Shown here: in pieces, positions 1-64,000 of the stretch
How the letters are laid out: every line of letters starts with the position of its first letter
Position numbering within the stretch: position 1 is the stretch's first letter
DNA from: a virus
Length of the DNA: 64,000 nucleotides
Virus record (IMG/VR): IMGVR_UViG_3300032220_001356
Coordinates: 26,726-90,725 of that record
Reading direction: 5' to 3' (one strand)
Program-made: the position numbers and the translations under genes
The notes under the pieces: model-generated
The model's input: only the letters and a program-made list of their open reading frames with translations
Databases searched by the model: none
Told to the model about the DNA's origin: nothing

Positions 1-563
1 TTTCTATTGTTGGTAAGGCTGGTTGTGGAAAGACGATGCTTGCAATAGCAGCGGGTCTGGAGCAAACGATTGGATTAGACAACAAATACTCACGTTTAAT
101 TGTTTCGCGTCCTGTACAGCCAATGGGTAAGGATATTGGCTTCCTTCCCGGCACATTAGAAGAGAAAATGTCTCCTTGGCTTCGTCCAATTCAAGACAAC
201 TTACAATTCTTGATGGGTAACGACAAAATAACTCTTGATATGTATATGCAAAAAGGAGTTATTGAGATTGAAGCTATCACATATATCCGTGGTCGTTCAA
301 TTTCTAATGCGTACATCATAATCGATGAAGCACAAAATCTTTCAATGCACGAAATTAAGACCATTATTACCAGAGTTGGTGAAAATTCAAAAGTTGTTTT
401 AACTGGTGACATTGAACAAATTGATAATGTCTATGTTGACGAAACCACAAACGGACTTACATATGTAGCTGAAAAGTTTAAACCATATGATTTGGCAGGA
501 CACGTAACGTTAATGAACGGCGAACGCTCAAAAGTTGCCACACTTGCTTCTCGTATTCTCTAG
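1..563 (+). CDS. phoH: PhoH-like ATPase, 3' part (5' end outside window)
   Basis: The reading frame is open from base 3, so the start lies before the window. The visible 187 residues form most of a PhoH-type P-loop ATPase. They show a Walker A motif GKAGCGKT at visible residues 4-11, the family signature SRPVQP followed by GFLPGT, and a Walker B strand IIIDEAQN. A later stretch, VLTGDIEQID, matches the sensor region of PhoH/helicase-like ATPases. PhoH homologues are common in T4-like marine phages; their role there is unsettled (RNA or nucleotide metabolism is suggested). An A/T-rich 82-base gap separates it from the next gene. Confidence 0.93.
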   Translation, partial: SIVGKAGCGKTMLAIAAGLEQTIGLDNKYSRLIVSRPVQPMGKDIGFLPGTLEEKMSPWLRPIQDNLQFLMGNDKITLDMYMQKGVIEIEAITYIRGRSISNAYIIIDEAQNLSMHEIKTIITRVGENSKVVLTGDIEQIDNVYVDETTNGLTYVAEKFKPYDLAGHVTLMNGERSKVATLASRIL

Positions 564-645
564 AGTAAAAAATAAGTTAATTTTATTTAAAGATGGGCAT
601 TATTTTTTTGATGAAAAAATTAATAATTTGTTAAAGATACTATAA

Positions 646-1329
646 ATGAAAACAATAATTGAATCAATGAAAGACAAAAATGATAAAATAATTAAAAAGC
701 TAAAAGACAGAAGACTTTTTAACAGAATCTATGTTTGGGAAAAAGATCCTGTTTCTCCAGAAGTAGACATAGATTTGGGATTACAAAAAATAATCAAGCT
801 TTTACCTAAAAATTATTTTAACAATATTGATAGTATTTTTATTGGTCAATTCCCAGAATTAAACAAAAGAAATTTAAATGCACTTTATCAAGATAATGCA
901 ATTTATATTTCTAATAATATTTTTAGTACACAAGAACTTATGAAAAATTTAGTTCATGAATTAGCACATGCTGTTCATGATGAATATTGTGATGCAATAG
1001 ATGAAAACGATGCAGTCATAGATGAATTTTTCATTAAAAGAAGACAATTGAAAAAAATATTACACTTAAATGGCTACAAGACAGAACAACAAAATTTTGA
1101 AAACGTTGAATATGACCCAAATTTTGATACTTATTTGTATCAAGAAATTGGTTATCCTATTATGCATACGCTAACAACAAATTTGTTTGTCTCTCCATAT
1201 GCCGCAACATCATATAAAGAATATTTTGCTAATGGTTTTGAGCATTATTATTTAAACGATTTTACATCCGTTAAACAAATAAGTCCAAAACTTTACAAAT
1301 TAATAAATGTTTTAGAAAGTTTAGAATAA
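646..1329 (+). CDS. Putative zinc metallopeptidase (zincin, HExxH)
   Basis: A 227-residue protein with a clear zincin motif HELAH at residues 104-108, inside a predicted helix (LVHELAHAVHDEY). A downstream helix YKEYFANGFEHYY offers Glu192 as the likely third zinc ligand, an arrangement resembling the lethal-factor-like (ATLF) group of zincins. There is no signal peptide or membrane segment, so it probably acts in the host cytoplasm or is carried in the virion. The N-terminus is basic and helical. Substrate unknown. No good Shine-Dalgarno sequence is visible before the ATG. Its position beside PhoH and a nuclease does not point to one pathway. The fold assignment rests on the motif only. Confidence 0.6.
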   Translation: MKTIIESMKDKNDKIIKKLKDRRLFNRIYVWEKDPVSPEVDIDLGLQKIIKLLPKNYFNNIDSIFIGQFPELNKRNLNALYQDNAIYISNNIFSTQELMKNLVHELAHAVHDEYCDAIDENDAVIDEFFIKRRQLKKILHLNGYKTEQQNFENVEYDPNFDTYLYQEIGYPIMHTLTTNLFVSPYAATSYKEYFANGFEHYYLNDFTSVKQISPKLYKLINVLESLE

Positions 1330-1338
1330 GGAAATAAA

Positions 1339-1599
1339 ATGGAAAAAAGCGAATCTTTAATGCAAGAAGTAAAAGCCGAAAACCCAATGAAAGAGTGGTT
1401 AGTTAATTATGTCGGCAATAAACTAAAACCAGAAGATGGAAGAGTTTCAGTAGAAATGATAATTACTGCAATGGCAGACGAATTTCCAGATTTTGTGCTT
1501 GCTTTAGCAGAAGAAAACTTTATTCGTGGCTATCAGCAGGCATTGTATGACGTAGATTACAATCCACCACAAGAAAAACAAGAAAACGTTGAATCTTAA
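1339..1599 (+). CDS. Small conserved-type hypothetical protein
   Basis: An 86-residue acidic protein, probably mostly helical, without cysteines, signal peptide or membrane segment. It starts 9 bases after the metallopeptidase stop, preceded by AAGGAAAT as a ribosome binding site, so the two are likely co-transcribed. A strong hairpin terminator follows directly after the stop codon, marking it as the last gene of this transcription unit. The middle part (MADEFPDFVLALAEENF, then RGYQQAL) looks like a compact helical fold. I do not recognise the family and offer no function. Confidence 0.7.
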   Translation: MEKSESLMQEVKAENPMKEWLVNYVGNKLKPEDGRVSVEMIITAMADEFPDFVLALAEENFIRGYQQALYDVDYNPPQEKQENVES

Positions 1600-1641
1600 A
1601 CACCTGTATGTTATAATTTAAAAACATACAGGTGTTGTTTT
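1600..1641 (+). terminator. Rho-independent terminator with SD of the next gene in its stem
   Basis: A perfect 13-bp inverted repeat: left arm 1600-1612 (ACACCTGTATGTT), 10-base A/T loop, right arm 1623-1635, then a T-rich tail TGTTTT. It follows the stop of the 86-residue gene by one base. The right arm holds AGGTG (1630-1634), the only Shine-Dalgarno-like sequence before the TTG start at 1640. Folded RNA would therefore hide the ribosome binding site of the following nuclease gene. Confidence 0.8.
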
Positions 1642-2404
1642 GCCACACATTTCCTTTTCGGAATTAAAAACTTGGTCTGAGTGTCCTTATAAACGTAAAC
1701 TTGTTTATGAAGATAAAATAAAAGTATTTACTGCAAATGAATACACAATTTTTGGAACATCTGTTCACGAAACTTGTGAAAAGTCTCTACTTAAGGAAAT
1801 AAGGGAGGAAGATTGTGGCAATTATTTTGAAACCAACTTTAAAAATGCGGTGGAAGAGGCAAAAGTACAAGCTTCATTTGACGAAAACCTTGTCGCAGAT
1901 ATGGTTTTGCAAGGTAAAGCAATCTTCAACGATCTTTTTCCAGCAATTGTGGAATATCTGGGTGAATACGAAGTCGTTTCATCAGAAGAAGACCTATTAG
2001 AGCTTATTAAAGAAGATTACAACTTTAAGGGTTTTATCGATTTGGTACTCAAAACACCAGATGGTAAGTATCATATTGTCGATTTTAAGACTTGTTCATG
2101 GGGTTGGGATATGAAAAAGAAATCCGACCCTATGGTTACATACCAATTGACATATTACAAGGAATTCTTTGCTAAAAAGCATAATATTCCACTTGATAAC
2201 ATTGAAACTCATTTTTGTCTTTTGAAGCGAACTACAAAAAAGAGTAGAGTTGAGTTTTTCCGTGTTTCAAGTGGAAAAAAGAAGATGGAAAATGCAAATA
2301 ATCTATTGACAAAAGCAATTTCTAGTATTATTAGTAAAAAACATATTAAAAATCGTCTTTCTTGTAATGGATGCGAGTTTTATAAAACAGAATTTTGTAA
2401 GTAA
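1640..2404 (+). CDS. PD-(D/E)XK exonuclease, RecB/Cas4-like with probable Fe-S cluster
   Basis: A 254-residue nuclease of the PD-(D/E)XK superfamily. The N-terminal segment SFSELKTWSECPYKRKL is the typical opening of RecB/AddB/Cas4-type nucleases. The catalytic core is visible as FIDLV with Asp134 and VDFKT with Asp148 and Lys150. Four cysteines, Cys15 near the N-terminus and Cys242, Cys245 and Cys253 at the extreme C-terminus, match the split Cys-x(n)-CxxC-x(n)-C layout of the iron-sulfur nucleases (AddB, Dna2, Cas4). No ATG is available: the family-typical N-terminus forces a TTG start at 1640, whose ribosome binding site is buried in the terminator stem. A role in recombination or host DNA degradation is likely. 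Confidence 0.85.
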   Translation: MPHISFSELKTWSECPYKRKLVYEDKIKVFTANEYTIFGTSVHETCEKSLLKEIREEDCGNYFETNFKNAVEEAKVQASFDENLVADMVLQGKAIFNDLFPAIVEYLGEYEVVSSEEDLLELIKEDYNFKGFIDLVLKTPDGKYHIVDFKTCSWGWDMKKKSDPMVTYQLTYYKEFFAKKHNIPLDNIETHFCLLKRTTKKSRVEFFRVSSGKKKMENANNLLTKAISSIISKKHIKNRLSCNGCEFYKTEFCK

Positions 2405-2409
2405 TAGTA

Positions 2410-2453
2410 GTTTGAGTTCCAACACTACTATTTACTAGTGTAGGAACTCAAAC
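2410..2453 (+). promoter_or_regulatory. Imperfect 18-bp hairpin between two nuclease genes
   Basis: Left arm 2410-2427 and right arm 2436-2453 are complementary over 18 bases with a single mismatch; the loop is 8 bases. It begins 5 bases after the exonuclease stop and ends 8 bases before the HNH start. No T-run follows, so it is not a standard intrinsic terminator. It could stabilise or be cleaved in RNA, block read-through translation, or mark the endonuclease insertion site. Confidence 0.6.
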
Positions 2454-2461
2454 GTAAACGA

Positions 2462-3082
2462 ATGAATAAAGTTTGTATTATATGTAACAAGGAGTATGAA
2501 GCCAAGAATTGGGCTTCAAAAACTTGTTCTAATGAATGTAGGTTACAGCATAATAATAATAGAAAAAAGAAAACTATTCAAAATCATTTAGAAACATTTA
2601 ATTGTAAGTTTTGTAATAAAGAAGTTATTCGTTATAGAATAAGAAATGGTTTTTGTTCCCGTTCTTGTGCATCAAAAATGTATATACAAAATGGTACATA
2701 TAAAAATTGGATAAAATTTATACCAAAAAAAAGAACAGAAGAACAAAAAATAAATCACAAACTAAGAAAAAATGTTTCTAAAATAATTAGATTTTATTTA
2801 TTTAAGCAATTGATTCCAAAAAGTTCTTCTACATGGAAAAAGTTACCATACACACCAGAAGAACTTAGAAAACATCTTGAAAAACAATTTGATGAAAATA
2901 TGAATTGGGAAAATTATGGAATTTATTGGCATATTGACCATATTTATCCACAATCAAAATTGTTGTTTCAAAGTTTTGATGATGAAAATTTTATAAAATG
3001 TTGGTCATTAGATAATTTAAGGCCATTAGAAAAGATTGAAAATATAAAAAAAAGTAACAGGATAATAGATGAAAAAAATTAA
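2462..3082 (+). CDS. HNH homing-type endonuclease with two zinc fingers
   Basis: A 206-residue HNH endonuclease. Two four-cysteine zinc-binding modules lie in the N-terminal third (Cys5, 8, 22, 26 and Cys48, 51, 65, 69). The C-terminal HNH core is WHIDHIYP with His157, Asp159 and His160, then LDNLRPL with Asn185 and a final KKSNR segment. This matches free-standing HNH endonucleases common in T4-like phages, which cut unoccupied sites and spread their own gene. No Shine-Dalgarno sequence precedes the ATG. The last 14 bases overlap the start of the first glycosyltransferase gene, so the enzyme sits exactly at the left border of the glycan cassette. Confidence 0.9.
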   Translation: MNKVCIICNKEYEAKNWASKTCSNECRLQHNNNRKKKTIQNHLETFNCKFCNKEVIRYRIRNGFCSRSCASKMYIQNGTYKNWIKFIPKKRTEEQKINHKLRKNVSKIIRFYLFKQLIPKSSSTWKKLPYTPEELRKHLEKQFDENMNWENYGIYWHIDHIYPQSKLLFQSFDDENFIKCWSLDNLRPLEKIENIKKSNRIIDEKN

Positions 3083-4316
3083 AATTCTTACTCTGAGCGA
3101 CCACCCTTTCTCTCCTTCTGGCGTTGCTCATATGTCCAAAAATATTATTGAAGGTATGTTGGCTACCGGAAAGTATCAATTTATATCTTTTGGTGGTGCT
3201 ATCAAACATCAAGACTATCGACCACAAAAAACCGAACAATGGAAAGATGATTGGGTTATTTTTCCAGTTGATGGATATGGTTCGCAAGAGATGATTCGTT
3301 CTGTTCTGAGAACAGAACGTCCAGATATTATATGGTTTATGACTGACCCTCGTTTTTGGGGATGGTTATGGCAAATGGAAAACGAAATTAGACCAAATGT
3401 ACCTATGGTGTACTACCATGTTTGGGATAATTATCCATATCCAACATTTAATAGAAAGTTTTATCTTTCAAATGACCATATTGCAACCATTTCAAAACTT
3501 TCAGATGATATTGTTGCAAATGTAGCACCAGAAGTTGAAAGAACTTATGTTCCACACGCTGTTGACACAAATATCTTCAAAAGACTTTCGGAACAAGAAA
3601 TAGAAAAGTTTAAAAAAGAAACTCTCAATATTCAAGACGATAGATTTATTTTCTTCTGGAACAATAGAAACGCAAGACGCAAACAATCTGGTTCTGTTAT
3701 GTGGTGGTTTGCTGAATTTTTGAAGAAAACAAATAAAAAAGCAACTCTTATTATGCATACCGAAGTTAAAGATCAAAACGGACAAGATTTGGTTGCTATT
3801 ATGAACGAATTAGGGCTTACAAATAGAGAAATTCTTTTTTCTCAACAAAAGATGCCACCACAAAATCTAGCTTACTTTTATAATTTAGCAGATGCAACAA
3901 TTAACATCTCAGACGCAGAAGGCTTTGGACTTGCAACTCTTGAATCTCTTGCTTGTGAAACACCAATCATTGTTACAAAAACTGGTGGACTACAAGACCA
4001 AATTAGAAATGAAAAAGGAATTTTTGGAATTGAAATAGAACCATCATCAAGAGCAGTAATTGGTTCACAAGATGTACCATTTATTTATGAAGACAGAATC
4101 AGCCAAGAACAATTTGTTAGTGCTTTAGATACTTTTACAAATATTCCTAAAGAACAAAGAAAAACAATTGGACAACTTGGTAGAGAACACGTTATGAGTA
4201 ATTTTAACTTCGCTGATTTTATTAAGCGTTGGGATAATATATTTACTGACATTTATACCAATAAGGGCTCTTGGCCCAACAAATCATACAAAGCTTGGGA
4301 ATTGAAGGAAATCTAA
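3069..4316 (+). CDS. GT4-family glycosyltransferase (GT-B fold)
   Basis: A 415-residue retaining glycosyltransferase of the GT4 (group 1) type. The N-terminal Rossmann half starts ILTLSDHPFSPSGVA, the loop region of GT-B enzymes. The C-terminal half carries the nucleotide-sugar binding EX7E motif, Glu284 and Glu292, within AEGFGLATLESLA. Donor and acceptor cannot be read from sequence. The start is supported by AGGA 7 bases upstream, inside the end of the HNH gene. It opens the cassette and its stop codon overlaps the next start by one base (TAATG), indicating translational coupling. Confidence 0.9.
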   Translation: MKKIKILTLSDHPFSPSGVAHMSKNIIEGMLATGKYQFISFGGAIKHQDYRPQKTEQWKDDWVIFPVDGYGSQEMIRSVLRTERPDIIWFMTDPRFWGWLWQMENEIRPNVPMVYYHVWDNYPYPTFNRKFYLSNDHIATISKLSDDIVANVAPEVERTYVPHAVDTNIFKRLSEQEIEKFKKETLNIQDDRFIFFWNNRNARRKQSGSVMWWFAEFLKKTNKKATLIMHTEVKDQNGQDLVAIMNELGLTNREILFSQQKMPPQNLAYFYNLADATINISDAEGFGLATLESLACETPIIVTKTGGLQDQIRNEKGIFGIEIEPSSRAVIGSQDVPFIYEDRISQEQFVSALDTFTNIPKEQRKTIGQLGREHVMSNFNFADFIKRWDNIFTDIYTNKGSWPNKSYKAWELKEI

Positions 4317-6280
4317 TGAAAAAGAAAATATTAGTAACAGGTCCAGCACTTACTGCCTCTGGATATGGCGAACAATCTAGATTTGCATTGAGAGCACTAC
4401 GTTCAAGAGAAGATTTATTCGATATTTATCTTGCTGCTACTCCTTGGGGACAATGTGGCTGGATTCATGAAGATAACGAAGAAAGAGCATGGTTAGATAG
4501 TTTAATTATTAAAAATGCTCAGTACAATCAAGCTTCTAATGGACAACCACAATATGATATGTCGTTGCAAATTTCAATTCCCAACGAATGGAAAAAGCTA
4601 GCACCAATTAATATTGGATATACAGCAGGTATTGAAACTAATAAGATTTCTCCTCATTGGATTCAACCATCCAATCAAATGGATAAAATTATTGTTGTAT
4701 CTAACTTTGCAAAGAAAGGATTTGAAAACGGAGTCTATACTGCCACAGATCAAAGAACAGGTCAACAAATCCAAAACTTTAGATGCAATGCACCAATAGA
4801 GGTAGTTAATTACCCTGTTCGTCGCTTTGAATCAAGTGAGTTAGAACTAAATCTAACAACAGATTTTAATTTCCTTGTCGTCGCTCAAGGAGGACCAAGA
4901 AAGAATCTAGCAAATACACTCAAATGGTTTGTGGAAGAATTTAAAAACGATGAAAACGTTGGTTTAATTTGCAAGACTCATACTGCTGGTTCTTCTCAAA
5001 TTGATCGAGAAATGACAACGAATGCAATCAAGAATATCCTTGCAGAGCACACAGATAAGAAATGCAAAGTATACGTCCTCCACGGCGATATGAGCGAAGC
5101 AGAAATGGCAGGGCTCTATACCCATCCAAAAGTAAAAGCGTTGCTCTCGTTGTCTCACGGAGAGGGTTTTGGGCTTCCAATATTTGAGGCAGCATACTAC
5201 GGACTTCCAGTTATCACGACTGAGTGGTCTGGTCCTATGGACTTTATGTATTGTCCAAATAAAGAAGGTAAAGTTAAACCACACTTTGCAAGAGTTGATT
5301 TTACGCTTGGACCAATCCAACAAGAAGCAGTTTGGCAAGGTGTATTAGAAAAAGATACAATGTGGGCTTTCCCAAATCATCTTTCTGCCAAAGAAGCAAT
5401 GAGAGAAGTTTATAAGAATCACGATAGATTCCGTGGTCAAGCAAAACGTCTTGCTGCTCATGTTGAAAAACAATTTTCAAATGACAAAATGAACGAATTA
5501 TTTGTTCAACAAGTATATGGTAAAAAAGTAGAAAAATTTGATATCAATAGTCTACCAAAAATTTCATTAATTTCTTCTGTTTATAATTCAGATGAATATA
5601 TCGAACAGTTTATGGAAGATATTACAAGACAATCAATCTTTAAAGATAAATGTGAGTGGATTATTATCAATGCAAATTCTCCCGGCAATGAAGAAGAAGT
5701 TATTATGCGTTATGTTAACAAATATCCAAACATAATATACAAGCGTCTTGATTCGGACCCCGGTATTTATGCTACTTGGAATATGGCAATTAAAATGTCT
5801 ACAGGAGAGTTTATAACAAACGCAAATACTGACGATAGAAAATCACCAAACTCTTTGCTAGAACATGCAAAAACGCTTTTCCTAAATAAAGAAATCGACT
5901 TGGCATATTCCGATAGTTATATCACTCACGAAGCCAACAAAAGATGGGAAGATATAGATAAAAATAACTGTCAACGCTATAACTTTGAACAATTTTCACC
6001 CAAAGCAATGTTGAGAGGAAATTTGCCACATAACAATCCAATGTGGAGAAGAAGTTTGCACGAAAAATTTGGTTTTTTCAATGAAAACTATCGTTCTGCA
6101 TCAGATTGGGAATTTTGGCTAACTTGTGCTGCTGGTGGCTCCAAATTTATAAAGTGTGATATTCCATTAGGTATTTATTACTTCAATCCAAAAGGAATTT
6201 CAACAAATTTTGAAAACTTTTCTTGGAAACAAAAAGAAGAAGAGGAAATTTATACAAAATTTAGTAAGTTGATTAAATAA
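4316..6280 (+). CDS. Two-domain glycosyltransferase: GT4 fused to GT2
   Basis: A 654-residue fusion of two glycosyltransferases. Residues 1-405 form a GT-B domain with EX7E (Glu283, Glu291) in HGEGFGLPIFEAA. From about residue 416 a GT-A domain of family GT2 begins (ISLISSVYNS), with acidic metal-binding residues Asp506-Asp507 in NANTDDRKS and the usual later W-R and DWEFWL segments. An upstream in-frame start at 4271 exists, but the ATG at 4316 has a good Shine-Dalgarno (GAAGGAAA) and overlaps the previous stop, so I chose it. Two linked enzymes probably add two successive sugars, like bifunctional polysaccharide synthases. Confidence 0.9.
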   Translation: MKKKILVTGPALTASGYGEQSRFALRALRSREDLFDIYLAATPWGQCGWIHEDNEERAWLDSLIIKNAQYNQASNGQPQYDMSLQISIPNEWKKLAPINIGYTAGIETNKISPHWIQPSNQMDKIIVVSNFAKKGFENGVYTATDQRTGQQIQNFRCNAPIEVVNYPVRRFESSELELNLTTDFNFLVVAQGGPRKNLANTLKWFVEEFKNDENVGLICKTHTAGSSQIDREMTTNAIKNILAEHTDKKCKVYVLHGDMSEAEMAGLYTHPKVKALLSLSHGEGFGLPIFEAAYYGLPVITTEWSGPMDFMYCPNKEGKVKPHFARVDFTLGPIQQEAVWQGVLEKDTMWAFPNHLSAKEAMREVYKNHDRFRGQAKRLAAHVEKQFSNDKMNELFVQQVYGKKVEKFDINSLPKISLISSVYNSDEYIEQFMEDITRQSIFKDKCEWIIINANSPGNEEEVIMRYVNKYPNIIYKRLDSDPGIYATWNMAIKMSTGEFITNANTDDRKSPNSLLEHAKTLFLNKEIDLAYSDSYITHEANKRWEDIDKNNCQRYNFEQFSPKAMLRGNLPHNNPMWRRSLHEKFGFFNENYRSASDWEFWLTCAAGGSKFIKCDIPLGIYYFNPKGISTNFENFSWKQKEEEEIYTKFSKLIK

Positions 6281-7128
6281 TGAAAGTTATTTCGTATTCT
6301 TTATTTGAACCAAAACAACTACCTTTACATAGAGAGTGGGACAAGTGGAAAACAGAAAATCAAAGATATTGGTTTAATATACCAACAGTTATTTTATTAA
6401 ATAAAATTATATATCCAGATTATGTTTCAAAATTTTATTTGTCTCCAAATGTTTTTGAAAATCCTTTAAGTGAAATTTTTAATATTTTTGAAGTTGAATA
6501 TGAAGTAATCCAAAGAGAGTACAATTTTACCGAACCTGCTATCTGGAGAATGATGCCTCTTTGGGAAAGAGGCGTTGAAATATTCCATTCTAGAGATATT
6601 GATTCGTTAACCTCAGAAAATGAATATAGATATATAAAATCATTTGAAAATTCTGAATGTTGCGTTGGTACAATAAGAAGTCACGAAAATCATTATAATT
6701 TACCTTGTCGTATGCTTGCTGGTCTTTCTAGTTTTAAGCCAAACAAAATTCCTTTTTCTATAAAAGGTATTAATTTTGATATGTATTATTCTATGAAAGA
6801 CAGCAATTATGGTTCCGACCAAAACTTGTTAATTAAAACATTTACGTTCAACGAGGAATTTACAAAATCTAATTTTTTAGATTGTAAAATAGATAGACAA
6901 TTTAATAAGCAAGATTTTAATTGCTTAGAGGCAAACTTAAACAGCATAGAAATTAATAAAAAAATTGATACTATTTTCAAAAAAATAAAACAAACTACCA
7001 ACACTACTTGGCTTGGAGAACCCTGCGATTCTAGAGGAGAATTGTTAAATTATTTGCTTAATGAAAGAAATGATATTAGATTAAAAATTGCAAATAATAA
7101 AAATTTGTCACTATTTTACAAGGTTTAA
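6280..7128 (+). CDS. Probable glycosyltransferase (GT-A-like, DxD), uncertain family
   Basis: A 282-residue protein between clear glycosyltransferases. Residues 90-115 read like a GT-A active site: a MMPLW segment, then SRDIDS with Asp106 and Asp108 as a DxD-type metal site, then an acidic NE pair. A histidine-containing stretch (SHENHY) and a glycine-serine loop follow. It lacks a signal peptide or membrane helix. Its ATG overlaps the preceding stop (TAATG) and the next gene starts 2 bases after its stop. I infer a glycosyltransferase role from the DxD region and context; the family is not recognised with certainty. The gene appears especially A/T-rich. Confidence 0.5.
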   Translation: MKVISYSLFEPKQLPLHREWDKWKTENQRYWFNIPTVILLNKIIYPDYVSKFYLSPNVFENPLSEIFNIFEVEYEVIQREYNFTEPAIWRMMPLWERGVEIFHSRDIDSLTSENEYRYIKSFENSECCVGTIRSHENHYNLPCRMLAGLSSFKPNKIPFSIKGINFDMYYSMKDSNYGSDQNLLIKTFTFNEEFTKSNFLDCKIDRQFNKQDFNCLEANLNSIEINKKIDTIFKKIKQTTNTTWLGEPCDSRGELLNYLLNERNDIRLKIANNKNLSLFYKV

Positions 7129-7130
7129 CA

Positions 7131-7916
7131 ATGAGAATTTTTGTCGGCAAACAAACACCAGAACACAAGAGAGACACATCCAGAGAATTAATGGATATCT
7201 GGAAAGAAATGGGATTGTGTGAAATTATCGAAGGTGAAGTCGAGGATTATTTTATTTGGGCCAATGAGCCAAATGGAACTTTACTATACGAATATGACCG
7301 ATGGGATGTATTTCCTTTATTGCCACCTATATGGAAAAAAGGTTTATTTGCAGGTATGCAACATCCAAATGGAATGCCTTGGATATATTGGGGAAGAAGA
7401 CCAAAAATGTTGCATTCTAAAATAGAAAGCGGTTTAAAGTCATACGACACCAGACAAATTGAATCCATTTTTCTTGGAAAAGTAGAAAACGGCATTCAAT
7501 TAAACAATAGAACCACCCATGATTGGTCTAAATCAATAGAATTGTTTAGTATGCCAATTAAGATGGGAGATAGTTTTAATTGGCCTTTTACACAAGAAGA
7601 ATATTTAAACAAAGTCGCTGACTCTAAGTTTGGTCTTTGTCTTGCTGGATATGGTCCAAAATGCAATAGAGAAATAGAGTATTTAGGTCTTGGTGTTGTT
7701 CCAATTATTACTGAAAATGTATGTGTAAAATACCACGACCCACTTATTGAAGGTATGCATTACTTCAAAGTTTCAAACTCAGACCAAATAGATAAAACAA
7801 TCAAAGAATGTTCGAAAGATAGATGGGAATATATGTCTTATAATTGTAAAAAATGGTACAATAAAAACTGTTCCCCTCTTGGGTCTTTTGAAACAACATA
7901 CAATATATTAAAATAA
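7131..7916 (+). CDS. Probable exostosin-like glycosyltransferase
   Basis: A 261-residue protein whose C-terminal half holds SKFGLCLAGYG (from residue 165), then NREIEYLGLGVVPII. This pattern, a small-residue strand followed by a helix with E and GxVPII, is the nucleotide-sugar binding region of exostosin-like (GT47-like) and other GT-B transferases. The N-terminal half is rich in tryptophan and aromatic residues (MPWIYWGRR). It is shorter than classical exostosins, so only the C-terminal Rossmann half is convincing. The start has AAGG 7-8 bases upstream. Substrate unknown; the cassette context supports a glycan role. Confidence 0.55.
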   Translation: MRIFVGKQTPEHKRDTSRELMDIWKEMGLCEIIEGEVEDYFIWANEPNGTLLYEYDRWDVFPLLPPIWKKGLFAGMQHPNGMPWIYWGRRPKMLHSKIESGLKSYDTRQIESIFLGKVENGIQLNNRTTHDWSKSIELFSMPIKMGDSFNWPFTQEEYLNKVADSKFGLCLAGYGPKCNREIEYLGLGVVPIITENVCVKYHDPLIEGMHYFKVSNSDQIDKTIKECSKDRWEYMSYNCKKWYNKNCSPLGSFETTYNILK

Positions 7917-8842
7917 TGAAAAATTTAAAAGTTAATTTTGTTGATTTTTGGGATAATTTTGATAAAGTTGATAACTATTTTTTTCATTTGTTATCAAACA
8001 ACTATAATGTAGAAATTTCCGAAAATCCAGATGTTTTGTTCTTTTCAGTCGATTATGCAAAAAGAAAAGAAAGAGACAAATATGTTAATCATAATTGTAA
8101 AAAAGTCTTTTTTACTGGAGAGAACATAAGACCCAACTTTTTTGTTCCCGGTTCTGTAGAATATCCCAGATATAGCATAGGTAAATGCGATTTTTCTTTT
8201 TCTTTTGATAATATGAATTTTTATAAAAACTATAGATTACCATTATGGATTTTGTACATAAATTGGTTTAATGTTCCGCACAACGATAACAGGGACCAAT
8301 CTTATTTAATACCATTAGATAATATATTAAATAAACAATTTTTTAATCCAAATAAGTTTTGTAATTTTGTTTTTTCTAATAATCAAGGTAAAAGATTAGA
8401 CATTCTTAATCATCTTAAAAAATACAAAAACATTGATTGTGCTGGAAGATTAGAAAATAATGTAAACTTTTCTATTCTTGGTAGAGGTGACCAAAAATAT
8501 AAAATTGATTTTATAAAAAACTATAAGTTTACAATTGCAGCAGAAAACTCTAAAACCGATGGTTACACAACTGAAAAAATAATTCATCCTTTATCGGTTG
8601 GTAGTATACCAATTTACTGGGGTTCATCAACAGTAAATAATGATTTTAATAAACAATGCTTTATTAACGTTGATAGTTTTTCAAACCTTGATGAATTGGT
8701 AGAGTATGTTATATATGTTGATAATTCAAAACAAGAATATGAAAAAATAATCAATGCTCCAATTTTTCCAAATAATAAAATACCAGAACAATTCATGCCC
8801 GATTCAATATTAAAATACTTTGAGGATTACATACTATGCTAA
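7916..8842 (+). CDS. GT10 alpha-1,3/1,4-fucosyltransferase-like enzyme
   Basis: A 308-residue protein of family GT10, which transfers L-fucose from GDP-fucose to a GlcNAc or Glc residue. Visible hallmarks are FFTGENIRPNF (N-terminal GT10 motif), YSIGKCDFSFSFD, the CNFVFSN segment, and the donor-binding block AAENSKTDGYTTEK, with the conserved YTTEK at residues 217-221 and then GSIPIYWGSS. The GDP-fucose makers Gmd and Fcl are encoded in the same cassette (16641-18538), so donor and transferase occur together. The length fits bacterial FucT cores without heptad-repeat tails. Starts in overlap with the preceding stop. Confidence 0.88.
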   Translation: MKNLKVNFVDFWDNFDKVDNYFFHLLSNNYNVEISENPDVLFFSVDYAKRKERDKYVNHNCKKVFFTGENIRPNFFVPGSVEYPRYSIGKCDFSFSFDNMNFYKNYRLPLWILYINWFNVPHNDNRDQSYLIPLDNILNKQFFNPNKFCNFVFSNNQGKRLDILNHLKKYKNIDCAGRLENNVNFSILGRGDQKYKIDFIKNYKFTIAAENSKTDGYTTEKIIHPLSVGSIPIYWGSSTVNNDFNKQCFINVDSFSNLDELVEYVIYVDNSKQEYEKIINAPIFPNNKIPEQFMPDSILKYFEDYILC

Positions 8843-9516
8843 ATGTAGAAAAAGTTTATATTGCTCATTACACAAAACTTATTGAAAGAAAACAAAGATT
8901 AGATGGTATCTTAAGAGAAAATGGAATAAAAGCAGAATATGTTTTTGATTTTGATAAAGACGTATTGACTGATGACATAATAAAAGAATATTATGTTTGT
9001 GATGAACAAAGTTATAATAATACTATTTCAAAAATTTATAAAAATGGCTCATTTAGAAAACTTAACTTGGCAGAAATTTCACTAACTATTAAGCATTGTT
9101 ATATAATGAAAAAAATAAGTAATGAATGTAAGGATTATGCTTTGGTCTTAGAAGATGATGTAGTTTTTGAAGATAGTTTTGTTGATAAATTCAACGATTA
9201 TCTTTCTAAAACTCCAAACGATTGGGATGTTATTTTTTTGGGCAATTGCTGTGGTCTAAGAATTCCAAAAGAACAGATTGTCGAAGGAAAAGTTGCTTAT
9301 GTAAAACAACATCCAGCGTCTAAATGTACTGACTCATTTTTAATTAAGAAGGAATTGGCAGAAAAGTTATCAAAAACAATGAAGCCATTTAATACTATTT
9401 GCGATTGGGAATATTCGTATCAATTTTATTTACACAACGCAAAAGTTTATTGGTGGGAGCCTACATTGGTTACACAAGGTTCTGAAAATGGTCTTTATAA
9501 ATCGGTATTGCGATGA
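8836..9516 (+). CDS. GT25-family glycosyltransferase
   Basis: A 226-residue member of family GT25, the lipooligosaccharide galactosyltransferase-like group. It opens with VYIAHYTKLIERKQRL, as in GT25 proteins, carries NLAEISLTIKHCYIM before the active site, and has the donor/metal site ALVLEDDVVFE with Glu106-Asp107-Asp108. The later DVIFLGNC and KCTDSFLIKKE segments also fit. GT25 enzymes usually add hexoses to outer-core sugars of LPS-like glycans. The ATG lies inside the end of the fucosyltransferase gene, with GAGG at about 11 bases upstream, and the stop overlaps the next start (ATGA). Confidence 0.88.
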   Translation: MLNVEKVYIAHYTKLIERKQRLDGILRENGIKAEYVFDFDKDVLTDDIIKEYYVCDEQSYNNTISKIYKNGSFRKLNLAEISLTIKHCYIMKKISNECKDYALVLEDDVVFEDSFVDKFNDYLSKTPNDWDVIFLGNCCGLRIPKEQIVEGKVAYVKQHPASKCTDSFLIKKELAEKLSKTMKPFNTICDWEYSYQFYLHNAKVYWWEPTLVTQGSENGLYKSVLR

Positions 9517-10634
9517 AAAAAATAAAAATTGCCTTTATTAAATTCGGCGGTTTATCTGCTGGTGGAACTGAAAAATACCTACAAACACTTGCTGCTAATT
9601 TACCAAAACAACAATTTGAGGTTGACTATTATTATACTGACGGCGTACCATTAGTTGGTAATAATTGGAAGCACCCAAATACTGACAAAGATAGAGTTGA
9701 ATATATGCTCTCTAATAACATAAATATTATTCATGTTAATTGTGAAGCAAGGGATGATAGATTTGGCCCACCATATGTTTGGATAAATTCAAATTTTTTT
9801 GAATTATTTAACTCAAAAAAATACGACATAATCCAAACAGGTCGTTCTGGGTATCAAGAATATCCTTTTTGTTCCATGAATAATGAAATATTCGTTGATA
9901 GTATACATGGCTATGGAGCACAGGGTATTGAAAAAAGAGATAACATTATTAAGACTGTTTTGCTTTCAAACACGCAAATAAAAAATTGGATTAGTAATGG
10001 TGGTGAAGAAAATAAAATTGTTTGTATTCCCCCTTTAATAGAGTTTCCAAAAAAACCTTTTATTTCACTAAGAAAGCAACTTAATATTAATGAAGATGTG
10101 TTTATTTATGGAATGCATCAAGGCAATAGAGAAGATATTTTCTCTGACATTCCACTTCAAGCATACAAACAAATAGAAAATGAAAAAACTTTGTTTTTAA
10201 TGTTAGGTGGAGCACAAAAATATAGAAATCAAGCGCAACAATTGAATATAAAAAATATAAAATTTTTAGATTTCAATGGTGATTCAAAATACATTAATGA
10301 TTTTGTTTATACACTAGATGTTTTTTCACACGGTAGGTTTGATGGTGAAGTATGCTCTGCGGCAATTATTGAAGCGTTATATCATGGCAAGCCAATTATT
10401 AGCCACCCAGCAATTAATAATGGTCATTTTGAGCAAATTGATGGTTGTGGTTTTATAGCACATTCTATTGATGAATATTCTAAAAAAATGCAACTTCTTT
10501 TTGACAACAAACAGATATATGATATATTGACAATGAACTGTTTATTAAAATATAATAATGTTTATAGTTTTGAAAAAAGTATAGACAAATACATCTCTTT
10601 ATACAAGGAAATTGTTTATGAAAGAAACATATAG
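9513..10634 (+). CDS. GT4-family glycosyltransferase
   Basis: A 373-residue GT-B glycosyltransferase. The N-terminal glycine-rich start KFGGLSAGGTEKYLQTL is the acceptor-side loop typical of GT4 enzymes. The C-terminal donor site contains Glu279 and Glu287 in EVCSAAIIEALYHGKPII, a standard EX7E arrangement. Donor unknown. The gene starts in the last codons of the GT25 gene and ends 17 bases inside the next coding region, continuing the chain of overlapping genes. It is the last transferase before the sugar-nucleotide genes begin. Confidence 0.85.
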   Translation: MKKIKIAFIKFGGLSAGGTEKYLQTLAANLPKQQFEVDYYYTDGVPLVGNNWKHPNTDKDRVEYMLSNNINIIHVNCEARDDRFGPPYVWINSNFFELFNSKKYDIIQTGRSGYQEYPFCSMNNEIFVDSIHGYGAQGIEKRDNIIKTVLLSNTQIKNWISNGGEENKIVCIPPLIEFPKKPFISLRKQLNINEDVFIYGMHQGNREDIFSDIPLQAYKQIENEKTLFLMLGGAQKYRNQAQQLNIKNIKFLDFNGDSKYINDFVYTLDVFSHGRFDGEVCSAAIIEALYHGKPIISHPAINNGHFEQIDGCGFIAHSIDEYSKKMQLLFDNKQIYDILTMNCLLKYNNVYSFEKSIDKYISLYKEIVYERNI

Positions 10635-11199
10635 TCAATATATCTCAAATTATTTGGAAGAAGTTGTTCTAATTGCTAACAAAATTTCAAAAGATAATCT
10701 TTTGGGTTTTGTAAATGAAATAAAAAATCTTAAAAATTCACAAGGAAGATTGTTTATTTTTGGTGTTGGTGGTAGTGCTGCCAATGCTTCACACGCTGTT
10801 AATGATTTTAGAAAAATTTTAAATATTGAAACTTATTCTCCATTAGATAATGTTTCTGAATTAACAGCAAGAATAAACGACGAAAGTTGGGATGTAAGTC
10901 TGGTAAATTGGCTAAAAGTATCAAAACTCAATAAATCAGATGCAATTTTAATTTTTTCTGTTGGTGGTGGCTCTGATACTACATCTAAAAACTTAGTTAA
11001 AGTTATGGAATATGCAAAACTTAATAATTGCAAAATTCTTTCCGTTGTTAGTAGAGATGGTGGATATGCCAAACAATTATCTGATGTATGTGTTATGATA
11101 CCTGTGTTTGCTGACAACAGAATCACGCCACACGCTGAAGAATGGCAAGCAGTAGTGTGGCATATGATAGTTAGTTGCATTTCTAATGTTGAAGGATAA
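10618..11199 (+). CDS. gmhA: GmhA-like sedoheptulose-7-phosphate isomerase (SIS domain)
   Basis: A 193-residue single SIS-domain protein close to phosphoheptose isomerase GmhA, which converts sedoheptulose 7-phosphate to D-glycero-D-manno-heptose 7-phosphate. The phosphate loop is GVGGSAANASH (residues 49-59) and a second loop is SVGGGSDT. By eye, His59 and His182 match two zinc ligands of E. coli GmhA (His61, His180), while Asp63 and Glu174 replace its Glu65 and Gln172. A TTG lies 6 bases upstream, but the ATG at 10618 has AAGGA at proper spacing. Kinase, phosphatase and nucleotidyltransferase genes of a heptose route follow. Confidence 0.8.
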   Translation: MKETYSQYISNYLEEVVLIANKISKDNLLGFVNEIKNLKNSQGRLFIFGVGGSAANASHAVNDFRKILNIETYSPLDNVSELTARINDESWDVSLVNWLKVSKLNKSDAILIFSVGGGSDTTSKNLVKVMEYAKLNNCKILSVVSRDGGYAKQLSDVCVMIPVFADNRITPHAEEWQAVVWHMIVSCISNVEG

Positions 11200-11203
11200 T
11201 AAA

Positions 11204-11905
11204 ATGAAAATCAAGATTTACTCAGATGGTGCCAATATCAACGAAATGATTGAGGCATATAACAACAAAACAGTTCAAGGATTTACAACTAACCCAACTC
11301 TCATGAGTAAGGCTGGTATTAAGGATTATAAAGGGTTTGCTATAGATGTTTTAAATAATATTAAAGATATGCCAATTTCATTTGAAGTATTTTCTGATAC
11401 TTTTGATGAAATGTATAAACAAGCAAAAATTTTAAATTCTCTTGGCGATAATGTATACGTTAAAATTCCAATTATGAACACAAAAGGGAAGCCTTCATAT
11501 AAACTCATAAATAAACTAGATTCTGAAAAAGTAAAATTAAATATTACTGCTGTTTTCACAACGAATCAAGTTTCTCGTATTCTAAAAAACGTCGATGGAA
11601 CTACTGCTCATATTATATCCATTTTTGCAGGTAGAATAGCAGATACAGGTATCGACCCAACTCCCATTATGAAAAAGAGTCTAAAGAAAATAAAATCACA
11701 TAGTCAATTATTACAACTTTTATGGGCTAGTCCAAGAGAGGTGCTAAATATTTATCAAGCCGATAAAATTGGATGCGATATTATTACAGTAACTCCTTCT
11801 ACATTAGACAAACTTTCGTTATCTAATAAAGACTTGAATGAATTTTCTAGAGAAACAGTTGAAATGTTTTACAATGACGCTTTAAAGTCGGGATTTTCTC
11901 TATGA
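11204..11905 (+). CDS. Transaldolase / fructose-6-phosphate aldolase family (TalC-like)
   Basis: A 233-residue class I aldolase of the short transaldolase family. It has GFTTNPTL at residues 26-33, the Schiff-base lysine Lys87 in VYVKIP, NITAVFTTNQV, and the SPREV and TVTPSTLDKL ends of the barrel. Short TalC-type enzymes are known in cyanophages, where they act in the pentose phosphate pathway. Here the gene sits directly between gmhA and a heptose kinase, so supplying sedoheptulose 7-phosphate for heptose synthesis is a reasonable alternative. An upstream TTG at 11186 is rejected because the ATG at 11204 has GAAGGA nearby. Confidence 0.85.
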   Translation: MKIKIYSDGANINEMIEAYNNKTVQGFTTNPTLMSKAGIKDYKGFAIDVLNNIKDMPISFEVFSDTFDEMYKQAKILNSLGDNVYVKIPIMNTKGKPSYKLINKLDSEKVKLNITAVFTTNQVSRILKNVDGTTAHIISIFAGRIADTGIDPTPIMKKSLKKIKSHSQLLQLLWASPREVLNIYQADKIGCDIITVTPSTLDKLSLSNKDLNEFSRETVEMFYNDALKSGFSL

Positions 11906-12879
11906 TTATTGCTAAAGCACCACTTAGAATAACTCTTGCCGGAGGAGGTACTGATTTACCAGATTTTTATACAAAGTTTGGCGGCTCCGTTACAAGTATG
12001 GCAATTGACAAACATATTTTTGTTAGTTTTAAGAGAAATATATTAGATAATTTGGTTAGGCTTCGTTATTTAAAAACTGAAGAAGTAGAAACTATTAACA
12101 AACTAAGCAATGAAAGAGCGAGAGAATCATTGAAACATTTTAAAATTTTTGACCAATGTGAAATTACTAGTATTGGAGATTTACCTGCAAGCACAGGCTT
12201 GGGTTCATCTGGTAGTTATATTGTTTCATTAATTACTGCTATTCAACAATATAAAAAACTAAATATGTCCAAACATGACATTGCTGAATTGGCTTGTAAA
12301 ATTGAAATGGAAGAATTAAATGAACCAGTTGGTAAACAAGACCAGTTTATTGCTTCTTATGGTGGTATAAAAACATTTAATATCGATACCAACGGTAATG
12401 TAGAAGTTGAAAATTTTGATTTTAGTTCTGATGATTTAAAACATTTCATACAAAATAATAGAATTTACTATACTGGAATTCAAAGAAGTGCTTCTGAAGT
12501 TTTAAAATCTCAAAAAACAAATCAAACAAACTTTGAAGATAAAATGAAAAAAATAAGTGATTTAAGTTTAAAGTTTGTTACTGCATTAAAACAAAAAAAT
12601 TATGATTATTATGGTCAATTGTTAAATGAACATTGGATGCAAAAAAAAGCACTTTCTCCTTGTATGACAACCAATAATGTTGAACAAATTTATTATGATT
12701 TGATGAATAATAATAAAATATTTGGTGGCAAAATTATTGGTGCAGGCGGTGGAGGATTTTTGTTGGTATATTGTAATAAAGACCATTCATATGTAGATAA
12801 TTATATGCAATCAAAGGGTATGCTTAGATTGGACTATAATGTTGATTTTGATGGTGCAAATATTGTTTATGAGTCATAA
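11902..12879 (+). CDS. hddA: HddA-like heptose-7-phosphate kinase (GHMP family)
   Basis: A 325-residue GHMP-family sugar kinase. The N-terminus AKAPLRITLAGGGTDLP is the family motif 1, and the ATP-binding motif 2 is LPASTGLGSSGSY at residues 94-106. Motif 3 is GGKIIGAGGGGFLL near the C-terminus. These fit D-glycero-D-manno-heptose 7-phosphate kinase (HddA), which phosphorylates C1, more than galactokinase or mevalonate kinases. It overlaps the transaldolase stop by 4 bases (ATGA). Together with GmhA it would yield heptose 1,7-bisphosphate, the substrate expected for the phosphatase part of the next gene. Confidence 0.83.
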   Translation: MIIAKAPLRITLAGGGTDLPDFYTKFGGSVTSMAIDKHIFVSFKRNILDNLVRLRYLKTEEVETINKLSNERARESLKHFKIFDQCEITSIGDLPASTGLGSSGSYIVSLITAIQQYKKLNMSKHDIAELACKIEMEELNEPVGKQDQFIASYGGIKTFNIDTNGNVEVENFDFSSDDLKHFIQNNRIYYTGIQRSASEVLKSQKTNQTNFEDKMKKISDLSLKFVTALKQKNYDYYGQLLNEHWMQKKALSPCMTTNNVEQIYYDLMNNNKIFGGKIIGAGGGGFLLVYCNKDHSYVDNYMQSKGMLRLDYNVDFDGANIVYES

Positions 12880-12880
12880 C

Positions 12881-13582
12881 ATGGTTTATTGCTTCGATAT
12901 AGATAACACCATTTGTATTACCAATGGAAATGATTATAAAAATGCTGTTCCAATCAAAAAGGCAGTAGACGAAATCAACAAGTTATATCAAGATAATAAT
13001 ATAATCAAACTCTTTACAGCCAGAGGTACAACATCTAAAATTGATTGGACAGAGTTTACTATAAATCAACTTTCACAATGGGGTTTAAAATATCATGAAC
13101 TAATCATGAATATTAAGCCTAGTTTTGATTTGTTAATTGATGATAGAGCAATTAATGCAAATGATTGGCTAAAAACAATTGATAAAAAAGTAGGTTTTTT
13201 GGCTGGTTCCTTTGACTTAATACATCCGGGCTATATTTTAATGTTTCAAGATGCCAAAAAGTATTGTAATCATCTAATAGTCGGATTACAGACTGACCCA
13301 ACTATGGATAGACCAACTAAAAATAAACCAGTTCAAACAATAGAAGAGAGAAAAATCATTCTTTCTTCAATTAAATATATTGATGAAATTATTATATATG
13401 AAACTGAAAAAGATTTATATAATTTGTTGAAAAATAACAAAATTGATATTAGAATATTAGGTAGCGATTATGAAGATAAGATATACAATGGTTATGATTT
13501 AAATATACCTGTTTATTTTCATAAAAGAAATCACGATTGGTCTACAACTAATTTAAAAAATAAAATAAGGAATTCATTATGA
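12881..13582 (+). CDS. HAD phosphatase fused to nucleotidyltransferase
   Basis: A 233-residue fusion. Residues 1-100 form a small HAD phosphatase with FDIDNT (Asp6, Asp8), LFTARGT and LLIDDRA (Asp88, Asp89). Residues 104-233 form a cytidylyltransferase-like domain with GSFDLIHPGY, VGLQTDPT and a DRPTKNKPVQ loop. The usual HxGH signature reads HPGY (His115 to Tyr118), so the second histidine is replaced. In context it could dephosphorylate heptose 1,7-bisphosphate and then activate heptose 1-phosphate with a nucleotide, combining GmhB- and HldE/HddC-type steps. An alternative in-frame ATG lies at 12869; neither has a clear Shine-Dalgarno sequence. Confidence 0.8.
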   Translation: MVYCFDIDNTICITNGNDYKNAVPIKKAVDEINKLYQDNNIIKLFTARGTTSKIDWTEFTINQLSQWGLKYHELIMNIKPSFDLLIDDRAINANDWLKTIDKKVGFLAGSFDLIHPGYILMFQDAKKYCNHLIVGLQTDPTMDRPTKNKPVQTIEERKIILSSIKYIDEIIIYETEKDLYNLLKNNKIDIRILGSDYEDKIYNGYDLNIPVYFHKRNHDWSTTNLKNKIRNSL

Positions 13583-14484
13583 AAAAAGCAATTGTTACAG
13601 GCGGTAATGGTTTTATTGGTAGTAACTTAGTTGATAATTTGGTAGATTTAGGAATCGAAACTATTGTTATCGATAATAATTCTGCTGAATGTAACGAAAG
13701 ATTCTATTTCAATGAAAAAGCAAAAAATTACAAATATGACATTTGTGATTATGATAAAATTCTTCCCTTATTTAAGGGCGTTGATGTTGTATTTCATTTA
13801 GCAGCAGAATCCAGAATTCAACCATCAATTCTTAATCCAACATATGCAACAAAAGTAAATGTTTTAGGAACTTGTAATATTTTACAAGCCGCAAGAGAAA
13901 ATAACGTAGACAGAGTTATTTATTCTTCAACGTCTGCTGGTTATGGCTTGAAAAATTCGCCCCCTCTCAGAGAAGATATGCCAAAAGATTGTCTAAATCC
14001 ATATTCTGTTACCAAGTGTGCTGGCGAAGAACTTTGTGTTATGTACAATAACTTGTTTGGTCTTAAAACTATCTCACTCAGATATTTTAACGTATATGGT
14101 AATAGAGAACCAGTTAAGGGGCAATATGCGCCAGTAGTTGGTTTGTTTTTGAGACAATTTAGAAACAACGAAGCAATGACCGTTGTTGGTGATGGACTAC
14201 AAAGAAGAGATTTTACAAATGTGCAAGATGTAGTTCAAGCAAATATTCTTGCCGGTACTACTACAAATTTACAAGCATTTGGAGAAGTTTATAATGTAGG
14301 TACTGGTATTAACCATTCTGTACTGGAATTGGCACAATTTATTGGTGGTAAATACGAATTTATTGATTCACGAATTGGTGAAGCACGAAACACATTAGCA
14401 GATAATAGTAAAATTAAAAATTATCTAAATTGGCAACCAAAAGTTGATTTTCTTGATTATCTTAAAAAGGAACTTAATAAATGA
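13579..14484 (+). CDS. NAD-dependent sugar epimerase/dehydratase (extended SDR)
   Basis: A 301-residue extended short-chain dehydrogenase. It has the NAD-binding GGNGFIG at residues 8-14, VFHLAAESRIQPS, a catalytic Ser-Ser-Thr around residue 117 and the YxxxK pair Tyr142/Lys146. The overall pattern, with DFTNVQDVVQA and VYNVGTG, is that of UDP-glucose 4-epimerase-like enzymes. In this position it might also act on an NDP-heptose, as HldD does, but the residues seen do not decide between these. AAGGAA precedes the start, which overlaps the previous stop by 4 bases; the stop overlaps the next start as well. Confidence 0.85.
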   Translation: MKKAIVTGGNGFIGSNLVDNLVDLGIETIVIDNNSAECNERFYFNEKAKNYKYDICDYDKILPLFKGVDVVFHLAAESRIQPSILNPTYATKVNVLGTCNILQAARENNVDRVIYSSTSAGYGLKNSPPLREDMPKDCLNPYSVTKCAGEELCVMYNNLFGLKTISLRYFNVYGNREPVKGQYAPVVGLFLRQFRNNEAMTVVGDGLQRRDFTNVQDVVQANILAGTTTNLQAFGEVYNVGTGINHSVLELAQFIGGKYEFIDSRIGEARNTLADNSKIKNYLNWQPKVDFLDYLKKELNK

Positions 14485-15245
14485 TTTCAGATGATAATAT
14501 AGTTTTTAATGAAAATTATAAATGTAATTTTTGTACTGATGGTCGTGCATATCAAACGGTTGAAAATTATGCAAGATATAGTTTTCCATATTTTTCAAAT
14601 AAAAAAGATGATGAAGTAAAAACTATTTTAGTTATTGGAGCGTATGAAGGGCAAGAAATAACTTATTATTTGCATAAATACAAAAATGCAACAATTTACG
14701 CTTTTGAACCAATTGAGAGCGTGTTCAATAGATTAGTTAATACTTTTGGAAGCATTGAGAGAGTTAAACTTTACAATTTTGCAGTTGCAGATTTTACAGG
14801 AGAAAGTAATTTTTATATTTTATCTAGTAATTTAAATAATACTGCCGATGGTAGCAGTAGTTTGCTGGAATTCCACGCAGATAAATTGGGGCACAACTAT
14901 AAAATTGGCAATATTGTAAAAGTAAAAACAATTAAATTAGATGATATTGAAGAGTTGAGCAACAAAGACATAGATTATATGCAAGTTGATGTTCAAGGTG
15001 CCGAACTTTTAGTGCTAAAAGGTTCAACTAAAATTTTAAAAAATGTAAAAACATTAATGTTAGAAGTTAAAACCGAAGAATACACCGAAGCATGGGACGC
15101 ACCAGACTTTCAAATGTACAAAGGTATGTGTTATCTACAAGATTTAATTGACTTTCTTAAATATTTTAATATTAAACCATATTTAGTTGGCGTAGATAAC
15201 GAAAGTAAAAACGGACAAGGAAATTCATTTTGGATTAGGAGTTAA
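14481..15245 (+). CDS. FkbM-family methyltransferase
   Basis: A 254-residue SAM-dependent methyltransferase of the FkbM group, which commonly O-methylates sugars. The SAM-binding glycine motif is ILVIGAYEGQE (residues 49-59), followed by the acidic AFEPIE strand. The family signature YMQVDVQGAELLVLKG is intact. A short cysteine pair (CNFC) lies near the N-terminus, outside the usual fold. The start overlaps the epimerase stop (ATGA) and the next gene follows by 1 base with its own Shine-Dalgarno. It is the first of three consecutive methyltransferases, suggesting multiply methylated sugars. Confidence 0.88.
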   Translation: MISDDNIVFNENYKCNFCTDGRAYQTVENYARYSFPYFSNKKDDEVKTILVIGAYEGQEITYYLHKYKNATIYAFEPIESVFNRLVNTFGSIERVKLYNFAVADFTGESNFYILSSNLNNTADGSSSLLEFHADKLGHNYKIGNIVKVKTIKLDDIEELSNKDIDYMQVDVQGAELLVLKGSTKILKNVKTLMLEVKTEEYTEAWDAPDFQMYKGMCYLQDLIDFLKYFNIKPYLVGVDNESKNGQGNSFWIRS

Positions 15246-15246
15246 A

Positions 15247-15933
15247 ATGAACGTAGAAGAAATGATAGACAAAATTTTGTTTGATACAAAAAATAAAGCA
15301 AAAAGAATTGCTAAATGGGATTATCATCGTGAATATCTTACTGCTTGTTGTAGTGAAGTAACTATTGACGGTTTGTGGATGGAGTTTGGTGTATATAGAG
15401 GTAGAACAATTTCAACTATTGCCGAACAAACAACTAGCGATGTTTATGGGTTTGATTGTTTTGAGGGATTGCCAGAATTTTGGGATAATGAAAATCCAAA
15501 AGGTGTATATAGCGTTGGAGGAGAAATCCCATTAGGCGCTATCGATGGGCCAGCAGATATAAATCCCGGCATGTACGAACCAGTACCAACAAGAGTTATG
15601 AAGCCTTGGGCTAAAAATATTAAACTTGTAAAAGGTCTTTTTGAAGATAGTTTACCAATATTTTTACAACAGCATACCGAACAAGCAGCATTTATCAATA
15701 TTGATAGTGACTTGTATAGTTCTGCTAAAACTGTTCTTACACATTTAAAAGATAGAATTAAGCATGGCACTATTATAACGTTTGACGAACTTGTAGATTA
15801 TCCTACTTTCAGAGAGCATGAAATAAAAGCATTTGCAGAATTTTTGATTGATACTGGATTTTCTTATGAAGCATTATACCATCAATCGTTGGCTAATTAT
15901 AGTCAAGCTTGTTTTAGAATAATTAAGGAGTAA
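15247..15933 (+). CDS. TylF/MycF-like sugar O-methyltransferase
   Basis: A 228-residue class I methyltransferase resembling the TylF/MycF macrocin O-methyltransferase family. Visible features are WMEFGVYRGRTIS (residues 45-56, SAM loop), VYGFDCFEGLPEFW (family-typical), the long insertion with GGEIPLGAI, and the metal-binding strand INIDSDLYSS followed by IITFDE. TylF-type enzymes need Mg2+ and methylate sugar hydroxyls, so a glycan role fits. AGGAG stands directly upstream of the ATG. The same domain type appears in many polysaccharide clusters. Confidence 0.88.
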   Translation: MNVEEMIDKILFDTKNKAKRIAKWDYHREYLTACCSEVTIDGLWMEFGVYRGRTISTIAEQTTSDVYGFDCFEGLPEFWDNENPKGVYSVGGEIPLGAIDGPADINPGMYEPVPTRVMKPWAKNIKLVKGLFEDSLPIFLQQHTEQAAFINIDSDLYSSAKTVLTHLKDRIKHGTIITFDELVDYPTFREHEIKAFAEFLIDTGFSYEALYHQSLANYSQACFRIIKE

Positions 15934-15936
15934 TTT

Positions 15937-16584
15937 ATGTTTGAAAGACAACAAGGTTCAAAAACAAAAACCAAAAACCAAGAAACACATATTTTAGTTT
16001 ACGATAGACATTTGGGTGGTTGTTCACTTACTGGCGATGGTGCTACATATTATCCAAGAATGTGGACATATATGGTTAATAAATTTAGCTTTAAATCTGC
16101 TATTGATATTGGATGTGGTGCAGGACATTCTACAGAATATTTTCAACATTTAGGATTAGAAATACATGGTGTAGAAGGCTGTAAGGAAGCAGCAGAAAAT
16201 TGTCTAATTGATAAAAAATTTATTAAAATACATGATTACGAAAATGATGGTGCTTATGTACCGCATAAAGATTATGATTTAGGGTGGTCATGTGAATTTG
16301 TTGAACACGTTGAAAAAAATTGTATGCAAAACTTTTTTGAAACATTTAAAAAATGTAAATATTTAGCTATTACTTATGCTTATCCCGGTCAAGGTGGGCA
16401 CCATCACGTTAATGAACAGCCAGAACAATTTTGGTTAAATGAAATATCAAAAATTGGATTTACATATGATGCCGAAACAACCGCAGAATTAAGAGAAATA
16501 GCTAGACAAGATTGCGAAGTTCACTCTCCTTTTTACACTTCACATTTTATTAATAGAGGCTTGTTTTTTAAAAGAAATTATTAG
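15937..16584 (+). CDS. Class I SAM-dependent methyltransferase
   Basis: A 215-residue methyltransferase with the SAM motif AIDIGCGAGHS (residues 55-65), an acidic second strand ending GVEGC, and DLGWSCEFVEHV as the post-II region. The later ITYAYPGQGGHHHVNEQ resembles small sugar or lipid methyltransferases in phage and surface-polysaccharide clusters. The N-terminal 45 residues are extra to the core fold. A strong AAGGAG Shine-Dalgarno lies upstream. It is followed by the only sizeable gap inside the cassette (56 bases), so it may end the first coupled block. Methylation target unknown. Confidence 0.82.
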   Translation: MFERQQGSKTKTKNQETHILVYDRHLGGCSLTGDGATYYPRMWTYMVNKFSFKSAIDIGCGAGHSTEYFQHLGLEIHGVEGCKEAAENCLIDKKFIKIHDYENDGAYVPHKDYDLGWSCEFVEHVEKNCMQNFFETFKKCKYLAITYAYPGQGGHHHVNEQPEQFWLNEISKIGFTYDAETTAELREIARQDCEVHSPFYTSHFINRGLFFKRNY

Positions 16585-16640
16585 AAATTTTTTTCATAAT
16601 AATATATGATATTATAAAAAAAATAACAAAGAGAAAATAA

Positions 16641-17561
16641 ATGATTTTAGTTACTGGTGGCTCTGGAATGGTTGGAAAAGCTTTAATGCAATCTATTCCA
16701 GATGCTTTTTATATATCTTCTGACAATTGTAATTTAACAAGCGAAAACGACACCAAATATATGTTTAAGCACTTAAAGCCAACGAAGGTAATCCATCTTG
16801 CTGCAAAAGTCGGTGGTGTAAAAGCAAACATGGAACAACTTGGTGAATTTTATACAGATAACATAAGAATTAATACAAACGTTTTACACTATTCTATGGT
16901 TTATAAAGTTGAAAAAGTTCTTTCCCTATTAAGTACCTGTATATACCCAGATAATGTCACATATCCTCTTACAGAAGAACAAATACATAATGGGCCACCA
17001 CACGAATCTAATTTTGCTTATGCATATGCAAAAAGAATGATTGATATTCAATCAAGAGCATATAGAAAGCAATATGGCTGCAATTTTATTACTGCTGTGC
17101 CAAACAATTTATTTGGAGAGGATGATAATTTTGATTTAAATAACTCTCATGTTATTCCTGCAATTATTAGAAAAATGTATGAAGCAAAACAAAAAAATGA
17201 AGATGTTGTTTTGTGGGGGGATGGAACTCCGTTGCGTGAATTTACATATTCAAAAGATTTGGCACAAACATTGATGTTTCTTCTTGATAACTATGATGGT
17301 GAAAATCCAATTAATGTTGGAAACACTAACAATTACTCAATTAAGCAAATTGCAGAATTAATAGCATTAAAATTAAAATATAAAGGAAATATTATTTGGG
17401 ACACTTCCAAGCCAAGTGGGCAGTTTAAAAAACCTTCTGATAATTCAAAATTAATTGAACTTGGATTTGATAAAAATGGTTATACTAATATAGATATTGC
17501 CTTGACAAATACTTGTAATTGGTTTACATTAAATTATCCAAATATTAGAGGAATTAAATGA
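16641..17561 (+). CDS. fcl: GDP-L-fucose synthase
   Basis: A 306-residue GDP-4-keto-6-deoxy-mannose 3,5-epimerase/4-reductase (Fcl, WcaG), which makes GDP-L-fucose. The NADP-binding loop is GGSGMVG (residues 6-12). All the active-site residues that I recall from the E. coli enzyme are present at a constant offset of nine: Ser98, Cys100, Tyr127, Lys131 and His170. The signatures KVGGVKANM and FGEDDNFDL are also typical. It starts after a 56-base gap with a weak A/G-rich ribosome site (AAAGAGAAA), and the gene order fcl-gmd follows with 4 bases overlap. It supplies the donor for the GT10 enzyme at 7916-8842. Confidence 0.95.
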   Translation: MILVTGGSGMVGKALMQSIPDAFYISSDNCNLTSENDTKYMFKHLKPTKVIHLAAKVGGVKANMEQLGEFYTDNIRINTNVLHYSMVYKVEKVLSLLSTCIYPDNVTYPLTEEQIHNGPPHESNFAYAYAKRMIDIQSRAYRKQYGCNFITAVPNNLFGEDDNFDLNNSHVIPAIIRKMYEAKQKNEDVVLWGDGTPLREFTYSKDLAQTLMFLLDNYDGENPINVGNTNNYSIKQIAELIALKLKYKGNIIWDTSKPSGQFKKPSDNSKLIELGFDKNGYTNIDIALTNTCNWFTLNYPNIRGIK

Positions 17562-18538
17562 AAACTGCGCTAATAACAGGCGTAACGGGACAAGATGGTT
17601 CCTATTTAGCAGAATTATTATTATCTAAAAACTACAAAGTTATTGGTCTTAAAAGAAGAACATCTTTGTTGTGTACAGATAGAATTGATAAATTTTACAA
17701 TCATCCAAATTTTGTACTTGAATATTTTGAATTAGATGACCCATCTTGCATGTATAGAATTTTAAGCAAATATAAACCCGATGAAGTTTATAATCTTGCT
17801 GCTCAATCGCACGTTAGAGTATCGTTTGATATTCCACAAAGTACGATTAATACAATTGTGATGGGCACTTTAAATCTTGTTGAAGCAGTACGAAATGTAT
17901 GTCCACATGCAAAATTTTATCAAGCATCTTCATCTGAAATGTTTGGAGACAATCCAAATTTTCCCTATACTGAAGAAAGTAAGTTAACGCCAGCATCACC
18001 ATATGCAAATGCAAAAGTATTTGCTCATAATTTAATGCGTAATTATAGAATGTCTTACAATATGTTCGCTTGTTCTGGTATTTTATTTAATCACGAATCT
18101 CCAAGGAGAGGCGAAACATTTGTAACAAGAAAAATTACTTTAGCAGCAGCAAAAATTAAATTTGGGCTACAAGATAAATTGTATTTAGGAAACTTAGATG
18201 CTGTAAGAGATTGGGGATTTGCTGGCGATTATGTCGAAGCAATGTGGCTTATGTTACAACAAGAAAAAGCCGACGACTACGTAATCGCAACTGGCAAAGC
18301 ATATTCGGTTAGAGAGTTTTTAAACTTAGTTTTTGAGCACGCCGAATTGACAGTACAAAAATATGTCGAAACTGATACAAGGTTGTTTAGACCACATGAA
18401 GTTCCATTTCTTTTGGGTGATTCTACAAAAGCACAAAATTTACTAAACTGGAAACCAAAAACAGATTTAAAAACATTAGCTACCATGATGTATGAAGAAG
18501 ACTTTAATAATATAAAAAAACAAATGGATAAAAAATGA
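17558..18538 (+). CDS. gmd: GDP-mannose 4,6-dehydratase
   Basis: A 326-residue dehydratase that turns GDP-mannose into GDP-4-keto-6-deoxy-mannose, the first step to GDP-L-fucose. The N-terminus TGVTGQDGSYLAELLL is diagnostic for Gmd. Catalytic residues are visible as SSSEMFG (Ser125, Glu127) and YANAK (Tyr149, Lys153). NHESPRRGETFVTRKIT, another hallmark, is complete. The protein is slightly shorter than E. coli Gmd, mainly at the C-terminus. GAGGA precedes the start. The enzyme depends on host GDP-mannose, since no mannose-activating gene is seen in the window. Confidence 0.96.
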   Translation: MKTALITGVTGQDGSYLAELLLSKNYKVIGLKRRTSLLCTDRIDKFYNHPNFVLEYFELDDPSCMYRILSKYKPDEVYNLAAQSHVRVSFDIPQSTINTIVMGTLNLVEAVRNVCPHAKFYQASSSEMFGDNPNFPYTEESKLTPASPYANAKVFAHNLMRNYRMSYNMFACSGILFNHESPRRGETFVTRKITLAAAKIKFGLQDKLYLGNLDAVRDWGFAGDYVEAMWLMLQQEKADDYVIATGKAYSVREFLNLVFEHAELTVQKYVETDTRLFRPHEVPFLLGDSTKAQNLLNWKPKTDLKTLATMMYEEDFNNIKKQMDKK

Positions 18539-19368
18539 AAAAAATTGGTATAGTTGGTAATGGTTTTGTGGGTAATGCAATATATCAAAATTTAAAAAAT
18601 TCTTGTAATGTTAAAGTATACGATATTGATAAAAATAGATGCTTTAATCAATTAGATGAAATTTATAAATGTGAAATCATATTTGTATGCTTACCAACGC
18701 CTATGATTAGTAGCGAAGGTGGAAAATGTAATTTAAGTATAATAAACAATTTCTTTCAAAATGTACCTAAATTTTGTAAATCTTTATTTGTTATAAAATC
18801 AACCGTACCTATTGGCACTACTAAACAAATAAAAGAAACAAGAAAAGATTTGATTATTTGCCATAATCCAGAGTTTTTAACCGCAATAAATGCAGTAGAA
18901 GATTTTAAAAATTCAGATAGGAATATAATAGGCGGTGACGAAAACGAAGTTAAACCACTTTATGATTTGTTTATTGATATGTTTCCAAATTCAAAAATTT
19001 TAGTCGTTAGTTCAAATGAATCAGAAACTATAAAATATTTTTCTAACACATTTTTAGCAACAAAAGTTGCATTTTTTAACATTATGCACGATATTAGTGT
19101 AAAATATGATATGAATTATCTTTCTCTAGTTGAAGGTGTTTGTAGCGATAATAGGATAGGGCACTCACATTCAAGAGTCCCCGGACCAGATGGAGATAAG
19201 GGTTTTGGTGGTTCTTGTTTTCCAAAAGATATAAACTCATTAATATATATTTTGAAAGAAAATAATGTTAATTATCAAATATTTAATGATATTTGGAATT
19301 ATAATAAAAGTATAAGAAAAAATTGGGATTGGTCAAACAATCCTTCTGCCGTTAATAATAAGGAGTAA
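18535..19368 (+). CDS. Short UDP-glucose/GDP-mannose 6-dehydrogenase-like protein
   Basis: A 277-residue protein with the N-terminal NAD domain (IGIVGNGFVGNAI) and the central domain of nucleotide-sugar 6-dehydrogenases. The catalytic cysteine is Cys228 in GFGGSCFPKD, and the STVPIGTT and HNPEFLTA motifs are intact. The usual C-terminal substrate-binding domain (family length about 400-450 residues) is missing: the protein ends soon after the central domain. It could still be active on its own substrate, or depend on a host partner. It overlaps gmd by 4 bases and closes the cassette. An exact substrate cannot be given. Confidence 0.82.
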   Translation: MKKIGIVGNGFVGNAIYQNLKNSCNVKVYDIDKNRCFNQLDEIYKCEIIFVCLPTPMISSEGGKCNLSIINNFFQNVPKFCKSLFVIKSTVPIGTTKQIKETRKDLIICHNPEFLTAINAVEDFKNSDRNIIGGDENEVKPLYDLFIDMFPNSKILVVSSNESETIKYFSNTFLATKVAFFNIMHDISVKYDMNYLSLVEGVCSDNRIGHSHSRVPGPDGDKGFGGSCFPKDINSLIYILKENNVNYQIFNDIWNYNKSIRKNWDWSNNPSAVNNKE

Positions 19369-19370
19369 AA

Positions 19371-19547
19371 ATGCAACTTTCAAATCAAGCAGTAGGTGCC
19401 CTCATGTTGGCACTTCAAAAGTCACTTATGGAACAAGCAGATATCGTTCCAATGTTAAAAGATTTTGTGTTCATAACATCAGAAGATGGTCTTGTCGTTA
19501 CCAACCCACCAGTTGTACAATTTGAACAACCATCAGTAGATGAATAA
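19371..19547 (+). CDS. Small conserved phage-type protein
   Basis: A 58-residue protein starting MQLSNQAVGALMLALQKSL, directly behind a strong AAGGAG Shine-Dalgarno. The sequence (an amphipathic N-terminal helix, then DIVPMLKDF and a short strand region) resembles small proteins that I associate with marine T4-like phages next to the late sigma gene, but I cannot name a function. The stop overlaps the next ATG (TAATG), so it is translationally coupled to the zinc-ribbon gene. The composition is no longer cassette-like, which suggests that the phage core resumes here. Confidence 0.8.
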   Translation: MQLSNQAVGALMLALQKSLMEQADIVPMLKDFVFITSEDGLVVTNPPVVQFEQPSVDE

Positions 19548-19807
19548 TGCCAAGATATTCTTACATTTGTCAGCAATGTGAGAATCAAGTAGAAGCCTTT
19601 CATCCAAGCGATGAAAGGCTTTCTTTTTGTGACAAATGCGAAACCGATTCTCTTAAAAAAGTTCTCTCAATCCCAACAATTATTAAAAATAATAGTGTTA
19701 ATCCCTCGACAAATCGCAAAACAGGGGATATAGTAAAAGAGAAAATAGAAGAATTTAGACAAAATCTAAAAGAACAAAAACAGGAATTGTTGGATAAGAA
19801 GATATGA
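19547..19807 (+). CDS. FmdB-type zinc ribbon protein
   Basis: An 86-residue protein whose first 40 residues form an FmdB-family zinc ribbon: MPRYSYICQQCE with Cys8 and Cys11, then Cys28 and Cys31 in FCDKCE. The tail is charged and probably helical. FmdB-like ribbons occur in many phages and bacteria as putative regulators, without a fixed role. Here it sits two genes before the gp55-like sigma factor, so a link with transcription is possible but not shown. Overlaps the membrane protein gene by 4 bases. Confidence 0.85.
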   Translation: MPRYSYICQQCENQVEAFHPSDERLSFCDKCETDSLKKVLSIPTIIKNNSVNPSTNRKTGDIVKEKIEEFRQNLKEQKQELLDKKI

Positions 19808-20127
19808 CATTAGTAGCAATATTTTTTATAACGTTATTTGTAACATCCAATGCAATTTTAGTTTGGTATATTAAGAGATTATTAAACATCATTAACGATA
19901 CTACTGAAGGTATAGAAGATATGAAGTTAGCTATTGCTAATTTCTCAGAACACTTGCAAAGCATTTATAAGCAAGAAACTTATTATGGTGAACCAACAAT
20001 AGAAAGATTGATTGCTCACTCAAAGATGCTAGTTAAAGAAATGGACCAGTTCGTTAAGGTATTTTTAGTCTCTGATCCAAAAGTAGAACAAATGGAAACA
20101 GAGAATAATGAAGAAGAAACAAAATAA
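19804..20127 (+). CDS. Small membrane-anchored protein of unknown function
   Basis: A 107-residue protein with one N-terminal hydrophobic segment (about residues 3-25, VAIFFITLFVTSNAILVWYI), then a helical, likely coiled-coil region and an acidic C-terminus (ENNEEETK). This suggests a single-pass inner-membrane protein. It overlaps the zinc-ribbon gene by 4 bases and the late sigma gene by 20 bases, so expression is coupled with transcription genes. No catalytic motif seen. Confidence 0.75.
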   Translation: MTLVAIFFITLFVTSNAILVWYIKRLLNIINDTTEGIEDMKLAIANFSEHLQSIYKQETYYGEPTIERLIAHSKMLVKEMDQFVKVFLVSDPKVEQMETENNEEETK

Positions 20128-20791
20128 TAGTAACTATTTTACTAAAGAACACGAACAAGCAATGATTGATTATGTCAACAATAGTGACAAAAAGATCAGA
20201 ACACAATTATACATAGATTTTATCGAACCAGCATTTAACGAAATGGTTGATAAAATTGTCTTCACATACAAGTTTACTACTCTACCTAATATTGATAATT
20301 TAAGACAAGAGTGCAAAATTTGGTTAATTACAATATTAGATAAGTATGATCCAACTTCTGGATCTAAAGCATTTTCTTATTTTTCCGTTATCACAAAAAA
20401 TTGGTTTATTCACAAAGTTAAAAAGACCACAGAGCAAACCAAGAGAGAAGTTGATTTTGAAGAAATAATAAAGTCTTGCAATCACGACTCATTAGTTGTT
20501 GAAAATCCCTATCTTTCAAACAGAGAAAATGAAGAATTTTGGCTTCATTTGTGGGACGAGATAGAAAGATGGGATGAACTAGAACTTAAACCAAACGAAA
20601 AGAAAGTAATTGAAGCAATAAAAATACTTCTTAAAGAACCAGATATTATTGAAATATTTAATAAAAAAGCAATCTATTTATATTTAAGAGAAATAACTGG
20701 TTTAAATACCAAACAAATAGTCAACAATCTTAATCGTATCAGAATAAGATATAAAGACTTTAAAAACGATTGGGATAAAGGTGTCTATTAA
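20108..20791 (+). CDS. Late-transcription sigma factor, gp55-like
   Basis: A 227-residue sigma-70-related protein matching T4 gp55-type late sigma factors. The central region FSYFSVITKNWFIHKVKK is a sigma region-2-like core, preceded by RQECKIWLITILDKYDP. The C-terminus (LREITGLNTKQIVNNLNRIRIRYKDF) is a DNA- or clamp-interacting helical segment, as in phage late sigma proteins. gp55 directs host RNA polymerase to late promoters with a TATAAATA box; one such box lies at 22199, just downstream. The start overlaps the previous gene; no other in-frame ATG fits better. Confidence 0.88.
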   Translation: MKKKQNNSNYFTKEHEQAMIDYVNNSDKKIRTQLYIDFIEPAFNEMVDKIVFTYKFTTLPNIDNLRQECKIWLITILDKYDPTSGSKAFSYFSVITKNWFIHKVKKTTEQTKREVDFEEIIKSCNHDSLVVENPYLSNRENEEFWLHLWDEIERWDELELKPNEKKVIEAIKILLKEPDIIEIFNKKAIYLYLREITGLNTKQIVNNLNRIRIRYKDFKNDWDKGVY

Positions 20792-20793
20792 TA

Positions 20794-22203
20794 ATGCCGC
20801 AAGATAAAACTATTATTAAAGTTCCTTCTATTGCTTACACACAAGTTGTTCCAAATATCGCAAACAATGTAAGCGAACTTTTGTACAACGAAGGAATCTA
20901 TATTAATAGACAATCTTTGTCTGCTTTATATCCCAAGTCTGTTGTAAGAATATATAAAAATGTAAATAATCCAAAAAAGATTTATCTTTTATCAAAAGAC
21001 ACTTCATTAATGGATGCAATTTCAAATGCCACAAAGTCTGGAACTAGATCCACAGAAAATGAAATCATAGCCAATCCTTCATATCAGCAATATGTTTCTA
21101 CTGATGAAGAACAATTGGTAAAATATTCTAAGTTTACTCAACCATCAAATATTACAACATTAGATTTTACTAATTCTTCACTAAATGGAAAGCAAGTAAA
21201 CTTTTATGTGTTGTCCGCAGAATCTTACGTTTCGCTATATCAAACGTTGTCTGGAGAAGTTGTAAGACAAGTTCTTGAAGATTCTGGAGAGTATAGAACA
21301 TTAAATGGTCTTTTAAGAAATTCAGATGTTCCATTGAATCAATTGGTGAACTATGATGAAACAACATACAGCTATTTGCTTAAATCAAAATCGATTGTAA
21401 CTGATTTTAGTGAAAACAGCAGTAGCGCACAAAGTAAGCTTGCATCTGTATTTAATGCATCATTGTATGCATACTGGCAAGAGTCTGGTTCATTTAGCAA
21501 ACTTAAGCCATTAACAGAATATGAAATTTCACTTTACAAAACTAAAAATATCACTTCTGCAAGGGCAATTGATTTTTCTCAATATGTAGATAAAAAGTAT
21601 GATAGCATATGGACACAGAAAGTAGATAATGAAATAGCCTATGCAGGACCAAATTCCGTAAATGATTCGTATGTAATATCTGCATACGATACGTATGCTG
21701 AGTCTTGGTTCACATTTAGATATAATCCAACGTTTGTGACTTTCCCAGATTCTAACTCAATTGAATACTTGTATGGTAAAAATTTGTTTTTCTTAAAACA
21801 AGATTCTATTATTGGAGAAAGCTCTAATAATAGACAACTATTCAAGATGTTTGGCGATGAAAGCACAATTAGTTTTGATAGATATTATCGTTCCGGTGAT
21901 ACAACTGAAGTGTATGGTGCATTTAGACAGAACACATATGAAATTTTTGATTCTTCCTATATACTAGACTTAACTTCTTCCTCTACTACAGACATTTACA
22001 AATACGCAAATAGCATAAGAAATACACAAATTTCTAATTTAAGAAACAGCGATTTATCTACAATATATGTTTTGAAAAATACGTATGATTATACCCAATT
22101 TGGGTTTGTTCCAGACAATCCAGAACAAGTTGTTTACGAAATAGAACTTGATGAAGAATTGGAAATACAAAATGGTGCTTTTGCTGTTGTAGAAATATTA
22201 TAA
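20794..22203 (+). CDS. Probable virion/baseplate structural protein
   Basis: A 469-residue protein with no recognised enzymatic motif, rich in Ser, Tyr, Asn and Asp and probably beta-rich, like phage structural proteins. It starts 2 bases after the late sigma gene and opens the block of virion genes. Its place before the hub and wedge genes suggests a baseplate component. T4 has gp53 just before gp5, but I see no convincing gp53 similarity, so I leave it unnamed. A late-promoter-like box overlaps its stop codon. Confidence 0.6.
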   Translation: MPQDKTIIKVPSIAYTQVVPNIANNVSELLYNEGIYINRQSLSALYPKSVVRIYKNVNNPKKIYLLSKDTSLMDAISNATKSGTRSTENEIIANPSYQQYVSTDEEQLVKYSKFTQPSNITTLDFTNSSLNGKQVNFYVLSAESYVSLYQTLSGEVVRQVLEDSGEYRTLNGLLRNSDVPLNQLVNYDETTYSYLLKSKSIVTDFSENSSSAQSKLASVFNASLYAYWQESGSFSKLKPLTEYEISLYKTKNITSARAIDFSQYVDKKYDSIWTQKVDNEIAYAGPNSVNDSYVISAYDTYAESWFTFRYNPTFVTFPDSNSIEYLYGKNLFFLKQDSIIGESSNNRQLFKMFGDESTISFDRYYRSGDTTEVYGAFRQNTYEIFDSSYILDLTSSSTTDIYKYANSIRNTQISNLRNSDLSTIYVLKNTYDYTQFGFVPDNPEQVVYEIELDEELEIQNGAFAVVEIL

Positions 22204-22206
22204 ATA
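22199..22206 (+). promoter_or_regulatory. Candidate late promoter box TATAAATA
   Basis: An exact match to the T4 late promoter -10 element, placed between genes and 13 bases before the ATG at 22220; it includes the stop codon of the preceding gene. The phage encodes a gp55-like sigma factor. In this A/T-rich DNA the octamer also occurs inside genes (for example 28473 and 45002), so position is the main support. Initiation would leave a very short leader. Confidence 0.4.
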
Positions 22207-22219
22207 TCTATTTACTTAT

Positions 22220-22513
22220 ATGAACAAGACAGAAAAATATATTTCAAAAGCAATTTCAAATATTGAAAAAGACAGAGAAGTTACAACAGAATTGTTGAAC
22301 GATGTTATGTCTTATATTGGCTCTGATCGTTCAAAACATGCAGAAGTTGGACACGTAACTGCCAAATATATTGAATCTTTGCAACGCTCAAACGAACAAC
22401 TAGTAAAGTTAGTTACTATTATGGCAAAAAAAGAAGATTCAATATATGGTGATTTAAGCGATGACGATAAAACAAGCATTTATGATAAGTTGAATAACAA
22501 AGAGGAATACTAA
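22220..22513 (+). CDS. Small helical hypothetical protein
   Basis: A 97-residue, charged and strongly helical protein without cysteine. The middle (VGHVTAKYIESLQRSNEQLVKL) has heptad-like spacing, so oligomerisation by coiled coil is plausible. It has no membrane segment. It follows a candidate late promoter and its stop overlaps the next start by one base, coupling it with the hub gene. It could be a baseplate chaperone or assembly factor; this is guesswork from position only. Not recognised as a named family. Confidence 0.65.
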   Translation: MNKTEKYISKAISNIEKDREVTTELLNDVMSYIGSDRSKHAEVGHVTAKYIESLQRSNEQLVKLVTIMAKKEDSIYGDLSDDDKTSIYDKLNNKEEY

Positions 22514-23835
22514 TGGCTAATATTCCTCTTACGCTTAATTATGTTGTGGATCAGACCGCACCAGAATTAGAAGATCCGTTATTAAGAACGGAAACTAGAA
22601 AACAATTATCTAAAGCTGCAATTAGAGTTAATAATCAAAGAAACTTTTTAGATAAAAAAACATATAATGCAGTTGTAGTGCAAGTCTTCGACGCAGGCTT
22701 ACCAGCAGAACAAGGCACTACATTAAGAAACATATTTGAAAAAGTGGCCGCTTTTTTCCCACCAAATGGAAATATATCAGACAATCCTATTCAATGTAGA
22801 GCAATTGTACCAGACTTACATGATTCCGTAGTACCAATTCCAGATATAATTGACCTTCCCAGTATATCAGTTTCTGGTCCATATCAAAAGTTTTTGAATT
22901 TAGTTCCTATTTTTTATGCTCCTGCCAATTCTTTTAATATTGTCGATTTAAACGTTGGTAGTATAATTGAAGTTGAGTTTAATGATAACAATTATAATGA
23001 AGGAAGAATAATAAAAGTTTTAAAATCGGCAGTTGTTAATCCCCCAACTCCTATTCCTTCTACACCTCCATCTCCTGTACCGGGTTCTGGTGGTTCGACC
23101 GGCGGCGGACCATCTTTACCCGGAACCCCAGCGCCATATAGCGGTACTCCACAAGCAACCAACTGCAATGAAGCTATACAAGAATTGTTTGATTTAATCG
23201 CTTCTCATGAATCTGGCGGTAGTTATGATGCGATGAATAGAGGTGCTTGTAAAGATTGTTCTGGTACTGGCGGTGCTCCTAGATGGTTAGTTAAAGGTGG
23301 TTCAAATAATGCAGGATCGGGACCGGGAAATCAAACAGGGCCACTTTCTACAAGAACAATACAAAATATAAGATATTGGCAAAGTCTTCCTCTCCCTTCT
23401 GAAACAATATTACATGCAACTACGCATAGACTTTTTGCTGCCGGTAAATATCAAATCATTATAGGTACAATGGGCCAATTTTTAAAATATTTGAAAGTTC
23501 CAGAAGACAGCCAACAAATATTTGATCCTACTTTTCAAGAGCAATTTAAAGATTTTATTTTAAAATCTGCTAGACCATCCGTTGGCAATTATGTGTTTAG
23601 TAGAAATAACGATTTAATAAAAGCAGCTTTAGAATTAGCTAAAGAGTTTGCTTCGATTGGCGTTCCAACAAACACACAAAGAAAAGCAAAAATTAATGGA
23701 AAATCTGTTATAATAAATCTTACAAAAGGCGATTCTTACTACAAAGGAGTAGGAAATAATAAAGCAGCTACGTCACCAGACGAAATAATGGCACTTTTAC
23801 AAAACGCCAGAAATCGATGCGCCCCTAATCCATAA
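22513..23835 (+). CDS. gp5-like baseplate hub protein with peptidoglycan-cutting domain
   Basis: A 440-residue protein in two parts. Residues 1-180 look like the OB-fold hub domain of T4 gp5-type proteins (Ile/Pro/Val-rich, with IPDIIDLPSISVSGPY and VGSIIEVEF). Residues 181-217 are a Pro/Gly/Ser linker. Residues 218-440 look like a lysozyme/muramidase domain with Glu233 in IASHESGG as likely catalytic acid, AAGKYQIIIGTM as the second signature and a QQIFDPTFQEQF segment. The domain lacks a normal T4 lysozyme pattern. It would open the cell wall during tail contraction. The C-terminal beta-helix of gp5 is absent; the next gene may supply it. Confidence 0.72.
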   Translation: MANIPLTLNYVVDQTAPELEDPLLRTETRKQLSKAAIRVNNQRNFLDKKTYNAVVVQVFDAGLPAEQGTTLRNIFEKVAAFFPPNGNISDNPIQCRAIVPDLHDSVVPIPDIIDLPSISVSGPYQKFLNLVPIFYAPANSFNIVDLNVGSIIEVEFNDNNYNEGRIIKVLKSAVVNPPTPIPSTPPSPVPGSGGSTGGGPSLPGTPAPYSGTPQATNCNEAIQELFDLIASHESGGSYDAMNRGACKDCSGTGGAPRWLVKGGSNNAGSGPGNQTGPLSTRTIQNIRYWQSLPLPSETILHATTHRLFAAGKYQIIIGTMGQFLKYLKVPEDSQQIFDPTFQEQFKDFILKSARPSVGNYVFSRNNDLIKAALELAKEFASIGVPTNTQRKAKINGKSVIINLTKGDSYYKGVGNNKAATSPDEIMALLQNARNRCAPNP

Positions 23836-23851
23836 CCTTAATAATTAAATC

Positions 23852-24787
23852 ATGAGTACAAACGACAGCAACAATCCATTTAAGCCAAGTATCATAAAAA
23901 GCAAACTATATGGTCAATTAGAACCAAATATAAAAGCTTCTGATTCTGGTGTTGGAAATAAACCACAGCAAGAATCAAAGTTTATTTACTCTCGCGCAGG
24001 TAATGAATCTGTATTGGGTGGTGGAGATAGAAACGCTTATATAGTTTTTGGTTCCGATAGACCAGATAGTACAATAAGTGGTTATGGTGGCGAAGGTGGG
24101 ACACAATGCAACACGATAGATATTGTTGTTGGTAGAGGTTCGGCAGTAGCGCCAGCACTAGACCCAGCAGATAATATACCTCCATTATATATCTCAAATA
24201 ACTTTGTTTTAGATGCAGCAAGAGTGTATATAAGTCAAAAAACAGACGTAGATACAAATTTTGGTTTGGTTGATGGTAAAGTTGGAAATTCAAAAGCTAA
24301 ATCTGCAATCGCACTAAAAGCAGATGGTTTAAGATTTATTGCAAGAGATGGTATCAAGTTTGTTACAAAAACAGACCTTAAAAATTCAGCAGGAAAAGAT
24401 GTTGATAATCATTATGGAATTGATTTAATCGCAAACAACGACGATTCGAACTTGCAACAAATGGTTCTTGGAAATAGTCTCGCTTCTTGTTTAGAAGAAT
24501 TGATTACAGAAATCGATAAGCTTCAAAATAGAGTTGGTGAATTTATTGATCAACAACAAATATTTAATGACAAAATTGCAAATCACACACATTATAGTCT
24601 AGGACTTGTCGAAGAAACTACAATAAGCCCTCAATTAGCTGTTCAAAATGGCCTGTTAAAAGTAAAGAAGTTTTTAAGTTTTGATGTTGGATACTATCTT
24701 CAAAAAACAAACTTTATTTATTTAATCAACAAATATTTGCAAAACGGCAAATCTTCCATTTTAAGCAAATACAACAGAGTTAACTAA
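23852..24787 (+). CDS. Virion structural protein, possible central spike component
   Basis: A 311-residue protein directly after the hub gene. Its N-terminus is disordered-looking (NDSNNPFKPSII); the middle contains regular short strands (IALKADGLRFIARDGIKFVT) like beta-prism or spike folds. Near residue 245 an NHTHYS segment offers an HxH metal site, as seen at the tip region of several phage fibre and spike proteins. Since the hub protein lacks a gp5-type C-terminal beta-helix, this could be a separate spike piece. No enzymatic motif. Confidence in virion role comes mainly from context. Confidence 0.55.
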   Translation: MSTNDSNNPFKPSIIKSKLYGQLEPNIKASDSGVGNKPQQESKFIYSRAGNESVLGGGDRNAYIVFGSDRPDSTISGYGGEGGTQCNTIDIVVGRGSAVAPALDPADNIPPLYISNNFVLDAARVYISQKTDVDTNFGLVDGKVGNSKAKSAIALKADGLRFIARDGIKFVTKTDLKNSAGKDVDNHYGIDLIANNDDSNLQQMVLGNSLASCLEELITEIDKLQNRVGEFIDQQQIFNDKIANHTHYSLGLVEETTISPQLAVQNGLLKVKKFLSFDVGYYLQKTNFIYLINKYLQNGKSSILSKYNRVN

Positions 24788-24794
24788 TTAAAAT

Positions 24795-26855
24795 ATGGCT
24801 TCCCATTATGTTTCATCGTCTATATCGCCAACAATTGCGTTATATGGCAATAAATCAACAACTTCTAGAATTATTGAAACATTAACATCTAGTGCGGAAA
24901 TTGTTGTTTTAAAAGAAAACGAAGGGCAAAATTGCGAATTTCATTTTGTTTCAAGTTCAACAAATCAAGGATATATATTAAAAGAATTCATCTATAGATT
25001 ACCAGACACACCAGAGTCTGCTCCGTTTGTTTGTTATGTTGGAACCGAAAACACTTCTTATGTACCCCCAGAGTGGTACCTGTTGGCAGAAGATCGACCA
25101 TATATTGATCAAGCTACATTAGAATATTGCACTTGTGTTACCTACAACTCTTTAAGTTTAAGAGGAATAAGTGAACAAGAAATAATTAAGCAGGGTATAA
25201 AACAATTATGTAAATTTTATAACAAAGCTTATAGTGACGATGCAATTGAAACTTATATGAGCTATTATCTTTTTGCTAGAATTGCTGACACTTATATTCC
25301 TTTTAGGAAGTTTATGAGAGTCAAGTATCTTGTTTCAATTCCTAGAAAATACTTTGATGCTTTACCAGATGCTCTTGAAAATCAATTAATTGCTCCATTG
25401 CAAAGAGACTTAACAAAAGCAAACTTTATTTTAAAAATTAACTTAAAAGAGAAAACAAATTTATTTAAAAATTTAATTAATTTGCTTAGTTTATATCAAA
25501 CAGATATATTTTTTAGCAATTCTACACTTGTGTTTAACCAAGAAACAATCATTGGTGAAGATGAATTATTACAAAACTCAATTGTAAAAAAAGTTGATTT
25601 TAAACAAAAAAGACAAAATGTAATTAATTTTGAACAAAGATTGGACGAATTGTTAAGCTTAAATGGTTTTCCAATAAGTTTGGATAACAATGATCTGGCA
25701 AATATAGAGATTCACTTATTGTTAAACGAAGATTGTAATATTCTTTATGATGTTGCTGTTTCTAGAAACGGAAGTTGTTTAAAACTAAGAAAGGGTATAG
25801 AATTCTTTTTAAAAACAGAACCTGTTTCCGATCCAACAACAATCAATTTTGTTAGAAATATTTATGCAATAAATTCAATACAAAAATGCAAAGTTCCTTG
25901 GTATGAATTTACAGAAATTTATTTCTATCCTTCTATATCAGTTCTACAACCAGTTGAAGATTCAAACTTGACTTCAAAAGAAGTGTTTGACAATCTTTAT
26001 TCTTTTTTCCAATCTCAAAGAGAATTGGCAAAAAACAGACCAATTTTAACACTTGAAGAAACAATAGAGTTGACCAAAACTATTAATGAATTTAGGAATC
26101 CAAAAAACTTTTTAAACACAACAATTCCATTTTATACATTGATAGATCAAGGAAGCACAACATCCCCCAGAGATTTAGAAAAAACTCTAGAAGATTTAGA
26201 TAAATCAATTGACGAATCACCACTTGCAAAAGAAGACATTTATTTAGTAAATATGGTTGGGCCAATAGTAAGTGATATAAACGGCTATTATTATGTTAGC
26301 AAAATTGGAAACATTTGGAGACTAGGTAAACAATATCTTGGAAATACAGAGATAATTAAATTAGATACTGAAAATACAAGAGTTGAAATTATTGTTGAAG
26401 GTTATCCAAAAGAAATACATACTCTTTTTAAAGTTAACAAAGCAGATTATGCTAAAAGTCAAATAGATAAAGGAATATTGTTTAAAGTTTATGAATTTTT
26501 GAATAAAATTGGATTCTGTAAACTAACAAATGTCGGTCTTGGATGTTTAATGTCGTTAGCTAGAACAATTTTGTCTCCAATTGAAATAAAGACAATTTTA
26601 GAAATTACAGAACTTACAAATTTTGATTATGAAAAAATGATAAATGATATTATTCCATATTTACCAAAAGAACAACAACAACTTGTATATGAACAGCTTT
26701 TAATTGAAATTGGTTGCTTAAACGAAGATGCACTAAGATATATACTTAAAATGAATTTAACATTAGACGAATATCGTTCTTTGGAGTTGCAATCAGCAAG
26801 TTACGATCAAATAGTTAAAGAAGTAGCAAAAAAAATGTCAATGAGTGTAAATTAA
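24795..26855 (+). CDS. Large virion-associated protein of unknown function
   Basis: A 686-residue protein without catalytic motif, signal peptide or membrane segment. The N-terminal 130 residues look beta-rich (SSSISPTIALYGN and similar); the rest is helical with many Leu/Ile/Lys. It sits between the spike candidate and two more large proteins, all starting with 1-7 base gaps and without a clear Shine-Dalgarno. That arrangement fits a late structural operon. It may be a baseplate wedge or hub-peripheral subunit. Not recognised as any T4 protein by eye. Confidence 0.55.
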   Translation: MASHYVSSSISPTIALYGNKSTTSRIIETLTSSAEIVVLKENEGQNCEFHFVSSSTNQGYILKEFIYRLPDTPESAPFVCYVGTENTSYVPPEWYLLAEDRPYIDQATLEYCTCVTYNSLSLRGISEQEIIKQGIKQLCKFYNKAYSDDAIETYMSYYLFARIADTYIPFRKFMRVKYLVSIPRKYFDALPDALENQLIAPLQRDLTKANFILKINLKEKTNLFKNLINLLSLYQTDIFFSNSTLVFNQETIIGEDELLQNSIVKKVDFKQKRQNVINFEQRLDELLSLNGFPISLDNNDLANIEIHLLLNEDCNILYDVAVSRNGSCLKLRKGIEFFLKTEPVSDPTTINFVRNIYAINSIQKCKVPWYEFTEIYFYPSISVLQPVEDSNLTSKEVFDNLYSFFQSQRELAKNRPILTLEETIELTKTINEFRNPKNFLNTTIPFYTLIDQGSTTSPRDLEKTLEDLDKSIDESPLAKEDIYLVNMVGPIVSDINGYYYVSKIGNIWRLGKQYLGNTEIIKLDTENTRVEIIVEGYPKEIHTLFKVNKADYAKSQIDKGILFKVYEFLNKIGFCKLTNVGLGCLMSLARTILSPIEIKTILEITELTNFDYEKMINDIIPYLPKEQQQLVYEQLLIEIGCLNEDALRYILKMNLTLDEYRSLELQSASYDQIVKEVAKKMSMSVN

Positions 26856-26856
26856 A

Positions 26857-28725
26857 ATGGCAGAAACAAACGAATATTGCTTTGATTTAGAACAATTTTC
26901 TAACAACGCATTAGCAATTAAGATAAAAAACGATCTAATTGATAAATTACTTGCTTGTTCATCAAAACAAGAAGTTGAAGACACATTAAATAAAGTAATT
27001 AGCGAAAATTATGACAATTTAGATATTGAAAAAGTAAGACAAGGTAATGCCGTTGTTAATGCTGCGCTTGATAATTTTGTTGCTTGCTCGTTAGAAGAAA
27101 CTGCAAATGGTTTGTCAAATATACAAATTGAAATTGGACAATTATTAAAAAATGCTGTTGATTTAGTTTGTAATCCTCCTAATTTTGAAATTCCTGCACC
27201 ATATCCAATATTCGATATTAGCTCTGACTTTTTAAAAAGATTGCTTAATTCATTATTAAAATTAATTATTAAATTTATAATTTCAATTCTTAAAAAATTA
27301 TTACAGATAATAGCTGAATTTTGTTCTAGTGGTTTGAGTTTACAAAACCTATATGGTGGACAAGATATAGTCTCGGCAATACAAGGTTCATTTACGGAAG
27401 TAGCACAAAATGCAATAGAAGATGCACAACAAATTACAGAAAAATTTGTTAATGGTGCATTTTTGTTGTTTGGAATTGATCAATATGGTGTTCCATCTAC
27501 AGAATTGATGATGGGCGAAAGTTGTGAAGAAAAAGTACCATTTGATAATTCTAATGTAAAATCTGGTATGGATTTTCTTGACGATTTATCTTCAATCTTA
27601 ACACCACTTGAAATTTGTGATTTATTTGAAGGTTCTCCAAGCGAACAAACGCTACAAATCATTGAAGAGCTTATAAAATTTGAATACTCAAATAACATGG
27701 GTCTTGCGTTAAATACCAGAACAAGAATAAAAGATTTATTTGTTCTTTTGGGCTCAAAAGTAGATCCAGTTTTTTGTTCCACTATTAGAGATAGTGCCGA
27801 AGAACTTTATACAAGACCAGACCTATGCTTTACCGAAGATGGTTCTTCTGTTAGAAGAAGGTTTTTGGGTGATAAAGGTTTACCAGACGAAGAAATAGAA
27901 GAAGCAATTAGAAGAGAAAGAGAAAGAACAAGAGAAAGTCTTGAAAGATTGACGGAACTTGCTGCAACACTAAGAAATAATCCAGACAGAATATTTGGAC
28001 AAAATCAAGAAGTATTTTGTAGAAACGGACAACAAGGAATAGTAACAGCAGATGATATGCCACATTTGGCTGACAATCTTTCTTCTACTCTTGATTATAC
28101 GTATAATATTTTTTATAACACATACGTAAAAGAAGTAGATACTTTTGCCTCTACTTTACTCACACAAGATAAAAAACTAAACGAAGAAGAACCTGTAATT
28201 CCAAAGTTTACAACTCTTTCATTTGTGGATAGCGAGGGAAATACTCAAACTATTAATAATGGATTAAACCCAACATTTTTACAAAAGACTTCATTTGGTT
28301 CTTTCACAATATGTGACGAAAATGCTAACACCGATATTGTGTCATTAGATAGACAATATCCAAAAGCTGTTGATGATGATGGTAATATAGATACACAAAA
28401 GATTATATCTGTAACTTCTAAAAAAGAAGCAAGAGAACTTTTAGGTTCAAATAATGTTTATATCTTAAATTATATAAATACTGAAAAAATAGCTTCTGAT
28501 CTTTATGACAACAAGTATGGCTTTTATTCTTCAAGTTCTTTTTATATTGGCGGTACAAGAGTAAAAAGAATTAAAGACTTTATTTCTTATGATATAAGTA
28601 ATATGTCTGTAACTATCAACATACCAAACAAGTTCGTTCCATTTGGACAGGAACAAACAATTCCAGATTTCGACTCAATACCTTCGCTTGACAATATAGT
28701 AGTTAACATTACAGGAGCGGTATAA
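26857..28725 (+). CDS. Large virion-associated protein with hydrophobic helix
   Basis: A 622-residue protein. Residues 128-155 are strongly hydrophobic (LLNSLLKLIIKFIISILKKLL), an amphipathic or membrane-interacting segment within an otherwise soluble protein. A highly charged helix follows in the middle (EEIEEAIRRERERTRESLERL), probably coiled coil. The C-terminus is more beta-like. A segment that inserts into, or senses, the host membrane would fit a tail protein used at infection, but this is inference. Neighbouring genes are all virion candidates with spacing of one base. Confidence 0.55.
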   Translation: MAETNEYCFDLEQFSNNALAIKIKNDLIDKLLACSSKQEVEDTLNKVISENYDNLDIEKVRQGNAVVNAALDNFVACSLEETANGLSNIQIEIGQLLKNAVDLVCNPPNFEIPAPYPIFDISSDFLKRLLNSLLKLIIKFIISILKKLLQIIAEFCSSGLSLQNLYGGQDIVSAIQGSFTEVAQNAIEDAQQITEKFVNGAFLLFGIDQYGVPSTELMMGESCEEKVPFDNSNVKSGMDFLDDLSSILTPLEICDLFEGSPSEQTLQIIEELIKFEYSNNMGLALNTRTRIKDLFVLLGSKVDPVFCSTIRDSAEELYTRPDLCFTEDGSSVRRRFLGDKGLPDEEIEEAIRRERERTRESLERLTELAATLRNNPDRIFGQNQEVFCRNGQQGIVTADDMPHLADNLSSTLDYTYNIFYNTYVKEVDTFASTLLTQDKKLNEEEPVIPKFTTLSFVDSEGNTQTINNGLNPTFLQKTSFGSFTICDENANTDIVSLDRQYPKAVDDDGNIDTQKIISVTSKKEARELLGSNNVYILNYINTEKIASDLYDNKYGFYSSSSFYIGGTRVKRIKDFISYDISNMSVTINIPNKFVPFGQEQTIPDFDSIPSLDNIVVNITGAV

Positions 28726-28726
28726 A

Positions 28727-30652
28727 ATGCCAAGCCCCATAGAAATACAAAATTTTAGTTATTATGTACAAAATAATAGTTTATTTGATGAAATAATACT
28801 AGAAAATACATACGAAATTTCTTCTTCATTACCAGAACCTTATCCAAACGTTACTGAAGATCCGTTCTCTGTATTTGCTAACGATTTTATTAAAAGACAA
28901 TTAATAAATGACTTTTCCTCTCGTTTATTTACCGAAGTTGAATATAATACTATCTCTTCTCAATTAACTGACAATAAAATAAAAGACCTATATTTATCCA
29001 CATATTCACAACTAATAGATATTTTTAGTTATTCTGGAAATAAAAGTGCATTTTTTAGAGAAACATTACTTACTGGAAGTAGTACGGGATTAGGTGAATT
29101 TACTGGATTAGATTTTTATAAAAATGCAAATTATGTTGAAATTTTAGATTTACAACAAATCAAATCATCAACAATAGCGGAAGTTATATCCAATCCTTGT
29201 TTCCTTATAAATGCAAGCCAAGATGAAGTTATTGAACCATTAAAACTTGTAATGTTAAAAGTGAATTTTAAAATTTTATGTAGATTATTAATAATGTATG
29301 TAAAATTACAAAATTTATTTATTTCATCTGTTTTTGACAATAACGAATTTTATAAATCTGAAAACTACAAAGATAGTACATTTGTTGATTATTGTTACAA
29401 CATCTTTGTTCAAAGAATTAACACAAAAATACCAACATACAAAAATAGTATTTATGTGTTTTTAAACGAAGAGTTAAAGAAAAAGCTTTCTGATGGTGAA
29501 GAATTTTATGATCCAATAAGCAATCAAAAGATAGAATTTGACATACCATTAACGGATGAAAATTTAGATTCAAATGTAGACAAGTATGTCAAATATTTGT
29601 TTTTACAAGAATTTTTATTTATAAGTGATAAATTTAATCAATTCTTTACTCAAGAAGGATTCGATAATGGATATAGTTTTTCAGTTGCACCATTAACAAG
29701 CTTCGGTACAAAGCTTTATTCAGCAAAAGAATATTTGCTTGATTCTATTCCAGTAACTGGATTGGATGGTCGTGCGGCTCCAGTAGGTTCTGGTATTTCG
29801 TTAGATGAATATAACAATATTGTTAACTCTATAGATTCAGATTTGCCAAATTCGTCCAGATTGTATTTGGAAATGTTATCGCAAGAAACTTCTACTGGCT
29901 ATGATTTGACATTAAAATTGAATATTATTGTCTTAACAGATTTTTACAAAGTTTCTCTACAATTATCTAGCGTTTCTGCTTCTTATAATCGTGCTCCATT
30001 AACAAACGAGCAATTATTGAGATTTATGACAAACAGATTACCAGAATTAAAGACAGCAATGCTGGATGAAAGTAATTTCACTTTATTTTCAAACTATGTT
30101 TTTCCATTAAACAAAATTTTAAATATTGCAAGTATTGCACACATAAATATGTTATTAAAAACTTATGAAAATGCCAACTCTGCCGTTGATGGTTCAACAA
30201 ATTCTGTTACAAGCATACATGATATTATATTAGGTAATCAAGAAAAACTTGATTGTGAAAGACCTACTAACTTATTTGAAGACGTATCACTTGGAATAAA
30301 CTTACAAATAGCAAAAGCTTTAATTACTGCACCCGTTCAAGTATTGAAAGGTTTGGAAGAAACATACGATCCAAATATTGCTATTGCTACAAAGATTAGA
30401 AAAGTTGCAGAATCTTTGGGTGCTCCAAAGTTGCCAATTGTTCCATATTCTCTTGGTCTATTACCAGTATTTACAATTCCACCACCAGTTGGTGTTGGAC
30501 CACCACTTATTCCACCTTGGGGTTACATATATTGGGGTGTGGATGCGGCAGAAGTAATAACTCAATATGCCAAAAATGGATTTAAAACAAATACTAAATT
30601 TGATTTTGGCTTCAAGGGTACTTCTGAAGATCCAACAAAATCTAATTGTTGA
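28727..30652 (+). CDS. Large virion-associated protein of unknown function
   Basis: A 641-residue protein. It is mostly helical in the first 500 residues and has a Pro/Gly-rich hydrophobic patch near the C-terminus (GLLPVFTIPPPVGVGPPLIP), which could be a membrane-active or flexible element. No catalytic motif. It follows its neighbour by one base and ends 13 bases before the gp25 gene. Similar size and style to the two genes before it suggest that all three belong to one baseplate subassembly. I do not recognise a T4 counterpart. Confidence 0.55.
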   Translation: MPSPIEIQNFSYYVQNNSLFDEIILENTYEISSSLPEPYPNVTEDPFSVFANDFIKRQLINDFSSRLFTEVEYNTISSQLTDNKIKDLYLSTYSQLIDIFSYSGNKSAFFRETLLTGSSTGLGEFTGLDFYKNANYVEILDLQQIKSSTIAEVISNPCFLINASQDEVIEPLKLVMLKVNFKILCRLLIMYVKLQNLFISSVFDNNEFYKSENYKDSTFVDYCYNIFVQRINTKIPTYKNSIYVFLNEELKKKLSDGEEFYDPISNQKIEFDIPLTDENLDSNVDKYVKYLFLQEFLFISDKFNQFFTQEGFDNGYSFSVAPLTSFGTKLYSAKEYLLDSIPVTGLDGRAAPVGSGISLDEYNNIVNSIDSDLPNSSRLYLEMLSQETSTGYDLTLKLNIIVLTDFYKVSLQLSSVSASYNRAPLTNEQLLRFMTNRLPELKTAMLDESNFTLFSNYVFPLNKILNIASIAHINMLLKTYENANSAVDGSTNSVTSIHDIILGNQEKLDCERPTNLFEDVSLGINLQIAKALITAPVQVLKGLEETYDPNIAIATKIRKVAESLGAPKLPIVPYSLGLLPVFTIPPPVGVGPPLIPPWGYIYWGVDAAEVITQYAKNGFKTNTKFDFGFKGTSEDPTKSNC

Positions 30653-30665
30653 TCTATTTATAACA

Positions 30666-31061
30666 ATGGCTGGTTATTCTCCTAAATATCCATTGATGTT
30701 AGATCCAAATGATGGATATGCATTGCTACAAACTCTTCAAGATGTAGCTGTACAAAATGTTAGGATGGTTTTGTATACCGAACCCGGTGAAAGAGTGTGG
30801 GATATTAACTTTGGGGTTGGTATAAAAAAATATTTATTTGAACCAAACCTTTCTTTTACAAGAGATCAGATAAGATCAAGAATAGTAAATCAATTAAGAA
30901 CATATTTACCTTATGTGAACATAATAAATTTAGAAATTTATGCTGTTAATGAAAATAACGAAATATCAAATGATGGAGATACGAACTTTTTAAAGATCAT
31001 TTTACGCTTTAGTGTAACTGGCGTTGGTGAAATAACATTGCAAGAAACTATTAGTAGATAA
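30666..31061 (+). CDS. Baseplate wedge protein gp25
   Basis: A 131-residue protein of the GPW/gp25 family, a core piece of the contractile-tail baseplate wedge. Characteristic segments are YALLQTLQDVAVQNVRMVLYTEPGERV, the family helix and turn, followed by FGVGIKKYLFEP and the RSRIVNQL helix. A longer frame opens at 30567 inside the preceding gene, but the ATG at 30666 gives the standard family length. In T4 this small protein binds gp6 and gp53; here the gp6 gene follows 11 bases downstream. Confidence 0.92.
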   Translation: MAGYSPKYPLMLDPNDGYALLQTLQDVAVQNVRMVLYTEPGERVWDINFGVGIKKYLFEPNLSFTRDQIRSRIVNQLRTYLPYVNIINLEIYAVNENNEISNDGDTNFLKIILRFSVTGVGEITLQETISR

Positions 31062-31072
31062 GGGATTAATAA

Positions 31073-32869
31073 ATGACCAACAAAAGAATACCAATTATAA
31101 AATATACATCAAGAGATTTTAATTCTATTAAAAGTGACCTTGTTGAGTATGCTAAAAGATATTATCCAAATACCTATAGCGACTTTAACGAGGCATCATT
31201 TGGCTCCTTAACCCTTGATTCTGTTAGTTATATTGGTGACGTTTTATCATTTTATCTTGATTATCAGTTTAATGAAAGTTTTTTAAATACTGCGACAGAA
31301 TTTGACAATGTTTTAAAAATTGCAAATCAACTTGGTTATAAATATACCACACGAAGCACAGCATTTGGAGAAGTAACTTTTTATATATCAGTTCCAGCAA
31401 GTACAGACGGACTTTCGCCAGATCCAGCTTATATACCAATACTCAAAAAAGATTCAACAATTTCTTCAACTGGTGGTCAATATTTTACATTAATGCAAGA
31501 TATAAATTTTGCTGACACAAGCAATGAAGTGGTTGTCGCAAACGTAAATACCACCACAGGTGTTCCAACAAAATATGCCATTAAAGCTTCTGGTCTAGCG
31601 CAATCTGGATTTTTTACACAAGTACAAATAGATGTTGGAGAATTTGAAAGATTTAGAAAAGTAGACCTAAACGATCCAGATGTTTTGGAGATTGTTTCAG
31701 TAGTAGATTCTGATGGAAATCAATATTATGAAGTAGACCATTTATCTCAAGACGTAATATTCAGAGAAATTCCAAACTTTAATTTCCAAAGTGACGGAGT
31801 ACCTTCTATATTAAAACCATTTCCGGTTCCAAGAAGATTTGTTGTCAATAAATCTAGAATTACAACAATCTTACAATTTGGCTATGGTTCAGAAAATGAA
31901 CTAAACACAAGCTCCGTTGTAGACCCAGCACAAGTAGTAATTCAAATGCACGCTAAAGACTACTTTACCGAAAGCGCATTTGACCCAACAAACTTAATAA
32001 AATCCGACAAATTTGGTGTTGCCCCAGCAAGTACAACTTTGACGATTACTTATAGAAAAGCAAATGCAGCATTTTCCAACGTTGCAGCTAATACAATAAA
32101 TAAAATTGTAACACCAAACTTTGTATTTCCATTTCTTACTGAAACTTTGGGAGACATAAGACAACAAGTTATTGCAAGTGTTGAAGTTACAAATAATGTT
32201 CCATTTATTGGCGAAGTAAGATTAGATCAAACTGAAGAATTAAGAGTTAACACTCTTGATTATTATGCAGCACAAAAAAGAGCAGTTTCTGCAATTGATT
32301 ATCAAACATTAGCTTATTCTATGCCTTCAAATTATGGTAAAATTAAAAGATGTACGTTGTCGCAAGACAATGATTCTTTTAAGAGAAATATTAATTTTTA
32401 TGTTGTTTCTGAAAACAATAATAATAATTTAATTCTTGCCAATAGAGTATTAAAAGAAAACTTAAAAACTTGGCTTGTTCAACACAAAATGATCAATGAT
32501 ACAATTGACATTTTAGATGCAGTAATTGTAAACGTTGCAATTGATTTTGATGTAATTTCAAACGTAAACTACGACAAAGTAGAAACATTAAATGTTGCAT
32601 TGACAAGTCTGCAAACAGCATTTATAGACAAAATGGATATTGGCGAATCATTTTCAATTGCAAAAATCTATAATATCTTAAATAAGTTGCCACAAGTTCT
32701 AGACACAACAAGTGTAAGAGTGACACCAAAAATTGGTGGTGTTTATTCTAATTCTTATTTAAATTTAGATAAACTATTGACATATGACGGAAAGTATATT
32801 AAAGCACCAAAGAACGTCATATATGAAGTGAAATTTCCATTTCTTGATATCAAAGGAGTCGTTTCCTAA
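31073..32869 (+). CDS. Baseplate wedge protein gp6
   Basis: A 598-residue protein matching T4 gp6 (660 residues), the wedge subunit that forms the inner ring of the baseplate. The N-terminus IIKYTSRDFNSIKSDLVEYA and the next helix with FNEASFGSLTLDSVSYIGDVLSFYLDYQ (seen in two parts) are typical of gp6/J-like baseplate proteins. Its partner gp25 is encoded just upstream. The C-terminal third is the J-type domain. The start has AAGGG 8-9 bases upstream. The stop overlaps the next start by one base. Confidence 0.9.
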   Translation: MTNKRIPIIKYTSRDFNSIKSDLVEYAKRYYPNTYSDFNEASFGSLTLDSVSYIGDVLSFYLDYQFNESFLNTATEFDNVLKIANQLGYKYTTRSTAFGEVTFYISVPASTDGLSPDPAYIPILKKDSTISSTGGQYFTLMQDINFADTSNEVVVANVNTTTGVPTKYAIKASGLAQSGFFTQVQIDVGEFERFRKVDLNDPDVLEIVSVVDSDGNQYYEVDHLSQDVIFREIPNFNFQSDGVPSILKPFPVPRRFVVNKSRITTILQFGYGSENELNTSSVVDPAQVVIQMHAKDYFTESAFDPTNLIKSDKFGVAPASTTLTITYRKANAAFSNVAANTINKIVTPNFVFPFLTETLGDIRQQVIASVEVTNNVPFIGEVRLDQTEELRVNTLDYYAAQKRAVSAIDYQTLAYSMPSNYGKIKRCTLSQDNDSFKRNINFYVVSENNNNNLILANRVLKENLKTWLVQHKMINDTIDILDAVIVNVAIDFDVISNVNYDKVETLNVALTSLQTAFIDKMDIGESFSIAKIYNILNKLPQVLDTTSVRVTPKIGGVYSNSYLNLDKLLTYDGKYIKAPKNVIYEVKFPFLDIKGVVS

Positions 32870-34305
32870 TGGCAATAAAAAGATATTTTGCTAATGCCGA
32901 TACAACAATTACAAACGCATTTAAGGCCAATCTTGTATCAAGAGGTGTAAGTGGCAACATGGGTTTGTCCGACATACTTGAAGTTTTTAGTATTTATGGG
33001 CAATCAAACCCATCTTCTTCAGAACTATCCAGAGTTCTCGTACAATTTCCAACAAGTGATATTTCCTTAGATAGAGCCGCAGGATTAATACCAGCTTCCG
33101 GTTCTGTAAGTTGGTATTTAAAATTATATAATGCTAAACACTCTTCTACAACACCAAAAGATTTTACATTAGTTGTCAATCAAGTCTCCTCCTCTTGGGA
33201 CGAAGGTGAGGGATTGGATATGGAAGAATATTCAGATATTGGAACTGCAAATTGGATAAATGCCGCATCCTCTAGTTCTGGAACATCTAGTTGGGCTTCA
33301 CAGGGTGGTGATTATCACACAAGTCCAACAGCTACACAAGCATTTGATACTGGTGTTGAAAACTTGGTAGTAGATGTTTCTTCAATGGTTGAACAATGGT
33401 TGGCAGGAACAAAGCAAAATTATGGATTTGGAGTTAGATTATCTTCAAGTTTGGAACAACAAGCGAAATCTTTTTATACGAAGAAGTTTTTTGCTAGAGG
33501 ATCGGAGTTCTTCTTTTATCGTCCCGTTTTGGAAGCAAGATGGAATTCTATACGTCGTGACAATAGAGGAACCTTTTACGCCAGCAGTTCTTTGGCATCA
33601 GCAGCAGATAACTTAAATACTATATATCTTTATAATGTCGTTAGAGGCCAATTGAAAAATATCCCCTCTATTGGAACTGGACAAATTTATGTAAAGATTT
33701 ATACTGATTCTTCTGGAAGCGAAAGCATAGCAGCAACTCCAAATAATCCTGTAACTGGTGGTTGGTATTCTACTGGTATTTACACAGCTTCTTTTGCTTT
33801 GAATACAACAGCATCACAAGTGTTTGATAGATGGTTTAATTCAAGTTTAACTACTTGTTTTTATACAGGTTCTATCGATATAATAGATTTAGAAGCACAA
33901 GATTATAATCCAACAAACAATTATGTTGTTTCTTTATTAAATGGAAAACCAATTTATGACTCTACAGAACAAGCAAGATTCCGTTTCTTTATTCGTAGAA
34001 AAGATTGGAACCCTACTATTTACAATGTAGCAACAAGTGAAATTCAATCGGAGATTATCGAAAGCGCATCATACAAAATTGTAAGAGTGTCGGATAATTT
34101 AGAAGTTATACCATACGACACAGGAAGCATACAATCAACAGGTTTATCATATGATATTTCTGGTAGTTACTTTGACCTAGATATGAATATGTTAGAACCA
34201 GATTATATGTATCAAATAAAGCTTATGTTTTATGATGCAGCAACGACCCGTTGGAAAGAACAAGTTCAAACATTTAAATTTAGAGTAGAAAGTAATGAGT
34301 CTTAA
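32869..34305 (+). CDS. Virion structural protein, DNRLRE-like N-terminal part
   Basis: A 478-residue, Ser/Thr-rich, beta-type protein. The N-terminal half resembles DNRLRE/discoidin-like surface modules: FANADTTITNAF, then LVQFPTSDI, WYLKLYNAKH and VVDVSSMVEQWLAGTKQNYGFGVRL, a pattern found in many tail-periphery proteins. It follows gp6 with a one-base overlap and itself overlaps the giant protein gene by 11 bases. The location is where T4 has gp7 and gp8 wedge genes. A role in the outer baseplate or fibre attachment is likely but not proven. Confidence 0.6.
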   Translation: MAIKRYFANADTTITNAFKANLVSRGVSGNMGLSDILEVFSIYGQSNPSSSELSRVLVQFPTSDISLDRAAGLIPASGSVSWYLKLYNAKHSSTTPKDFTLVVNQVSSSWDEGEGLDMEEYSDIGTANWINAASSSSGTSSWASQGGDYHTSPTATQAFDTGVENLVVDVSSMVEQWLAGTKQNYGFGVRLSSSLEQQAKSFYTKKFFARGSEFFFYRPVLEARWNSIRRDNRGTFYASSSLASAADNLNTIYLYNVVRGQLKNIPSIGTGQIYVKIYTDSSGSESIAATPNNPVTGGWYSTGIYTASFALNTTASQVFDRWFNSSLTTCFYTGSIDIIDLEAQDYNPTNNYVVSLLNGKPIYDSTEQARFRFFIRRKDWNPTIYNVATSEIQSEIIESASYKIVRVSDNLEVIPYDTGSIQSTGLSYDISGSYFDLDMNMLEPDYMYQIKLMFYDAATTRWKEQVQTFKFRVESNES

Positions 34306-37300
34306 AGATTTATTTAATGTTACGAAAGTATTACCACCTATAAGCAACGAACAAATAGCAGAAGATGTTGAATCTGTACAACTTTTAGACTCATATACTT
34401 ATGAAAAGAATAGAATTGAATTTGCTGTTGATTATTCAACAGCATCTAATTTTGCTATTTATGGTTCTGCAAAACAATATTACCAAGACGCATTTGCCAG
34501 AATATACGAACAATTCCCATACGATGGTTCAAAGAAAGAAAAGATTGATTGGGAAAATTCATCTTCTTTATTAGATATTTGGATTTATGAAAACGTTTAT
34601 CCAAGAACTACTGGTTATGCTACGTTTTCTCCAAATGGTTGGAGTGCTAGAATTGGAAGTCTTGTAAGTGGTTATGGTGAACCAACAACCAAAGAATATA
34701 TTTCAATTAAAGGTGGACCAAACACAAATTCTGGTAATACTTTAATTGAAAAGTTCAAAGACGCAAGCAATCAATCTCCAAAATCTAACGTTCTTAATTT
34801 AGCCGTCCAAAGAGGAAACAATCTAGAATTTAATTTATCTGGCGGTGTTTCAACTGAATTTTGGCTTAAAAAACAATCCTTCATAAACTCCAGCACATCA
34901 AAAGAAGTTATTTTTGACTTATGGAATAATGAAACATCATCAAGTGCAACTTATGGTCGTTTAACACTTGAACTATCTGGAACTACTACTGGTTCACCAT
35001 TTTACCTTACAATTTTGTCTGGTACTACCGGATTTTCTTCTCTTAATATTGGAAGTAATATCACAACTGCTTCTGTGGCTAATAACGCTTGGAATCATTA
35101 TGCAGTAGTCGCTCAAAACTCTGGTAGCACAATAAATGTTAAGTTTTATGTTAATGGCGAATTAAATCAAACTATTGCTAGTGGAATAAACATTGGCGAA
35201 GTTACTGGTTCAATGTTGGCTAACATTGGCGCATTAAGAACAGCAGTATCTGGCACAGCAACTGATATTGGTTGGGGTAAACTATCTGGCTCTATTGATG
35301 AATTTAGATATTGGAAAACCGCAAGAACTTCTAAAGATATTGGAAGATATTGGTGGACAAATATTCATGGTGGCGCAAATACAGACGAAGCAAATACAGA
35401 CTTGGGTGTATACTACAAGTTTAACGAAGGCATTACATTAACAAGTTCTGTAGATTCCATCGTTTTAGATTATTCTGGAAGAATTACAAATGGTGCTTGG
35501 ACAGGATATACAACCAATTCAAGAAATACTGGTTCTGCTATTGACTCGTATGCAGTTGAATTAAGTCCAGAAGAGCGTGACCCAATCATCTACTCAACTC
35601 ACCCAGATGTTGTTTCTGCGCTAACTCTCTACACAACACTTGGCGAAGATCATGATTATATAAATCCAAACTCTCTTTATCGTTCTTTCCCAGATTGGAT
35701 GGTCAATACCGATACTGGAGAGTTGCTAAAACTTACACAAATTGTGTCAAGTTATTTAGATTCTTTATATTTACAAATTAAAAACTTTACCAACATTAAA
35801 GAACATTATTCTAATGTTCAAATTGATGAAAAACCATTTCCATTTTCTAAAATGTTGGGTGAATCACTCGGACTTATAACACCAGATATTTTCATTGATG
35901 CTACTTTGTTTGAGCAAGTAATGTCAAGAGATGAAGACAGAACATATGAAGATAAACTTAACGAAGTTAAAAATATAATTTATGAAAACATCTACAGCAA
36001 TCTTCAAGGAATTTACAAGTCTAAAGGTACAGAAAAGTCGTTCCGTAATTTATTAAGATGTTTTGGCATTGATGAATCAATCGTCAAAATGAACATTTAT
36101 GCAAATAATGATTCTAAAATCGTAAGAGACGACTTAACAAACATATCATTAAAGAAAAAGTCACTCAACTTTAACGATCCAGACAGATTTGGTTCAACTA
36201 TATATCAATTCTCTACATCTTCTTATGGTGCATCAAATTCATACATTTTAGGTTCTTCATCATACGATTATTTACCACTTACTTTTGAAATTGATACTAT
36301 ATTCCCAAAGAAGATTAAAAAGACACAAAATAACTTTTTCCCAACTACATTTTTAACATCTTCAATATTTGGTGTACACTCTGCTGTTTCAACCAGCACA
36401 GATTTAACTTGGGCAGCAAATGATTATTTTAATTTCCAAGTATTTGCTGTAAGACCAGAATACGAGTCTGAGCACGCAACCTTTTATTTATCTTCTTCAA
36501 ATCCATCAATTCCCGTTCTTTCATCATCTTATAATCTTTATGTTTACGATAATGAAAAATGGAATTTTGCTGTTAGATTCTTACCAACTGCACTTGGTAA
36601 TGCAGATTTGGTTGGCGGAACAACCTCTGGAAGTTATACATTAGAGTTTTATGGCGTTAGCACTATTGGCGATACCATAATACGTGAATTTAGTTCTAGT
36701 GCGGTTATTCCTTATGCATCTGGCTCAAATATGGCTAGAGCCAATAAGAGAGTTTATGTTGGTGCAGAAAGAACAAACTTTACTGGCTCTTTGGTAAAAG
36801 AAAGCGACATTAAAGTTTTAGATTTAAAAGTTTGGTCTTCTTATCTCGACAATGAAGAGATTAAGTCACACGCAAGAGATTCAGATAATTATGGTTCTAA
36901 ACTAGCAGGTAGATCATATTATTTAACCGATGGTAACTTAAACAACTTTTGGATTCCAAAACTAGACACTCTTTTACTTCATTGGGACTTTAATTTAGTT
37001 ACAGGTTCAGATGGTGGTTCTGGAGTTCTCAATGTATCTGACGGCAAATTCATTGTTAACGATCTAACATCCGGCTCACTAACATACGATAGATATGGAA
37101 GTGTTTTCAACAACATCAAAAAGTATGATTATATTGGTCGTGGTGATTATTTCTTGCAAAACGATAACACCATAACTGATACTCAATATTTGTTTTCTTC
37201 CAGAATAAATGAATTTGAAAATATCCAAAATTCAAATCTTGTCTATGTTTTGACAACTGACGAACAAAATCAAACAAGAATTAGAGACACAAGACCTATA

Positions 37301-40300
37301 AACTATTTCTTCTCTTTTGAAAAGAGTATGTATCGCACAATTAGCGATGAAATGCTAAAAATGTTTAGCACAATCGTTAATTTCAATAATTTAGTTGGTG
37401 ATCCGGTAAACAAATATAGAAAAGAGTATAAAGATTTACGTTACTTACGCACACTTTTCTTCCAAGAAGTTCAAAATGAACCAGAACTTGATAAATACTT
37501 AGATTTCTATAAGTGGATCGATTCATCACTTGGTAAATTGTTGTTGCAACTTGTTCCAGCATCAGCAGAAACATCACATGGTCTTTTAAATGTTGTTGAA
37601 AATCATGCATTTACAAGAAACAAACATCAATATAAGTTCCCAACTTTAGAATTTACAGACCCAGTTTTAGAAGCTGGTATGAATACAATCAATATACATT
37701 TGTATAATTGGAAGTTTGGACATAGACCAATAAGCAATTTAGAAGATGAAAATTGTTTATATTGGAACGCAAAAGCTGAACGTAATGTTGCTCCAATTTC
37801 ATCCTCAGTTTCTTCTGTCAATACAACAAGACAACAAATACTTTCTGTAACATTACAAGCTTTAAATCGTTCTTTTACAACTGCTCAAAGATATAAAGTT
37901 GATTTTTCTGACGAATATAAAGGTGGACCAAATTTCCACAAGAATAAGAAAATTGATTTTATGAAAATTGCCACGGCTCCACACGGACCAATGGATGCTG
38001 ATGACGTAATAAATGTACCAGCAAATTATCTTTTCATCGGCGTTGAAAATACAAGCTCAGTTATAAAAGATTGTAACGATATTTACAACCCATCTAAAAA
38101 AGTAAAATATAGTTTTGATGTTGTTCATGGTCGCGATTATCTTTCTTCCTCCTTGGGATATGGAGAAGTATTAAAATCTGATTTAGCAATCCCAGCAAAC
38201 TTTGTAAGTGGTAATGTCACAACCGGCTATAATGCTGAAGTTGTTGATAGATTTATGAGTGGGGTAATTATCACAAACTTGCACAATGATTCGTATGGTG
38301 ATCAAAAAGAAATCCCCGCACAAGGTCCATTTACCAATCAATGGATGGGTGGTTTACAATCTAGACACATTGAACTTAATCAAGGAACAGATGATTACAC
38401 AACACGCCCAGAAGGATGGAAACTATTAATTGGACAACTTGGAACTTCTTCTTACCAAGCAACTCTTGGATTTGTAGGTGCTGATTATCCATATCCAGAA
38501 GGAAATCCAGACGAACCATCATATCCAGTTAGAGTACACAAGAGAGCAACATATTACAGAGATTTTACCGCTAAATCTCCATACAATATTAAAAACATAG
38601 GCTCTACTCGTCCTGCTGTTCTTGCTCGTCCTTCTTCGCCACCAACTGGTACTCTTTCAATTGGTAATTTCTATCACAGATATGAATATTTCCATACATT
38701 TGGAAAAACCAATAATAATAAACTTTTAGTTGATAATGCAACTTCTAGCTTGTCACAAACAGAGCTATTCGGTATTTTACGTACAGATATTGTTGATGGT
38801 AGAGTAAACTTTACCTTACCAACACAACTTCGTTCTGAAACAATAATAGGAAACAAGTTTTCCTCTCCCGGCGATTATAGAACAATGTCGAGAGGTTATT
38901 TGAATCTTTATGCAGAAGAATTATCACCATATAACGTTCAACCATTTAAGAATAGAAAGATCATTGGTGATGGTAGAAGAGTCAATCCTGTTTTAACAAA
39001 TGATTCAATACTTTACATACCAGAAATAATTTCTGGCTCAAACAAAGAATTAAATCCATTGACAGCAATTCCATCTTTTGCTGGTTATCAAAGTGGCTCT
39101 ACTACAATTGCTTCTTTACACAAAGTTCCAAGAAATGGCGGTTGGCAGACACAATATTCTGGTACTTCTGTTGTCACAACACAAAAATATGATAACGGAT
39201 TCTATCGTTATGAAATTCCAAAAACAGATGCTCAATATTCTTGGATTAAGTATTCTGTTTCCTCTACTAATAAAGATTTATTAGAATACCAAGGACACCT
39301 TCCAGAATCACTACCAACTGGTTCTATTTCTTATGTTCCAATTTTGACTCTTTTAACACAAAGTTTGGTTGGTGTTAGTGGAGCCAGTAACCTATATGGT
39401 CTTGAAAACCCAACAATACCAGTTGATTTTGCACATATGAACACGATTATTAATGATGTGGTTATAACAGGAAGCAATACACTTGGTACAACAACTGAGA
39501 CTAATTATATAACTGATTTTGCAACCATAAATATTGCTAGAATACCAAGAATTTTAAATGGCGTTAATTTAAACAGAAATGGTCCTTATGGCTATTCTTC
39601 TTTTAAACAAGTAAGAGCAAAAAATAAGATAATTACTGCACTTGATAAAAATGCAAAGTTTTCTTTTGTTGATAGCAGAGGAAAGCTTAACAACTACGAA
39701 GAACCATCTGTTTATTTCAATGAAACATTGAAATATCAATTATTGAATACTTACGATTCATCAAGCTATGAAATTGAAACTACATTTAGAAATAACTTAC
39801 AAAAATATGAAAGTCCAAGAATAAAGAATAAAATCGTTGTTCCATCATCTGGATTGTCTAGCTATTCATTGTTGCTAACAAATTTGTTCATCAATCCAAA
39901 TTTGCGATTGTTGGACTTAACATACGAAGTGCAAATATATCCACAATTTGAATTCTCTACTATCAACAGACTTCGTAGAAGAACAACATATACATTTGAC
40001 ACTTGGCGTGATTCAAGAGCAAACAGACAAGACACATCCGTCATTGATCCAGCAACATCTAGAACAATTCCAACACAAAGTGCGTGGCCTTTAGATAGTA
40101 GAATTGATTTGTCAACACCATATTTAAGCAATTCATCTGGTGGTGATGGTGTGTTGCAAAATGCCTATTCTTCTATTCACAATGGAGTTACAAGTAGCAT
40201 TACAGCAAGTGTTCTATACTCTTTCAAGCATATGCTTGGCTCTAATAATAGCTGGGCTTCACCTAGTGTTAAGACCGGATATGATTCAAGTACACAATAT

Positions 40301-43078
40301 TTGAACACAACAAATGGATTGTTCGACGGAACAGCAAAATGGCAAGTCCCAGAAACCAGCGAATATAATAAGCCATACTACGATTCTTACAATGATTGGT
40401 TTGGTATGATCAAGTACAAAGGCAAAAATTATCAAATTATGCCAGAGTACAGAATTTCCAATACAGATAGAAACATGGTATTGGCAGTAAATAATCTTTT
40501 ACTGGAAGATGAACAATTAAATACAATGGTATTGCCCGGTTCACCAGCAGATCCACCAGATAGACCACAAGAATTTAAAGTAACATACTTTGAAAGCAAC
40601 ACAATTGAGTTAGCAGAACAAGTTATGACAGATATGTCATCAATCACAAAGACTGCAAGCTTGACATTAATTTGCGATGCAATAGTTAAATTAAATCCAG
40701 AAGATTCTTTCTATCCAGTTAACAGAACATTAGATTTAGCAGAGTATTTTTACAGAACAATAGTAACAAGTAGTCTATTCTGGACAAGTAGCGCAATTCC
40801 AGAAAATGAATATACAAATACAAATGTTGCAACTAGAAACTTTATGACTCCTATGTTTGCACCCGGTATTATGTATAACACCATAAAATCTGGTATTGCT
40901 GTTGATTTTCCAGTTTTAACTTCAAGTATATTAGTAACTTCAAGTTATGTTGATGCTACTGCATCTGCATCTGGCGCTATTGATTATAAAATCAATAATC
41001 CTACATTTGATGCTAGATTACCATTTGAAACGCTATATGATCCAGATAGTTACTTAAAACGTAAATCAATTATTGATCTTTACCCACATCCATCTGCATC
41101 TTTAAACATAACTGGTTCTTGGACAGGCACATCATATACAGAATTGTATAAGTATGCAATACACAATTTCTTGTCTGAAATAGTAGACTTTTATTTACCA
41201 GAAGGTAAATTAACTTCACTAATCTCAAAGCCAGAAATAAATTTCCAAATCGTTCAACCCAACAAACAATATCGTGCGTTAATTAAGCTTTATAAGAGTA
41301 AAGCAAGTCCAGTATTGAACGTGGAAACTCCCGGTCCTTTGGTCACAAATTATACAAGACCACAATTCTTGCCAAAAGAAAGAGAAAGCATTTTAATGTA
41401 CAATAGAGCTAGTGCTTTCGGCCCTCCAGTTAATGGTGGTTTAGTTTCCGGTTCTGTGTCTGATATAGATTCATCAAATGGATATTATTCTCCATTTACT
41501 CCTCCATATTATGATGGTGAAGCTTGGGTATTGTTGACCTACAATCCAACTGGTTCTGTTCCATATAGACCAAGTTTGGATGAAATTATTAACAATATAA
41601 CAGCCTCTTATTTAAGATACGAATTTAATTCTGGAACCTTATCTGACGATTCTGCACCTCTTGCATATGGCAAACTTAATTTGAACTCAATGCAAGCAAG
41701 TGCATCGTTGAACTTATTTAATGTTATCAATATTGACCAAACAACTTTAAATAATATTTCAAATAACTCAACTACCGTAGAAGGTTCAAAAGTTTGGGCA
41801 ATACAAACTAAATTTGAAACTCCAATTTTAGATTATGCGTCCACAATCACGATTGACTCTGGTAGCCAAGCCAACGAAACTGCTGGTGTTTGGCACCAAC
41901 TTGGCTCAATAATAGAAGGTGTTGGAAGAACGGCAGATGGTATTTTCTTACAAGTTACTGATATACCAAATGATTATATACTATATGGCGCTGAAGCTGA
42001 CGAAAAAAGAGCAGAACCAACAGGAAGAAGTCTTGCAGCAACAGGTTCTTTGGCTGACGTTGTAGGATTCTCCAAAGAACCAGTAAGACTTGGACAACTT
42101 GCTAAAAGCAAGAATATCAAAGAAGCAGTTGTTGCGATACCATATTTACTGGAAGAAACAGGTGGTACACCATTAAGAGTGTTCTTCTCTTACAATACAA
42201 CTAACAAAAACTATGTTTCTTTCTTAAAATCACCAGCTTCTGCAACTACCACTTTTGCCGATGATGCATTAGTACCAGAGTCCATTAAACGTCAAATTTC
42301 ATTGATGCAAGAATATGTTATACCACCCGGTATGGATTTCATGAAAAACGATGGAGTTGTTCCATTTAGTATGTATATTTTTGAATTTGAATATAATTTG
42401 ACTCAACAAGATTTGGCAAATATTTGGCAAGGAATAATGCCAAGTATTTCATATAATTTTGCAGAACAAAGCAAATCTATTACTCACGAATTAACTTTTG
42501 ATGATTCCGAATTGCTAGATGCAAACGAAATAACTGATAAAATTAGATGGCTTGTATTTAAAGTTAAGAAGAAAGCAAAAAATAATTATAACAATAAATT
42601 ATTCCAATCATTAAAAACTAATTCTTTCGTAAATACAATCAACAAAATTCAATCAATCGGAAGACCAGATACAGATAGATTTGCTGGTACAGAAGAATTA
42701 GATTTTTCTTTCAATTGGCCTTATGATAATTTCTCTTTAGTAGAAATGGCTAAAATAAATGCAAAATTAAAATTCTTCTCAACTCCTGTTGGAATAAGAG
42801 CAGACATTGGTGATATTCCAGTATTAGATGCCAACAATCTTTCAAATGCTTCTAATTCAAATATACCAGATTTAAGCTCTACAGCATTTGCAAATGCAGC
42901 AGAACTACGTGAAAGAATAAGAAATATTGAAATTGCTGATCAAATTGGCATCCCAAGCGTAAGTGTAACTACCGACGCCATTACCACTCCAATATTTGTT
43001 GAGGATTTAAGTAGTGCTGATACTGGAAGTGCAAGTGAGAGAATAATTGAACCACCAGTTAAAACAACGCTTCGATAA
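34295..43078 (+). CDS. Giant virion protein with two LamG-like modules
   Basis: A single open frame of 2,927 residues, much the largest gene here. Residues 185-400 form a LamG/concanavalin-like domain (STEFWLKKQ, NAWNHYAVVAQNSG, LSGSIDEFRYWKTARTS). A second related module spans about 665-870 (NEKWNFAVRF, KVLDLKVWSSYLDNEEI). The remaining 2,000 residues are Ser/Thr/Tyr/Asn-rich and beta-like, with no catalytic motif found. It occupies the position of wedge gp7/gp10-type genes in T4 order. It is probably an outer baseplate or host-binding protein, where LamG modules could bind glycans. No frame break seen. Confidence 0.75.
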   Translation: MSLKDLFNVTKVLPPISNEQIAEDVESVQLLDSYTYEKNRIEFAVDYSTASNFAIYGSAKQYYQDAFARIYEQFPYDGSKKEKIDWENSSSLLDIWIYENVYPRTTGYATFSPNGWSARIGSLVSGYGEPTTKEYISIKGGPNTNSGNTLIEKFKDASNQSPKSNVLNLAVQRGNNLEFNLSGGVSTEFWLKKQSFINSSTSKEVIFDLWNNETSSSATYGRLTLELSGTTTGSPFYLTILSGTTGFSSLNIGSNITTASVANNAWNHYAVVAQNSGSTINVKFYVNGELNQTIASGINIGEVTGSMLANIGALRTAVSGTATDIGWGKLSGSIDEFRYWKTARTSKDIGRYWWTNIHGGANTDEANTDLGVYYKFNEGITLTSSVDSIVLDYSGRITNGAWTGYTTNSRNTGSAIDSYAVELSPEERDPIIYSTHPDVVSALTLYTTLGEDHDYINPNSLYRSFPDWMVNTDTGELLKLTQIVSSYLDSLYLQIKNFTNIKEHYSNVQIDEKPFPFSKMLGESLGLITPDIFIDATLFEQVMSRDEDRTYEDKLNEVKNIIYENIYSNLQGIYKSKGTEKSFRNLLRCFGIDESIVKMNIYANNDSKIVRDDLTNISLKKKSLNFNDPDRFGSTIYQFSTSSYGASNSYILGSSSYDYLPLTFEIDTIFPKKIKKTQNNFFPTTFLTSSIFGVHSAVSTSTDLTWAANDYFNFQVFAVRPEYESEHATFYLSSSNPSIPVLSSSYNLYVYDNEKWNFAVRFLPTALGNADLVGGTTSGSYTLEFYGVSTIGDTIIREFSSSAVIPYASGSNMARANKRVYVGAERTNFTGSLVKESDIKVLDLKVWSSYLDNEEIKSHARDSDNYGSKLAGRSYYLTDGNLNNFWIPKLDTLLLHWDFNLVTGSDGGSGVLNVSDGKFIVNDLTSGSLTYDRYGSVFNNIKKYDYIGRGDYFLQNDNTITDTQYLFSSRINEFENIQNSNLVYVLTTDEQNQTRIRDTRPINYFFSFEKSMYRTISDEMLKMFSTIVNFNNLVGDPVNKYRKEYKDLRYLRTLFFQEVQNEPELDKYLDFYKWIDSSLGKLLLQLVPASAETSHGLLNVVENHAFTRNKHQYKFPTLEFTDPVLEAGMNTINIHLYNWKFGHRPISNLEDENCLYWNAKAERNVAPISSSVSSVNTTRQQILSVTLQALNRSFTTAQRYKVDFSDEYKGGPNFHKNKKIDFMKIATAPHGPMDADDVINVPANYLFIGVENTSSVIKDCNDIYNPSKKVKYSFDVVHGRDYLSSSLGYGEVLKSDLAIPANFVSGNVTTGYNAEVVDRFMSGVIITNLHNDSYGDQKEIPAQGPFTNQWMGGLQSRHIELNQGTDDYTTRPEGWKLLIGQLGTSSYQATLGFVGADYPYPEGNPDEPSYPVRVHKRATYYRDFTAKSPYNIKNIGSTRPAVLARPSSPPTGTLSIGNFYHRYEYFHTFGKTNNNKLLVDNATSSLSQTELFGILRTDIVDGRVNFTLPTQLRSETIIGNKFSSPGDYRTMSRGYLNLYAEELSPYNVQPFKNRKIIGDGRRVNPVLTNDSILYIPEIISGSNKELNPLTAIPSFAGYQSGSTTIASLHKVPRNGGWQTQYSGTSVVTTQKYDNGFYRYEIPKTDAQYSWIKYSVSSTNKDLLEYQGHLPESLPTGSISYVPILTLLTQSLVGVSGASNLYGLENPTIPVDFAHMNTIINDVVITGSNTLGTTTETNYITDFATINIARIPRILNGVNLNRNGPYGYSSFKQVRAKNKIITALDKNAKFSFVDSRGKLNNYEEPSVYFNETLKYQLLNTYDSSSYEIETTFRNNLQKYESPRIKNKIVVPSSGLSSYSLLLTNLFINPNLRLLDLTYEVQIYPQFEFSTINRLRRRTTYTFDTWRDSRANRQDTSVIDPATSRTIPTQSAWPLDSRIDLSTPYLSNSSGGDGVLQNAYSSIHNGVTSSITASVLYSFKHMLGSNNSWASPSVKTGYDSSTQYLNTTNGLFDGTAKWQVPETSEYNKPYYDSYNDWFGMIKYKGKNYQIMPEYRISNTDRNMVLAVNNLLLEDEQLNTMVLPGSPADPPDRPQEFKVTYFESNTIELAEQVMTDMSSITKTASLTLICDAIVKLNPEDSFYPVNRTLDLAEYFYRTIVTSSLFWTSSAIPENEYTNTNVATRNFMTPMFAPGIMYNTIKSGIAVDFPVLTSSILVTSSYVDATASASGAIDYKINNPTFDARLPFETLYDPDSYLKRKSIIDLYPHPSASLNITGSWTGTSYTELYKYAIHNFLSEIVDFYLPEGKLTSLISKPEINFQIVQPNKQYRALIKLYKSKASPVLNVETPGPLVTNYTRPQFLPKERESILMYNRASAFGPPVNGGLVSGSVSDIDSSNGYYSPFTPPYYDGEAWVLLTYNPTGSVPYRPSLDEIINNITASYLRYEFNSGTLSDDSAPLAYGKLNLNSMQASASLNLFNVINIDQTTLNNISNNSTTVEGSKVWAIQTKFETPILDYASTITIDSGSQANETAGVWHQLGSIIEGVGRTADGIFLQVTDIPNDYILYGAEADEKRAEPTGRSLAATGSLADVVGFSKEPVRLGQLAKSKNIKEAVVAIPYLLEETGGTPLRVFFSYNTTNKNYVSFLKSPASATTTFADDALVPESIKRQISLMQEYVIPPGMDFMKNDGVVPFSMYIFEFEYNLTQQDLANIWQGIMPSISYNFAEQSKSITHELTFDDSELLDANEITDKIRWLVFKVKKKAKNNYNNKLFQSLKTNSFVNTINKIQSIGRPDTDRFAGTEELDFSFNWPYDNFSLVEMAKINAKLKFFSTPVGIRADIGDIPVLDANNLSNASNSNIPDLSSTAFANAAELRERIRNIEIADQIGIPSVSVTTDAITTPIFVEDLSSADTGSASERIIEPPVKTTLR

Positions 43079-43104
43079 AAAACAATTTTCCGGATATTTA
43101 TAAT

Positions 43105-44082
43105 ATGGCATTTTTTAATTCCAAAGAAGAAGTATATGATATTGAACTAACGCAATATGGTAAACTTTTGTTGTCAAGAGGTTTGTTAAAACCTGCATAT
43201 TATTCTTTGCACGATGATGATGTACTATACGATTCGGACTATGCAGGAGTTGAAGAAAATACAAACTACGCAGAAGTGCGTATTCAAGATGAAACACCGG
43301 TTCATAAAACTTTTTATGATTTTAAAGAATTAAGACCAATTATAAATTTTGATTTAAATCAGCAACTTTTTAGAATTCAAAAGTCTAATCACGCTATAAG
43401 AAAACCAATTGTTGCATATAATAGTTTATCAAATTCAACAATATCAAACCATTATATTCCTGCTTGGGAAATAAATAACTTATCAACTAATTTTACATCT
43501 AGCTCTCGCACATTTACTAATCTAAATGTCATTAGCGCATCAATACCACAATTTAATGTTGAAGTTGATACATTATTCATCAAGGCAGATGCAGACGTTT
43601 TAGAAACAAATCGTTCGCTAAGAGTCTTATCAGAACTTGAAGAAACCACCGATAATTTAGATGAATTTACATACATCTGTGTAAATAAACCAATTTTGTT
43701 CCAAATTATTGAACATAATTGTGATTTCAAACATGACGCTTTTGAATACGAAGTCTATAAAGTATCAGAAGAAGATGGAAAAGAAATCTATACACAACTA
43801 AAACTCTCAAAAGAAATAACTAATTACGACGAGCAGACCGATTTATACGTGCAAAATTCAAATATGTTTTTAGAAGAATTAAATCAAACATATGCAGATT
43901 ACTTCTTCAATATTTCTGTTGATAGAGAAATTGGCGTTTTAGATGCTTGTAGATACATTTTGCGTGATCAAGATAATATCGATTTAATATTTGATGATAT
44001 TTCTATATGTGATGATATAAGAGAAAGTATAAGAACTAGTGGCTTATACGACGGATTGCCACCAGATGGAGAATCTTGTTAA
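43105..44082 (+). CDS. Virion structural protein, MAF-type N-terminal module
   Basis: A 325-residue protein. Its first 45 residues (MAFFNSKEEVYDIELTQYGK, then LLSRGLLKP and a DDD-containing turn) resemble the N-terminus of the gene at 49541, so the two share a module. The rest is unique and beta/helical mixed, with acidic patches and a cysteine at the very C-terminus. It starts 26 bases after the giant gene; GGATATTTATAATATG precedes it without a standard Shine-Dalgarno. Likely a baseplate-periphery or fibre-linking protein. Stop overlaps the next start (TAATG). Confidence 0.6.
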   Translation: MAFFNSKEEVYDIELTQYGKLLLSRGLLKPAYYSLHDDDVLYDSDYAGVEENTNYAEVRIQDETPVHKTFYDFKELRPIINFDLNQQLFRIQKSNHAIRKPIVAYNSLSNSTISNHYIPAWEINNLSTNFTSSSRTFTNLNVISASIPQFNVEVDTLFIKADADVLETNRSLRVLSELEETTDNLDEFTYICVNKPILFQIIEHNCDFKHDAFEYEVYKVSEEDGKEIYTQLKLSKEITNYDEQTDLYVQNSNMFLEELNQTYADYFFNISVDREIGVLDACRYILRDQDNIDLIFDDISICDDIRESIRTSGLYDGLPPDGESC

Positions 44083-46358
44083 TGAAAGTTTTTGAAAGAA
44101 TAGGTAGCGATCCTTTTACACCTTCGATATCGCTCAATAGTATTGTCCTTAATAATGTTTTTACACAAGTTTCTTCTATTCCCGGCTCTACACAATCTAG
44201 CGAAATTACATCAAATAACATAAATATATTTTTTGAATTATCAAATATAAAAAACAATTTATTACCTATAATAAACGATCCTAACTTTTTAAACTATACA
44301 AATATAGATTTTATCGTTTTTGGTCAACAACAACAATATGATAAGTTTTATCAATCAATAAATCAAAAACAATATTCATCTAATTCCATATCTGAACTTG
44401 CAAAATCTATTGATAAAAGCGTAATTGTTCAAACTTTGAAATTATCAAATATTCCAAGTGTTGCCCAAGCCAACCAAATGCCGCAAACATTGGCTCAAGC
44501 AAATCAAATGCCAAACATTGGTTCAAATGTATTTATTGACAATATTGATCCAAAACAAGATATAATTTTGGTTATTATTGCTTCATTGGATTTCAAAGCT
44601 TATTATCAAAAAAACGATTTAACAGGTACACAACAGGATTTATATGATTCAATAAAAGAAATTTACAATATTGAATTAATAAAATACAATGTTTTGGTAA
44701 AAAACCAAATCGTAATTGATCAAATACCAGAAAACAACATTGTAAGTGACGTTAGACAAATTAACGAATTAAACAATATTTATTTAGATTTAACTAACAA
44801 CATTACAATCAATACCACTTTTGAAGAAAAACCATCTTATATATCAGATATCTTCACTTCATATGATTATAAAAATAACATTATAAGAAGCTATTTCTTC
44901 TTTAATATCAAAAAGTTTATTACCAATAGCTGCTTATTTGGCAATGTTTATAATGCTCACACAATACAAGAAATTGAGAGTGTTTTAGCAAACAATAATT
45001 GTATAAATATTGAAGTAATTAAAAACAATCTTGATTCTAAAGAGCAAGTGTGTTCTTTTTCTACTTCCTATCAAACAATAAAAAGTGCAAACAAAAACGT
45101 TACATTAATTAACGAGCTTACAACAGACGAAAATATATGTTTTTCATTTTTTGAAGAAATGCCTCAAAGTATAAAACAGCAATTTAATTATACAATTAGT
45201 GTTAATTACTATGAAGTATTTTTCACTCAATATTACAACCCTTCACCATATCAAAATAGTGGAGTTTATTTTGATACACTTGGTTATTTAGAGGATGTTA
45301 GAAAATATATTACAAATACACAAAATGTTTCTAATTCTGGAACTTTTATAAATCTTCGTAATGCACCTCAAAAATCGTTAGATTTATTAATTGATAATTT
45401 GTTTTTGTTATTTAATTTATTTTCTAATACAAATATTGATAATGCTATAAAACAAAAAATTAGAAACTCTTTAAACTTTAAAACATCAACTAAAGCTGCA
45501 CATGAACAATTTATAAAGTTTGCAGACAATTCATTAAACAAGATTGTGAGTATTTTTACAAGTTTTAGATTCAAATATGTGACTTATTCAAAAAACGGAA
45601 ATATGAATAAATTTGCAAATAACAAATTTTATTTTCTTATTGATTCTTTTACCGATTCTCCAAGTAATCCAAAGACAACTATTGAAGCTGTACAAAATAG
45701 CAAAGCAAAATACTTTGTTGAGAAAAACAACAATTTATTAACTTCATACATGATAGAACCATCTCAAATAAATGAAGCAAATCCAATAACATATAAAATA
45801 ATCAATTCTTCACTAAGTCTAAAAAATGAACAAATTTCATATTCATCAGATTACTCTAATATATCTTTCATTTTTGATAGTTTTGGTTCAACAATTAAAA
45901 AAACAAGTGTAAATTCTATTTCAACTTTAGGTAATTCCGCTTCAACAAAAAGTAGAATTCTTCAAAATTCATCTGTAACAATTGATTCACTTGAGGTATC
46001 TGGCGAACGACCAACTGACTCAACAAAAGAAACAAAAAGCTTAATTGATGATGACAAAAATTCTAAAATAACCAATATTATTTCTAATATTGAATTGACA
46101 AATAAAATAAACACATTAAATAATACTATATTTTCTTTTGCATACTTATCTAATATGAACGAACAATTTTTAGTTCCACAATATACAATACAAATTTATG
46201 ATTTTGTTGCCAGACAATGGAAACAATTAGAAATTTCTAACAACACAAAATCGAAGAGTTATCTTGCAAGAACTATTTATACTGAAGGCGGCAATATTTA
46301 CAAATCCAACAATGTTGTGCCACCATTTGCAAATGAATATTTTATTGTAGATTTATAA
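44082..46358 (+). CDS. Virion structural protein of unknown function
   Basis: A 758-residue, Asn/Ile/Ser-rich protein without enzymatic motif. A short tandem repeat AQANQMP occurs twice within residues 125-145. The C-terminal 80 residues look like a beta domain (FLVPQYTIQIYDFVARQWKQ). A TTG lies 6 bases upstream, but the ATG at 44082 overlaps the preceding stop and is preferred. Both ends overlap neighbouring genes by one base, so it is translated together with them. The function within the tail cannot be read from sequence. Confidence 0.55.
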   Translation: MKVFERIGSDPFTPSISLNSIVLNNVFTQVSSIPGSTQSSEITSNNINIFFELSNIKNNLLPIINDPNFLNYTNIDFIVFGQQQQYDKFYQSINQKQYSSNSISELAKSIDKSVIVQTLKLSNIPSVAQANQMPQTLAQANQMPNIGSNVFIDNIDPKQDIILVIIASLDFKAYYQKNDLTGTQQDLYDSIKEIYNIELIKYNVLVKNQIVIDQIPENNIVSDVRQINELNNIYLDLTNNITINTTFEEKPSYISDIFTSYDYKNNIIRSYFFFNIKKFITNSCLFGNVYNAHTIQEIESVLANNNCINIEVIKNNLDSKEQVCSFSTSYQTIKSANKNVTLINELTTDENICFSFFEEMPQSIKQQFNYTISVNYYEVFFTQYYNPSPYQNSGVYFDTLGYLEDVRKYITNTQNVSNSGTFINLRNAPQKSLDLLIDNLFLLFNLFSNTNIDNAIKQKIRNSLNFKTSTKAAHEQFIKFADNSLNKIVSIFTSFRFKYVTYSKNGNMNKFANNKFYFLIDSFTDSPSNPKTTIEAVQNSKAKYFVEKNNNLLTSYMIEPSQINEANPITYKIINSSLSLKNEQISYSSDYSNISFIFDSFGSTIKKTSVNSISTLGNSASTKSRILQNSSVTIDSLEVSGERPTDSTKETKSLIDDDKNSKITNIISNIELTNKINTLNNTIFSFAYLSNMNEQFLVPQYTIQIYDFVARQWKQLEISNNTKSKSYLARTIYTEGGNIYKSNNVVPPFANEYFIVDL

Positions 46359-49300
46359 TGAAAAAAACTTATTATCCACCAAATCTTGTTTCCAATTTAT
46401 CAAACAGAGAACTAAAATTAAAGTTTCACGAAATTGGATACAGATTAAATAGAGAATTTTATTTTCCAACAACAACTGACGATAGTGCGATAATAAGCAT
46501 TATTAAAGAATTTTATACTGCATCCGGTATAGAAGACCCAATACTATCAGTATATCCAAATTATTTTGTAAAAACTCCAAATGGAATAGAAAACTTACAA
46601 AGAGAGACACATCCGTTTTATGGATTGTTTAATGTAGTAATTGGACCAAGATATTATGATCCATTGTATGGATATAGAAATAGTTTTGAAATTACAATAA
46701 ATAAAGAAATTTTAAAAGGTTTTATAGCTGTTTTTATAGTTGATGATATTTCTCTTATAGAAACTGATTATTTAGATGACTATTACAGCACTTTGTTTGT
46801 TATTGCACTAGAAGACTTAATAACAAATCTCACCACTACCATTACCCCATCTCCTTTATCTCCTTCCCTATCAATTCCAAAAAAGTTATTTTATTCTCGA
46901 TATTCTGTTAATAAACATACCGAACAAAGTGTGACTACATATACAGAAAATCCATTTTATTACAAGTTTGAATCACAATATAATTTCTACAATAGAAAAT
47001 ATGAAAATGTTTTTTCATCGGGCTCAACACTACCAGATTCAATAATACCAAATCTTTATGCATGTAATTCATACATTTATTTTGATGAACCAGAAAGAAT
47101 TAGAAAAGTTGTTTCTCTTGATGGTAGAGTACCAATTACTGAAGAATCGTTGTTAAATGAAAAATATTACACAGATTATGCTTCTGCTGTTGAGGCAATT
47201 ACTGATCCTGCGGAATTCAGCACTATTACAAAAACAAAGAATTATGTTTTAGATCCTGCCAACTCCAATATTTCATCCGTTCCACTTTCGTCAGAAAACT
47301 TTCCATATTGCGTAAAGATGAAGTTATCAAACTATTATTCTGATCCTGTTGAAACGTTTATGACGGAAAAGAAATTAAACACATATGTTGTTAATAATTC
47401 ACATTATTTGTTTAACAATGAAATATCAAAACCAACATCAATTTCTATAACTGGCAGCAATTTTTATGTAATAGAAGACGAAGTATTTTTGGTACCAAAT
47501 GAAGCAGGTTCATATGTTGGAGGAGATGGTAGAACATATGATGTAATAACTTCTGTAATTCAAAGTACACAAAGTGTAGACAATACAGATTATACAAATC
47601 TGTTTAACTACGACTCAGCATCGGCAGGATTTGTTGTTTATCCATATAGTGAATACAAGTTTTACTCAACTGAAAATAGAAATTACTTATCTTATTTATC
47701 AAGACCTTTGAGTGTTTTTACTTACTTAAACTTTAATTCTTTCCAAAAGACACTTTCAAGTCTTGTACAAGATTATTCAAGTGTTTTGAATTTAACAGAA
47801 TTGAGTGCTTATAATTTAAATTTTCAAGTAGAAAAAAGTGTTAGCGGTAGTGTAGTTAATAATTTTTCATTTTCAAGAAATGAAGATATTGAATTTTCAG
47901 TAGACGATACACAGGTTGTTTATGGTAAAACGTATGATTATCGTTTTTATGGAATTAATTACGTAAATTCATTTTCTTATGTGTTGAGCGACGTTTACAT
48001 AGGGTACAGCGGAACTATTGCACCAACAAGCTCGGGTACTTTAACACCACCAGAAATTTCAACGAGAGAACGTATAGAAGTTTTACCATACGGCTCAGAT
48101 GGATTGACATTTCCTGCTTCCAGTATCGAACTTGCTGGGGAAATTTTAAGTACGTCAGAAGGTTTACCAACACCAGATGTTTCTGTAACACCAAGTATCA
48201 TACCATCTACCGGTTTACCTTCTCCGATTACATCTAGAACTATACTTTCAGCTACGGAAATTGCAGATACTGCTCGCAGAGCATTATTATCTACTACCGA
48301 AAGAAGAAGACCAGCTTCTATTACATCTAGAAATGCTCCACCATTTTCTCTTGAAACAAGACCATTTCCAAATAAACCAGATATTAATTTCCCAACAATT
48401 CCTACACCATTACCAGAAAAAAGTCCAACCCCTCCAGCAATTATTGGAACAATAACTTTTGAGGATGATACAAAAATATATAAAAACTTTTTGTTCGATA
48501 AATCTTTTGCAGTTTTTGATAATCCTCCTCCACTTGTTGGCATACAAATATTGCCATTATTGAATTCGCCAAACAATCTTCTATTTTTATTAAATTCGTC
48601 AAACTTTTCTTATTTAGAAGAGCCAAGAATTATATATCCTAGTGATTTTGACTATTTTAGAAAATTAAGAATAATTCAAGATTTAGGAACAAAAAAGATA
48701 TTATTTGAAGGTGCTGATGATTTGGTGTCCGTTGATGTTTTTAGAACTACCACACCACCTAAGCGATATAGTGATTTTGCAGACTATTTCTATCGTTCTA
48801 TAGAATTTCAATTAGATGATTATGGTAGAACATCAGCAACAGATTTTATTGATTCTTTAGAGTTTAATACCAAATATTATTATACATTTAGAGGTATTGA
48901 TGTACACAACAATATTTCTAATGCAACCGAAGTTTATGAAGTCGAAATTGTTAACAACGATGGAGCTATTTATTCAATTGTTAAAAATTACGATTTAAGA
49001 GAAACAGGATTAGAATATCAATACACTAAACCATTTAAGAAATATATTTCTATTAATCCATCAATTTTTTATACTTCAATTCAACAAAATGAAGAAGGAA
49101 GAATAATTATTGGCGACAACAATAGTGGTATGTGGGGAGAGAAATTCAAAATCCGAGTTAGAAGTAAAGAAAGTGGTAAATGTTTTGATATTAATTTTAC
49201 ATTTAACAAAAAAACATACAACGCAATTGATGGTACTTCAGAATTAAACGATTTTGAACCAGAAGTGTTTGAACCCTCTTTAGATATTCCGGGTCCAACA

Positions 49301-49477
49301 ACAACTTCACCAACTGCCCCAAGTGCAATCATACCATATGTTCCTGTTGTACCACCGCCTCCAAAACCACCCATTGGAATAGGGGCACCAGTATCACCAA
49401 CAATTCCTTCTATTTCTACAAGCCCAGCAAGACCATTTTCTTCTGTACCTGTCGGAGAAGACAGAATAATAAGATAA
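46358..49477 (+). CDS. Large virion protein with Pro/Ser-rich linkers
   Basis: A 1,039-residue protein. The N-terminal 550 residues are beta-rich and contain fibronectin-III-like strand patterns (YGKTYDYRFYGINYVNSF; a similar FNTKYYYTFRGIDVHNN follows near residue 845). Residues 560-700 and the last 80 residues are Pro/Ser/Thr-rich linkers (VPPPPKPPIGIGAP and similar). Such proline tracts often join globular parts of tail proteins. No catalytic motif. A 63-base A/T-rich gap follows, the largest among the virion genes. Probably an extended baseplate-periphery or fibre protein. Confidence 0.58.
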   Translation: MKKTYYPPNLVSNLSNRELKLKFHEIGYRLNREFYFPTTTDDSAIISIIKEFYTASGIEDPILSVYPNYFVKTPNGIENLQRETHPFYGLFNVVIGPRYYDPLYGYRNSFEITINKEILKGFIAVFIVDDISLIETDYLDDYYSTLFVIALEDLITNLTTTITPSPLSPSLSIPKKLFYSRYSVNKHTEQSVTTYTENPFYYKFESQYNFYNRKYENVFSSGSTLPDSIIPNLYACNSYIYFDEPERIRKVVSLDGRVPITEESLLNEKYYTDYASAVEAITDPAEFSTITKTKNYVLDPANSNISSVPLSSENFPYCVKMKLSNYYSDPVETFMTEKKLNTYVVNNSHYLFNNEISKPTSISITGSNFYVIEDEVFLVPNEAGSYVGGDGRTYDVITSVIQSTQSVDNTDYTNLFNYDSASAGFVVYPYSEYKFYSTENRNYLSYLSRPLSVFTYLNFNSFQKTLSSLVQDYSSVLNLTELSAYNLNFQVEKSVSGSVVNNFSFSRNEDIEFSVDDTQVVYGKTYDYRFYGINYVNSFSYVLSDVYIGYSGTIAPTSSGTLTPPEISTRERIEVLPYGSDGLTFPASSIELAGEILSTSEGLPTPDVSVTPSIIPSTGLPSPITSRTILSATEIADTARRALLSTTERRRPASITSRNAPPFSLETRPFPNKPDINFPTIPTPLPEKSPTPPAIIGTITFEDDTKIYKNFLFDKSFAVFDNPPPLVGIQILPLLNSPNNLLFLLNSSNFSYLEEPRIIYPSDFDYFRKLRIIQDLGTKKILFEGADDLVSVDVFRTTTPPKRYSDFADYFYRSIEFQLDDYGRTSATDFIDSLEFNTKYYYTFRGIDVHNNISNATEVYEVEIVNNDGAIYSIVKNYDLRETGLEYQYTKPFKKYISINPSIFYTSIQQNEEGRIIIGDNNSGMWGEKFKIRVRSKESGKCFDINFTFNKKTYNAIDGTSELNDFEPEVFEPSLDIPGPTTTSPTAPSAIIPYVPVVPPPPKPPIGIGAPVSPTIPSISTSPARPFSSVPVGEDRIIR

Positions 49478-49519
49478 TTTAAAAATAAAAAAAAACAAAC
49501 TAATTATTTTTACACACTA

Positions 49520-49527
49520 TTTAAATA
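49520..49527 (+). promoter_or_regulatory. Candidate late promoter box TTTAAATA (one mismatch)
   Basis: TTTAAATA differs from the T4 late box TATAAATA at one position. It lies in the 63-base gap between structural genes, 13 bases before the ATG at 49541, the same distance as for the exact box at 22199. It is part of a 12-base palindrome (49517-49528). The equal spacing is the main support. GAGG for ribosome binding follows at 49528-49532. Confidence 0.3.
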
Positions 49528-49540
49528 GAGGTTATACAAT

Positions 49541-50491
49541 ATGGCATTTTTAGATAACAGCGGCGATATCATCCTTGATGCAGTTTTAACTGATACAGGT
49601 AGATATAGATTAGCTAAAGGCGATGGTTCTTTTAAAATAACACAATTTGTTTTGGCAGATGATGAAATAAATTATAATTTATATGATAAAAACCATCCTT
49701 CTGGTTCTGCATATTTTGATCTAGAAATATTACAAACACCAGTTTTTGAAGCTTTTACAAACAACACTTCTGTAGTTAAACATCCATTATTAAGCATAAC
49801 AGCTACAAATCTTTTATATCTTCCTGTTATGAACTTAAATACCAACAATGCCCGTACTGGAACTACCACATTGCAAGGAACTCCATTAGTTTCAGCATAT
49901 GATACTTATTTTGTCACTTGTGACGCTACCACCAACACAGAACTTGTGCCTTCAAGTGTTGATGGAGCATTTGATGGTTATAGTCTTACCATAACTGGTC
50001 ACGGATTCCGTATTGATCAAGGGTTGGATACTACAGAAATCGCACCAGATACTTTAATTTCTCGCGATCTTTTAGAAACACAATATGTTGTACAAATTGA
50101 CAATAGATTGGCAAGAATAGTATCAAGTGACTCTTCACCTGTTACAGCCGTTCCATCATTTATAGATGATGACAATATCGCAAGCTATGCCTTTACTGAT
50201 GCATTAGTACGATTTGTCCAAAAAATTAGCCTTGATACCTCCTCTCCTCCAACATCATACAACAATAATCAAGTTATTCTTGGACCAAAAGGAACTTGTT
50301 TGGGCTTTTCTCTACAAGTAACACCAGATTTAGTAACAAGTACGTTTTTATTTACTACACTAGGTTCCACTTTTAGTTATGGTGGAAAAACTTATTACTA
50401 CATTGATTCAAACATTGTAGTTCGCGGAGTTACAACTGGTTCGATAATAACAATCCCTGTTAGATTTATTAAATATAAATCAACACCATAA
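49541..50491 (+). CDS. Virion structural protein, MAF-type N-terminal module
   Basis: A 316-residue protein starting MAFLDNSGDIILDAVLTDTG, followed by RYRLAKGDGSFKI and a DDEINYNLYD turn. This opening resembles the protein at 43105 (MAF, a (D)xxLTxxG core, then a DD turn), so both probably attach to the same partner. The remainder is Thr/Ser-rich and beta-like (TVTGHGF-type turns) and could be a fibre or baseplate rim protein. GAGG lies about 9-13 bases before the ATG. No enzymatic motif. Confidence 0.6.
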   Translation: MAFLDNSGDIILDAVLTDTGRYRLAKGDGSFKITQFVLADDEINYNLYDKNHPSGSAYFDLEILQTPVFEAFTNNTSVVKHPLLSITATNLLYLPVMNLNTNNARTGTTTLQGTPLVSAYDTYFVTCDATTNTELVPSSVDGAFDGYSLTITGHGFRIDQGLDTTEIAPDTLISRDLLETQYVVQIDNRLARIVSSDSSPVTAVPSFIDDDNIASYAFTDALVRFVQKISLDTSSPPTSYNNNQVILGPKGTCLGFSLQVTPDLVTSTFLFTTLGSTFSYGGKTYYYIDSNIVVRGVTTGSIITIPVRFIKYKSTP

Positions 50492-50508
50492 TTTTAAGGT
50501 AATATAAA

Positions 50509-51543
50509 ATGGCATCAACATACAAAGTTTTAAATCCAACAAGCGACATTGTTTCAACTACCACATTGTTGCATGAAGCAATACCTATAACTGGAACAAT
50601 CGTTTCTGGAACATATAGCGATAATAATATTCAAAATTATACCCACCAAATGTTCCAATCTGTATATGATTATCCATATTTAAGCTCTTCTGCCAATCAT
50701 ATATTCGATATTGCTGTTGGGTTTTCATCAGATTCGCCATTATCATCTTCTTCTGGCAACCAAAACGCAAAGAAGATAAATATATACAATCAAATGGCAC
50801 AAATTTTGGTTGGACACGATATAACTGGTTCAATTATGAAGTTTGATAAAAATGGAGACTTTACTACAACTGGCGATAAAATAAAAGAAGCAATCTTCTT
50901 GCCATTTGCAAGATTGCTTGTAAAAGACCAAATTAAAAAAGGTTCATTTGAAATCAAATTACTAACTGGCTCCGCAAACACAAGTCCAGCCAACACTTTG
51001 ACAATTGGTGATTATGGCGCAGCCACAGACTATAGAACAAATTCACCAGCAGGAGAATATGGAATTCTTTATACCTCTTCTGCTGCCGCAGCAGATACCG
51101 GTGTTGGTCTTATCTACTATCAAGCTGGTGTTGTTGTTTTAACCGCATCTGTTTTCAATGGTAACTTTGGTCCTAGAGCAGATACTTCCACATATACATC
51201 TTCAATTGGTGCTTATTTAACAAGTGGAAGCATCACAGGTTCTTGCAATGGATTTAGAAATAGATTATACAATGTTCAATTTAATAACACAACAGAATTA
51301 AATTCTACGGTTTATTTCTGCCGTGCAAATTCAAATGAATTTAATTATTCTTCTAATCCAACATATGTATCCGAAAGCAAGATCATAGTTAAAAATGTTT
51401 CTACCGATGCTCCTGTTTCTTATATTACTACGGTAGGTTTGTATTCAGCAGATAACGAATTATTAGCTGTAGCAAAAGTATCTGAACCATTAAGAAAAAC
51501 AATTGATTCTGAGCTTACATTAAGAGTTAGATTAGATTACTAA
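50509..51543 (+). CDS. Virion structural protein, first of a paralogous pair
   Basis: A 344-residue protein. From about residue 140 it aligns by eye with the next gene: KKGSFEIKLLTGS, GVGLIYYQAGVVVLTAS, NPTYVSESKI and a C-terminal block TVGLYSADNELLAVAKVSEPLRKT that ends in LRVRLDY. The N-terminal part is different. Beta-rich, Ser/Thr/Gly-rich composition fits a fibre or baseplate-periphery protein. An AAGG lies 9 bases upstream of the ATG. A TATAAATC sequence 27 bases upstream is a weak late-promoter candidate. Confidence 0.62.
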   Translation: MASTYKVLNPTSDIVSTTTLLHEAIPITGTIVSGTYSDNNIQNYTHQMFQSVYDYPYLSSSANHIFDIAVGFSSDSPLSSSSGNQNAKKINIYNQMAQILVGHDITGSIMKFDKNGDFTTTGDKIKEAIFLPFARLLVKDQIKKGSFEIKLLTGSANTSPANTLTIGDYGAATDYRTNSPAGEYGILYTSSAAAADTGVGLIYYQAGVVVLTASVFNGNFGPRADTSTYTSSIGAYLTSGSITGSCNGFRNRLYNVQFNNTTELNSTVYFCRANSNEFNYSSNPTYVSESKIIVKNVSTDAPVSYITTVGLYSADNELLAVAKVSEPLRKTIDSELTLRVRLDY

Positions 51544-51552
51544 TTTGATGTT

Positions 51553-52725
51553 ATGTTTATTCCAATAAAGCAAAACGAAATTTTCATTAATCAATACGAA
51601 TTTAATCCAAATGTTAATTTCTATGTATTTGATGGAAAACAATATTTAAACAATAAAGGTCAAATATCTGGCGCTTTTGCTTCAAATGTTGGTAATGTTC
51701 CAATTGGTCATATCAATCTTTACGAACTGAACGTTGATAGATTATCTGGATCAAACAATTTTATCTATCCATTTATAACAAAAGATGGAAGTTTGTTGAC
51801 CTTCAAAACAATATCAACATCTTCTTTTAATACAGATTTTATGTATGGCGACATTATGACAGGTTCTTATCCATTAAGTGCCTCGATTAGTAGAGAGTTT
51901 TATCAACTTGGAGAAACCAGAAGAAGAGTCGATACATTAAGAAATACAATAAATTATTATTCTTATTTAAGTAAGCATTATGCTTATTCATCGTCTCTTG
52001 GAAATAAAGCTTCACAATCTCTTAATTTAATCAGCATACCATCTATATTTTACGGAAGTTCAATTAAAAAAGGTTCTATTGATTTATCTTTTTATATTTC
52101 TGGCACTTTAATTGGACAGCTAAAAGACGTAAATAAAAACGGAGAACTAATACAAGTAGCACCATCTGGTTCTAATGGTTCTGGCTCTGTAGCGGGAATA
52201 GCTTTATATACAGAGGGTTTTTTGATTCTAACAGGTTCTTGGGGTTTAGAAACTGGAGTTGCTAGAAATTATTTAGATGATATTTCTAATCAAGTTACAT
52301 CTTCATGGTTGTATTTTGGTGCTGGCTTGATGGGAACAGAAAATTATACTTCTGGAAGCTTGCCTTCTTCAAGTTTTGGTATTACCTTTGAAGGTACAAG
52401 TAAAGTACCAGTTATGACCATGTTAGTTCATGCTCAACGTGGAAAATTTAACAACTCTCTAAATCCAACGTATGTTGAGAAAACACAAAGAGTTGTTCCA
52501 ACAACAAGTTCAACAACATTTTATGAGAATAGATTTGTTGAAGCTGCAAATGTTGTATCCAGCTCATATAATGATCCACAAGAATATATGCAAAAAACAA
52601 CATTTATTACAAAAATTAATTTATATGATGATGAACAAAATCTAATTGGTATTGCAAAAATTTCTAAACCTGTCAAAAAAACACAAGATAGAGATTTAAC
52701 ATTTAAATTAAAATTGGATTTGTAG
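51553..52725 (+). CDS. Virion structural protein, second of a paralogous pair
   Basis: A 390-residue protein related to its upstream neighbour. Matching blocks are KKGSIDLSFYISGT, GIALYTEGFLILTGS, NPTYVEKTQRV and the C-terminal INLYDDEQNLIGIAKISKPVKKT ending LTFKLKLDL (shown in parts). The N-terminal 120 residues differ and contain an FIPIKQNEIFINQYEF start. The pair likely arose by tandem duplication with N-terminal divergence, a common way to build alternative tail-tip contacts. It is the last gene of the structural block before DNA-metabolism genes. No catalytic motif. Confidence 0.62.
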   Translation: MFIPIKQNEIFINQYEFNPNVNFYVFDGKQYLNNKGQISGAFASNVGNVPIGHINLYELNVDRLSGSNNFIYPFITKDGSLLTFKTISTSSFNTDFMYGDIMTGSYPLSASISREFYQLGETRRRVDTLRNTINYYSYLSKHYAYSSSLGNKASQSLNLISIPSIFYGSSIKKGSIDLSFYISGTLIGQLKDVNKNGELIQVAPSGSNGSGSVAGIALYTEGFLILTGSWGLETGVARNYLDDISNQVTSSWLYFGAGLMGTENYTSGSLPSSSFGITFEGTSKVPVMTMLVHAQRGKFNNSLNPTYVEKTQRVVPTTSSTTFYENRFVEAANVVSSSYNDPQEYMQKTTFITKINLYDDEQNLIGIAKISKPVKKTQDRDLTFKLKLDL

Positions 52726-52730
52726 AATAA

Positions 52731-53264
52731 ATGAATAATACCCCAATGATTTTGGGACTTGATGTAAGTTCCTCGAAAATCGGCATTGCCGTTTTAGATT
52801 TAGACAAAAAAATAGTATCTACAGACTTGTTGAAGTTCAAGCCAGAAACTCCGCTTGAAGAAAGAGCAAAGCTGTTTGAGAACAAAATATCAAAATTAAA
52901 AAAGTTTTATCTTATAACTGATGTTTTTGTCGAAGAACCTTTTATTGCTTTTGGGGGTGGTAAAACAACTGCTCACACAATGGCAAAGCTTCAAAGATTT
53001 AATGGCATGTGCTGTTATTCAATTTATAGTGTTTTTGAATCGTTACCTGTTATGGTAAACGTGAGGACAGCAAGAAATAAACTTGGTATCAAAATTCCAA
53101 AAGGAACAAAACAAAATGATACTAAAAAATTCATTATTGAATACGTTGAAAGAAATCATACAGAATTTACTTACAACAAAACAGCCCAAGGTAATCCTGT
53201 GCCCGGTACGGACGACAAAGCAGACGCAATAGTAATTGCTTTGTATGGTTTACAAACTATTTAA
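52731..53264 (+). CDS. RuvC-like Holliday junction nuclease
   Basis: A 177-residue RNase H-fold nuclease of the RuvC type. The first strand ILGLDVSSSKIGIAVLD carries the catalytic Asp11; VFVEEPF offers Glu68 or Glu69; the C-terminal helix PGTDDKADAIVIALYG provides Asp161/Asp162 and Asp165. Length and motif order match RuvC-like resolvases found in many phages. It probably resolves branched DNA before packaging, the job done by an unrelated enzyme (gp49) in T4. No gp49-like gene is seen in this window. No clear Shine-Dalgarno; starts 5 bases after the structural block. Confidence 0.85.
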   Translation: MNNTPMILGLDVSSSKIGIAVLDLDKKIVSTDLLKFKPETPLEERAKLFENKISKLKKFYLITDVFVEEPFIAFGGGKTTAHTMAKLQRFNGMCCYSIYSVFESLPVMVNVRTARNKLGIKIPKGTKQNDTKKFIIEYVERNHTEFTYNKTAQGNPVPGTDDKADAIVIALYGLQTI

Positions 53265-53267
53265 TTT

Positions 53268-53939
53268 ATGACCAGTCTTGTTCGTAAGTACAAGAAACTA
53301 TTTCTTGAATTAAAGTATTTGTATGCCGAACTGGAATATTACGAAGAAGAATTGCAAGAAGCACAAGCTAGTTTTAAGGAAGCTTTTTACAATAAATGTG
53401 AAGAATTAAATCTGAACGTAAAAAGACCAGAACAAGCAAAAGAAGAAAATAATAGCACAGAAATATCGACTTCTACTAATTCTAATCCCGAAGAGGAGCA
53501 AGAAAAGGAAGAACAAGAAAATAATAGCGAACAACAAGAAAACAATACTCATATTAAAGAAGAAGAAGTTTCCGAACAACCAAAAACCGAAGATGAAGAA
53601 ATTTCCAAGTTATATAAGAAAATAGCATTTTTAACACATCCAGACTCTATTCCAACAAACGAAAAACAGCAATTAAAGCAAAAAAGAATAAAACAATTTC
53701 TTCAAGCACAAGAAGCATACAGAAACAAAAATTGGTTTTTAATTTGCGAAATTGCAATGGAATTAGGCATCGATTTACCAGAACCAAACAAAAAGCAATT
53801 AAAGTGGATTGAAGAAGAAACTTCTAAAGTAAAACAGAAAATTTCTCATATTAAAAGCTTATATGCTTGGGTTTGGCACACCAGCGAAGATAATAAAGAC
53901 GGCATCATGGAACGTTATGTGAAATCAGTTGTGAAGTAA
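53268..53939 (+). CDS. DnaJ-like protein with J-domain HPD motif
   Basis: A 223-residue protein. Residues 20-110 are a long acidic, Glu/Gln/Asn-rich helical stretch. Residues 110-165 resemble a J-domain: SKLYKKIAFLTHPDSIP with the diagnostic His124-Pro-Asp126, and a following helix RIKQFLQAQEAYRNKNW. This is the part that stimulates Hsp70 ATPase. The glycine-rich and zinc domains of full DnaJ are absent, as in other small J-proteins. Co-opting host DnaK for replication or assembly is plausible, as lambda P/DnaJ show in principle. The last codons overlap a candidate promoter for the primase. Confidence 0.75.
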   Translation: MTSLVRKYKKLFLELKYLYAELEYYEEELQEAQASFKEAFYNKCEELNLNVKRPEQAKEENNSTEISTSTNSNPEEEQEKEEQENNSEQQENNTHIKEEEVSEQPKTEDEEISKLYKKIAFLTHPDSIPTNEKQQLKQKRIKQFLQAQEAYRNKNWFLICEIAMELGIDLPEPNKKQLKWIEEETSKVKQKISHIKSLYAWVWHTSEDNKDGIMERYVKSVVK

Positions 53940-53957
53940 AAGCCGATATGGTATAGT
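53929..53957 (+). promoter_or_regulatory. Sigma70-like promoter candidate before the primase
   Basis: TTGTGA at 53929-53934 and TATAGT at 53952-53957 with a 17-base spacer resemble a host vegetative promoter (4/6 and 5/6 matches). Initiation would fall at or next to the primase ATG at 53964, and no Shine-Dalgarno precedes that ATG, so a leaderless message is possible. Based on pattern only. Confidence 0.4.
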
Positions 53958-53963
53958 ATCAAC

Positions 53964-54893
53964 ATGGCAACCAAAACCTCCCTTCTTGCATCTGCCCTTG
54001 GCGAATATCATAGGTCTGGTGAAGAAGTTTTATTCTCATGTCCCTTCTGCAAGCATCATAAGCGCAAGTTAAGTGTTAACCTGCGCTCAAATAATTATAA
54101 GTGCTGGGTTTGCGACGTTCGTGGAAAGAACGTCCGCAGACTTCTTAAAACAAGACTTTCATATTCCCAACTTTTAGATTGGGATAAACTCAATAATGTC
54201 GTTGACCTAACTCAATTAAATTCAGATTTATTTGATGTTCAACAACAGCGTATTAAAGAAATTATTGATTTACCAAATGAGTTTATATCTTTGGCTAACA
54301 AAAACTTACCAGTAACAACAAGATTTGCAACTAAGTATCTGCTTGATCGTGGTCTTACAAAGCAAGATATTATCATGTGGAAAATCGGTGTTTGTTTATC
54401 TGGCGAGTATGCTGGTCGTGTAGTTGTTCCATCTTTTGATGTTGATGGTAATTGCGATTATTTTGTAGCACGTTCTTATGGTCGTGAATTTCCAAAGTAT
54501 ATGAACCCTAACGTATCAAAAGATATTGTATTTAATGAGCTTTTTATTGATTGGAACAAAGATGTTGTACTTGTTGAGGGTGTTTTTGATGCTATGAAAG
54601 CAGAGAATTCTATTCCATTGCTTGGTTCTACTCTTAATGAAAAGACAACTTTGTTTAATAAAATTGTTCAGTATGATCCAACTATCTATATTGCTCTTGA
54701 TCCAGATGCAGAAGCAAAATCAAACGATATCATTAACAAATTAATCCATTACGATATTGAAATTTATAAAGTAGATATTTCTGGCTATGAAGACGTTGGA
54801 ACAATGACCAAACAACAATTTGTTCAACGAAAAGAAAAAGCAAGACTAATTACTGATAATTGGCTATTAGAAAATCAAATAATGGCAATTTAA
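53964..54893 (+). CDS. DNA primase, gp61/DnaG-like (zinc finger + TOPRIM)
   Basis: A 309-residue primase. A CHC2-like zinc finger opens the protein (Cys26, Cys29 in SCPFCK and Cys47, Cys50 in KCWVCD). The TOPRIM part shows VVLVEGVFDAM with Glu205 and IALDPDAEA with Asp246 and Asp248. It is somewhat shorter than T4 gp61 (342 residues). It makes RNA primers for lagging-strand synthesis together with a replicative helicase, which is not in this window. A promoter-like pair of hexamers lies directly upstream. Confidence 0.92.
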   Translation: MATKTSLLASALGEYHRSGEEVLFSCPFCKHHKRKLSVNLRSNNYKCWVCDVRGKNVRRLLKTRLSYSQLLDWDKLNNVVDLTQLNSDLFDVQQQRIKEIIDLPNEFISLANKNLPVTTRFATKYLLDRGLTKQDIIMWKIGVCLSGEYAGRVVVPSFDVDGNCDYFVARSYGREFPKYMNPNVSKDIVFNELFIDWNKDVVLVEGVFDAMKAENSIPLLGSTLNEKTTLFNKIVQYDPTIYIALDPDAEAKSNDIINKLIHYDIEIYKVDISGYEDVGTMTKQQFVQRKEKARLITDNWLLENQIMAI

Positions 54894-54901
54894 GGACCAA
54901 A

Positions 54902-55126
54902 ATGAAACTTTCTGAATCTCAACTTCGTTCAATTATTCGTCAAGAACTTCAAGAAATGATGACACCAGAATTTGGCGAAGATACACAACAAACTTCTAAA
55001 ATAGGTCAAGCAATTGAGCTTGCTACAAGTTTGCAAACACATCTTTCTGCTGACAAAATTGGTAGCCAAAAACTTGGTAATTTGGTAGCTATGCTACATG
55101 AAATAGACGAAGAAATGGGAAGCTAA
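54902..55126 (+). CDS. Small protein with MKxSxSxLxxII N-terminal module
   Basis: A 74-residue acidic protein starting MKLSESQLRSIIRQELQEMM. The same opening pattern occurs in the gene at 60804 (MKISKSRLKEIIQEELDMF), so both share a short helical module. The rest is helical (IGQAIELATSLQTHL). An upstream in-frame start at 54860 exists, but the ATG at 54902 has AAGGA just before it and begins with the conserved module. Function unknown. It lies between primase and the Mre11-Rad50 fusion. Confidence 0.72.
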   Translation: MKLSESQLRSIIRQELQEMMTPEFGEDTQQTSKIGQAIELATSLQTHLSADKIGSQKLGNLVAMLHEIDEEMGS

Positions 55127-55135
55127 CAAATATCG

Positions 55136-55176
55136 TTGACTCTATCCAGACCCTGTGTTAATATAATGGATAGAGG
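55136..55176 (+). promoter_or_regulatory. Promoter-like region with 8-bp inverted repeat over -10 and SD
   Basis: TATAAT at 55162-55167 is a perfect -10 hexamer; TTGACT at 55136-55141 is a good -35 but 20 bases away, longer than usual. CTCTATCC (55140-55147) and GGATAGAG (55168-55175) form a perfect inverted repeat that brackets the -10. The right arm holds AGAG of the Shine-Dalgarno AGAGG (55172-55176) for the ATG at 55182. It may act as an operator or as an RNA hairpin hiding the ribosome site. Confidence 0.5.
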
Positions 55177-55181
55177 TACAA

Positions 55182-58100
55182 ATGAAGATTGTTCATGTAA
55201 GCGATATTCACGTTAAAAATTTCAAGTTTCACAAACAATACAACGAAATTTTTGCAGACTTATATGAAAAAGTAAGAGATATCAAGCCAGATATTATTAT
55301 CAATACTGGAGATACTGCTCATACCAAACTTGACCTATCTCCTGCTTATTTTGAGATGACAGCCAAGTTGTTTGAGAACTTGGCGTCTATTGCTCCTTTG
55401 CATGTAATTCTTGGTAATCATGACCTTAATCTATCTAACAAAGATAGACAAGATGCCGTTACACCAATTGTCGAAGCATTAAAGAATCCTAATATTATCC
55501 TTCACAAATATTCAAAGAAGTTTAATATTGGAGATTTTAATTTTCATGTTCTCTCAATTGTGGATGAAGAAAATTGGGACTTGAACGTTGATGAATCCAA
55601 AGTAAATATTGCTTTGTTTCATGGTTCTGTTGAGGGTTCTCAAACAGATATGAATTTCACCATGACTCATGGTGATATTGGATTTGATGTTCTTGAAAAG
55701 TTTGATTATGCTTTGCTTGGAGATATCCACAAAACAAATCAATCCCTTGACTTTGCAGGACGTTGCCGTTATCCCGGCTCCCTTATTCAACAAAACCACG
55801 GAGAAACCAACGATAAAGGTTTCTTAGTTTGGAATATTGAAAGCAAAGAAAACTTCTTTGTTGAGCATGTACAACTTAATAACCCATATCCATTTTGTAC
55901 TATTGAACTTACAGAAGATGGAAAAATTCCATCCAACGTTCATGTTCCACAAAATGCAAGACTTCGTTTGCTTTCCAGAACAAACCTGCCAGCAGAGTTA
56001 ATGAAGAAAGCATCTGATGTTGCAAAGGAAAAGTTTAAGCCAGAATCTATTTCATTCCTTGCAAAAAATGCTAATAAGTCAGAAACTATTATGAACGGGA
56101 AGGTTATTGCAAGAGAAGACTTGCGTAATCCAAAGGTTCAAGAGAGACTTATTTCAGACTATCTTGCGGACTATAAAGTTCCAGAAGAAGTGTTGAAGCA
56201 AGTATATGAAATTAACTCACGCTATAACTCTCAGATTCAAGCAACAGAAGAAGTTTGTCGTAATGTTAATTGGAAATTAAAGCATGTTGAGTGGGACAAC
56301 CTTTTTAATTATGGCGAAGGTAACTCTATTGATTTCTCCAAACTAAATGGAGTTGTAGGTATCTTTGGCAAGAATTATAGCGGTAAGTCTAGCATTATTG
56401 ACTCTATCCTTTATTCAATCTTCAATACCACTTCTAAGAACGAACGTAAGACAACAAACGTAATTAACCAAACCAAGTCTTTTGGCAAGGGTAAAGCAGT
56501 TATTGAAATTGATGATTTTGATTATTACATTGACAGAAAGGCAGAAAAATATACCAAAAAACTAAAAGGTGAAGTTTCCGAAGAAGCAAAAACTGAACTT
56601 ACTCTAAATTGTTTTGATGCTCACTCTGGTCAATGGGAGCAAATGAATCAACTTACCAGAACAGACACAGACAAATATATTCGTAAAATGTTCGGTACTA
56701 TTGACGACTTTATGCTTACATCTTTTTCTTCACAACTTGATTCCATGACTTTTATTCGTGAGGGTTCTACAAGAAGAAAGGAAATTCTTGCTCGCTTTTT
56801 GGATTTGGATATCTTTGATGCTAAATTTAAAATGGCAAAAGAAGAATCTTCAAATCTTAAAGGACTCTTGAAAAAGTTGGAAGGCAAAGAGTTTGATTCC
56901 GATATTGTCAAGAGTGAAACTCTTCTTGACCAACTTAACCAAACTATCAACGACAATGCTATTTTAATTAATGAAGTAAAGTCAAAACAAGCAGATATCC
57001 AAGCAACTATTCAAGATTTGAATAACCAAATCAGCGAGTGTGGTGTTGAATCTATCGATATCGATATTGTACTGAAGCAAAAGAATAAACTTGTACAACA
57101 ACTTGATACTATCAGCACAACACTATCTGATAAGAACAAGGAACTTGAAGAAGCACAAGTATTGTTTAAGAAAATCAATGATTTCGTTGATGGGTTTGAT
57201 ATTAAACAATTAAAAGAACAAAAGGACTTTATTTCTAAGAAGCAACAAGAACTTAAAGACTTGCACGTTGAACTTTCTTCCAGCAATAAAAATATTGATA
57301 GACTAAAAGAAAAAGTAAAGTTACTTCAAGAAGTTCCTTGTGGAACACAATTTGTATATTGTAAGTTTATTAAAGATGCGTACAATGCAAAAATGTCTAT
57401 TCCATTGCACGAAGATTCACTAGAAAACGATAAGTTACAATACGATAAACTTGCAAAGGAAGTATCTGAATTTGATATTACACAAGTAAATAATCAAATT
57501 TCCAAATATGACCAAATCCTTGTCAAGAAGAACGAAACCGAAAAGAAAGTTTTAAAACTTGAAGTTGAAATTAATAAACTTGAAAATGACGCAAAAGCAG
57601 TTGAAAACAATATTGTAGAAATTGAAAAGCAAATTGAAACTTACAAAAAGAACAATGAACTTTTTGAAAAACTTGATTCACTTAATCAACAACTTGTTGA
57701 AGCAAAAAGTGAAGCAAGCAAAGTAAATAAACAATTCGCAAAATTGGATGAAGAACTTATTGATACCTATATTAAAGTAGGTTCAACCAAGAACAAGATT
57801 GAGACTCTAAAAAATGAAAAAACAGAACTGGACAACCTCAGAAATGAGTTTGCTGCTTATGATTACTATATGCGCTGTATGCATCCTAACGGAATCTCTT
57901 ATGAGATTATCAAAAAGAAACTTCCAGTTATCAATGCAGAAATTGCAAAAGTTCTTTCAAACATTGTAGAGTTTGAAGTATTTTTTGAAGACGACGGAAC
58001 AAAACTAAATGTATTTATCAAACACCCCAAATATGATGCTAGACCTATTGAAATGGGTTCTGGTGCAGAAAAAACAATTGCTGCAATGGCTATTCGTTTG

Positions 58101-58328
58101 GCTTTACTTGAAGTCTCCAATCTTCCTAAGTGCGACACATTATTCTTGGATGAACCTGCTACTGCTTTGGATGACGAACATTTAAATAATTTTTCTAAAA
58201 TTCTTGATACTTTTAAAATGTTTTATAATAGAATAATTCTTATAACCCACATTGATTCGCTTAAAGATTATTGTGACCAAATTATTACTATTGAAAAAAT
58301 AAATGGATATGCCAAGGTAAATATATAA
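55182..58328 (+). CDS. Fused Mre11-Rad50 recombination nuclease (gp47-gp46 / SbcD-SbcC)
   Basis: A 1,048-residue protein joining two proteins that are separate in T4. Residues 1-340 form the Mre11/gp47 phosphoesterase with Asp8, His10, Asp44, Asn79 and His80 (HVSDIH, NTGDTAH, LGNHD) and later LLGDIH. From about 370 the Rad50/gp46 ATPase begins, with Walker A GKNYSGKSS at 396-404, long coiled coil, a hook-like VPCGTQFVYCKF with Cys720 and Cys727, and Walker B FLDEPATALDDE (Asp990, Glu991). The signature motif GSGAEKT also appears. It would process DNA ends for recombination-driven replication and degrade host DNA. AGAGG supports the start. Confidence 0.93.
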   Translation: MKIVHVSDIHVKNFKFHKQYNEIFADLYEKVRDIKPDIIINTGDTAHTKLDLSPAYFEMTAKLFENLASIAPLHVILGNHDLNLSNKDRQDAVTPIVEALKNPNIILHKYSKKFNIGDFNFHVLSIVDEENWDLNVDESKVNIALFHGSVEGSQTDMNFTMTHGDIGFDVLEKFDYALLGDIHKTNQSLDFAGRCRYPGSLIQQNHGETNDKGFLVWNIESKENFFVEHVQLNNPYPFCTIELTEDGKIPSNVHVPQNARLRLLSRTNLPAELMKKASDVAKEKFKPESISFLAKNANKSETIMNGKVIAREDLRNPKVQERLISDYLADYKVPEEVLKQVYEINSRYNSQIQATEEVCRNVNWKLKHVEWDNLFNYGEGNSIDFSKLNGVVGIFGKNYSGKSSIIDSILYSIFNTTSKNERKTTNVINQTKSFGKGKAVIEIDDFDYYIDRKAEKYTKKLKGEVSEEAKTELTLNCFDAHSGQWEQMNQLTRTDTDKYIRKMFGTIDDFMLTSFSSQLDSMTFIREGSTRRKEILARFLDLDIFDAKFKMAKEESSNLKGLLKKLEGKEFDSDIVKSETLLDQLNQTINDNAILINEVKSKQADIQATIQDLNNQISECGVESIDIDIVLKQKNKLVQQLDTISTTLSDKNKELEEAQVLFKKINDFVDGFDIKQLKEQKDFISKKQQELKDLHVELSSSNKNIDRLKEKVKLLQEVPCGTQFVYCKFIKDAYNAKMSIPLHEDSLENDKLQYDKLAKEVSEFDITQVNNQISKYDQILVKKNETEKKVLKLEVEINKLENDAKAVENNIVEIEKQIETYKKNNELFEKLDSLNQQLVEAKSEASKVNKQFAKLDEELIDTYIKVGSTKNKIETLKNEKTELDNLRNEFAAYDYYMRCMHPNGISYEIIKKKLPVINAEIAKVLSNIVEFEVFFEDDGTKLNVFIKHPKYDARPIEMGSGAEKTIAAMAIRLALLEVSNLPKCDTLFLDEPATALDDEHLNNFSKILDTFKMFYNRIILITHIDSLKDYCDQIITIEKINGYAKVNI

Positions 58329-58381
58329 CTAATATTATTCGTTTTAGATGACCCTACTATTTATTCTGTGAGGAAAAACAA

Positions 58382-59110
58382 ATGAAGTGCGGGGTTTATA
58401 AAATAATAAATAAAATTGATAATAAATTTTATATTGGAAGTAGTATCGATATTGAACAACGATGGTATAAACATAAAAGTTTATTACGCAACAACAAACA
58501 TCCAAACAAACATCTACAAAACGCTTGGAATAAATATGGTGAAATTTGTTTTGAATTTCAAATTATTTGCTTAACAGAAAAAGAAAAACTTTTATTAATC
58601 GAACAAAAATTTATTATACAAACAAATTGTTGTAATAATAAAATAGGATATAATATTTCATATAATACGATTAGTCCAAACCTTGGTAAAAAACTATCTT
58701 TACAAGAAAAGCAAAAAATTAGCGATTCTATGAAAGGCAAAAAACACTCACAAGAAACAAAGGATAAAATTGGTCGTGCTAATAAAAATAAGAAAAGAAC
58801 ACAAGAACAAAAAGATTGTTTGAGCAAAATTAAAAAGCACAATCCTAGCGGTGCAGCAGTTAAAGGTCATAAAAAAACAGAAGAGCACAAAAACAAAATA
58901 AAGAATTTTGCTAAAACTAGAATTGGTACAAAAAATGCAAATTCTAAACTTACTTCTGAGCAAATCCAACAAATTCTTACAGACTTTAATGATAAAGAAA
59001 TTAGTTTAACACAAATAGCAAAAAAATATAATGTTTCTCTTTCTACTATTAAAAGAATAAAATATAATATTAGTGGATATACAAAGGAAAATATTAATGA
59101 ACCAGTTTAA
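58382..59110 (+). CDS. GIY-YIG homing endonuclease
   Basis: A 242-residue endonuclease. The GIY-YIG domain is residues 1-95: GVY at 4-6, YIG at 17-19, Arg27 and a later glutamate in LLLIEQKF. Residues 105-180 hold NUMOD3-type DNA-binding repeats (KQKISDSMKGKKHS, KDKIGRANKNKK). The C-terminal 55 residues form a helix-turn-helix (LTQIAKKYNVSLSTIKRI). This layout is that of phage homing enzymes such as the Seg family and I-TevI relatives. It sits right behind the Mre11-Rad50 gene and overlaps the next gene by 14 bases. GAGG precedes the ATG. Very A/T-rich, suggesting acquisition. Confidence 0.92.
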   Translation: MKCGVYKIINKIDNKFYIGSSIDIEQRWYKHKSLLRNNKHPNKHLQNAWNKYGEICFEFQIICLTEKEKLLLIEQKFIIQTNCCNNKIGYNISYNTISPNLGKKLSLQEKQKISDSMKGKKHSQETKDKIGRANKNKKRTQEQKDCLSKIKKHNPSGAAVKGHKKTEEHKNKIKNFAKTRIGTKNANSKLTSEQIQQILTDFNDKEISLTQIAKKYNVSLSTIKRIKYNISGYTKENINEPV

Positions 59111-59300
59111 TCTTAAAGTAATTGATGTTGTAGATAAGCAAGATGGTACCGCTCTTGTTGCGATTGATATTGATGAACAAACAAGAAACTTCATAAAAAA
59201 CCTATATGGTTGGAAAAGATGGAGTTCTAAGAAGTTTCAGCAGGTACTTTTGCAAGCAATAGATAATTATATTAGTACAACACAAAAAGTGAGGGACTAA
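59097..59300 (+). CDS. Small hypothetical protein
   Basis: A 67-residue protein. The sequence MNQFNLKVIDVVDKQDGTALVAIDID, seen in two parts, suggests a small beta-alpha fold; the end is helical and basic (WKRWSSKKFQQVLLQ). A frame extends upstream to 59073, but the ATG at 59097 has AAAGGA 8 bases before it and is preferred. The ribosome binding site and start lie inside the end of the GIY-YIG gene, meaning that this gene was either truncated or neatly abutted by the homing endonuclease. No function assigned. Confidence 0.68.
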   Translation: MNQFNLKVIDVVDKQDGTALVAIDIDEQTRNFIKNLYGWKRWSSKKFQQVLLQAIDNYISTTQKVRD

Positions 59301-59498
59301 ATGATGGCTATGTTTAAGCATGGAATAGATAAATTTTTAGATAAAGTAGTATCAAGAAAGTTGCTTGTTTGGCTTACTGCTACTGGATTGCTTGCCTTTT
59401 CTGATCTAGAATCATCAGATTGGGTTTTGATTTCTGCTATTTATATCGGAGGACAATCGGTTGTCGATATAGTCTCAAAGTTTAAGGGTAATGGCTAA
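59301..59498 (+). CDS. Small membrane protein, holin candidate
   Basis: A 65-residue protein with a basic N-terminus and two hydrophobic stretches (about residues 21-33, LLVWLTATGLLAF, and 42-56, VLISAIYIGGQSVVD), ending with a charged tail. Size and topology fit a small phage holin or related membrane protein. GAGG lies near the start. It begins directly after the preceding gene and overlaps the next one by 8 bases. The two following genes look like envelope proteins, which supports a lysis cluster. No endolysin gene is seen nearby; the call is tentative. Confidence 0.5.
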   Translation: MMAMFKHGIDKFLDKVVSRKLLVWLTATGLLAFSDLESSDWVLISAIYIGGQSVVDIVSKFKGNG

Positions 59499-59856
59499 TT
59501 TTATTAAACAAAATTGGAAATTTCTATTGGCAATAGCTTATGCTATATTTGTCCCCTTGTATTTTCATCAATCTGCTAAATCTATCCAAAATTCATTAGA
59601 TATTTCAAGAAATTCCTCAGAAAAACAAATTAATATTTTGCAAAACTCTTTTGATGAACAAGCTAAATATTACGATATGCTTTTACAAGAATATCAAGAT
59701 AAGATGGATGCAGAAGAAGTAAGATATAATCAAGAAATAAATAATATAAAGCTGACACATGAGCAGCAATACAAAGAATTGTCGAAAAGATTTAAAAACG
59801 ATTTATCAACAATTACAGAAGAATTAAAAAAAAGGTATCGTTTAAATGATAAATAA
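59491..59856 (+). CDS. Membrane-anchored coiled-coil protein, possible i-spanin
   Basis: A 121-residue protein with an N-terminal membrane segment (about residues 9-27, WKFLLAIAYAIFVPLYF) and a long charged helix for the remainder, with repeated heptads (QIINILQNS-like and MLLQEYQDKMDAEEV). This N-in, C-out layout is what inner-membrane spanins (Rz-like) show. It overlaps both neighbours (8 and 11 bases). No lipoprotein Rz1 partner with a lipobox was found inside or after it. A structural or holin-regulating role is the alternative. Confidence 0.5.
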   Translation: MANFIKQNWKFLLAIAYAIFVPLYFHQSAKSIQNSLDISRNSSEKQINILQNSFDEQAKYYDMLLQEYQDKMDAEEVRYNQEINNIKLTHEQQYKELSKRFKNDLSTITEELKKRYRLNDK

Positions 59857-60256
59857 TTTATTATTACTTGTTGCATTTGCAAACGCACAAGATTTTGTTC
59901 AACTTCAGAAAGGCCAAACAGCGCCATTTTCTGGTACATTGTTTACACCAGAAGCAGTCGCTACAATTATTACTAAACACGATTCTGATGTTGCTATGTG
60001 TCTCGCTGAATCCGAGCATAAATTACAAGAACAAGAAATAAAATGCGAACTTCAAGTACAAAAAATTCAATATGATTTTTCTTCTTACAAAATGACAGCA
60101 GATGCACTTATTGATGAAAAAGACAAAGAACTTGATAAAGCATATGAAATTATAAAAAAACAAACAAAAAACCAAACACCACTTTGGCTTGGAGTTGGTT
60201 TTGCTGCTGGTTTCGCTGCTTCAATAGGAGCGATATATGTCTACAACAATATATGA
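59846..60256 (+). CDS. Exported protein with C-terminal membrane anchor
   Basis: A 136-residue protein. Residues 1-14 form a short signal peptide with a likely cleavage site after ANA (MINNLLLLVAFANA). A segment LQKGQTAPFSGTLFTPEAVA follows, a pattern that I associate with phage envelope proteins of lysis clusters. Then comes a coiled-coil region with two cysteines, and a C-terminal membrane helix (about residues 113-133, LGVGFAAGFAASIGAIYVY). With both ends in the membrane, its loop would lie in the periplasm. A lysis-related role is likely from context. Confidence 0.55.
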   Translation: MINNLLLLVAFANAQDFVQLQKGQTAPFSGTLFTPEAVATIITKHDSDVAMCLAESEHKLQEQEIKCELQVQKIQYDFSSYKMTADALIDEKDKELDKAYEIIKKQTKNQTPLWLGVGFAAGFAASIGAIYVYNNI

Positions 60257-60464
60257 ATTAACAAATAGAGTTGAAGTTAAAACGCCAAAAGGCAAAGGTA
60301 TAATCTGGTTAGTTACAGATTATGGGCATGAAACAGATACAATTTACACAATCATCCAAAATAGTGGTGAATTGTGGCAATGGACACACAAAGATATTAT
60401 AGTAGAACAGAATATTACATTTGGAAGAAAAAATGAAAGACTTGAACCAAATAGTAAAGGTTGA
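60237..60464 (+). CDS. Small hypothetical protein, SH3-like barrel
   Basis: A 75-residue protein with short strands (NRVEVKTPKGKGIIWLVTDYG, then IIQNSGELWQWTHKDI) that look like a small SH3- or KOW-like barrel. No cysteines or membrane segment. It overlaps the preceding gene by 20 bases and the next by 32, so it is embedded in a chain of overlapping small genes. Conserved-looking but not recognised; no function proposed. The start has AGGAG near 60227. Confidence 0.65.
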   Translation: MSTTIYELTNRVEVKTPKGKGIIWLVTDYGHETDTIYTIIQNSGELWQWTHKDIIVEQNITFGRKNERLEPNSKG

Positions 60465-60807
60465 AAAAGCAATCGCACAGAAATATGGCGAAGATGCAAT
60501 TGCTAATCCAAAACATTATTGGAACGAAGAAAAAGAGAAAGCATACATTGAACAACTAAAAGAACTTTCTCAAATTGAAAAAAGAAACGATAAAGACCAA
60601 AAAATTGAAGTAGATGGTATTTTTATTTCTAAAAAACTACTTACTAAAGACACCAATAGGACTTGTCCAATTTGCTCTGTCTATTCTTTTGACTTAAAAG
60701 ATGATTTGTACATGAATCGTTTTGAGTGTTGCCAAAAGTGCTACGTTCAATGGGTCGAAGGAAGAGAAGAAAGATGGAAGACAGGTTGGAGGCCAAATAA
60801 AAAATGA
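60433..60807 (+). CDS. Zinc-binding conserved phage-type protein
   Basis: A 124-residue protein. The N-terminal half is helical and charged. The C-terminal half has a treble-clef-like zinc site: Cys78, Cys81 in RTCPICS and Cys99/Cys100 with Cys103 in FECCQKCYVQW. It ends with the strongly patterned VEGREERWKTGWRP, which I associate with small proteins of marine T4-like phages, though no function is known to me. A TTG 12 bases upstream is in frame, but the ATG at 60433 has GGAAGA before it. It overlaps the next start by 4 bases. Confidence 0.75.
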   Translation: MKDLNQIVKVEKAIAQKYGEDAIANPKHYWNEEKEKAYIEQLKELSQIEKRNDKDQKIEVDGIFISKKLLTKDTNRTCPICSVYSFDLKDDLYMNRFECCQKCYVQWVEGREERWKTGWRPNKK

Positions 60808-61178
60808 AAATTTCTAAATCAAGACTTAAAGAAATAATCCAAGAAGAATTGGATATGTTTCAGTTAGAAGGTCCAGTTGAGGAACCAGAAGAACTTTCTG
60901 GTGATCCAGAATATGAACAAGAAGGCTATATGTCAAAAGCACAATTGTATAAGATTAGCAATTATGCAATGAAACTTCACGATATGATTGAAGGTGACGA
61001 TGACCTTCCAGAGTGGATGCAATACAAAATCTCTGTTATGTCCCAAATGATTGGGGATGTTTTCCACGCACTTGATTACGATATGCAATCTGGATATTTT
61101 GATCAACAACAAGATGAATTACACGGCGAAGAACCAGAATATGATTCTATCGATATGAGCCAAGAAGGATACGAATAA
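60804..61178 (+). CDS. Acidic protein with MKxSxSxLxxII N-terminal module
   Basis: A 124-residue, very acidic protein. It opens MKISKSRLKEIIQEELDMF, the same module as the gene at 54902. The middle part is Glu/Pro-rich, and two helices follow (YKISNYAMKLHDMIEG, then VMSQMIGDVFHALDYDM). The strongly acidic tail (HGEEPEYDSIDMSQEGYE) suggests binding to a basic partner. It starts within the end of the zinc-protein gene (ATGA) and stands 2 bases before the next gene. Not recognised as a named family. Confidence 0.7.
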   Translation: MKISKSRLKEIIQEELDMFQLEGPVEEPEELSGDPEYEQEGYMSKAQLYKISNYAMKLHDMIEGDDDLPEWMQYKISVMSQMIGDVFHALDYDMQSGYFDQQQDELHGEEPEYDSIDMSQEGYE

Positions 61179-61180
61179 TT

Positions 61181-61732
61181 ATGGCAACCACTTACGAAAT
61201 TATCCAAGGAATTCATCAAGCAGCAGCAAATGCATATGATGGTTCACACGTTGAGAAATATGCATCCGATAGCAAGCAACGCTCTATTGGTCTTAAAAGA
61301 GAAGAAGGCGATCCTATTCTTGATTCAAGAGTTATCGATGGATTCAAGGTAAAGACAAGTGGCAACATGCTTACCATCGTCTACACATCCGATATTAGAT
61401 TGAAAGATGTTTATATGATGAAGGATTTTGAGGGCGAAATGGACGCAACAATCGAAAAGATTGTTTCTTTCTTGAAAAAAGAATACAAAGACATAACAAA
61501 ATCCACACTTTCATTGCAAGCCGTTGGAGATGTAAAAGTTCTTGTACAACCAATATCAAGACAAAGAACATCCGTTGAAGCCAAAAAGCACTACAAAATT
61601 ACAAGCCTTAAGGATGTTGAACCAGTTTCTCCACCTTCCGAGGATATTACAAGAGATATCACAAGAAAGTTTTTAGAATTAGGAAGAGACAAAGCAAAGA
61701 AGCCTACAAACGTAAAGTTTAAAAACGACTAA
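61181..61732 (+). CDS. Conserved-type hypothetical protein upstream of terminase
   Basis: A 183-residue protein directly before the large terminase. Its N-terminus is MATTYEIIQGIHQAAANAYDG; a middle region is beta-rich (KVKTSGNMLTIVYTSDIRL), followed by helix and KHYKITSLKDVEP. The C-terminus is basic. Position alone raises the question of a small terminase (gp16) or packaging-associated protein, but it does not look like the coiled-coil gp16 of T4. No enzymatic motif. Gap to the terminase is only 6 bases, so they are co-expressed. Confidence 0.7.
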   Translation: MATTYEIIQGIHQAAANAYDGSHVEKYASDSKQRSIGLKREEGDPILDSRVIDGFKVKTSGNMLTIVYTSDIRLKDVYMMKDFEGEMDATIEKIVSFLKKEYKDITKSTLSLQAVGDVKVLVQPISRQRTSVEAKKHYKITSLKDVEPVSPPSEDITRDITRKFLELGRDKAKKPTNVKFKND

Positions 61733-61738
61733 TATGTT

Positions 61739-63325
61739 ATGTATAAACTTACCAAACAACAAGTTCAAGACGAAATATTAAAGTGTGGTAAGAATCCAGT
61801 ATATTTCATAAACACATATTGTAAGATTTCTCACCCCCAACGTGGTCCTATTCCTTTTAGGATGTATCCGTTTCAAGAGGAGGTCGTAAAAGACTTTCAA
61901 GACCACAGATTTAGTGTTATTCTGAAAGCCCGACAACTTGGTTTATCTACCGTAGTTGCGGGCTATATTGCTTGGTTGATGTTGTTTCATCGTGACAAGA
62001 ACGTTTTGGTATTAGCAACCAAACTTTTGTCAGCATCAAACTTAGTTAAGAAAGTTAAATATATTATCAAATCTGTCCCATCGTGGCTTATGATTGCTAC
62101 GGTAACAATTGACAACAGAAATTCATTTGAACTTTCAAATGGTTCCCAAATCAAGTCTTCTGCTACTTCTGGCGATGCTGGTCGTTCCGAAGCCTTGTCC
62201 TTGCTTGTACTGGACGAAGCAGCATTTATTGAAGGTATGCAAGAGCTTTGGACAGGTCTTTATCCTACAATGGCTACTGGTGGTCGTTGTATTGCTATTT
62301 CAACTCCAAATGGTGTAGGTAATTGGTTCCATCAAACTTATATCGATGCTGAATCTTCCGCAAATGAATTTCATCCTATCCGACTACATTGGTCAGTCCA
62401 TCCAGACCGCGACCAAAATTGGTTTGAAAAAGAAACCAAAAACATGGGTAAAAGAGAAATTGCACAAGAATATGAGTGTTCGTTCAATGCGTCTGGTGAA
62501 ACCGTATTAGCAGCAGAAGATTTAGAATATTTATCAACGGCATATGAGGAACCAAAATTAAGAATTGGTTTAGATAGAAACTTGTGGATTTGGAAAGCTC
62601 ATTATGAAAAATGCAAGTATCTTCTAGTTGCAGACGTTGCGAGAGGAGATGGTAAGGACTTTTCAGTATTCCACGTATTAAATCTCGATACAATGGAACA
62701 AGTCGCTGAATATCAAGGTAAGTTGAATATTGACGATTTTGCAATTCTTTTGACCAACACAGGCAGACAATATGGTAACGCTATGATTGTTGTTGAAAAT
62801 AACAATCTTGGATATGCAGTATTGGAAAAGATAATTTCAATTGGATATACGAACATATATTATTCTACCAAAGGATCAACAGAGTTTGTTGAGCAATACG
62901 TAGCACAAGGTATGTCGAATTCAGTTCCCGGTTTTACTACCTCGCACAAATCAAGACCACTAATTATCGCAAAGATGGAAGAATTTATTAGATCCAAAGC
63001 AATAAAAATAAATTCTATTCGTTCGTATAACGAATTGTCAACCTTTATTTGGCATCATGGTAGACCACAAGCAATGGTTGGTTACAATGACGATTTAGTT
63101 TTATCGTTGTCAATTGCTTGTTGGGTTAAAGATACGGTATTCCAAAATGCCACAAAAGATGTTGAATATCAAAAAGCGTTATTGACAGGCATAACAAAAT
63201 CGAATAAGATACTAGATACTAGTATATCTGGTATGATAAGTTACAATCAAAACAACAAATTAGCAGATAAAGTCACGCAACAAAGACAACTACAAAAAGA
63301 CTTTATTTGGATATTTAAAGGATAG
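61739..63325 (+). CDS. Large terminase subunit, gp17-like
   Basis: A 528-residue packaging ATPase-nuclease. The ATPase has a gp17-type Walker A variant KARQLGLST (residues 63-71) and Walker B LLVLDEAAF with Asp159 and Glu160; the coupling motif ISTPNG follows. The nuclease domain has VADVARGDGKDFSVF, VVENNNLG and a C-terminal GYNDDLVLSL, providing the acidic metal residues. It is shorter than T4 gp17 (610), mainly at the N-terminus. It cuts and pumps concatemeric DNA into the prohead through the portal encoded next. Confidence 0.96.
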   Translation: MYKLTKQQVQDEILKCGKNPVYFINTYCKISHPQRGPIPFRMYPFQEEVVKDFQDHRFSVILKARQLGLSTVVAGYIAWLMLFHRDKNVLVLATKLLSASNLVKKVKYIIKSVPSWLMIATVTIDNRNSFELSNGSQIKSSATSGDAGRSEALSLLVLDEAAFIEGMQELWTGLYPTMATGGRCIAISTPNGVGNWFHQTYIDAESSANEFHPIRLHWSVHPDRDQNWFEKETKNMGKREIAQEYECSFNASGETVLAAEDLEYLSTAYEEPKLRIGLDRNLWIWKAHYEKCKYLLVADVARGDGKDFSVFHVLNLDTMEQVAEYQGKLNIDDFAILLTNTGRQYGNAMIVVENNNLGYAVLEKIISIGYTNIYYSTKGSTEFVEQYVAQGMSNSVPGFTTSHKSRPLIIAKMEEFIRSKAIKINSIRSYNELSTFIWHHGRPQAMVGYNDDLVLSLSIACWVKDTVFQNATKDVEYQKALLTGITKSNKILDTSISGMISYNQNNKLADKVTQQRQLQKDFIWIFKG

Positions 63326-63327
63326 AA

Positions 63328-64000
63328 ATGGCTGATAATAGAAGAAACAAGAACACAAGAAATGAAGAATCGCTACTCTTTAAACAATTGACAAAATTGT
63401 TTTCTGGTCCTCTTGCAAATTATGATCAGCAAACTCAAAGCAGATACAGAAGAACACAGCTTGATAAATTCAAGTTTCAATCTGCTCAAGGATTATCTTT
63501 TAAGAAAGCAGAATATCTTGCTTACGAAAATATATCTACTAAAACTATGCAAGCACAAAATCGTGCTGATAGATATATTGACTTTGACCAAATGGAGTAT
63601 ATGCCAGAGATAGCATCTGCTCTTGATATCTATGCCGATGAAATGACAACAAATAACGAATTAACAGCAATGTTAAAAGTTAAATGTGCAAACGAAGAAA
63701 TTAAGTCTATATTAGAAACTCTTTACTTTAAAACTCTTAACCTTGAATCTAACTTGTTTAGTTGGTCAAGAAATATGTGTAAGTATGGAGATTTCTTCCT
63801 TTATCTTGATATTGATGACAAACTTGGTATTACAAGTGGTATTGGACTTCCAGCAAATCAAGTTGAAAGGATGGAGGGCAAAGACAAAACTAATTCTAAT
63901 TATGTTCAATTCCAATGGAATTCTGGTGGTTTAACATTTGAAAACTGGCAAATTGCACATTTTAGAATTCTTGGAAATGACAAACACTCACCATACGGAA
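63328..64000 (+). CDS. Portal protein gp20 (3' end outside window)
   Basis: The first 224 codons of a gp20-type portal. The start at 63328 has AAAGGA upstream and follows the terminase stop by 2 bases. Typical gp20 features are the R/N/Q-rich N-terminus and the segments DRYIDFDQMEYMPEIASALDIYADEM, shown here in family-typical order, and FSWSRNMCKYGDFFLYLDID. Portal subunits form the twelve-fold ring through which DNA is packaged. The frame is open to the window edge, so the protein is truncated here only by the window. Confidence 0.94.
   Translation, partial: MADNRRNKNTRNEESLLFKQLTKLFSGPLANYDQQTQSRYRRTQLDKFKFQSAQGLSFKKAEYLAYENISTKTMQAQNRADRYIDFDQMEYMPEIASALDIYADEMTTNNELTAMLKVKCANEEIKSILETLYFKTLNLESNLFSWSRNMCKYGDFFLYLDIDDKLGITSGIGLPANQVERMEGKDKTNSNYVQFQWNSGGLTFENWQIAHFRILGNDKHSPYG

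Follow-up and report, generated by a model that had tools for sequence, protein, structure and literature searches.

In E. coli SbcCD and in archaeal Mre11-Rad50, nuclease and ATPase are separate subunits, with a GHxH motif in the nuclease and a CxxC zinc hook. SbcC and SbcD are also handled as two partner proteins in a review of jumbo phages. One-chain versions were described in 2011 by Yoshida, Claverie and Ogata, who reported Mre11/Rad50 fusions in Mimivirus (R555), in Bacillus phage 0305phi8-36, in plasmids, in bacteria and in eukaryotes, argued that the order of the fusion and its linker of 9-12 residues fit the geometry of the ordinary complex, and noted that in the R555 nuclease the third Asp of GDxxD is replaced by His, and His206 by Asp (PMC3175470). 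R555 homologs were abundant in aquatic viral metagenomes, phage primases were present on the marine scaffolds bearing them, and aquatic phages were inferred to carry such fusions in abundance (PMC3175470). In the literature on phage fusions after 2011, we found nothing more direct than this paper.

The window analyzed here is a stretch of 64,000 nucleotides from a viral record of IMG/VR (IMGVR_UViG_3300032220_001356; 90.7 kb, possibly a fragment). Its plus strand contains, at 55182-58328, one ORF that starts with ATG and runs for 1,048 codons without an internal stop, and in which a Mre11-like nuclease is N-terminal and a Rad50-like ATPase C-terminal. The gene and its parts are as follows.

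55182-58328, plus strand: Mre11-Rad50 (SbcD-SbcC) fusion gene, 1,048 aa (ORF, PHROGs, family alignment)
55182-56066, plus strand: Mre11/SbcD nuclease and capping region, residues 1-295, with DIH 8-10, GDTAH 43-47, GNHD 78-81, H147 and GDIH 180-183 (Pfam, PHROGs, motifs, model)
56130-56246, plus strand: helix-loop-helix at the position where Mre11 has its Rad50-binding domain, residues 317-355 (model; position as in the fusions of PMC3175470)
56247-56267, plus strand: linker, residues 356-362, of constant length in the family and differing only synonymously in two near relatives (spacing and codon comparison)
56268-56807, plus strand: Rad50 N-lobe, residues 363-542, with Walker A GIFGKNYSGKSS at 393-404 and Q-loop Q518 (Pfam, motifs, model)
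56808-57332, plus strand: ascending coiled-coil arm, residues 543-717 (model)
57333-57362, plus strand: coil apex, residues 718-727, with C720 and C727 forming CX6C where a CxxC zinc hook is expected (alignment, model)
57363-57881, plus strand: descending coiled-coil arm, residues 728-900 (model)
57882-58325, plus strand: Rad50 C-lobe, residues 901-1048, with signature GSGAEK 959-964, Walker B D990 and E991, D-loop D997 and H1023 (Pfam, profile matches, motifs)

Both halves were recognized by two family collections. Pfam placed Metallophos (calcineurin-like phosphoesterase) at residues 1-183 (2e-12) and the Rad50-type AAA_23 at residues 373-597 (5.6e-10), with a weak match of SbcC_Walker_B, below the cut-off, at residues 955-1008. 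In PHROGs, the SbcD family phrog_100 matched residues 1-263 (1.3e-30) and the SbcC family phrog_77 residues 208-1047 (1.3e-57). When a profile of the fusion family was compared with solved chains, its first part matched Mre11/SbcD and its second part Rad50/SbcC. The open ORF and the two domain families confirm that Mre11-like and Rad50-like proteins are truly fused in the window gene, as a sequence-only reading of this DNA had proposed, and no argument against it was found in the data gathered. We consider it very likely (probability about 0.9) that the gene encodes the phage Mre11-Rad50 (SbcD-SbcC, T4 gp47-gp46) machine for DNA-end processing as one chain, in the manner of R555.

The novelty that the sequence-only reading implied was not supported. 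Since one-chain Mre11/Rad50 proteins were described in 2011 (PMC3175470), the window fusion is not new in kind and is a further example of the R555-like fusions. It shares with them the one-ORF order of N-terminal Mre11 and C-terminal Rad50, the capping and helix-loop-helix regions followed by a short linker (as judged from the model for the window protein), aquatic viral occurrence and nearby phage primases. The changes from GDxxD to GDxxH and from His206 to Asp are also those of R555. The window protein differs from R555 in its length (1,048 aa against 1,351 aa) and in being carried by a tailed phage; the CX6C apex is a feature of the window protein, the hook having been read on its side of this comparison only.

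Among phages, the fusion of Microcystis phage Mel-JY01 (WWT39521.1 in PP395634), annotated merely as 'AAA domain containing protein', is also encoded by one ORF, is 30% identical to the window protein over the full length and is closely preceded by a primase and one small gene; its own hook, in contrast, is CX2C. More distant fusions were found in Thermus phage phiLo and in a 735-kb uncultured phage. In a small tree bearing on whether the fused phage proteins had a single origin, the distant branches were long and in places unsupported. With E. coli SbcCD and archaeal Mre11-Rad50, the window protein shares the domain folds. T4 gp46 (Rad50) and gp47 (Mre11) belong to the same two enzyme families and probably have the same role, but T4 keeps them separate, as had been stated for this comparison beforehand, with the two small genes 46.1 and 46.2 between them, and its gp46 is a protein of 560 aa with a CPTC hook.

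The structure was predicted with AlphaFold2 from a 78-sequence alignment (mean pLDDT 84.5, pTM 0.50); this model replaced a first, poor one made from 19 sequences (pLDDT 71.5). In the model, the nuclease and capping region is followed by a stretch of low confidence, residues 295-309, which is the least confident part, and then by two helices (317-331 and 335-355) at the place where Mre11 carries its Rad50-binding helix-loop-helix. A short linker leads to the first Rad50 strand, which begins at residue 363; the coil arms span about 543-717 and 728-900, on either side of the apex, and the C-lobe comes last. Because pTM is only 0.50, the relative placement of the two halves is uncertain. The best fold matches in the PDB were Mre11-Rad50 complexes and SMC heads. 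Among viral models, giant-virus homologs came first (Tupanvirus, Harvfovirus, Yasminevirus, Terrestrivirus and Catovirus), whose layout the window protein shares, and proteins of the Tenacibaculum phages pT24 and PTm1 were among the top 13 viral matches. According to the sequence-only reading, the covalent link would change how the complex assembles and is controlled; the predicted retention of the helix-loop-helix and the short linker of fixed length suggest that the tether would keep the normal Mre11-Rad50 geometry rather than alter it.

IMG/VR was scanned in two ways. With the single sequence, 24 loci were found, 21 of them matching over essentially the full length; with the family alignment, at least 600 stretches were matched, at least 591 of them relatives, of which 80 were kept. 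In 107 of 117 loci, parts of all three regions (nuclease, Rad50 N-lobe and Rad50 C-lobe) lay in one ORF, a count that takes in the window's own record (L025), an interrupted gene (L027) and at least one apparent duplicate (L049 and L109, whose contigs are equally long); the remaining loci ran into contig ends or were too divergent for the one-ORF test. Roughly 105 other loci thus carry an intact fusion, and the recurrence in phage genomes that had been proposed as a check was indeed found. The long contigs confirm what short metagenomic scaffolds had allowed the 2011 paper to show only partially (PMC3175470): a large group of aquatic tailed phages carries Mre11-Rad50 in single-chain form, and the junction is of constant length.

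We considered the possibility that two ordinary genes had been merged by an assembly or sequencing error deleting a stop and a start. A case of this kind may be the apparent fusion of Listeria phage LMTA-57, which stands apart from its close relatives, all of the two-gene type. An overlooked stop and start between 56100 and 56290 had been named as what would reveal two genes in the window; yet frame 0 is open over this interval, stops are present in both other frames, and a scan of Met starts showed that near the junction only residue 304, which precedes the helix-loop-helix, is an in-frame Met. The spacing of residues across the junction was compared in the window protein (P0001) and 77 relatives sharing 29-74% identity. 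N345 and W364 were 19 residues apart in 75 of the 78 sequences, and R315 and W364 were 49 residues apart in 76 of them. In the nine codons 357-365, two relatives (L001 and L003) each showed three synonymous differences and no nonsynonymous one. This constant spacing and the purely synonymous differences in the linker indicate that the junction is coding and conserved. Because the same open ORF recurs in about 105 independent contigs, the fusion is not an assembly artefact, and we dropped this explanation as having a negligible probability. A second possibility was that the single chain is a precursor, cut near residues 295-309 or in the linker to yield ordinary separate subunits. In its favor, residues 295-309 combine the lowest confidence of the model with the highest variation at the codon level. 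However, a cut there would leave the helix-loop-helix with the Rad50 part, the linker (357-365) is conserved in both sequence and length, and no protease was identified, so that cleavage appears highly improbable as well.

The catalytic motifs raise a third possibility, namely that the chain is mainly an ATP-driven tether or scaffold for DNA ends, with a nuclease half that is weak or inactive. The sequence-only reading had credited both halves with all key motifs. In nearly all of 108 sequences, D8, H10, D44, N79, H80, H147, D181 and H183 were conserved in the nuclease, and K402, Q518, S960, G961, E963, D990, E991, D997 and H1023 in the ATPase. To speak of all key motifs was too generous, since the nuclease has GDTAH (43-47) for GDxxD and GDIH (180-183) for GHxH, with D181 occupying the position of Pyrococcus His206, the ATPase has GSGAEK for the LSGGE-like signature, and the apex is CX6C. 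In view of the two nuclease substitutions, at His206 and at the last Asp of GDxxD, the nuclease chemistry is not to be assumed. Both substitutions are nearly invariant among the 108 sequences and affect positions near the metal site that were named in PMC3175470, which speaks for a tether. Asp is nevertheless able to bind metal, all the other metal-ligand positions are conserved in nearly all of the 108 sequences, and a nuclease site no longer in use should decay. We therefore regard a mainly tethering function as unlikely, though less so than the two preceding explanations, and favor a one-chain machine that processes DNA ends.

For this machine we infer nuclease and ATPase activity, dimerization and a role in replication, its probable function being the resection of DNA ends for recombination-dependent replication and repair. 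Two chains would dimerize through their nuclease domains and, when ATP is bound, through their Rad50 heads, and each helix-loop-helix would bind a Rad50 coil at its root, in its own chain or in the partner. ATP hydrolysis would gate the access of DNA ends to the nuclease, and the phage RecA/UvsX would use the trimmed ends to invade strands during recombination-dependent replication and repair. The fusion probably fixes a 1:1 stoichiometry and eases co-expression and co-transfer, leaving the basic mechanism unchanged. Structural and mechanistic studies of Mre11-Rad50 might also find a handy construct in a single-chain enzyme of known stoichiometry.

The apex of the coil (57333-57362) contains C720-X6-C727 in the window protein, not the canonical CxxC. 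Among 108 sequences, CX6C was found in 77 in its plain form and in a few more with extra cysteines, CX7C in 11, CX2C in 11 and CX3C in 2, while one sequence had no pair; C727 was present in all 108. The hook class changed at least seven times on one tree, built without the hook region, and short and long hook loops alternated among near relatives (L013 and L017 versus L018). The gp46 hooks of S-CRM01 and Cr30 are CYTC and CPTC, respectively. A thin check of the literature on the Rad50 hook, which is weak evidence, yielded nothing on longer cysteine spacings. The variable spacing within the fused family may be the one mildly new point of this work, and it is conceivable, if rather doubtful, that this phage group has remodelled the Rad50 hook. 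Should the longer loops prove to bind metal or to be closed by a disulfide, the evolution of the hook would be more flexible than the CxxC rule implies, and the variants would provide a natural series for testing what the hook requires.

The window's own record gave a single match to the window protein. When 12 related records of 119-204 kb were compared with the SbcC and SbcD families, there was one main match per family, both inside the same fused ORF; Mel-JY01 showed two further marginal SbcC matches beside its main one. A RecA-family gene was present in all seven large relatives tested; the window's record, possibly a fragment, gave none. The genes around the fusion are as follows.

52731-53264, plus strand: RuvC-like Holliday junction resolvase (phrog_159), conserved upstream neighbor (PHROGs)
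53964-54893, plus strand: DNA primase (phrog_47), conserved upstream neighbor (PHROGs)
58382-59110, plus strand: GIY-YIG homing endonuclease gene (phrog_314), just past the downstream end of the fusion (PHROGs)
61739-63325, plus strand: terminase large subunit, downstream, showing that the phage is tailed (PHROGs)

Among the 115 loci with a match, primase was found in 94, terminase in 82 and RuvC in 78, and in 81 the primase was a same-strand gene no more than 1.5 kb upstream. Megablast of the window neighborhood against phages gave no match, and plasmids gave only weak matches to the nuclease domain and no fusion. Genes resembling the GIY-YIG endonuclease also follow the fusion in three other loci (L089, L102 and L103).

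Three cases deserve separate mention. In a 484-kb uncultured phage (LR756508.1, positions 4943-9166; L027), the fused gene is interrupted in its nuclease half, after GDIH and before GSLIQQ, by an ORF of 305 codons that resembles a homing endonuclease gene and contains zinc-finger-like CxxC repeats. No Rfam match to a group I intron was found in this interrupted locus or in the window, and the interruption may therefore represent a split gene, not an intron. In Listeria phage LMTA-57 (L028), the gene annotated as a fused 'recombination exonuclease' seems to have arisen by a one-base frameshift from the two-gene layout of its relatives, through a sequencing error or a recent mutation; since close relatives have two genes and a stretch one base longer, this phage was dropped as independent support. 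Lastly, the supposedly bacterial chromosome of a candidate division WOR-3 MAG (CP070664.1) contains, at two distant places (L111 and L114), the two ends of a phage fusion gene, covering residues 2-630 and 543-1048, which suggests that phage contigs were joined into the MAG.
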